IMG/VR virus record: IMGVR_UViG_3300017788_000129
Coordinates: 1 to 28,260 of that record
Strand: one strand, 5' to 3'
DNA length: 28,260 bases
Origin: a virus
Part shown: positions 1 through 28,260 of the stretch, one piece after another
How the letters are laid out: the number at the start of each line of letters is the position of its first letter
Numbering within the stretch: position 1 is the first letter of the stretch
Notes under the pieces: generated by a model
What the model saw: the letters and a program-made list of their open reading frames with translations, nothing else
What the model was told of the DNA's origin: nothing
Database searches by the model: none
Translations under genes and position numbers: made by a program

Positions 1-357
1 ATGTGTTCTCGCTGTATTAGCTTGATCAAATGCTGCATTAGCTGTTAAGAATGCACCATTAGCATGTGTTCTCGCTGTATTAGCTTGATCAAATGCTGCA
101 TTAGCTGTTAAGAATGCACCATTAGCGTGTGTTCGTGCTGTATTTGCTTGATCAAATCCGACATTAGCTGTTAAGAATGCACCATTAGCATGTGTTCGTG
201 CTGTATTTGCTTGATCAAATCCGACATTAGCTGTTAAGAATGCACCATTAGCATGTGTTCTCGCTGTATTAGCTTGATTAAATGATGCATTAGCTGTTAA
301 GAATGCACCATTAGCGTGCGTTCGTGCTGTATTTGCTTGATCAAATGATGCGTTGGC
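1..357 (-). repeat. 63-nt tandem coding repeat, five full units plus one partial
   Basis: Units begin at 1, 64, 127, 190, 253 and 316, each 63 bp (21 codons, in frame). Units 1 and 2 are identical. Units 3 and 4 differ only in their first base. Unit 5 differs from unit 1 at a few bases, and unit 6 diverges after about 42 bases. The array probably continues left of the window. A more degenerate relative lies near 484-530. The identical neighbours suggest recent unit duplication. Confidence 0.95.
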
Positions 358-693
358 AACAGCTGATGCAACATTCTGTGAACCAAAAGCCGAATTTGCA
401 ATATCAAATGCCGAATTAGCAACGGTGGATGTAACGTTTTGGGCACCAAAAGCAGAATTAGCAACTATAAATGCACCATTGGCATGTGTTCTTGCTGTGT
501 TTGCTTGAGTAAAAGCCTCATTTGCTAAATTGTTTATATTATCATCAACTAGATTTGATATTACTCCATTTGCATTTTTATAGTAAAGAATACCATCGGA
601 ATAATTAATTGCTATTTCGCCGTGCTGCAAACTTGATGGAACATTACCAGAGGTGCCGGAGTGTTTTAAAATTATTGTAGTGGTATTTGCCAT
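1..693 (-). CDS. Repeat-bearing tail fibre protein, N-terminal 231 residues (runs off left edge)
   Basis: I read this frame by hand. It starts with ATG at 693-691 and stays open to base 1, so the C-terminus lies outside the window. The start overlaps the stop of the next upstream gene as TAATG, which suggests translational coupling. Residues 1-45 resemble the N-terminal domain common on phage fibre proteins, with a GEIAINYSDGILYYKN stretch. The rest is Ala/Asn-rich and contains a tandem 21-residue repeat (consensus around AFDQANTARTHANGAFLTAN). Repeats of this AFDxAN type are common in marine T4-like fibre proteins and probably form a trimeric fibrous shaft, but the shaft is inference. The receptor-binding end is not visible. 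Confidence 0.8.
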   Translation of the reverse strand, partial: MANTTTIILKHSGTSGNVPSSLQHGEIAINYSDGILYYKNANGVISNLVDDNINNLANEAFTQANTARTHANGAFIVANSAFGAQNVTSTVANSAFDIANSAFGSQNVASAVANASFDQANTARTHANGAFLTANASFNQANTARTHANGAFLTANVGFDQANTARTHANGAFLTANVGFDQANTARTHANGAFLTANAAFDQANTARTHANGAFLTANAAFDQANTARTH

Positions 694-890
694 TAGAAAG
701 TACCACCAAATATTACAGGAAGTGCTTTTACTTCATATTTTGAGGTTGTTGTATTATATACAACTGTAGAATTATTTGATGCATCAAGAACGGAAACATC
801 AGTTAATGCAGTAAGTCTAGAAGACGCAATAGGTGTTTGCGCCCTAACTTTTTGTTGATTTTGAGAATTTATTCTTACAGCTATTGTCAT
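693..890 (-). CDS. Small structural protein of 65 residues, function unknown
   Basis: This short protein sits between two virion-type genes. There is a three-base gap from the upstream stop and a TAATG overlap with the downstream fibre gene. It contains an LTDVSVLDASNNSTVVYNTT stretch, which resembles short segments found in phage fibre proteins that connect to structural domains. No catalytic motif, signal peptide or membrane segment is visible. Its position suggests a fibre-attachment or fibre-base accessory protein. That is inference from context only. Confidence 0.6.
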   Translation of the reverse strand: MTIAVRINSQNQQKVRAQTPIASSRLTALTDVSVLDASNNSTVVYNTTTSKYEVKALPVIFGGTF

Positions 891-893
891 TTT

Positions 894-1229
894 TTATGAT
901 ACTCTAGGAGTGACAGTTAATATTCCTTCAACTATTCTTGTTACCACGTTTGTAGGACTTGTCACTTTGACATCATAGACATATCTACCAGACTTTATAT
1001 TTACCGATGAGTCTGATGTTAGGGAAATAGTTACATTTCCGTTTCCGGCATCGTTGATTGTAGATGTAAAAACTGCAGTATTATTTGCCGAATAGTACGA
1101 CTTTTTTATGTTTGCATTTATTGTGTAGTTTGAAACATTGATTGGTAGATTGGTTGTATCTTCAGTTAGAGTCAAAATTGTACTAAAAGTAGACCCCTGA
1201 TCCACTATGAGTTCCGCGTAAGATGCCAT
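894..1229 (-). CDS. Small beta-rich virion protein (BppU/Ig-like N-domain type)
   Basis: The 111-residue protein has alternating hydrophobic strands. It opens with an AELIVDQGSTFSTILTL stretch and later has a SGRYVYDVKV stretch. This arrangement resembles small baseplate or upper-baseplate (BppU N-terminal-like) domains found in many tailed phages. The resemblance is recalled, not computed. An AGGT element precedes the ATG at 1229-1227, and a short leader of about 54 bases separates it from the upstream PP-loop gene. It probably belongs to the virion and sits with the downstream fibre gene. Specific binding partners are unknown. Confidence 0.6.
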   Translation of the reverse strand: MASYAELIVDQGSTFSTILTLTEDTTNLPINVSNYTINANIKKSYYSANNTAVFTSTINDAGNGNVTISLTSDSSVNIKSGRYVYDVKVTSPTNVVTRIVEGILTVTPRVS

Positions 1230-1246
1230 CTTCGTACCTTTTTGAC

Positions 1247-1254
1247 TATTTAGT
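1247..1254 (-). promoter_or_regulatory. Weak late-promoter-like octamer (ACTAAATA)
   Basis: On the minus strand the 54-bp intergenic gap carries ACTAAATA, six of eight matches to the T4 late octamer TATAAATA. The same octamer recurs at 6684-6691. It lies only about 18 bases from the start codon at 1229, which leaves little room for a leader. This is a weak candidate. Confidence 0.25.
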
Positions 1255-1283
1255 ATATCAAGAAAAACAAGACAAATGCTATT

Positions 1284-2459
1284 TTACATCAAACCAACAA
1301 AATATTCCTTTTCAACAGTAATTAGAGCATCGGGTCTATATCTATTTTGTACATATAAGTCACAATTCTTTATGACATGAGCAAGACCTTTTTTCCACAA
1401 AGAATACTCTATGCTATTTCTATGGTTTTCTATGAACCAGTAATCAAACTCTGAATACCAATCAAACGTTGCTTTATTGGCCTGAAACCACGAACTATTC
1501 CACGTTGTATACAATAAAGGTCGTATGATTCTCTCAGATGGTATTCTTCCCATTTCAAGAGGCTTAGGCATCTTGTGAAAAAAATATTGAAACTTTGTAT
1601 TTACCTTCAACCAATTCATGATAACATGTGCTTGTTTGCATATCATGTCACATGCATCAGGTGACCAATAAAAGTATTCAATAGTTGTATTTGTATAATC
1701 TTTAGCATATTCACCAATTGGTGTTATATTTGCCATTCTATCGCTAAAATACATACAGACTTTTTTCGTGTTTTCAAATATACGAATCTTTGGTTTATCT
1801 ACGCCAAGGACTATTGCTGTTTTTTTACTATGATCGAGTTGCTTCTTGAAATCTGGAAATTGTAGATAATTGTACCTTGATGCATCTATTGGATTCAATT
1901 CTTCTCTTACTTGAAAAATCCAACTTTCATCATTGTGCCTTGCAAATGCGTTGAACACAGAATCGCTTACATCAAATATTCTTATCTTTGTTTGCGGAGA
2001 AAGATTTGTTATTTCTTTTAGTCTTGGAATTGTTTGAAGAGCATATTCTGATGAATATGCATACTTTGCTGACTTTTCTGATGGATCAATTATAGCATAA
2101 TCATTCATGGCTTTGTTCATATGCGTGACTATGATTTCATCGACAAATAAATTTTGTCTTAGAAAAGCCATAAGCATGTTATGACTATCAGAACCACCAC
2201 TATAGCTAACAATCACATGATCATATTTTTCACGAATATCTCTTGCTCTGGCGTTGTATAATTCATCAAGAGTTTTTTCTGGCTCTTTTGTCCAATCATA
2301 TGCTTCAAATATTTCATCATTGAAATTCCACTGTAATAATCTCAAAGGATGAATACTTTGATTCATTTCTTTCAAGACTTTATTTGCCAAAATACACGCT
2401 TGTATCTTGGATTCAAACACAGTCGTACCTATAGTATAAAAACCCAACTTTTTGTTCAT
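1284..2459 (-). CDS. PP-loop (N-type) ATP pyrophosphatase-like enzyme
   Basis: Residues 84-94 contain an SYSGGSDSHN motif, the SGGxDS signature of PP-loop ATP pyrophosphatases. That superfamily includes QueC, asparagine synthetase, NAD synthetase, TilS and PAPS reductase-like enzymes. Such enzymes adenylate a carbonyl or amide substrate with release of pyrophosphate. The loop is preceded by a hydrophobic strand (HVIV) and followed by a helix, as expected. The remaining 300 residues are rich in Trp and Tyr and do not match a subfamily I can name. No glutaminase domain or zinc-binding cluster is evident. Neighbours are structural and adhesin genes, with no queuosine or deazaguanine gene nearby, so the substrate is unknown. 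No clear Shine-Dalgarno precedes the ATG. Confidence 0.75.
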   Translation of the reverse strand: MNKKLGFYTIGTTVFESKIQACILANKVLKEMNQSIHPLRLLQWNFNDEIFEAYDWTKEPEKTLDELYNARARDIREKYDHVIVSYSGGSDSHNMLMAFLRQNLFVDEIIVTHMNKAMNDYAIIDPSEKSAKYAYSSEYALQTIPRLKEITNLSPQTKIRIFDVSDSVFNAFARHNDESWIFQVREELNPIDASRYNYLQFPDFKKQLDHSKKTAIVLGVDKPKIRIFENTKKVCMYFSDRMANITPIGEYAKDYTNTTIEYFYWSPDACDMICKQAHVIMNWLKVNTKFQYFFHKMPKPLEMGRIPSERIIRPLLYTTWNSSWFQANKATFDWYSEFDYWFIENHRNSIEYSLWKKGLAHVIKNCDLYVQNRYRPDALITVEKEYFVGLM

Positions 2460-2473
2460 GACGAAAAAACTAA

Positions 2474-2914
2474 TTAGGTATTAGATGTGTTTGCCGTTAA
2501 AGAATCAATTATTTTTTGAATTTCGTTTTCAATATTTTCTTCTGTTGTTTTTTCTTCAACAACAACCGGCTTCACTGCTGCAAATTCTTTACCAACAAGC
2601 GAAGAAGCATTTGATAGAGAAGTATCTACGTTTGGATCCAAAATATCATGTTTCAATTTAAACCAATCATATGGAGCCGAATCATTGGCAATTTTCTGTA
2701 TTTCTTCTGCTGTTGGTGTAGTATCAGTTTTCCATATATTGATATGATAGTCGGTTTGGCATCTTTGTGGAGAGCCGTCTGATCTTCTTGCGATTGATCC
2801 GTCACTATTGAACGAAATTGACAAACTATCTTCCGTCAATACATCTGTGTAATATCTAACGATAATAGAGTGTTGATTAGGATCAATATCAATTATTCGA
2901 TATTTGACTTCCAT
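2474..2914 (-). CDS. Adhesin-locus protein X1 (146 aa), paralogue of X2
   Basis: I do not recognise the family by function. The protein is clearly paralogous to the product of 4547-4984. Both share a YYTD-LTED segment, a DGS-xxR-DGSP-RCQTDY core, an NIWKT motif and a DWFKLKHD-LD segment, then diverge in an acidic, Glu-rich tail. The ATG at 2914 follows GAGGAAAAAA, a strong ribosome binding site. A CATAAATA octamer lies 33 bases upstream. Both copies are associated with glycine-rich adhesin genes, which suggests a role in adhesin folding, attachment or virion incorporation. That role is inference. No catalytic motif or membrane segment is seen. Confidence 0.7.
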   Translation of the reverse strand: MEVKYRIIDIDPNQHSIIVRYYTDVLTEDSLSISFNSDGSIARRSDGSPQRCQTDYHINIWKTDTTPTAEEIQKIANDSAPYDWFKLKHDILDPNVDTSLSNASSLVGKEFAAVKPVVVEEKTTEENIENEIQKIIDSLTANTSNT

Positions 2915-2946
2915 TTTTTTCCTCGTGTTCTAGTGCATACACTATA

Positions 2947-2954
2947 TATTTATG
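2947..2954 (-). promoter_or_regulatory. Candidate T4-type late promoter (CATAAATA)
   Basis: The minus strand reads CATAAATA, seven of eight matches to the T4 late consensus TATAAATA. It lies in the divergent gap between the minus-strand X1 gene and the plus-strand oxygenase, about 33 bases before the X1 start codon. That spacing suits a late promoter followed by a short leader with GAGGA. The same octamer recurs before gp8. Confidence 0.55.
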
Positions 2955-2982
2955 TGAAAATAAACGTCATGTGGAGAATTTC

Positions 2983-3600
2983 ATGTACAAAGCTTTGTCC
3001 AATAGTCCTGAAGAAAGATCAAATATAACATATTCGTGGGCTTATTGGGATAACGGATTTAGTGAAGATGAAATAAGAAGAGTTGAAGAAATATGTTCTT
3101 TGAATAAAGTACAAAAAGCAACTATTGTTGGAACTCAAGATGAGCAAGAAGTTGAAAAAGTAAGAAAATCAAAAGTCCACTTTTATAAAAAAGACAAAAA
3201 TACAAATTGGATATTTGATAAATTCAATGCAATCATAACAGGTATAAATGAAAGTTACTATAACTATAATCTAAACGGATATCATGATTTTCAATATACT
3301 GAATATTATGCTAGTGAAGAAGGAAAGTATGACTGGCACATGGATATGTTGCATGGCCAAAGTAATCAAAATGGGACAAGAAAACTATCAGTTGTGATGT
3401 GCTTATCTGATCCAGAAAAAGATTTTGAAGGTGGTGATTTTGAAATAAATGTCGGTAATCAAAATGAACCACAAAAAATAGTTATGAAAAGAGGACGAAT
3501 CATATTTTTTCCATCATATATCATTCATAGAGTAAAACCCATAACTAAAGGTATTAGAAAATCAATTGTGATATGGGTAATTGGCCCGAAGTTTGTTTGA
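2983..3600 (+). CDS. 2-oxoglutarate/Fe(II) dioxygenase (PKHD/prolyl-hydroxylase-like)
   Basis: This is the only convincing plus-strand gene. I chose ATG at 2983, preceded by GGAG at 2973-2976, over the in-frame GTG at 2971 because the purine-rich element lies between them; this gives 205 residues. The double-stranded beta-helix iron site is visible: His119 and Asp121 in a WHMDM motif, His182 in IIHRV, and Arg192 in GIRKS for 2-oxoglutarate. The order HxD...H...R and the EGGDFEI segment fit the prolyl 4-hydroxylase/PKHD (PiuC-like) class. Such enzymes hydroxylate protein or small-molecule substrates using O2 and 2-oxoglutarate. Its stop codon directly abuts the stop of the convergent glycine-rich adhesin gene. 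Substrate is unknown; the adhesins are attractive candidates. Confidence 0.85.
   Translation: MYKALSNSPEERSNITYSWAYWDNGFSEDEIRRVEEICSLNKVQKATIVGTQDEQEVEKVRKSKVHFYKKDKNTNWIFDKFNAIITGINESYYNYNLNGYHDFQYTEYYASEEGKYDWHMDMLHGQSNQNGTRKLSVVMCLSDPEKDFEGGDFEINVGNQNEPQKIVMKRGRIIFFPSYIIHRVKPITKGIRKSIVIWVIGPKFV
3571..3600 (+). repeat. Left copy of imperfect 30-bp direct repeat flanking adhesin 1
   Basis: These are the last ten codons of the intact oxygenase (IWVIGPKFV and stop). They match 4508-4537 at 24 of 30 bases in the same orientation. The two copies bracket the adhesin gene at 3601-4509. Confidence 0.8.
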
Positions 3601-4509
3601 TTAATTACTTGTATTTCCGCTTAAAGTTCCTATAGCAATAAAAGTAATTAAATTATTACCTGCAATTGCAAATCCAGTATTTCCTACATTGCCTGTAGCA
3701 CCAGCAGCTCCTCCTGGTTTTGCACCGAGAGTTGCATTAAATGAATAACCACCACCGCCGTTAGCACCACCGAATCCAGCTTGTGCTGTATTCCCACCCG
3801 GTCCTCCTGCTCCAGCAGCAGGACTTCCACCAGACGATGCCGCGCCTCCGGCACCACGTAATGATGCTGTACCGTTTGCTCCAGCTGATCCTGCAGGAAC
3901 ATATAGTGAAACACCACCTGTGCCACCAGTTCCACCAGAAACTCCGGCGCCGCCACCACCGCCGCCACCTCCATAATAATTGTAGTATGGCACACCCTTG
4001 CTTGGAACATACAAATATCCTGTTGCGCCACCACCACCGCCGCCACCACCGCCCGATCCTCCGGGTCCGCCATTGCCACCTCTAATGATACCAAGATTAT
4101 TCAAATACATTCTTAAAACTTGACTACCTGTTTCAGCTTGAAATGCAACTGATCCGTTTGCACCACGAAGTCCAGTTCCGCCTGCTGAACCAGCAACACC
4201 GTCAACAGGTGAACCACTGTAACCAGAACCTCTACCACCAGCACCACCTGTTCCAGAAACACCTGTATTACCAACATTTCCGACTATGTTTGCTGAATTT
4301 CTTATGAAGAAATATGTTGAATTCGCCCATCCTGTACCAAGTCTTAATGCGGGACCATTGAAAACATTGCTTGATACATTTGCATCAATAAAACAAAATA
4401 AATTTACAGGGTATGTGGGTGTATTTGCACTTGCTCGCAAATTAACATTATTTGCAACTGTAGAAATTGTTATAACTTGATTTGGTCGTGTAACTATTGT
4501 TGTAAACAT
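3601..4509 (-). CDS. Glycine-rich adhesin 1 (302 aa)
   Basis: A conserved N-terminal segment of about 70 residues (IVTRP, then NLRASA, then an SGTGGAGG run) leads into a long glycine-rich body. The body has two poly-glycine blocks separated by a YYNYYGG segment. The C-terminus has a short conserved cap, NNLITFIAIGT. This layout recalls the polyglycine-sandwich adhesins of T-even phages (gp38 type), which sit at fibre tips and bind the host surface. Overall relationship to gp38 is by analogy, not proven homology. It is paralogous to 5004-5924. No good Shine-Dalgarno precedes the ATG: the leader is occupied by a remnant of an oxygenase gene on the other strand. Confidence 0.75.
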   Translation of the reverse strand: MFTTIVTRPNQVITISTVANNVNLRASANTPTYPVNLFCFIDANVSSNVFNGPALRLGTGWANSTYFFIRNSANIVGNVGNTGVSGTGGAGGRGSGYSGSPVDGVAGSAGGTGLRGANGSVAFQAETGSQVLRMYLNNLGIIRGGNGGPGGSGGGGGGGGGATGYLYVPSKGVPYYNYYGGGGGGGGAGVSGGTGGTGGVSLYVPAGSAGANGTASLRGAGGAASSGGSPAAGAGGPGGNTAQAGFGGANGGGGYSFNATLGAKPGGAAGATGNVGNTGFAIAGNNLITFIAIGTLSGNTSN

Positions 4510-4537
4510 ATGGGGTATTGGTCCAAAATTTGTTTAA
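4508..4537 (+). pseudogene. Ten-codon C-terminal remnant of a second 2OG-Fe(II) oxygenase
   Basis: The plus strand reads IWGIGPKFV followed by TAA. The intact oxygenase ends IWVIGPKFV and TGA. Eight of nine residues match, and four of the six base differences are synonymous or stop-to-stop. This pattern indicates a former coding sequence rather than chance. It overlaps the adhesin 1 start codon by two bases and fills its leader. No further oxygenase sequence is recognisable to the left. Confidence 0.75.
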
Positions 4538-4546
4538 AAATTAAAA

Positions 4547-4984
4547 TTATTTCTTTGTTAATTCTTCCAATAACTCTTCTATTTCTTGGTCACTTAATGG
4601 TTTAGATTTTTCTATTTTTTCTTCTATTTTTTCTTCTATTTTTTCAGATTCAAATTCTTTACTAAGCATATCTTTAATACATTCTAAAGATGTATCTACT
4701 TTCTCATCCAATACGTCATGTTTTAATTTAAACCATTCATGTGGAAAACAATCATTAATATATTTTATAATTTCATTCTTAGTTGGTGGTGGATTTGTTT
4801 TCCAAATATTAAGATTATAATCTGTTTGACATCTAATAGGTGAACCATCTTTGTTTCTTTCAATTGATCCATCTAAATTAAAAGATGTTGCCAAATTATC
4901 TTCCGTTAAAAAATCAGTATAGTATCTAACAACGATTGAATGTTGTGACAAATCAAAGCTTAAAATTTTAAATTTAAAATTCAT
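4547..4984 (-). CDS. Adhesin-locus protein X2 (145 aa), paralogue of X1
   Basis: The first 110 residues align throughout with X1, including the RCQTDY, NIWKT and EWFKLKHD-LDEKVDTSL segments. The two tails differ: X2 has a lysine/glutamate tail with an EKIE tetrapeptide repeat. The ATG at 4984 follows AAGGT and an A-tract, a reasonable ribosome binding site. It is more AT-rich than X1, so the two copies have evolved separately for some time. It lies immediately downstream of adhesin 2, so an adhesin-linked job such as chaperone or connector is plausible. Function is not known. Confidence 0.7.
   Translation of the reverse strand: MNFKFKILSFDLSQHSIVVRYYTDFLTEDNLATSFNLDGSIERNKDGSPIRCQTDYNLNIWKTNPPPTKNEIIKYINDCFPHEWFKLKHDVLDEKVDTSLECIKDMLSKEFESEKIEEKIEEKIEKSKPLSDQEIEELLEELTKK
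4609..4644 (-). repeat. 12-nt tandem repeat (three units) encoding EKIE
   Basis: Three consecutive 12-bp units built on cttctatttttt (plus strand) encode repeated Glu-Lys-Ile-Glu in the acidic tail of X2. Units two and three are identical. Length change here would keep the reading frame. Confidence 0.85.
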
Positions 4985-5003
4985 TTTTTTTTACCTTAAA
5001 TTA

Positions 5004-5924
5004 TCAGGACACAGGCCCGTTTCTAGTGCCTAATGATATATGTGTAATATTTGAGTTTCCTGTTACAGAATTTCCCTGAGATCCTGAGGGTCCTGTTGGT
5101 CCGACAGGTCCACCAGATCTAAATCCATACGTGCCCGATCCATATGCATTTGAAATGCCAGGATTTCCTGCGCTACCTAAATTACCTCCAGCACCCCCCG
5201 TTGTTGCTGTAACAGCAGCCCCGCCACCACCAGCACCACCGGCACCGCCAGTTGTTGACCCAGAAGTTGTAGTTGTTCCAGCACTTCCATTTGTACCACC
5301 TGGACCTGTACCAGTACCACCAGCACCACCTGAAGCTCCAGGAGTTCCTGCACCAGCACCACCACCACCGCCACCAAAGAAACTAGAATAACCAGGAACA
5401 TATGGTGCTGGTGCAACATCAGTTCTACCTGCAGCCCCACCACCGCCGCCGCCACCGCCACCTGTTCCACCGGAGCCTGCAGAGCCACCCGTAAATGTTC
5501 CAGATCCATTATCAAGAACTATACGAATATTTGATACAGTATCCGCAGTAAAAGAAGTTCCTCCTGTCCCACCAGTTCCACCTGTACCACCTTGATTACC
5601 TTGAGTGCCATCATTAGGTCCGCCATTTCCCTTACCACCAGCACCGCCTGAGCCGGGTGTTCCTGTAGCTCCTGCCACTCCTGTAATAGTGCTAGAATTT
5701 TTTATGTAAATGTCTGTGCCGCCATGCCAACCAGAACCGGTTCTATATGCAGGAACACTTGCAGAGGAACCTGTTACCGCGGCAGTAACAAATGCATAAA
5801 CATTAATGGGAAAGTTTGCATTAGGAACACCAATAGTAGATCCAACAGAAGATCTTAAATTATAATTACTTGTTGTTGATGTTACATTTACTATTGCGTA
5901 TGGGCGAGATATTATTGCGAGCAT
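5004..5924 (-). CDS. Glycine-rich adhesin 2 (306 aa) with collagen-like triplets
   Basis: The domain layout matches adhesin 1: an IISRPYAIVNV start, an NLRSSVG segment, two poly-glycine blocks around an aromatic SSFFGGG break, and a conserved C-terminal cap with NITHISLGT. Near the C-terminus there is a GPVGPTGPSG run of collagen-type Gly-X-Y triplets that adhesin 1 lacks. Prolines are also scattered in the glycine blocks. By analogy to polyglycine gp38-type tips, it probably forms the host-contacting end of a fibre. It is followed within 20 bases by X2 and preceded within 15 by a fibre-like protein. Confidence 0.75.
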   Translation of the reverse strand: MLAIISRPYAIVNVTSTTSNYNLRSSVGSTIGVPNANFPINVYAFVTAAVTGSSASVPAYRTGSGWHGGTDIYIKNSSTITGVAGATGTPGSGGAGGKGNGGPNDGTQGNQGGTGGTGGTGGTSFTADTVSNIRIVLDNGSGTFTGGSAGSGGTGGGGGGGGGAAGRTDVAPAPYVPGYSSFFGGGGGGAGAGTPGASGGAGGTGTGPGGTNGSAGTTTTSGSTTGGAGGAGGGGAAVTATTGGAGGNLGSAGNPGISNAYGSGTYGFRSGGPVGPTGPSGSQGNSVTGNSNITHISLGTRNGPVS

Positions 5925-5939
5925 GATGTTTGCTTCAAA

Positions 5940-6611
5940 TTACGATCTAACATCCGGTATCATTGCACCAAACATATTGGTACCATCAGAAACAAATGAA
6001 AATAAATCTCTCCTATTTGCACCACTAGTTAAAGTTGGATTAACGTTAGCGGTAAATTTATATTGATTTGAAAAAGTTAGTGTTCTACCACCAGTGCCAT
6101 CCTGTATTACATGGAGAATATATGTACCAACTCTTAAACTACTTGCATTTGCAAGCGTTCTATTTCCAGCAAGAGTTACGGTTGCTATTTGACCAAGAGA
6201 AGTGTCCCAAGAAATTGTTGAGGCGTCAGTTAACGTTTGAGATAATATATTTGCGGCGGCAATATCTATTGTTCCACCAGTTGCTCTTAAATTTTGACTA
6301 ACATTTATTGTTGGAACAACAAGTGTTCCTATCATTGTGTCGCCAGTCTTTAATAAACTATTGCTGGCAGCACTGTTTGCTACATTAGCTCTATCAAACG
6401 CGGAATTAGCTGTATCAAACGCGGAAGAAAGAGTAGAAACAACATTTAGTGAACCAAAAAATAAATTATTTGCAGTAACAATATTTGCAGTAACACTACG
6501 ATAAGTTTGTAGACCATCACCAAGCAAATCGTTAATTACAACAATAAGTTGATTTGTAGTTACTCTCCATTCATCAAACGTATTCGTTAGTGATACATTA
6601 CTGATGGCCAT
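5940..6611 (-). CDS. Fibre-like virion protein (223 aa), paralogue of the 326-aa protein
   Basis: Residues 1-45 (SLTNTFDEWR, NDLLGDGL, TYRSVTAN) match the N-terminus of the product of 9091-10071, and so does the C-terminal half (LAGNRTLANAS, IQDGTGGRTLTFS). The two differ in the middle: this protein has only AFDTANSAFDRAN-type repeats and no cupredoxin domain. The shared N-terminus probably docks to the same virion component. The ATG at 6611 follows GGAG at about ten bases. It lies between the 788-residue fibre and adhesin 2, so it may be a connector or adapter for the adhesin. That role is inference. Confidence 0.7.
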   Translation of the reverse strand: MAISNVSLTNTFDEWRVTTNQLIVVINDLLGDGLQTYRSVTANIVTANNLFFGSLNVVSTLSSAFDTANSAFDRANVANSAASNSLLKTGDTMIGTLVVPTINVSQNLRATGGTIDIAAANILSQTLTDASTISWDTSLGQIATVTLAGNRTLANASSLRVGTYILHVIQDGTGGRTLTFSNQYKFTANVNPTLTSGANRRDLFSFVSDGTNMFGAMIPDVRS

Positions 6612-6683
6612 CTAAATTAACTCCGTTATTTTTTAGCACGCTCAAAAACTTCAAATATAACTACAAATTAAGTGGTATTAGCT

Positions 6684-6691
6684 ATTTAGTG
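6684..6691 (-). promoter_or_regulatory. Weak late-promoter-like octamer (ACTAAATA)
   Basis: The 100-bp gap 6612-6711 is the longest intergenic space in the window. Its minus strand holds ACTAAATA, about 73 bases before the start of the 223-residue gene, with GGAG close to that start. It is identical to the octamer at 1247-1254 but only six of eight to the T4 late consensus. No hairpin terminator was seen in this gap. Confidence 0.3.
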
Positions 6692-6711
6692 TTACAAAAA
6701 TCATCAAAATT

Positions 6712-9078
6712 TTATCTGGCTCTCGCGTACTTAAATGGGGTTTCGGCATATGCAGCAAACAGATAGCTAATGCCACTATTGTTTACCGAGTAGCCGGTTG
6801 GAGCACGTAGCTTAAAGCCGTTTGACAAAAGATCGAAGCCGTAGACGTTCGAAGTTGTATCGGCGTTCGCAAGATCCGAGAAAACAAAATTGATAATCTC
6901 GTTGTCCCTGTTCGATGCGTTTGCCATTACCCAGCTAGTCGCTAAGTTGCGCGCCTTGATCATCAAGAACTTGGGCCTAAACCCGCACCAAACGAACGGC
7001 CCGTCCGTTGAGGCATTACCGGTGTAGCTGCCAATCTTGCTGAAGCCATCGACCTCGGACCAGAGGTAGGCGACAATGCTGCATGTGTTTTGATTGACAA
7101 AGGAATCAGTTCCAACCGTAAAGACAGATGATGTTGGAATAGTGTTGTTAAAAAATAATCCGTAAGCACCTTCTACCGCTGCCGATGACATATACATGTA
7201 GTAGTTGGCTGGAGTTGTTCCTCCGTTGAGCATGGAATGGTAAAATACCGGAACCGAAGCCGGAGACGCACTGGTGTCAACGTTTTTTATGATCATCATA
7301 TTGGGAACAACTCCAAGAGAATGCGCGATTGTTCGATTGGTTGCATTTCCTGTGTAAGTTACGATGTCGAAGCCCGGCGTCGCGCCTTTCTTCCACGCCC
7401 AATCGACGTAAGTATTCGTGTTTATGTTGACGCCACGCGAAGACGCATCGCTGCCCAGCGAATAACCGTTGGAGTCGAAAGCCGTCAGCGAGTTGGCGTC
7501 GGTGTATTGTGAACCGCTAGCGTTAGTGTTAAATCCCTTTTGCACCCCACGCGAACTATCGAAGAGGTTGTGTGATGTTGCATTGCTGCGCGACTTGATC
7601 CACACGAGATCCGGTTGGAACCCGAGAGAGGACACCGATGCCGTTGCGCCCGTTCCGGTCCGCTGCGTGGCATCAAAAAAGAGTGAACTCTTCTTGATGG
7701 AGGGCGTCGTGAGGTTTTTTGTGTTCAGCGCCTTAAAGCCGGTGGGCGGCGTGTAGGAGAATGGACGCTGGCCGAAGTTCATACTGACTCCACCGCTTGC
7801 TGGATTAGGTAGGTTTACACCAGCAAACAATCCGCTCGGTATTGATGAAAATCTAGGGTCTGTATTTGTTGCGGGGTTTGCAGTTCCGCTCGTGTTATAC
7901 CAAGTGCCATTTCTTCCGACCCACATTGTTCCATTGTCAGAATCAACAGCAAACATTAGCACATTGCCTGATGTTGGATTTGTATTTGTTCCCCATGCGG
8001 CAAATGCAGCATTGTTTGATTGAAATTGAATGTATGTATATGTAGTTCCCCAAGCGACTTGATATTCATTTCCTGTGCCTGAAATAGAACCGCTATTTGG
8101 TCTGTTTGCAGAATAAATGCCAGCTTGATAAAGAATGGGAGTATTGTTGAGGGTTAATTCCCAATACCATTTGCCGCTGTTAGGCACAGGCATTGTGGCG
8201 CGAGCAAGCCAGTAATCTGCAATGCTGGTGGGGATAACCGTGAGATTTCCTTCGCTGAACGCAAGGTTTGTGTTTTTGTCCAGCGGGTTCATCACCGCAT
8301 AGTTCAGCGTCGGCGTGTCGAGCATCTGATCGAACGTCGTGCCGCTCGTCACCGAGATGCCGCTTGGCGTCCAGTTATTGGCGTTGCCAGAGCTGTCTTT
8401 TCCAATGGCGGCTGCGGTGGCGGCACTGGCGTCTTTGAATTCCAAAAGAAAACCGTTTGTGCCGTAGGTGCCCGCGTAGGCTTTCGGAACCCACACGCCA
8501 GTCGTTGCGTCGGTCCGGCCGAAACTGGACGGCGCAAGTTGCTGACCGTCGATCATGATCACGTTAGAGAGATTGCCATCGAAAAGTTGGCTGACACCAC
8601 TGCCGATGGTGCCTATGCGCTGGACGACGTTATTGTTCGCTTGCGACGAGTAGTTCAGTGAATAGTTGGTGTTTGTACCTGTAAAGGACGTGATTTCAAT
8701 CCCGTTGACGTAAAGGCGATTTCGCAGTGAAGCAGTGCTTTGCGTGGTGTCGACAGCCACAACGACATGGTACCAAGCACTTGGATCGCGAAATTTTGCC
8801 GCGCTGTACTTTTGAGCTACCGCATCGTCATACAGAAAAAAGCTATCGTCAGACAGAAAGCCAATCTGAAAGTTCGATCCAGAACCCCCAAAGTACAAAG
8901 AGTTCTGCACCCCGGGTTGGGCGCGCTTCACCCATGCTGAATAGGTGAAGATTTGACGATTACCCGCAGACCCCGGCGTGCGCGCCAGATACGCGCTGTT
9001 GCTGGCGCGGAAGCGCAGCGAGTTGGAAATAAGATATTCTGTTTTACTTAAAAGTAAATGATTAACATTATCCGACAT
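6712..9078 (-). CDS. Mosaic tail fibre: LamG-like, SPRY-like and C-terminal DUF domains (788 aa)
   Basis: Residues 1-17 form an AT-rich N-terminal stub. Residues about 18-193 resemble a concanavalin A/LamG-type fold (SAWVKRAQPG, WYHVVVAVDTT, RLYVNGIEI, LSNVIMIDGQ). Residues about 288-443 resemble a SPRY domain (GKWYWELTL, QAGIYSANR, GTMWVGRNGTWYN, GLFAGVNL). Residues 450-788 contain repeated FQPDLVWIKSRS and VDWAWKKG-type motifs. I recall these from a phage tail domain of unknown function (DUF7483-like). Such proteins are candidate receptor-binding fibres. Base composition shifts sharply: 73% GC over 8971-9026 against 21% over 9027-9078, and 35% in a sampled SPRY line. Acquisition of most of the gene from a GC-rich source is likely. 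Confidence 0.8.
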   Translation of the reverse strand: MSDNVNHLLLSKTEYLISNSLRFRASNSAYLARTPGSAGNRQIFTYSAWVKRAQPGVQNSLYFGGSGSNFQIGFLSDDSFFLYDDAVAQKYSAAKFRDPSAWYHVVVAVDTTQSTASLRNRLYVNGIEITSFTGTNTNYSLNYSSQANNNVVQRIGTIGSGVSQLFDGNLSNVIMIDGQQLAPSSFGRTDATTGVWVPKAYAGTYGTNGFLLEFKDASAATAAAIGKDSSGNANNWTPSGISVTSGTTFDQMLDTPTLNYAVMNPLDKNTNLAFSEGNLTVIPTSIADYWLARATMPVPNSGKWYWELTLNNTPILYQAGIYSANRPNSGSISGTGNEYQVAWGTTYTYIQFQSNNAAFAAWGTNTNPTSGNVLMFAVDSDNGTMWVGRNGTWYNTSGTANPATNTDPRFSSIPSGLFAGVNLPNPASGGVSMNFGQRPFSYTPPTGFKALNTKNLTTPSIKKSSLFFDATQRTGTGATASVSSLGFQPDLVWIKSRSNATSHNLFDSSRGVQKGFNTNASGSQYTDANSLTAFDSNGYSLGSDASSRGVNINTNTYVDWAWKKGATPGFDIVTYTGNATNRTIAHSLGVVPNMMIIKNVDTSASPASVPVFYHSMLNGGTTPANYYMYMSSAAVEGAYGLFFNNTIPTSSVFTVGTDSFVNQNTCSIVAYLWSEVDGFSKIGSYTGNASTDGPFVWCGFRPKFLMIKARNLATSWVMANASNRDNEIINFVFSDLANADTTSNVYGFDLLSNGFKLRAPTGYSVNNSGISYLFAAYAETPFKYARAR

Positions 9079-9090
9079 TATAATATAATC

Positions 9091-10071
9091 TCAAGTATCA
9101 TTACTATTACCAACGTTTAATAAGGCATTGCACACATAAGAATTTGCAGTTCTTACTGAATATACAATTGCATCAACAGCATTTGCAGTTGTTGTTAAAG
9201 TTGGAGCAGAATTATCAACAAACTTATATGCCAAACCAAATGATACTGTTCTACTACCTGTGCCATCTTGAATAATGTATATTACACCAGACTGACCTAC
9301 TGTTGTATTTGTTGCATTGGCCAATGTACGATTACCACCAAGTGTTACTTTAAAATTATTGTTTGATGAAAAATCTGGTGTAATAGTTGCCGCATCAGTT
9401 AATGTAGTTATTAGTCCTGACGATTTTCCGCCTGGGTGTCTTATTTTTATAGATCCAACCATTCCACTATGAACAGAGCATTGATAAACATAGTTGTTAC
9501 TAGATAGTTCAAATGGAACTTTCCAATATAGTGTACCAGTCACTTGACCTTGAGCTGCTGAATTTGTGGATACAGTTCCATTTGTTGCAACATGAGTTAG
9601 ACCTGTGTTATAATTTGAACCACCGCTTGATTGACGAATCATAAATGGATGTCCAGTAACATTTAAATTAAATGCTATCGTTTCACCTGAGGAAATAAAA
9701 ATTTCAGGATTATTACCCAAATATTGATCTATTAAATATGCAGAGGAACCACTATTCGTTACGCTTAGACGAGTAACGGAAGGTAAGTAAACAGAATTAG
9801 CTTGAGTGAATGCTGCATTAGCTTGATCAAATGCAGCTGTAACTGCGGCAGAACTTCCAGCCCCGTTAGCAGCATTAAATGCTGCAATAATTGTTGGTTC
9901 AACGTTCATTGTTGAAATAGTAACAACGTTTGCAGTAACAACGTTTGCAGTCAAGTTGCGATATGTTAAAAGACCATCACCAAGAATATCATTTGCAATA
10001 ACAGCAAGTTGATTTGTAACCAATCTCCATTGGTCAAAAGTGTTTGTTAATGCGACATTACTAACTGCCAT
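9091..10071 (-). CDS. Fibre-like virion protein with a cupredoxin domain (326 aa)
   Basis: Residues 1-45 and 222-326 are paralogous to the 223-residue protein at 5940-6611. Residues 76-94 hold AFDQAN-type repeats. Residues about 100-212 look like a cupredoxin (plastocyanin/amicyanin class): a GETIAFNL strand, His141 in GHPFMI, and a YQCSVHSGMVGSI loop with Cys198, His201 and Met204. The C-x2-H-x2-M spacing equals that of amicyanin, so all four type-1 copper ligands appear present. Cupredoxins usually transfer electrons; here the context suggests a structural or ligand-binding role on the virion. A GGAGAAAAAA site precedes the ATG, which overlaps the upstream stop (TAATG). Confidence 0.75.
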   Translation of the reverse strand: MAVSNVALTNTFDQWRLVTNQLAVIANDILGDGLLTYRNLTANVVTANVVTISTMNVEPTIIAAFNAANGAGSSAAVTAAFDQANAAFTQANSVYLPSVTRLSVTNSGSSAYLIDQYLGNNPEIFISSGETIAFNLNVTGHPFMIRQSSGGSNYNTGLTHVATNGTVSTNSAAQGQVTGTLYWKVPFELSSNNYVYQCSVHSGMVGSIKIRHPGGKSSGLITTLTDAATITPDFSSNNNFKVTLGGNRTLANATNTTVGQSGVIYIIQDGTGSRTVSFGLAYKFVDNSAPTLTTTANAVDAIVYSVRTANSYVCNALLNVGNSNDT

Positions 10072-10280
10072 TATTTTTTCTCCGACAACAATGCTAGTAT
10101 TTTACTCATGGTATCCTTAATCTCGGAAACTTCTTCTTTTAGTTTATTTATTTCGTTTACTTTGGCCATCATGTTCTTTTTCACTTTGTATTCATCGAGT
10201 TGTGCCCTATTTGTATTTAAAATGGCTTTTGAGTGAATATCACGAACATATTGTGTATCTGTAATTCTTACTTTTGTCAT
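10071..10280 (-). CDS. Small coiled-coil protein (69 aa)
   Basis: I chose ATG at 10280 over the longer in-frame start at 10301. AGGA at 10285-10288 lies four bases before it, and the longer form would overlap the upstream gene. The protein begins MTKVRITDTQYVRD and ends in a charged heptad-like helix (EINKLKEEVSEIKDTMSKILALL), a likely coiled coil. Similar small proteins occur in T4-like marine phages next to fibre genes, as I recall, with no known function. It may help fibre oligomerisation or attachment. The stop overlaps the start of the cupredoxin-bearing gene. Confidence 0.65.
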   Translation of the reverse strand: MTKVRITDTQYVRDIHSKAILNTNRAQLDEYKVKKNMMAKVNEINKLKEEVSEIKDTMSKILALLSEKK

Positions 10281-10281
10281 A

Positions 10282-11781
10282 TTATCCTGCCGGTAGAGCA
10301 ATTGCTCTCATGTCACGAACTTTTGGAACAAGTGTTGTATCTGTACTACTTAACACAATTTTTATAGCAAAATGTTTAAAAGTTTCATATGTTGTAGTTC
10401 CACTTGTATAAAGAATGGAATCAGTATTTAATGATGGACGATATTCATATTCAATGTAGTCGTTGTAATTTGCCGATGTTACACCAGATGGTGTTTTTTG
10501 CAACATTCTTCTATATGTTTTTGTGTCAAAATCATCAGAATCTTCTTCGTTTAGTATCTTATAATATACCTGAATGTCCGTAGCCGGAGGTTTATATGCC
10601 GTCAAAAATACGCGAAGATCGCTAGAATCAAATCCATCATTTAGAGTGACGCGCCGACTAATATAACGAGCAAGATAATTACCTCCAAAACTATTTGTTT
10701 CACCCGAAATTATGGCAGATGCGTTTCTTGTTGCACCACCTTCAGTTATTGTAATTGTTGGTGTTTCTGTATAACCTGAACCAAAGCTTGTAATGTCAAT
10801 TCTTTTAACAACACCACCTACAACATTTGCAACACCCACTGCCCCACTTCCATTTCCCCCAGAAATTGTCACCGTTGGAGTCGTATGACCTGCTCCGCCA
10901 TCAGTAACAACAACAACCGAATTTGATAAATTGGCATTATTAATTAAATTTTCAATTGTAAATAAACCAGCTCTTTGTGTATCAACAAATGGAGAAACAT
11001 CTTCATTTAGAGTAGACATCTCAGACTTTAAAACAAATTGATCAGATCTATTTTCATCAATTCTTCTACGACCTTCACCATCAATAAACTCATAATCTCT
11101 ATTTGGAATGAAAGACCTAAATGAAGAATCTAAAATTCCTGTAGATTTTAATGTTGCTTTGTACTGGTAGTCAATAGTAGAAGTTGCAAATTTAACCTGA
11201 TCAGTTCTAACATACATTGCATCCATTTCAACATTTGAAGATGGTGCACGAACATTAAATAATGCGATTCCTGTGTTGCTTGTTGAAAATACACATTTGC
11301 GAAAAACATACATCAAATCTTCATCTTCAAAAGGTGTTATTAGTGATGCATTTGATGGTTTATATAAAACACCAGATGCTGGCTGTTTTGATACCAATCG
11401 ATCTGTGCCAAGAATAGGTGTTCCTATTTTTGCAGAGTGTAAAACATACTCCGGAGAGTCGGTACTTACAACAAGGGCAAATTCACCACCGGGTTCAAGA
11501 TATACTGGAGCAGGAAACTTAAATGTTGTCGCGGTATCTGGATCTGTCGTATCAGGCAAATCAGATGTATTCACTCGGATAGCATCGACCGAAACGCGAG
11601 AATTTGGAATTGCATAATTTGAAATAGGAAAACCATTTCTGGTCGGACGCAATTGAACTTCAACAGGAAGAATACCTGATGAGTCCTTATTGATGAAAAA
11701 TAGATCGACACTTGAAAGGAATACTCCCTCCAAATATATTGTTCCATCTACAAAAAATGTTTGTGCTACTATTGCTGGCAT
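10282..11781 (-). CDS. Baseplate-associated protein with QTFFVDG module (499 aa)
   Basis: The N-terminus contains an AQTFFVDG...GVFLSSVDLFF segment. Then come an LRPTRNGFP strand, a PVYLEPGGEFALV segment and SPEYVLHS. I recall this module as the C-terminal part of DUF4815/gp10-like proteins in other T4-like marine phages. Residues about 285-354 hold two GSGYTxxPTITI-type beta repeats. The C-terminal part (LTAYKPP, IQVYYKIL, FKHFAIKIVL, VPKVRDMRAIALP) is beta-rich. It lies 29 bases downstream of the giant DUF4815 gene with AAAGGA before its ATG. It is probably a peripheral wedge or short-fibre attachment protein. The split from DUF4815 is discussed as a finding. Confidence 0.65.
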   Translation of the reverse strand: MPAIVAQTFFVDGTIYLEGVFLSSVDLFFINKDSSGILPVEVQLRPTRNGFPISNYAIPNSRVSVDAIRVNTSDLPDTTDPDTATTFKFPAPVYLEPGGEFALVVSTDSPEYVLHSAKIGTPILGTDRLVSKQPASGVLYKPSNASLITPFEDEDLMYVFRKCVFSTSNTGIALFNVRAPSSNVEMDAMYVRTDQVKFATSTIDYQYKATLKSTGILDSSFRSFIPNRDYEFIDGEGRRRIDENRSDQFVLKSEMSTLNEDVSPFVDTQRAGLFTIENLINNANLSNSVVVVTDGGAGHTTPTVTISGGNGSGAVGVANVVGGVVKRIDITSFGSGYTETPTITITEGGATRNASAIISGETNSFGGNYLARYISRRVTLNDGFDSSDLRVFLTAYKPPATDIQVYYKILNEEDSDDFDTKTYRRMLQKTPSGVTSANYNDYIEYEYRPSLNTDSILYTSGTTTYETFKHFAIKIVLSSTDTTLVPKVRDMRAIALPAG

Positions 11782-11810
11782 ATTCTGTTAAATCCTTTTA
11801 TTAAACAAAT

Positions 11811-14800
11811 TTATTTCACAATTCCAACTAGCATACGAAGAAATCCAAAAATAGTCAACATGCTATAAGTTAAAAATCTACTTTTGCTTGAAAAATTATT
11901 ATCATCTTTACTATATTTTCCAACTAGACGACTAATAGATCTACCGATCTTCATTACCCATCTACCTGATCTATTATCTTTATCAAGAACACCCATCTTA
12001 TATGCCATATGTTCAGCCCAAGGTATTGCTATCTTTTTAGTCCAATTTATAGTAAATTGTTCTTGCATCTTAGCACGTTGATCCTTGTTGCGAATCCAGA
12101 ACATAAATGGATACTTTGGACCACCATTTTCCATCCAGTCAACAACAACTGATGCCCACTTAATATAACCTTTATATGCATTGGGATCGTTATTTCTCAA
12201 CCACTGACCAAACAACTGGTCAGCATCATAAATGTGTTGAGGAAGATATCCTAACTTATACAACTTTGTACAAATAATTTTACTCGTACCTCCTCCGACA
12301 TCTCCCGGACTGCCAAACTCACCCTCCATTGATGTTCCTTTACTACCTCTGGCAGTTCCGTGACGGCCATTACTAAAATCCGGATCATAATAATAACTAT
12401 CGCTTGGATAATATGTTGGCGGTGGAATTCTGGTTGCTGTAACACCAATCGAAACACCCAATAGACCTTCAGCAATGAAGCGACCTTCACCAACTGTTGT
12501 TGCGTTAGCCGACACTCCGTTTGCAACATCAATGATCTTGAACTTGTGCTCACCAGTTCTAAATTTAACTGTTGAATTTCTTGGAACAACAAATGTACCT
12601 GCAATTTGGCCAAATTCATTTGTCTTAGAATCACCAATTGAATATCTGGTATTTGATCCTGGTGTTGTCGTAAATCCTGCTGTGTTTGAAGCAGTTCTTG
12701 TAGAGCCAACATACGAATCAATTCTATATGACTCACGAACACCTAAACCATCAACAAAATATATTGTGTTTCCAACATAAAAATCATTAGTGTTAGCTGC
12801 ATCAAATGACAAGTTTATAGCAGTTGAATTTGCACTTCTGGCTGTTCCTGAAAAGTGTCTATATGCAACTACAGTTGCCGTGTTTGCAGATCGTGCACCA
12901 GTCCAAGTTTGCCCAACTAGAACATTTCCAACCACATCAGTAATATATGCTACATTTGTCGTAGATAATGTTCGTGATAGAATTACGTTTGCAGCATTTG
13001 CTCCGGATGTAATTTTTTCACTATTGACAATATCAAAGAAATTATCGCCGGAAAATACAAGCTCATTTGCTCTTTGAACATAACCGGTAACATTAACATC
13101 ATCAAAATAATAGAAAACCACTTTTCTGGGTTTTAGTGACAATCCAACAAAATCAATATCAATTTGTCGCATAATTGGTTGCACACCAATATTCACAACA
13201 CGATCATTAACGGTGCGAGATACCTGATCAAAAGATGAGCTTTTCAAAAATCCATTTTTGAAACCACCAACTGTCGTTGTTCTATTTACACCACTTTCCC
13301 AAATTTGAAGACCATTTCTACCTTGTTCATTTATTTCAGTTGTAACAATTTCAGCACCGGTTGATTTTGTTTCCCAATGACCAAATTCAGTATCAAATGC
13401 AGAAACGGCGCCTGTTAGTGCTGATTGTAGACTTGAATAGCCATCATTTTCACCAGAATAATTTATACTAACGTCAGGTAATTCTTGTTTTTCAAAGTAC
13501 CAATCAGATTCTGGAAGTAAAAATACGGAACCAACAAATCTTGCAAACAGATACGGTTGAGCGGTTACCGTTAATGAAGCAACATTTTGAGTTATGAATA
13601 CTTCTTCTGTAAACGGAAGAGTAACTATACCTGAATTATAAACAACACCTGAACTTGCAGAAAAATCAAGATCTAAGAAATGTGGATTTGTGTTTACTTG
13701 TGGTCTTAATTCTTCCAATCTAAAATCAATAGAACACTTGTAATCAAGATTTCTTACATCACCAACAGAATGGCCTTTAAATGAATCCACAAGAATACCA
13801 TTTTTTGTACGATCAAGACCATTAACATCTTTAATTGATGTGACCTCTGTATCTTTTTCCAAAAGATTCAATGCGGTATAATATTCTAGATTTTGAACAC
13901 GCTTGTCAATTGCACCAATATCTCGCATTGTGTATCTTTTATTTTCAACAAACTTTACAATTACATTTGCCGGACTTGCGGTATATGGAGGTATTGTTAA
14001 ATTGTAAAGAACCATTGAGTCTTCTGGTTCACGCGGGGGTGTTGGATTAAGTGAAGGAATACCTTTCACTATTTGAAATATTCTATCTTTTGTTAAAACA
14101 ATTTTGTCTTTTCTTGCCAAATAATATTGATAATCTGCCGAAAATTCTTCATTAGGTAATCCAATTCTAAAGTTTTGAAGAGTATAACCTGGTGAAGTAT
14201 TTGAATTATCTTGTCTTCTTGGTCTAAAGTCAATAGAGTCTCTTAAATCAAATGTTTGACCCGAAGATGCACTTGTGTATTGTGGAATATTTGCATAAAA
14301 AGGATATGAATCAACTGAGAAATATCCCAAACCATCACTAGAACCAGCTTCATGTTTAAAGTAACTAAAGCAGACTACAACATTACCTGTTGGTGGTGCA
14401 TATCCTGACAAGAATTTAATGCCACCATGATCATAATGATCATCTCTTTGTCCTGTATCTAGTGTGTATCTTGATGTAATATCTGTATACGCCGATAGTG
14501 CTGTTCCGGAAGTTAAGGATGCAGTTCCAATATCATAAATTTTATCGATTTGATATACGTCTGACGTAAATAAACTATCTATTACTCCTGGTGTTTTATT
14601 TGGATTTGTTAGATGTACTTGACCCACTGCAGAGTATACGGAAACATTTGCAAACGTTGCATTTGCAGTTCCGCCCTGTGTTAAAATATGAGTGGAATTT
14701 GAAGTAATAACTGTCTTCAACTTTTCGTTTATCTTTGATCCAGAATTAATTGAAACTTTTGCAAGAATATCGGCAGTAAATGTATTTGCACGATATGCGG

Positions 14801-16862
14801 TAAATGTTGCAGTTGGCGTTCCTCCGTTATTAACTATGATTGATGCACCAGATAGTGTAAATGGAAGAACAGTACCATTTGCACCAATTGTTGATCCTTG
14901 ATTGTCACGAATTATAACTATAAAATTTTCTAAAGTCTGGGTAGATGATTGAGTTCCATTTGAAACAAACAATTCTCCAGTACCAGCACTAAGAGAACCG
15001 GTGGCACCCGATGTGAAGGTAATTCCAGTTCCAAGAACTTTAAAATATTCATATGATTGATCAGTTATATTAGTATCAATAAAATTTTGAGGTAATTCAA
15101 ATATATATTTGTTAAATATCGTATCAGTAACTTGTGTGGAGCCATTGTTTGCAGTTGAAAGATTCGTAATTCTACTTACTGAAGAAACGTCAATCGAGCC
15201 ACCTATAGCGACGGCTGTTACCGCTGTTCCTGGAGTGATATTTGCAAGTGACACGATGTCTTTTGCAGAAAAGTCAATTGAGAAACGATCAACATTTGCC
15301 GTAACTGATCTTATTACTACATTTGAATCAAGAATTGCAGTTCTTGTTAAACCATCATAATTTACAATTGTTCTTGTTAGTCCAGATAGTGAACCATTAG
15401 CAATTCTTATTATCGCACCAGTATATGCATTTGCAACTGCCGAAACTGTTTGAGCAGAAGCTAAATTGCCCATGTTAGCAAGAACAATTCTGTCATTTGA
15501 CGTATTTGCAAATATTGTTCCAGTTATATTAGAAAATGTTAAATCATTTAAATAAACTCTATAATTATATGTTCCTGAATTTTGTGTATTTGATGCACTA
15601 TCAAAATCAACATTTATAATTCTTGCTGTTCCCATTTTTGTTGCAGCATAAACAATGGAATTATTAGTGTTGATATTTGCACGAATTACTGTGTGAAGAT
15701 CTACAAGTTGAGGACCAATACCAGAATCGTCTATCTTGAAAAAACCAGTTGCCGTAGCACCACCGGTTGAATTTGCATTTGTGCCCACAATATAATTTCC
15801 ATAATTTAACGATAATGGATAATTATTTACGTTTGATGTCGTGCGAGAACGTTCATTTGTCAGGTCTAGTTGAGATACCGATTCATACTCAAATCCTTGA
15901 ACATACGCTTTTCCTGGACTTAAACTAACTGTAAATAATTCAGAATTTGGAGTTGTATTTGCATGATCTCTTAGACGAATATTGAATGGACGTACAGTAT
16001 AGCTACCAGATTCATCGTTGGTTCTTCTGGCAAGTGTTTTTTCTAGTTCTGCATAAATTGGATACTTAACTATGTTTTTTATTTCACCATTTTCAACACG
16101 AAGCAATTCAATAAATTGACTATCATCTGTGCTTGTTAAAGTTCTTTTTGCAAGAACAAGATCTAACTTATATCTTGTTGCACCCGGTGCTTGATAATTT
16201 GATGCTTCTAACGCAGGATCAAGAAGTGTAGTGTCGGAAGTAGGCAACACAATGCTTTTATTTAATTCCAAACCAACTCTATATGAGGGTGTAGTTGAAT
16301 ATTTCTCAAGAATAATTGTTTGATCCACAACTCTAGCAAAATAACCATCAATAAACATCACTCCTTCGGAAATACTTGCAACTGATCCTAATCCTTGTTG
16401 TCCAGAAACTACAGCAAAATCGGATGTATTTGCTGCATTAATTGTATCATTTGCAAATTCATCACCAGTAATATACTTAACCATTAAAACCGGAGTTGTA
16501 CCGGATTCGGCTTTAAGAACAAATGCTGATGCAATTGTTGTTGCAGTATTTGTAGTATTGTTTACATATTTACGATCAAAATTTGTTACAGTAATATCGT
16601 AACCACCAAATTGTGATGATAAGTTTAGTGCAGTAGCTCCCGACGTTGAAATTTGTGCACCGGTTACAATGCTACCATTCTTGAAAATGTGATTACCAAA
16701 ACGCTGCACTTGCTTTTGTAGAATTGTTTGAAGCTGTGTTAGTTCACGAGCCTGAACTGCAAATCCCGGACGAAACAAAATACTATAGAAATTTTTTGTT
16801 TCGTCATAATCGTTATAATACGGTGTTGATACTGTTTCTTCTGGAACAATTTTATCTGTCAT
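11811..16862 (-). CDS. Giant DUF4815 baseplate protein, gp10-like (1683 aa)
   Basis: Residues 1-120 fit the DUF4815 family: YYNDYDETKNFYSILFRPGF, ARELTQLQTILQKQVQRFG, then KNGSIVTGA. This family is a large structural protein in T4-like marine phages, in the position occupied by gp9/gp10 in T4. The long middle is a beta-rich array. A GTFVVPRNSTVKFRTGEHKF segment near residue 1420 marks the end of the usual core. Residues about 1478-1520 are a Pro/Tyr/Gly-rich linker. Residues 1525-1683 form a helical domain (KIICTKLYKLGYLPQHIYDADQ) ending in a hydrophobic helix. The last part is unusual and replaces the QTFFVDG module, which is in the next gene. Likely role: outer baseplate wedge and fibre attachment. 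Confidence 0.7.
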   Translation of the reverse strand: MTDKIVPEETVSTPYYNDYDETKNFYSILFRPGFAVQARELTQLQTILQKQVQRFGNHIFKNGSIVTGAQISTSGATALNLSSQFGGYDITVTNFDRKYVNNTTNTATTIASAFVLKAESGTTPVLMVKYITGDEFANDTINAANTSDFAVVSGQQGLGSVASISEGVMFIDGYFARVVDQTIILEKYSTTPSYRVGLELNKSIVLPTSDTTLLDPALEASNYQAPGATRYKLDLVLAKRTLTSTDDSQFIELLRVENGEIKNIVKYPIYAELEKTLARRTNDESGSYTVRPFNIRLRDHANTTPNSELFTVSLSPGKAYVQGFEYESVSQLDLTNERSRTTSNVNNYPLSLNYGNYIVGTNANSTGGATATGFFKIDDSGIGPQLVDLHTVIRANINTNNSIVYAATKMGTARIINVDFDSASNTQNSGTYNYRVYLNDLTFSNITGTIFANTSNDRIVLANMGNLASAQTVSAVANAYTGAIIRIANGSLSGLTRTIVNYDGLTRTAILDSNVVIRSVTANVDRFSIDFSAKDIVSLANITPGTAVTAVAIGGSIDVSSVSRITNLSTANNGSTQVTDTIFNKYIFELPQNFIDTNITDQSYEYFKVLGTGITFTSGATGSLSAGTGELFVSNGTQSSTQTLENFIVIIRDNQGSTIGANGTVLPFTLSGASIIVNNGGTPTATFTAYRANTFTADILAKVSINSGSKINEKLKTVITSNSTHILTQGGTANATFANVSVYSAVGQVHLTNPNKTPGVIDSLFTSDVYQIDKIYDIGTASLTSGTALSAYTDITSRYTLDTGQRDDHYDHGGIKFLSGYAPPTGNVVVCFSYFKHEAGSSDGLGYFSVDSYPFYANIPQYTSASSGQTFDLRDSIDFRPRRQDNSNTSPGYTLQNFRIGLPNEEFSADYQYYLARKDKIVLTKDRIFQIVKGIPSLNPTPPREPEDSMVLYNLTIPPYTASPANVIVKFVENKRYTMRDIGAIDKRVQNLEYYTALNLLEKDTEVTSIKDVNGLDRTKNGILVDSFKGHSVGDVRNLDYKCSIDFRLEELRPQVNTNPHFLDLDFSASSGVVYNSGIVTLPFTEEVFITQNVASLTVTAQPYLFARFVGSVFLLPESDWYFEKQELPDVSINYSGENDGYSSLQSALTGAVSAFDTEFGHWETKSTGAEIVTTEINEQGRNGLQIWESGVNRTTTVGGFKNGFLKSSSFDQVSRTVNDRVVNIGVQPIMRQIDIDFVGLSLKPRKVVFYYFDDVNVTGYVQRANELVFSGDNFFDIVNSEKITSGANAANVILSRTLSTTNVAYITDVVGNVLVGQTWTGARSANTATVVAYRHFSGTARSANSTAINLSFDAANTNDFYVGNTIYFVDGLGVRESYRIDSYVGSTRTASNTAGFTTTPGSNTRYSIGDSKTNEFGQIAGTFVVPRNSTVKFRTGEHKFKIIDVANGVSANATTVGEGRFIAEGLLGVSIGVTATRIPPPTYYPSDSYYYDPDFSNGRHGTARGSKGTSMEGEFGSPGDVGGGTSKIICTKLYKLGYLPQHIYDADQLFGQWLRNNDPNAYKGYIKWASVVVDWMENGGPKYPFMFWIRNKDQRAKMQEQFTINWTKKIAIPWAEHMAYKMGVLDKDNRSGRWVMKIGRSISRLVGKYSKDDNNFSSKSRFLTYSMLTIFGFLRMLVGIVK

Positions 16863-16871
16863 TTGTCTTCC

Positions 16872-18194
16872 TTAGTACTTTATGACTATTTTCATTATTT
16901 CGGCTTGATCATCAATTCTTGTTACAGGAGTTATATTGTCTATGTATATAACATAACCTGAACGGTTTTTTAAATTAGGATTTATAATAGAAGTTATAAA
17001 ACGATTTCCACCTGAAGTTAATCCATTTAACGTGGTTGTTGTTGGTGTTCCCGTATATTCAGTAACCTTCATTATATTTGTTGAAGTATTCCAAGAGAGA
17101 ACTCTGGCACTAAAGGTTGAAGAATCGAGAGATGCCCCTTGATAAACGTATTCATCTGGAATATACTCTGGGCCCGACCCTGCAATTGCAAAAGTTAATG
17201 CTTGAGAAAATACGGTATTTGTAAATGCATTTGATGAATTAAATATTAATGGATTTTTAATTATACTAACTTGTCTAAAATCGTTATTTGCAATAAGTGC
17301 TTCATCCTCATCACCGTCAATTCTTACACTTGTAAGAATATTTGATCCGCCAAGTTCATGTACAGGATCTTTTCCGTGACCGCCCTGAGGACCAATCACA
17401 GCACGAGCAACTGCATTTGCACCGCCACCACCTGATATTGTAACATCAGCAAATGTATACCCTGTTCCTCTTGTAGTCACAACAACATTTGCAATTGTAT
17501 TGCTAACAGTATTTACAAATGCTACTGCAGTTGCATTTTCACCATCACCCGAAATAGATACTACAACATTTGATGTGTTTGTATAATTTATGCCACCATT
17601 TGCAACAAGAATAATATCTAACGCACCATCAACGGCAGCAGATTGAACGGCAAATTGTTGGGATGCATCATCACTAATTATTGTGCGAACTGGAATGAAT
17701 TCATTTGTAAGAAATTTTTGCCTATCTCTGGTATTTAATGTGTACATATATTTCCAAACATAACCATCCGCTTCGGTGCTAGAAAAACTAGGCTGAACAT
17801 ATGTTGGCTTTGATGTGGAATTTGATGAATAATTATTCGAGAGACATTTATAAACATTAAAATCATCAGTCAAGACATAGAATTGAGTATTTTGATCAAA
17901 AAGTGTGTTTGATGTGTCATCATATGCTTGATATTTTGTGTTTGCGTTCCAGTTTACTCTTTTTATTGCAAGAGTAATATCATTTCCTGTAATTTTTTTC
18001 CCGCCAATAATATTTCGCCAGACATCATCTATATCACTTAATGTATCTACCGCTGTATTGGGAAGAGAATCATTTGCCCAAGGAGTATTTTTACCGTAAG
18101 CAACATACAAATGTGTGGCGGCCGGCTCTGATACCGATTCTAAAAGCTGTTCTGCTGAATTTATTCTAATATTTTGAGTTGTTATTGCTGTCAT
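16872..18194 (-). CDS. 8: Baseplate wedge subunit gp8
   Basis: The N-terminal 170 residues match the gp8 type of T4-like marine phages: HLYVAYGKNTPWAND, an IIGGKKI segment, AIKRVNW, TQFYVLTDDFNVYKCLSNN and EADGYVWKYMYTL. At 440 residues it is longer than T4 gp8 (334). The excess comes largely from a beta-repeat insert at about residues 190-270, with GTGYTFADVTISGGGG-type units shared with neighbouring proteins. In T4, gp8 dimers bind gp10 and gp7 in the wedge. Here it lies between gp7-like and the DUF4815 gene, consistent with that. A CATAAATA octamer overlaps the stop of the preceding gene, 23 bases upstream. Confidence 0.85.
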   Translation of the reverse strand: MTAITTQNIRINSAEQLLESVSEPAATHLYVAYGKNTPWANDSLPNTAVDTLSDIDDVWRNIIGGKKITGNDITLAIKRVNWNANTKYQAYDDTSNTLFDQNTQFYVLTDDFNVYKCLSNNYSSNSTSKPTYVQPSFSSTEADGYVWKYMYTLNTRDRQKFLTNEFIPVRTIISDDASQQFAVQSAAVDGALDIILVANGGINYTNTSNVVVSISGDGENATAVAFVNTVSNTIANVVVTTRGTGYTFADVTISGGGGANAVARAVIGPQGGHGKDPVHELGGSNILTSVRIDGDEDEALIANNDFRQVSIIKNPLIFNSSNAFTNTVFSQALTFAIAGSGPEYIPDEYVYQGASLDSSTFSARVLSWNTSTNIMKVTEYTGTPTTTTLNGLTSGGNRFITSIINPNLKNRSGYVIYIDNITPVTRIDDQAEIMKIVIKY

Positions 18195-18216
18195 TAAAAA
18201 ACTCTATTATAGCTTA

Positions 18217-18224
18217 TATTTATG
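18217..18224 (-). promoter_or_regulatory. Candidate T4-type late promoter before gp8 (CATAAATA)
   Basis: The minus strand reads CATAAATA across the end of the gp7-like gene, seven of eight matches to TATAAATA and identical to the octamer at 2947-2954. The gp8 start codon is 23 bases downstream with AGAG just before it. The leader would be short. A TATAAT hexamer overlaps nearby (18206-18211). Confidence 0.45.
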
Positions 18225-21200
18225 CTGGAGTGCTTGAGGAGTTTGAACAATCAATGATATTATTTGCAAAATTGAAATCGCCGCCAACTCCACTATTAAC
18301 ATTTGAGTAAAGCGCATTACTTCTTAGATAGATTATCGGAGTTACTTGAACACTCACTCTGCCCATATATCCGTTTGATTGTAAAGGATTACTTGGTAAT
18401 AGAGTTCCATTTGCACCTACAAAGAAATTTCGTATTGTTGCATTTGAAATGTCGATTTTACTATTTGAGAACCAAATCTCTGATAAACATCCATCGTATG
18501 CAGTATTTAAATTAACCTCAGACCCAATTGAAACATTACTACCTCCAGTATAATCAATTAAACCTAAATTAAGGTTATCAATTTTTGTTGAATTAACATC
18601 ATTTAAATACACATGACAATTTGAAATTGATGATAAATCCCATGTTGCAACTATATGATTCCAAACATTTTTAAATATAAACGTTGAGGCATTTGATGAA
18701 AAATCAAGTAGCGTTGTTTCTTCCGAATTTCTGGCAACAATTCTAATAATATTTCCTTCACTACCGGATGTATTTGCAAACTCGGGTGATATTATATCAC
18801 CATCACCTATTAATGCACCAACCGTCAAGTTTGCACCCGATCCGGCACCGGAAACGCTAAGAATAGGAAGTGCGTTTGGACTATATCCAAAACCACCAAC
18901 TAGATGGCCAGAATTGTTTGTAAGGGGTCGCATTGTTGCATGAATAATTGCACCAGTTCCATTAACAGTTACCGTAGCATTTGCACCAAATCCATAACCG
19001 CCAATAATATTTGTAAATGTCACTATATTTCCATTTGAATATCCTGATCCAGGGGAATTAACGTTTAATCTGCCAATTATTCCAAGATCTCTAAGAAATG
19101 TATTTCCTGTGGCATTAACAGTTGTCGATACTGTGTTATATCCAAATCCTTGATTATTCAAAGCAATGTTAGATATTGGTCCAAGATTGGAAATTACAAA
19201 AAATGTTAATGTGGAAAGAAGTTCTGTATTTGCATTTCCACTGGTTCCATTACTATATGCACCAATAACAGTTGCATTGTATGTATCAATAACATCGGAA
19301 TTAATGTTGTATGTGTTCGGATGAAAAATACCATTATTTGAAACACTAATTATCGTTGCATTTGCATTTGAACCTATTCCGGAGATAATCACATTATCAT
19401 TTGTGCTAAATCCTGCACCGCTATATACAATTGTTAATTCCTGAATTTTGCCTAATAATGAATTTGCTCTATTTGTAAGAGATACAGAAACTCTTGGTAA
19501 GTACAAGGAATTTGATGTATTTGAAATGGAAAAAATTGTTTGATCATTTGCTAAATTATTTGGTCTAAACCAAAAACTAATTGTTCCTGTCGATCCATTA
19601 GATATATTACTCAAAGCTGATGTTTTATAAATTATTGAATTTGAACCATTAAAATCTATTGAATTAGCAACATATGGAAAATATGTTGTCGTATTTGAAT
19701 CTGTTACAGTAATTGTATTATTTACGATAGGTATGGACTCATATAAAAATTCACCCAAAAGTTTTAATCCTGCAGGATGTATAAAACTTAAAACATATTG
19801 CTTATAATCTTGTAATGATTTACGAATTCTTACAACGTAACTAAAATTCTGATAATAATCTTTATCTTCCAAATAATTTGAACTACTTAATAGTCCAGTA
19901 TCATCTTTAAATCTACCAGCAGATGTAAATGTGCCAGTAACAATGGTAACATTTGCACAGGCAAGACCATTACCAATTCCGGTAAAATCAAGAGTTGGCG
20001 GAGTTACGTATCCCGAACCACGATTAGTAATTGTTAATTCTTCAATAACTCCAATGCTTCCTGTATTGGCCGTAAGATTTTCACCAAATCCAAGTAAAGC
20101 AGAAACAACAATGTTTGCACCTGAGCCACTACCTGAGACAGAAACTGTCGGCAGATGTGACATGCTATAACCAGCACCACCTATTATATGACCGGCACTT
20201 AAAATTTTCAAGTTTGTATTTACAATTGTGCCGGATGCATCTGTTACAACATTACCATTAGCACCAAATCCAAAACCGCCAGGAATATTTGTGAATATTA
20301 GTTGGTCACCATTTGAATAACCAGTTCCCCCATCATTGATTGTTAATTTACCAATAATTCCAAGATTTTTTATTCGTGTATTAGCTATTGCCGATGCGAT
20401 TGGAACTGAAGTATAATTATTTCCACCAGTTGATAAAACAATTGATGCTATTGGTCCTGTATTTCCATACACAAAAAATGTTAAAGTATTTGCTAATGCT
20501 GTATTTGCATTTCCGCTGGCTCCATTACTATATGCACCAATTGCAGTTAAGTTATATGTATCAATAATATCAGAATTAATATTATATGTATTTGGATGTG
20601 TTAAATTATTATCAAAAACTTCAACAACTTTTGCATTTGCGTCTGAACCACCACCACCGGAAAACAAAATAAAATTATTTACTTGAAATCCTGCACCACC
20701 TGAAACTACACTAACATTTGATATATTTCCGGCAGACACATCTGAAATAATTACAGTTCCACCAGAACCAGAGCCCCCAATAACCGGTACTGAATTTCCT
20801 ATAGTATATCCTGAACCACCATTAGCTATAGCTACTAAAGATATGAATCCACTAATAATATTAGCTGATAATGTTTCTCCGTCTATATTTTTTGCAAAAA
20901 CTTCTTCATTTGCAGTAAAAGTGCCTTTATTTTTTGAAATAAAGAACTCGTTTATTCGTATTCCTGATTCAAAAGATATAGAAACTTTTTCAATTTCTGC
21001 TGTTGCTGTAGAAGTGTTTCCTCTAATGAGAGTATTTTCAAATTTTTTTAAACTAGAAACGGATTCATCTGAAATTTGATTTACAAATGTGTTGGCCACT
21101 CTAATGGATTTTTCTTGAAACCATTTACCAGAAGAAGCCACTAAAATATCATTTTTGGGATAATATATCTCTGCCGATTCGTTAAACAATAATCTAAAAA

Positions 21201-21546
21201 AAAAGTTGTATGCTTTTTCTGTACCTTTAGCACGATAAAAATCTTGAATGTTTTTTAATAATTTTGATTTATCGGCTTGAGCATCTTTTGGTATAGCTAA
21301 TAAAAATTGATTAAATAAATGATTGTTAAACTCATTTAATCCTGTTTCAGTAATTTTATCCGTATCAAAATAATTAGGTAAATTTTTTGCACGTTCTGTA
21401 GTTTTACCAAATGCCAAAGTTGTATTTGATTGTTCCAAATACTCATAATATGCTTTGATAAATGCAATAAATGTTGGATGATCCGATTTTACAAAATCAG
21501 GTAATTGATTGCTAACTACCGTTGAGATCTTGTTATTTGTTGCCAT
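18220..21546 (-). CDS. 7: Baseplate wedge gp7-like protein with embedded lectin-like fold (1108 aa)
   Basis: Residues 1-170 fit the gp7 family of T4-like marine phages: LPDFVKSDHPTFIAFIKAYY, then FNNHLFNQFLLAIPKDAQ and FYRAKGTEKAYNFFFRLLF. Length is near T4 gp7 (1032). The body holds many GGxGYTxGN/P-type beta repeats. Residues about 276-491 and 700-920 are paralogous copies of one block. A LamG/concanavalin A-like domain starts near residue 619 (SIDFNGSN, TISFWFRPNN), is interrupted by the second block, and resumes near residue 925 (IIRIVARN, WNHIVATWDL, CHVYLNDV, CLSEIWFS). Its start codon directly abuts the gp6 stop. In T4, gp7 bridges gp10, gp8 and gp6/gp53 in the wedge. Confidence 0.75.
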   Translation of the reverse strand: MATNNKISTVVSNQLPDFVKSDHPTFIAFIKAYYEYLEQSNTTLAFGKTTERAKNLPNYFDTDKITETGLNEFNNHLFNQFLLAIPKDAQADKSKLLKNIQDFYRAKGTEKAYNFFFRLLFNESAEIYYPKNDILVASSGKWFQEKSIRVANTFVNQISDESVSSLKKFENTLIRGNTSTATAEIEKVSISFESGIRINEFFISKNKGTFTANEEVFAKNIDGETLSANIISGFISLVAIANGGSGYTIGNSVPVIGGSGSGGTVIISDVSAGNISNVSVVSGGAGFQVNNFILFSGGGGSDANAKVVEVFDNNLTHPNTYNINSDIIDTYNLTAIGAYSNGASGNANTALANTLTFFVYGNTGPIASIVLSTGGNNYTSVPIASAIANTRIKNLGIIGKLTINDGGTGYSNGDQLIFTNIPGGFGFGANGNVVTDASGTIVNTNLKILSAGHIIGGAGYSMSHLPTVSVSGSGSGANIVVSALLGFGENLTANTGSIGVIEELTITNRGSGYVTPPTLDFTGIGNGLACANVTIVTGTFTSAGRFKDDTGLLSSSNYLEDKDYYQNFSYVVRIRKSLQDYKQYVLSFIHPAGLKLLGEFLYESIPIVNNTITVTDSNTTTYFPYVANSIDFNGSNSIIYKTSALSNISNGSTGTISFWFRPNNLANDQTIFSISNTSNSLYLPRVSVSLTNRANSLLGKIQELTIVYSGAGFSTNDNVIISGIGSNANATIISVSNNGIFHPNTYNINSDVIDTYNATVIGAYSNGTSGNANTELLSTLTFFVISNLGPISNIALNNQGFGYNTVSTTVNATGNTFLRDLGIIGRLNVNSPGSGYSNGNIVTFTNIIGGYGFGANATVTVNGTGAIIHATMRPLTNNSGHLVGGFGYSPNALPILSVSGAGSGANLTVGALIGDGDIISPEFANTSGSEGNIIRIVARNSEETTLLDFSSNASTFIFKNVWNHIVATWDLSSISNCHVYLNDVNSTKIDNLNLGLIDYTGGSNVSIGSEVNLNTAYDGCLSEIWFSNSKIDISNATIRNFFVGANGTLLPSNPLQSNGYMGRVSVQVTPIIYLRSNALYSNVNSGVGGDFNFANNIIDCSNSSSTPA
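18790..19445 (-). repeat. Internal duplication in gp7-like gene, copy B
   Basis: About 650 bp encode a block with SGAGFSTND, HPNTYNINSDVIDTYN, IGAYSNGTSGNANTEL, LGIIGRL, GGYGFGANA and LPILSVSGAGSGANL. It is similar in order and sequence to copy A, offset by about 1275 bp. Similarity is also visible in the DNA, for example around 19260-19323. This copy lies inside the lectin-like domain. Confidence 0.85.
20070..20720 (-). repeat. Internal duplication in gp7-like gene, copy A
   Basis: The block encodes GGAGFQVNN, HPNTYNINSDIIDTYN, IGAYSNGASGNANTAL, LGIIGKL, GGFGFGANG and LPTVSVSGSGSGANI in the same order as copy B. It lies between the conserved gp7 N-terminal domain and the lectin-like domain, so it is probably the ancestral position. 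Confidence 0.85.
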
Positions 21547-23625
21547 TTAGGTTTCACTCTTCATTGTAATCAAAATAGCCGTAGGATCTTCTGGATCTAT
21601 TGATAACAATCTATTTCTAGAGGGAAGTATTGTTGCGTCTAGAGGATATATGTTTAGTGTTAGAACACCGGATGCATAATTGGGGTTTGATGTAATTGAT
21701 GTTGGTTTAAAATTATTAATATTAATTTGACCTGTATCATAATTTATAGTGCCAAAGTTTTCATTTAGTGTGACTTTTTCTCCAGTTGTTCCTAGTATGT
21801 AATAGCTTCTTAATACACCAACTGATGCTGACAAAATAGATACCGCAGTTGCTCCTGAACCCGTATCATCTGTGATTGAAACAACTGCAGCAGTATAGTT
21901 TGAACCTTTATTTACAATGTTAATAGAAATTATTTTTCCATTTACTACGACCGCTTTTCCAGTTGCGCCAGATCCATCACCTGTTATTTTAATGGTAGGA
22001 CTATCTGTATAACCAGAACCAGAATTTGTCATCTCAATACTTTCAACACCGGTAAATGATAAAGGTGTTTCTTCAATTAATGCATCTCTTGAAATTCCCT
22101 CGCCATCTAAAATTGAAAAAGTTGGATATGAATATAATTTTTCAGTATAAAGTCCGCGGCTTAATGGCATGGAAAAATCAATAACATAGTTTTTTGACTC
22201 GTTTAAAGTTGGTTCAAATCTTTTTTGAACGACCGTTTTCACAGAACTTCCTAAAAATGAATCTTCACCAGATGATATTAAATTTTGTAATTTAGAAGTT
22301 CTATATGCAGAATTAAATTTTTCAAGATCTGTATCATTATAAGAATTAACAATATTTTTAACAATATTTGCTAAAGAAGCCTCATCTAAAATTGTATTTT
22401 TTATGTTATAATTTACAGAAATTTCAAATTTTAAGTATAGAAAGTCTGGATCAACTATTTCAGGTGTTACCGTAACTACATTTCTATTTGAAATTAATTC
22501 TTTTACTATTCTATCTTTTTCAGCTTGTGTAATTACATAACCACTTTTGGGCTTCATGGAAATAAAAATTTTACCATAAACAACAGGAATATTTTCTTCA
22601 CCACCCCAAACAGATATGGATTCTACGTCTGGATAATCTTTTAGTAATAGAGTTCCATAATCGTCTTTTGTAACTGCACGATTTTGAGCAGTATAAAATC
22701 TTGGTGCCAAAAACTTAATTCTATCAATTGTATCTCGTTGTGCTCCACCCGCAGCAGCGGAAATCGAATTCACAACAACATTTGAAAAAGAACCCAATGA
22801 AGAAATAAAAGTAAATGAATTTGCTTTATTTGACGCTTGGCCATCAGAAGAAAGATACTTTAGATTAACTATATTATCATCTGATAAATTTTTTCCTATA
22901 ATTCCATCACCAAAATATATGTTATAGTTTTCTTCATCCGTTTCTTCCAAGAAATATACTTTTGAATTTGAATCAAGTGTAGTTACATCATCTGCAAGAA
23001 TAAATGTATTTTTTGTGGAATCAACTGAAGAATTTGTAATAGAGACAATCAAAGTTGAAGTATCAATGTTTGCATCAGGTATTAAAAATCTTCTTTTTGT
23101 ATTCGTTGCATCAACAACAACATTATATGTTATTGTTTCACCCTGTGTAATCAAAACGTTTGAAAAAGTATATGTATTTGATGTTACATTTTTTGATGCT
23201 GAATATGAATCTAAATTCACGAAAGTATAGTTTACTCCATCAATTTGTTGTGATTGAAATTTACTATGTGCCGGAAGGACAATTGTTGATAGTCCACTTG
23301 TCGGATCAGTATCCGCTACAACAATATCAATAGATGCAGTTGCACCTTTTGTTGATGTGGGAACATAATTTAAATGCTTTGCATGAGATGCAACTGAGTT
23401 TCTTAATGTGGCACTATCCAAAAACATCTCATTTCCTATCATATTTAAATAATAGGCCATGTAATGAGTATTATATGATAAAACATCCAATAATATGTTT
23501 AATCCAGAACCCTCAAAGTCATATTCCGTAAATTGATTTTGACTTCTTAGATACTCTCTTAAATTTATTTTAATTGTATCAAAATCAAGTTCTGCTATTC
23601 TTAGAACTGTATTTGAGGTTGTCAT
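21547..23625 (-). CDS. 6: Baseplate wedge subunit gp6 (baseplate J-like)
   Basis: The 692-residue length is close to T4 gp6 (660). The N-terminus contains LNILLDVLSYNTHYMAYYLN and NEMFLDSATLRNSVASHAK, typical of gp6 and baseplate J-like proteins. The mid region has YNIYFGDGIIGKNL and DRIKFLAPRFYTAQNRAVT, also family hallmarks. Residues about 530-595 hold two GSGYTDSPTIKITGDGSGA-type repeats, a beta insert shared with gp7, gp8 and the 499-residue protein. Gp6 dimers form the inner baseplate ring that links wedges and drives sheath contraction. The gene starts one base after the gp25 stop (TAATATG) and abuts gp7, fitting a coupled wedge operon. Confidence 0.92.
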   Translation of the reverse strand: MTTSNTVLRIAELDFDTIKINLREYLRSQNQFTEYDFEGSGLNILLDVLSYNTHYMAYYLNMIGNEMFLDSATLRNSVASHAKHLNYVPTSTKGATASIDIVVADTDPTSGLSTIVLPAHSKFQSQQIDGVNYTFVNLDSYSASKNVTSNTYTFSNVLITQGETITYNVVVDATNTKRRFLIPDANIDTSTLIVSITNSSVDSTKNTFILADDVTTLDSNSKVYFLEETDEENYNIYFGDGIIGKNLSDDNIVNLKYLSSDGQASNKANSFTFISSLGSFSNVVVNSISAAAGGAQRDTIDRIKFLAPRFYTAQNRAVTKDDYGTLLLKDYPDVESISVWGGEENIPVVYGKIFISMKPKSGYVITQAEKDRIVKELISNRNVVTVTPEIVDPDFLYLKFEISVNYNIKNTILDEASLANIVKNIVNSYNDTDLEKFNSAYRTSKLQNLISSGEDSFLGSSVKTVVQKRFEPTLNESKNYVIDFSMPLSRGLYTEKLYSYPTFSILDGEGISRDALIEETPLSFTGVESIEMTNSGSGYTDSPTIKITGDGSGATGKAVVVNGKIISINIVNKGSNYTAAVVSITDDTGSGATAVSILSASVGVLRSYYILGTTGEKVTLNENFGTINYDTGQININNFKPTSITSNPNYASGVLTLNIYPLDATILPSRNRLLSIDPEDPTAILITMKSET

Positions 23626-23626
23626 A

Positions 23627-24019
23627 TTATCTTACTCTTTCCAGAAACAAAGTTATTACTGTTGGTGCCGTATTATTTACAATAAAAAATTGTATTGATA
23701 CTTCAAATTTATTCTCATCTTCTCTTGCTTGTACAACTACTTCTTTTAAAGTTACTCTTGGTTCAAAATTCTTTATTACATCTTGTATCGCACGTTTTAT
23801 ATTTTGTGTGGCTAAAGGTCCATAATTTTCAAATAATTGTTGTCTAACCGAAGAACCAATTTCAGGATGAAATGGTTTTTCATAGTTTGCTAAAAAAACT
23901 AGATTTCTAACTGAACGAATTATTGCTTGATCACCTACACGAAAAGCAACATCCTTCGTTGAGGGATTTCTAGTAAAATTTAGATCTAAATCTCTAATAG
24001 TTCTTTTTATTATAGCCAT
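23627..24019 (-). CDS. 25: Baseplate wedge subunit gp25 (lysozyme-like fold family)
   Basis: The 130-residue product matches gp25 in size (T4: 132). It contains DLDLNFTRNPSTKDVAFR, AIIRSVRNLVFLANYEKPFHP, a GSSVRQQLFENYG segment and the conserved EPR motif (NFEPRVTL). Gp25 is the sheath initiator-like wedge protein present in all contractile injection systems; the EPR motif contributes to the conserved gp6-gp25-gp53 core bundle. Despite its lysozyme-family name, it is structural. It sits directly before gp6, the usual order. Confidence 0.95.
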   Translation of the reverse strand: MAIIKRTIRDLDLNFTRNPSTKDVAFRVGDQAIIRSVRNLVFLANYEKPFHPEIGSSVRQQLFENYGPLATQNIKRAIQDVIKNFEPRVTLKEVVVQAREDENKFEVSIQFFIVNNTAPTVITLFLERVR

Positions 24020-24026
24020 ATTTTAT

Positions 24027-24797
24027 TTATCTAAGAAAACCAAGAAGTTTTTGTTGTCCTATTTGAGTATCAAGCAAAACTTTACCACATGGATTATCAT
24101 ATATGCTTTCAATTAGAGAAGATAATGCCGCCTGTGTTAATCTTTCGAGTGCTTGCGAAAAAAAGTTATTATCCGAATTTATAATATTTTGTATTAAACT
24201 TGTAATTTCATTAATCCGAGAAACAATCTCATTAACATCCGCAAGACAGTTATTAATTTGAGCTATGAATCCTGCTATTTCACTTGCATGACCATTTAAT
24301 AACGAACTTGAAAATAAACCAGTCATACTATTTAAAAAACTAAAACAATCTGATACACCATCAACAGCGTTAGAAAGATTTTCTAAAGAACGACCTACGG
24401 ATAAGATCCTATCAAGACCTGGAGTTGAATTTGTGCCTTGTGGTATTAGACCGGACAAAATTTGTGTGTGCGTGCTGAATAATGCAAGTTGTTCAGACAA
24501 ACCACCCACACCACCAGTTCCTACCGCATTTAATATGCTTGTTTTTTCACCGGCACTCAAACATGCACTATTAGTAACAACACTATAAATTGACGTTAAA
24601 TTACCATCAAGACTTGTTATTGCATCCCCTACAGGGTTTTGAAATATTGCACTTCGACCCTCATTTACAAAAGTTTCAAAGATACTTTTTTGTGTGGGGG
24701 AAGCAATTATTCCTGCAGGAATACCGCTAGGAAATGCTAAAGATTCCGGTATTGATACCGGTGAAGTTGGACTTGCAATTGGATTTACAGCTGTCAT
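24027..24797 (-). CDS. Virion protein of unknown function between PAAR and gp25 (256 aa)
   Basis: I do not recognise a fold. The N-terminal 35 residues are Pro/Ser-rich (NPIASPTSPVSIPESLAFPSG). The rest looks mostly helical with Gly/Ser/Leu-rich stretches and six cysteines spread over the sequence (SACLS, SDCFSF, NNCLAD, NPCGK among them). The C-terminus has INEITSLIQNII and ERLTQAALSSLIESIYDNPCG. No signal peptide is apparent. AAAGGAAAAAA precedes the ATG, a strong ribosome binding site. The position between spike-tip and gp25 genes suggests a hub or tube-associated structural protein, which is inference from synteny. Confidence 0.65.
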   Translation of the reverse strand: MTAVNPIASPTSPVSIPESLAFPSGIPAGIIASPTQKSIFETFVNEGRSAIFQNPVGDAITSLDGNLTSIYSVVTNSACLSAGEKTSILNAVGTGGVGGLSEQLALFSTHTQILSGLIPQGTNSTPGLDRILSVGRSLENLSNAVDGVSDCFSFLNSMTGLFSSSLLNGHASEIAGFIAQINNCLADVNEIVSRINEITSLIQNIINSDNNFFSQALERLTQAALSSLIESIYDNPCGKVLLDTQIGQQKLLGFLR

Positions 24798-24812
24798 GAT
24801 TTTTTCCTTTAA

Positions 24813-25103
24813 TTAACCTCCGGCAAAAACTGTTGATGAACCAGTAAGAACCATTGAACCGCACTCTATCATGTCGCCAATTCTACCACAGCCAAGGCCA
24901 TTTATAAAAACTGTGGTTGATCCAACAGCCAAAACACTATCATGAGATCCTTGATCGGGACAAGAATGTGTTGCCCAATGATCCGATTGACGATGAATTC
25001 CGCGACCTTCAACAAAAACATTCAAACTTGACGTATCGTTTACTCTGGGCGGAAAACAATCATGACCTGTGCATAGGTCAGATAATAAAGTTACCCCTGG
25101 CAT
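24813..25103 (-). CDS. PAAR-like spike tip protein (gp5.4-like)
   Basis: The 96 residues fit the PAAR-repeat fold. There are PGV and TGHDCFPPR near the start, GRGIHRQSDHWATHSCP in the middle, VFINGLGCGRIGDMIECGS, and a C-terminal STVFAGG. Possible metal ligands are His14, His37 and/or His42, His46 and Cys48; PAAR tips typically coordinate Zn or Fe through three His and one Cys. The protein would cap the gp5 beta-helix and form the membrane-piercing point, as gp5.4 does in T4. GAGAGAAT precedes the ATG. It follows gp5 and a small coiled-coil protein. Confidence 0.88.
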   Translation of the reverse strand: MPGVTLLSDLCTGHDCFPPRVNDTSSLNVFVEGRGIHRQSDHWATHSCPDQGSHDSVLAVGSTTVFINGLGCGRIGDMIECGSMVLTGSSTVFAGG

Positions 25104-25104
25104 T

Positions 25105-25440
25105 TTATTCTCTCGTTAACAATAAAAATTTTTCTATTTGCTTTTCTATAATTTCTTTACGATTTGGCCACTTGATATAAATCTTCTCTGGATTTTTTGC
25201 TAAATTCTGTAAAAGAGGTAATATCATATCTTCAACTTTTTTCAGACGATCTCGTATTTCAAGTTCAACAAGACGTTTGTGTTCATCAACGTCAACTTTT
25301 GATAATAGACTATCAAGCTTTTCTTCAAGCTTTTTTACATCCTCAGTTGCAGCCATTGCAACTGGAGTTGGAGGTAATGTCAATGACTTTAGATATTCTT
25401 CTTCATCTACTGCGCTAAAACCAAAGTCGTTCTCTGCCAT
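25105..25440 (-). CDS. Small hub-locus coiled-coil protein (111 aa)
   Basis: I chose ATG at 25440, preceded by AAGGA at 25448-25452, over the in-frame ATG at 25479 that would overlap gp5 by 29 bases. The product starts MAENDFGFSAVDEEEYLKSL. It has an Ala/Pro-rich segment, then a predicted coiled coil (VKKLEEKLDSLLSKVD) and a basic helical C-terminus with IYIKWPNRKEIIEKQIEKF. I recall similar small proteins in T4-like marine phages near gp5, without a known function. A hub assembly factor or minor structural role is possible. Confidence 0.7.
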   Translation of the reverse strand: MAENDFGFSAVDEEEYLKSLTLPPTPVAMAATEDVKKLEEKLDSLLSKVDVDEHKRLVELEIRDRLKKVEDMILPLLQNLAKNPEKIYIKWPNRKEIIEKQIEKFLLLTRE

Positions 25441-25450
25441 GTTTTTTTCC

Positions 25451-27127
25451 TTATGCGTTAAGTCCTGTTTCATAGCCACCGCCTCGCCATGTCAATAGTC
25501 TGGGTCTACCTGTTCCTGTTCTATTTCCCCTACGATTAAAACTAATATGTAGCCAGCCATTTGGAGAATTAGCAGGTATTTCATATATGATTTGATCAAA
25601 ACTTAAATTTGTAGAAGCCCATTTACAAATTTCTAAAAGTTCGGCCTTCGATTTACTTGGCCAAGAAACATCAGCAGCTTGTCCAGCTCCATGTTGTGAC
25701 TGATTTTCACCAACTCTAAATGCACTATTGATACGCATTCCAGGATATTGTCTGCGAAGGGGTTCCAAACAATTTTCTGCTAGTGCTTGTAGATTACATG
25801 CAATTTCAGACTCTTTAAATCCTTTTTGAGCATTGATTCTATATGGAAATAAAATACCCGGACCTATTGTCAAATTTCTCAACTTGTAGTTTGGACTTAA
25901 ATTTTTATCGTAGTCTACGTCTTTTAGAGGTTCAGAGAAGTCTCCACAAGTTACTGGTGGTGATGGTTCGGTATTTGCTGGTTCTGGCGTAGTGTCTTTA
26001 GGGGCATCATTTGGTTTGAATTCTGGAGATGTTGCTGCATAATCTGGACTTACGTTTAATGTAACACCAGCAAAATTGAATGTTCCCGTTCCGCCAATAA
26101 CTTGACGTTGTTCTAAAACTGCCGTTTTGGGATCAAACTGTTGCTCTTTATAAGTTGCTGTCTCACCCGGAGGATTAAAATCTATACGAGGAGAAACAAA
26201 TTTCATGTCACCTGTAGAGACAACCTGATATGTTCCTTTTACAGATGTTTTCATATTTCCGCCAACTTTTAAATCAGCATCGCCACGAACCAATATAGAT
26301 CCTCGTCCATTAATTGTTATATTACAATCACCAAAAACCATAATATTGTTATCCGATAGCACTATTTCATATTTGTCTTTTACAATCTTCATAACACGAG
26401 TTCCGTCAGGATGCATCTCATCAAATGTTCCTGTACGATGTGCTATATGAACTCTTTCTGCACCAGGTGTATCATCAAATTCCATCACATGACCAGACTC
26501 AGATTCATAAACGTGATTATAAGGATATTGTGCCGCATATTTTGTTTCCGGCTCAGATAAAGCACTTTCATCCGCAGTTAAAATATTTTGAACAACGGTT
26601 TTCTTTTTTATTCCAACAATAGTATCGTCTACATCTTCATTTCGTGCAAGACGACTTACACTTGGTTCATTTGCAAAACTAGGAAATCTTTTTTGTGCTT
26701 CATCTTCAATTGTTGCTCCGCTACCATCTTGATTATATGTTCTTTTTACAACAACTTTTGGTGCTTGACTTAAAGCAAATGAATTTCTTGGATCCGAAAA
26801 TCCCTTATCTATTCTTGGCGTTCCATCAGGTATACCCGGTACAACACCCATCATGACTGGAAACTGTGCATCATCTCCATCCATAAAGAATCCAAATATC
26901 ATTTCACCCTCTTTAGGTGCTACCATACTTGATGCGTTTGAACCGAGAGGAACTATGGGATGAGACCAGGGTAAATCTTTAGTGGGTATTAAATTTCTAT
27001 CTTCAGTATGCCAACCAAATATTCTAACTTGACAACGACCAATCATTAATGGATCTTGACGATTTTCAACTACGCCAAACCACCAAACAAATCCATCTAA
27101 TCCCATAAAATTATTTTTGTCGATCAT
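25451..27127 (-). CDS. 5: Baseplate hub/spike gp5 with C-terminal M15 peptidase (558 aa)
   Basis: Residues 1-125 form a gp5 N-terminal OB-fold (GLDGFVWWFGVVENRQDP, GRCQVRIFGWH, EGEMIFGFFMDGDDAQFPVMMG). Residues about 210-330 show the gp5/VgrG beta-helix type: YESESGHVMEFDDTPGAE, GTFDEMHPDGTR and short repeats such as VRGDADLKVGGN. After a Pro/Thr linker, residues 432-558 are a zinc D,D-peptidase-like M15 domain with His479 and Asp486 (SQHGAGQAAD) and His527 (GWLHIS). T4 gp5 instead carries a lysozyme domain. The product would trimerise as the spike and cleave peptide crosslinks in the wall. ATGA overlaps the gp27-like gene. Confidence 0.87.
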   Translation of the reverse strand: MIDKNNFMGLDGFVWWFGVVENRQDPLMIGRCQVRIFGWHTEDRNLIPTKDLPWSHPIVPLGSNASSMVAPKEGEMIFGFFMDGDDAQFPVMMGVVPGIPDGTPRIDKGFSDPRNSFALSQAPKVVVKRTYNQDGSGATIEDEAQKRFPSFANEPSVSRLARNEDVDDTIVGIKKKTVVQNILTADESALSEPETKYAAQYPYNHVYESESGHVMEFDDTPGAERVHIAHRTGTFDEMHPDGTRVMKIVKDKYEIVLSDNNIMVFGDCNITINGRGSILVRGDADLKVGGNMKTSVKGTYQVVSTGDMKFVSPRIDFNPPGETATYKEQQFDPKTAVLEQRQVIGGTGTFNFAGVTLNVSPDYAATSPEFKPNDAPKDTTPEPANTEPSPPVTCGDFSEPLKDVDYDKNLSPNYKLRNLTIGPGILFPYRINAQKGFKESEIACNLQALAENCLEPLRRQYPGMRINSAFRVGENQSQHGAGQAADVSWPSKSKAELLEICKWASTNLSFDQIIYEIPANSPNGWLHISFNRRGNRTGTGRPRLLTWRGGGYETGLNA

Positions 27128-28260
27128 TGCTTTTTTAATTCTCTCAAATAAGGGTCATCGTTCTTTGCCGGCAATAGTTCTTGTGATAAACAATCACGAG
27201 TTCCTTCAACAATCATTTCATAACTTTGATAATCAAGTTTGTGTCTAATTGCGGTAATTAAATATCTTCCACTATAGTATGGATTATTTGGATCTTCTCC
27301 AGGTGTCTGTGTTTTTATCAACGGCATTTTAAACTCTATTATATCACCTACTGTCAAATACGTATCTCCGGGAATAACCAATTTTAATTTGAAAAAATTT
27401 AATTGATTTATTTGAGACATTCTTTGCGACATCCATCTCTCAACTAAACTTGGATTTATACCTGGTTGTTTTTTTGAAATAGATGGAATAACATCGTGTC
27501 CTCTATTTGTTGGATACATTCTTGTTCGTGCAAAATAATTTTTATAAGTTTTTGTTTGGGTTCTATCTTCATTTTCATTATGAAAAGGATATGCATGTTT
27601 ATATTCAGGTTCTTCAGGTATTCTATCATTATTAATATGAATTGAATTTTTAAAAAAATCGTCATAATTAAAAACATTATCATCAGCTCTAAGTCTAACC
27701 AAATCCACTGCTTTAAAATTATTTGAAAATAAACCAGATATTATTCCACGCATTACATCATATGTATTTACAATTTCATATTTTATTACATCTCTAAATT
27801 CATCTATAATTGTTTCGCCAGAAACGTCAATATTTTTCTGTTTAAATTTATATTTTGCCCTTGTTTGTTGTAAAAATAATTTTTCTAATGATTTAAAATT
27901 ATAACCCTCTCTGTTTTCATAAAACATAAAATTTGCACTAGAATTTTTTCTTGAAACTGAAATTGTTCTACCTGTTAACCATATTGCCGCTTGAAGTGGA
28001 TGTAAATTGGGTATTATTATATCTTGACGACCAAATGATTCTTCAATGTCTTTTGGATTACGAGGATCAAATTTTTTATTTGATACCCCCAGATGATTTT
28101 TTAAGATATCTTTAATTATAAATGAAGATGAAACACCTTTATATGACTTTGACATTGTTCTAGATAAAGATATTATATTTTCTTCAGAACAAAAATGTAA
28201 TGTATATGTTTGACTTGAACGAGATACTTGATTTATTTCATTATGTTGTAGCTTGTAAAT
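27124..28260 (-). CDS. 27: Baseplate hub gp27-like protein, C-terminal part (runs off right edge)
   Basis: The reading frame continues without a stop from the ATG at 28155 to the window edge at 28260, giving 35 more residues that include VSRSSQTYTLHFCSEENI. The true start is therefore outside. The order SKSYKG, IVKDIL-like helix, then GINPSLVERWMSQRMSQINQLNFF, VIPGDTYLTVGDIIEF and GRYLITAIRHKL matches gp27-like/late-control-D-type hub proteins as I recall them. Gp27 forms the trimeric hub that joins the tail tube to gp5. The gene overlaps gp5 by four bases (ATGA), as expected for hub partners made together. Confidence 0.8.
   Translation of the reverse strand: MYKLQHNEINQVSRSSQTYTLHFCSEENIISLSRTMSKSYKGVSSSFIIKDILKNHLGVSNKKFDPRNPKDIEESFGRQDIIIPNLHPLQAAIWLTGRTISVSRKNSSANFMFYENREGYNFKSLEKLFLQQTRAKYKFKQKNIDVSGETIIDEFRDVIKYEIVNTYDVMRGIISGLFSNNFKAVDLVRLRADDNVFNYDDFFKNSIHINNDRIPEEPEYKHAYPFHNENEDRTQTKTYKNYFARTRMYPTNRGHDVIPSISKKQPGINPSLVERWMSQRMSQINQLNFFKLKLVIPGDTYLTVGDIIEFKMPLIKTQTPGEDPNNPYYSGRYLITAIRHKLDYQSYEMIVEGTRDCLSQELLPAKNDDPYLRELKKQ

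Follow-up and report, generated by a model that had tools for sequence, protein, structure and literature searches.

Why does an adhesin gene of an uncultured phage lie exactly between two similar copies of an oxygenase gene end? The window analysed here, a stretch of 28,260 nucleotides (IMG/VR record IMGVR_UViG_3300017788_000129), is a fragment of a T4-type phage with a gp8-like baseplate gene that is approximately 27–39% identical, among the matches listed, to its counterparts in cyanophages and in Pelagibacter, Methylophilales, and Ochrobactrum phages. Read from its fibre end, the minus strand carries T5940, ADH2, X2, and ADH1; next comes the plus-strand oxygenase OX_A and, beyond it, X1, the asnB-like gene, and p894 (Table 1). 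An earlier note on this DNA had offered two explanations for the repeated oxygenase end: a swappable cassette holding the adhesin, with direct repeats at its borders, or a scar left by the loss of a second oxygenase gene.

Table 1. Features of the adhesin locus in the window, with the evidence for each assignment
Feature	Position	Strand	Evidence
p894, small tail-associated protein flanking the variable block on the left; window copy of B type	894..1229	-	phrog_1084, phrog_3304
asnB-like gene, 391 aa, part of the A block	1284..2459	-	95.7% nt to L006; missing between p894 and OX in L015
X1, uncharacterised but conserved adhesin-locus protein, copy of the A block	2474..2914	-	95.1% nt to L006
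OX_A, complete 2OG-Fe(II) oxygenase; contains left repeat copy 3571-3600	2971..3600	+	PF13640, phrog_61
ADH1, glycine-rich adhesin, probably of gp38 type; native to the A block	3601..4509	-	glycine content, Foldseek
Joint: ADH1 start codon (CAT on +), sharing AT (4508-4509) with the oxygenase stump	4507..4509	.	L005 alignments to L006 and L015
Right repeat copy: probable B-type oxygenase 3' stump, 10 codons including stop	4508..4537	+	syntenic with L015 OX end 1109-1138
X2, X1 paralogue, first gene of the B part	4547..4984	-	99.5% nt to L005, 76.6% to L015
ADH2, second glycine-rich adhesin, probably of gp38 type; native to the B block	5004..5924	-	93.9% nt to L015, 97.2% to L005
T5940, adhesin-adjacent tail-fibre gene, B type	5940..6611	-	98.1% nt to L015, 82.9% to L006; tail fiber PHROGs 9017, 4549

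An oxygenase gene end without a gene body

The last ten codons of OX_A (3571-3600, ATATGGGTAATTGGCCCGAAGTTTGTTTGA, translated IWVIGPKFV*) recur at 4508-4537 (ATATGGGGTATTGGTCCAAAATTTGTTTAA, IWGIGPKFV*) with strand and reading frame preserved and 24 of 30 bases matching. When the window was simulated 300 times with a first-order Markov model and both strands were searched, the best 30-mer match was usually 19 and never exceeded 22, and the runner-up site for the oxygenase-end 30-mer within the window itself reaches only 20 of 30 (minus strand), which rules out chance as the source of the repeat. ADH1 sits between the two copies as the earlier note described, with the qualification that two bases of its start codon are shared with the right copy.

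Four of the six differences between the copies are silent (in the Gly, Pro, Lys, and stop codons) and the other two fall in a single codon, changing Val to Gly. This predominance of silent changes indicates that the right copy diverged while still coding, in line with its earlier interpretation as a former oxygenase end. At the position of the Gly codon, nearly all intact relatives have Val or Ile and none has Gly, which fits drift after coding was lost; the right copy has thus probably drifted slightly since its coding phase. It is identical in the window and in two relatives (L005 and L007), and only two contigs other than the window carry it in IMG/VR. A degenerate-pattern search of IMG/VR for an intact oxygenase ending in IWGIGPKFV* found none, its sole hits being the two contigs that share the stump. 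The fetched loci contain 25 distinct oxygenase ends, and all except this stump belong to a gene body.

Two parental arrangements and their joint

Relatives of the locus (denoted by L and a number) were gathered by searches with OX, X1, X2, ADH2, and the fibre gene, and they separate into arrangements that each account for one side of the window. Arrangement A reads asnB-X1-OX-ADH1-fibre and lacks X2, which in L006 is missing between ADH1 and the fibre gene; p894 lies on the outer side of asnB in L006 and L026, and the core order recurs with more divergent genes in L030, L009, L010, and L041 (the last ending after X1). In A-type loci (L006, L026, L030, L041, L010, and others), the neighbours of ADH1 are OX on one side and the fibre gene on the other, and a second oxygenase end is absent. 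Arrangement B, found in L015, reads p894-OX-X2-ADH2-fibre and has neither asnB nor X1 nor ADH1; a more divergent fibre-adhesin-X-OX order occurs in L048 and L039. The L015 oxygenase is complete, convergent with X2, and shares 63% aa and 72.2% nt identity with OX_A of the window, which in turn is 92.4% identical (nt) to that of L006. The earlier note had suggested looking in relatives for a full second oxygenase before X2; in L015, which lacks ADH1, a complete oxygenase of a different kind stands at exactly this place. The right copy in the window aligns with the last 30 bases of this different gene and with the intergenic DNA beyond, so that the proposal of a scar left by a deleted second oxygenase is borne out. 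Both parental arrangements therefore exist separately (A in L006, L026, L030, L041, and L010; B in L015), and the joined order fibre-ADH2-X2-stump-ADH1-OX-X1-asnB is found in the window, L005, and L007.

The joint itself is most clearly seen in L005, where the match to L006 stops at 7533 and the match to L015 starts at 7532, overlapping by the two bases AT: the A relative aligns as far as the ADH1 start codon, and the B relative aligns from a point within the last 30 bases of its oxygenase. On the A side, L005 is nearly identical to L006 (nt identities of 100% for p894, 99.0% for asnB, 100% for X1, and 99.7% for OX, with 90% for ADH1), and on the B side to L015 (100% for T5940, 95.8% nt for ADH2, and 99.7% over the 2.7 kb beyond). 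Parental identity thus switches at the joint, placing the breakpoint within two bases. The same joint is carried by the window, by L005/L003 (contig 3300020214_000200), and by L007/L004 (contig 3300020220_001564), and its presence in the window despite only ~92% identity to L005 over 8.5 kb argues against a chimera of a single assembly. A stretch of 190 bases across the joint (4445-4634) is identical between the window and L005. Past the ADH1 start codon, L006 reads GTAAACAT-CCTAGAAATT and the window GTAAACAT-ATGGGGTATT, the latter being the oxygenase stump. From the stump's stop codon towards X2, the common GTTAATTC follows after 19 bases in the window and 17 in L015; this similar spacing, together with the common element, indicates that the stump occupies the place of the end of OX_B, the B-type oxygenase. 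By sequence, the 30-base scar is equidistant (six differences each to OX_A and to L015 OX_B), so that its assignment to OX_B rests on the synteny with X2.

We conclude, with a probability of roughly 0.87, that 4508-4537 represents the last ten codons of a displaced B-type oxygenase, left behind when an A block and a B block recombined at the ADH1 start codon. OX_B would once have been complete and convergent with X2. Recombination would then have fused the A block (asnB-X1-OX_A-ADH1) to the B block (OX_B-X2-ADH2-fibre), deleting OX_B except for its tail and yielding two tandem gp38-type adhesins, two X genes, and one working oxygenase. Because the break shows no homology beyond two bases, illegitimate joining is the best reading, presumably with selection for a product in which ADH1 remained intact from its start codon. 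Illegitimate exchange has been named among the routes to mosaicism in T4 relatives (PMC2993671), although phage-coded relaxed homologous recombination has been argued to be commoner (PMC3945230). L015 is a relative of the B donor rather than the donor, as its X2 is only 77% identical to that of the window; none of the contigs found has an intact IWGIGPKFV* oxygenase beside an X2 close to that of the window.

Between the window and L005, dS is 0.04 for X2 and 0.08 for ADH2, compared to 0.15–0.36 for X1, OX, and ADH1. The simplest reading is that the joint arose once and then spread by homologous exchange via the flanking genes, with the crossover in ADH1 or farther left. Further exchange on the left side may explain why p894 is of B type in the window (98.5% nt identity to L015, 82.4% to L006 and L005) and of A type in L005 (100% to L006).

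Novel joints between related genomes are known from the tail-fibre region of T4-related phages, where gene replacement and exchange of either the illegitimate or the relaxed homologous kind have been named as routes (Virol J 2010, PMC2993671), and the present case is a well-documented new example of this kind of event. It shares with that mosaicism the tail-region joint between related genomes, but here the source arrangements, the joint with its two-base overlap, and the stump can all be read in uncultured relatives, and both adhesins were kept. It thus provides an unusually clean record, down to the overlap and a ten-codon stump, of how one phage acquired two adhesins, and it shows that a truncated gene end within a tail locus can be taken as the mark of a joint.

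Alternative histories of the locus

The same end state would result from two steps: insertion of the whole A block next to an intact OX_B would first have produced a locus with a pair of complete oxygenases, and a later deletion would have spared only the tail of OX_B. The B-type p894 of the window implies that an A block with B DNA on both flanks once existed, which speaks for this route. However, none of the fetched loci has two complete oxygenases at this place, and the end of the deletion would have had to coincide with the ADH1 start codon, just as in the one-step joint. We therefore regard this history as unlikely, at about one chance in five.

Far less credible is the other explanation in the earlier note, by which ADH1 would be a cassette that can be excised or inserted and whose loss by recombination between the 30-bp copies would leave X1-OX-X2. 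The placement of ADH1 exactly between same-orientation copies invites this idea, and excision would indeed retain an intact oxygenase, but ADH1 is native to arrangement A, and A-type phages have it in the same place without the right copy. Among the relatives found, there was neither an empty site with one repeat copy nor an X1-OX-X2 order without ADH1. Nor is L015 an excision product, since it lacks asnB and X1 as well as ADH1 and its oxygenase is a different gene. The repeats are only 30 bp long at 80% identity, no recombinase was seen nearby, and the copies are homologues from two lineages rather than a target-site duplication, the right one being syntenic with a gene 72% identical (nt) to OX_A. 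Same-orientation repeats flanking an adhesin gene need not signal an excisable cassette, and the earlier reading is corrected in this respect.

Least probable of all is that the right copy is a functional element (a regulator, a terminator, or the ribosome-binding region of ADH1) conserved for its own sake, since its identity in the window, L005, and L007 belongs to the 190 identical bases that recent common descent of the stretch explains, and, for all its position just upstream of ADH1 in that gene's reading direction, it folds no better than shuffled RNA (z 0.37 and 0.28), contains no terminator-like or promoter-like site, and lies where the joint displaced the A-type upstream region (GTAGGATAATTTCTAGG-ATG in L006).

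Two adhesin genes in one phage

The joint left the phage with two adhesin genes, whose products consist of 28% (ADH1) and 30% (ADH2) glycine and can be aligned with each other. Both have long runs of glycine, those of ADH1 including GGGGGGGGG and GGGGGGGG. Sequence searches found no Pfam or NCBIfam families for ADH1, ADH2, X1, or X2, and no PDB sequence match for ADH2. In a Foldseek search with a low-confidence model of ADH1 (mean pLDDT 62.9), the top two PDB matches were gp38 of phage PP01 (9v85, probability 0.99, E 0.0058) and gp38 of phage S16 (6f45_D, probability 0.75), with TM-scores of 0.3–0.4. ADH1, a candidate for the polyglycine-sandwich fold of these adhesins (6F45, 9V85; PMC6851490), shares their glycine-run composition, and they are the best matches of its low-confidence model. 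In contrast, ADH1 and ADH2 are 302–306 aa long and occur as two tandem copies, and what links them to the fibre is their gene position beside the fibre gene.

The dN/dS of 0.18 between the window and L005 indicates that ADH1 evolves under constraint, and some of its divergence may predate the joint. Taken together with the glycine runs and the gp38 matches, this constraint suggests that both adhesins are probably made. As the joint replaced the A-type region upstream of ADH1, this gene may be less well translated. The two adhesins could provide two receptor-binding tips on one phage or serve as a stored alternative. More doubtful is the idea that the joint created a transferable two-adhesin module, in which stump-X2-ADH2 behind ADH1 would spread among related phages by homologous exchange via ADH1 and the fibre gene and provide them with two receptor-binding tips; the oxygenase found with every version may modify the glycine-rich adhesin.

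Variation is also seen within adhesin genes of the relatives. The L036 adhesin (8356-9261) combines ADH2-like ends with an ADH1-like middle, indicating exchange within the adhesin gene. In L010 (6634-8172), and likewise in L009, L011, and L013, an insertion of ~220 aa brings the adhesin to 513 aa in total; L012 and L014 are without it.

Genes accompanying the adhesins

OX_A contains a PF13640 domain (E 2.7e-17, residues 108–203) and belongs to phrog_61. Like the 2OG-Fe(II) oxygenases of marine T4-type phages (PHROG 61, PF13640), OX_A and OX_B, the latter as present in L015, are complete members with the family C-terminus; what differs is that here they are regular neighbours of adhesin genes, with the A-type stop codon 6–7 bases from that of the adhesin. 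Where the fibre gene was used to fetch loci, the oxygenase lies at this distance from ADH in close A-type contigs and within 4 kb in most others, and it is absent near the L036-type and L071 adhesins. Many related phages have such an oxygenase gene together with a glycine-rich adhesin; its orientation varies, as does the side of X on which it lies, and a role in adhesin modification is conceivable.

X1 and X2 are paralogues (51% aa identity) of a family that occurs beside adhesins. Fold searches with X2 against PDB and viral structures yielded no function, the best viral matches being unnamed Caudovirales proteins. In L023 (2538-2765), X2 is cut after ~73 codons and followed directly by an apparent T4-type neck gene, which looks like a second rearrangement within this gene. 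The asnB-like protein carries the SGGSDS motif of PP-loop ATPases and has weak profile matches only, with no Pfam family; relatives of its gene regularly adjoin these adhesin loci.

Other features of the fibre region

Tandem repeats of 63 bp (21 codons) lie in the distal fibre gene at the window edge (1-350), and L005 has more copies of related repeats upstream. Finally, a gene for a 788-aa protein with DUF7483 (PF24299) at 6712-9078 has a G+C content of ~50%, compared to ~34% in the rest of the phage except for the glycine-rich adhesins, and looks like a recently acquired gene of the fibre region.

Follow-up and report, generated by a model that had tools for sequence, protein, structure and literature searches.

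The baseplate wedge gene and its surroundings

The stretch of DNA analysed here (the window) is a virus record of 28,260 bases that carries on its minus strand a T4-like baseplate cluster, encoding a gp5-like hub/lysozyme, a wedge protein in the gp25 position, a gp6-like protein, a protein of 1108 aa, a gp8-like protein and a 1683-aa DUF4815 protein. As in the T4 gene order, the 1108-aa gene lies between gp6 and gp8, both neighbours being identified by Pfam, and its product matches the Baseplate_wedge family PF23786 (47 bits, cut-off 27) as well as PHROG baseplate wedge families. Judged by its sequence, this product is the baseplate wedge protein of a T4-like phage. The gene has the following features:

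18220..21546, minus strand: baseplate wedge protein gene, 1108 aa; open reading frame between the gp6-like and gp8-like genes
20842..21546, minus strand: N-terminal domain (residues 1-235), partly homologous to T4 gp7 648-829 (hmmsearch, hhalign)
20080..20730, minus strand: block A (residues 273-489), the copy at the family-wide position (BLASTP, profile census)
19741..19917, minus strand: conserved frame segment (residues 544-602), preceding the variable C-terminal region (profile match, alignment)
19465..19734, minus strand: first part of LamG (residues 605-694; profile of uninterrupted relatives)
18757..19461, minus strand: whole insert in the LamG loop (residues ~696-930), block B plus a C-terminal linker (alignment, junctions)
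18796..19452, minus strand: block B (residues 699-917), duplicate of A (BLASTP, shuffles; AlphaFold2 model)
18232..18756, minus strand: second part of LamG and C-terminal tail (residues 931-1105; profile positions 95-268; Laminin_G_3 24.4 bits)

The original prediction named this protein after gp7 of T4, and the name is justified for one part of it: some 170 N-terminal residues are homologous to residues 648-829 of T4 gp7 (hmmsearch 2.2e-11 in a one-sequence search, hhalign probability 95.8), while the rest is not detectably so. The alignment takes in only about 170 of the 1032 residues of T4 gp7, the full-length architecture is not matched, and the block, the frame, LamG and the insert have no detected counterpart in the T4 protein. 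According to the excerpted text of PMC7029224, pelagimyophages and cyanomyophages lack T4 Gp7, which VrlC seems to replace.

The ten best phage records listed for the window gp6 show at most 40% identity (over 70% of length) and include phages of Methylophilales, Pelagibacter and Synechococcus; a host signal shared with cultured relatives was looked for in this comparison and did not emerge. The same gp6 (21547-23625) is 97% identical to that of L002 and only 87% identical to that of L001 (relatives are designated here by locus number), whereas the wedge gene is closely similar to that of both, which points to mosaic exchange near gp6. GxGY-type repeats are present in the gp8-like (16872-18194, residue 243) and gp6-like (21547-23625, residue 536) proteins.

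A block present twice in the wedge protein

A block of about 215 residues had been predicted to occur twice in this protein, and this is borne out: the block, of ~217 aa, is present as copies A and B, which share 116 of 220 residues by BLASTP (53% identity, E 1e-68) and reach a local alignment score of 599, far above that of 1000 shuffles (mean 72, maximum 114). The coordinates first proposed for the two copies were correct to within about 10 bases. At the DNA level the duplication appears as repeats of 151 nt (77% identity) and 139 nt (71%), spaced 1275-1278 nt apart. Weak profile matches at residues 233-262 and 497-538 correspond to single related repeats flanking block A; B is equivalent to all of A, and not to one such repeat. 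Very probably, B is a copy of a block that belongs to this gene family itself. In L001 (gene from 2334), the alignment places a 6-residue in-frame addition in block B, adjoining the ISGIGSNAN of the window, an instance of small-scale indel variation within the insert.

Block B is predicted to be a compact beta-rich unit by an AlphaFold2 model built from 60 aligned blocks (pLDDT 88.6, pTM 0.81). The PDB returned no match, either to a sequence search with the block or, at E 0.001 or better, to a Foldseek search with its model; against BFVD, Foldseek yielded 7 hits, led by three baseplate wedge subunits from uncultured phages. The second half of B is similar to the outer domain of gp18, the sheath protein of T4 (residues ~98-190, 3FO8; Z 5.4 over 79 residues at 2.5 A, 20% identity); the likeness covers residues 127-215 of the 219 in B, only half of the block, and has Z < 8. 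Among 17 T4 proteins the block profile picked gp18 alone (15.0 bits, the next protein scoring 3.2), and this score exceeds that of 500 gp18 shuffles (best 9.0). As a structural Z below 8 can reflect merely a common arrangement, we take the likeness to the gp18 outer domain as a lead and make no family assignment.

Block B splits a LamG domain

The original prediction placed B inside a LamG/concanavalin A-like domain, and this placement is upheld by a LamG profile that was built solely from six uninterrupted relatives. The profile matches the window protein at residues 605-701 (profile 3-100) and 926-1105 (profile 95-268), with a total E of 1.1e-65; taken separately, the flanks of B match with E 3.4e-19 and 1.4e-51, in order on one continuous profile that breaks at 93-100/95. 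In L019 and L023-L027 the break falls at profile position 93/94. Relative to the uninterrupted proteins, the insert comprises approximately residues 696-930, that is, an A-like block with a linker of ~13 residues at its C-terminal end; it occupies the place of a short loop, the reading frame is kept and both LamG halves are conserved. In the continuous L030, this empty site is a short loop between RFAVYLTSKG and TIRIVGRN; in the window, RVSVSLTNRAN is followed by the insert and then by IIRIVARN, and the alignment of these junctions confirms the flanking segments that had been named at the outset. Relatives with an unbroken LamG at the same place do exist: seven were found, L030 among them.

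The assignment to LamG itself comes from Laminin_G_3 (PF13385). The window (residues 602-1108) scores 24.4 bits, below the cut-off of 27.6, which is exceeded by L049 (36.0 bits), L111 (34.1), L023 (33.1) and L019 (30.6). L019 and L023 are orthologs with the same split as the window, and the L049 match is continuous (6-142 of 151), L049 being part of the profile that matches both halves of the window LamG. Among the uninterrupted proteins, L031 lies slightly below the cut-off with 27.0 bits; no hit to Laminin_G_3 was obtained for L029, L034 or L077 at E 0.1, or for L030 at E 1. The LamG profile found no match among PDB sequences.

We regard a domain-in-domain architecture, with B within LamG, as almost certain. 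It is profile homology and the empty sites that support the split, since the AlphaFold2 model of residues 602-1108 (LamG plus insert, with the LamG halves as separate rows of the alignment) reached a pLDDT of only 38.9. That low confidence in the LamG structure is what speaks for two unrelated domains around B whose likeness to one split LamG is coincidental; this is extremely unlikely, however, because both flanks match a single continuous profile in order and are 47-55% (first part) and 49-53% (second part) identical to the continuous L029 and L030, relatives that rule it out unless they are themselves misassembled. A misassembly provoked by the repeat can be dismissed as the source of the arrangement: in L022 (3877-6325) B does turn into A-type sequence ahead of the contig end, by assembly chimera or gene conversion, but nine distinct sequences have the same arrangement, which is read through in L001, L019 (with L020 and L021) and L023-L028, on contigs whose names suggest different datasets and whose B is 61-96% identical to the window B, while A and B of the window are just 53% identical to each other.

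Empty, filled and nested sites among relatives

The census of relatives comprised 94 proteins (the window, 80 loci and 13 further loci), or 70 after merging identical or contained sequences; since the 80 loci are the best 80 of 239, it tilts toward near relatives. L002, which ends inside A, and the loci from later scans lie outside it. Twenty of the 70 distinct proteins match the LamG profile, and they fall into three groups: (i) LamG is continuous in seven (L029, L030, L031, L034, L049, L077 and L079), six of which built the profile, L034 not being among them; (ii) nine carry the same insert at the same place (the window, L001, L019 and L022-L027, L022 ending at the contig end); and (iii) four have another arrangement (L013, L033, L036 and L051). 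Later LamG scans added little diversity, the scan of genome contigs giving 4 loci, and tblastn of the C-terminal part of LamG, of block B and of the L030 LamG against 50,697 phage records returned nothing at E 0.01. A separate 398-aa protein, L111:5758-6954, has the same type of LamG and tail and is related to proteins of Roseobacter phage CRP-603 and of a Thiohalocapsa phage; from this sequence the LamG looks like a mobile module.

The insert had initially been read as an isolated, unusual event. It is less isolated than that: nine distinct sequences share it, and in other relatives the same LamG takes other inserts. In L036 (gene 3981-8105, 1374 aa) LamG breaks in another loop, at profile ~157-165 (residues 768 to 1258), and the insert consists of a second block copy (residues 850-1068) between propeller-like repeats (propeller profile matches at 776-844 and 1068-1206), the propeller label deriving from how the repeats are patterned and from L051, where SMP-30/gluconolactonase matches with 34.1 bits (cut-off 26.3), and not from a structure. 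The L036 sequence reads as a three-level nesting, with a block in a propeller-like region in LamG. In L051 (gene 4294-9867, 1857 aa) LamG is broken twice, at about residues 800-1466 and 1546-1813, and the interruptions contain propeller-like and GY-repeat sequence. L013 shows a weaker split match (profile 91 to 108, residues 929 to 1176, E 0.0035 and 8e-6), which suggests a different domain at nearly the same LamG loop as in the window. In L033, foreign sequence begins beyond profile position 84 and the contig ends there. On these alignments, insertion into the LamG of these wedge proteins is recurrent, and the presence of unbroken, differently filled and double-nested LamG domains in relatives suggests that LamG may be a site for adding new surface parts.

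Other parts of the protein vary as well. L013 (gene 4507-8667) has ~215 residues inserted in the N-terminal wedge domain (residues 88 to 302), and L018 (whose gene runs from 4498 up to the end of its contig) has an insert in that domain too, 50% identical to that of L013; these N-terminal inserts are weakly similar to the module inside the LamG of L013 (E 6e-5 for that pair). L076 (gene 2833-6957, 1374 aa) carries three block copies, and its N-terminal domain is partly repeated (residues 542-658 match profile 118-234).

Origin and subsequent evolution of block B

In a tree of 64 block copies, from which the near copies L024-L026 were omitted, the B copies of the window type group as one clade (100/99) inside the set of A and B copies of their lineage (97/93). 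L036 has two blocks that are sister to each other (99/95), and in L076 all three group together (99/96); these separate groupings indicate at least three independent block duplications; a common origin of the window B and the second block of L036 was rejected (AU p 0.006). Relative to the A copies of its lineage, B is basal (93/70), slightly deeper than the relatives without insert, a position that leaves room for transfer from a close relative or for later loss. Joining B to the insert-bearers' own A copies, as a lineage-specific origin would have it, lowers the log-likelihood by 3.06 units, and this topology was not rejected (AU p 0.27).

Two other histories of B have to be weighed here. B may stem from the A block of a different phage in this lineage, acquired by recombination, and not from its own A, as its basal position (93/70) and the mosaic exchange in the region (gp6 97% identical to L002, 87% to L001) would allow. 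We consider this unlikely: a faster-evolving B could be drawn artificially to the base, origin from its own A was not rejected (AU p 0.27), and the blocks of L036 are sisters (99/95), so self-copying occurs in the family. B does change faster, with 61% identity between the window and L023 against 77% for A. The same basal position would also fit a B that was present in the common ancestor and then lost from the uninterrupted relatives; this is quite improbable, as uninterrupted LamG also occurs in the distant L049, L077 and L079 and in the separate protein L111, and an old origin requires repeated clean loss.

After the duplication, A and B have exchanged sequence. Within a 38-codon tract of L023, the codons of A and B are identical at 34 of the 35 positions with the same amino acid, the corresponding values for orthologs compared with L019 being 20 of 31 (B) and 20 of 34 (A), and in both L023 and L025 an exact stretch of 59-60 nt is common to A and B on a background of ~65% identity. 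By these signatures, gene conversion between A and B has taken place in L023 and L025. The dN/dS of B is 0.15-0.23 (four ortholog pairs), which indicates that B is maintained under purifying selection. Between the window and L001, its near twin, the LamG halves differ by 15 nonsynonymous to 6 synonymous codons and four other segments by 19 to 37 (Fisher p 0.0045, for a comparison picked post hoc).

A putative outer-surface module of the baseplate

The following is, in our judgement, the likely explanation of the locus as a whole. In this wedge protein, B would have been copied by recombination from block A, either that of its own gene or that of a close relative, into a LamG loop, and exchange between A and B would have continued after the insertion, with a conversion tract in one sub-lineage. 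The N-terminal domain and the frame would anchor the protein in the wedge, and LamG would be exposed as a lectin-like adhesion module. Hanging from a loop of LamG, B would be an additional compact module that gives the outer surface a new shape and probably modulates how the host envelope is contacted. LamG would act as a tolerant insertion platform, other relatives carrying other modules in the same or in other loops.

The nearest parallel is offered by the evolved Dit proteins of siphophages, described in the consulted portions of PMC7291167 and PMC10688798 as having carbohydrate-binding modules in the loops of their galectin domain and as having a reported role in adsorption. On that description, and as far as those portions go, the two systems share some features and differ in others: (i) in both, a baseplate or tail-tip protein has a lectin-like domain with a module nested in one of its loops; (ii) in both, insert-free (classical, for the Dits) and insert-bearing versions coexist and the insert varies; (iii) in contrast to the evolved Dits, the carrier here is a T4-like wedge protein, LamG is the domain that receives the insert, and the module is a copy of the protein's own upstream block. 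No Dit family was among the Pfam and PHROG matches listed for the 1108-aa protein. In the tail fibres of Alteromonas phage A5, an in-frame insertion duplicates the knob (PMC10579305, seen as an extract); there too a domain of a host-recognition protein (a feature of A5) is duplicated in frame, but the A5 knob copies are apparently consecutive along the fibre and not nested in another domain. Searches of open-licence papers listed no title or abstract opening that describes such nesting, whether in a wedge protein of T4-like type or in the LamG of a phage.

Since in the evolved Dits, as the cited extracts present them, a module nested in a lectin-like baseplate loop can promote adsorption, a role in host contact is plausible; by this analogy we regard direct contact of the module with the host surface as evenly balanced. 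A serious alternative, whose probability we place a little short of even, is that B is a structural spacer or an element stabilising the baseplate, with no contact with the host. Block A is constant at the same place of the wedge protein across the family, and B may accordingly serve assembly or stability; in sheath proteins, extra domains have been proposed to contribute to stability as well as to adhesion (PMC9230969, in the section available), and purifying selection on B is compatible with either role. Against a spacer, LamG is uninterrupted in relatives, so the fold needs no B, and amino-acid changes are in excess in the LamG halves when two close strains are compared.

A bolder proposal, which we put forward tentatively and hold to be somewhat improbable, is that the LamG of this wedge protein family is a docking platform for Russian-doll adhesins, through which the baseplate would gain a rapidly changing surface for host contact, distinct from the tail fibres. 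The modules placed in two or three preferred loops, and also set into each other, would include block copies, propeller-like repeats and GY-repeat modules as well as other domains, brought there through copying within the gene and recombination between phages.

Whatever the function of the insert, this one protein family shows domain-in-domain evolution stepwise: its members include proteins with the site empty and with it filled, independent recurrences of such an insertion, conversion tracts linking donor and insert and, in L036, an apparent three-level nesting. If LamG contacts the host, the baseplate wedge would be, besides the tail fibres, a site at which T4-like phages remodel their host contacts, and this remodelling would parallel that of the evolved Dits of siphophages as these are portrayed in the extracts cited above.
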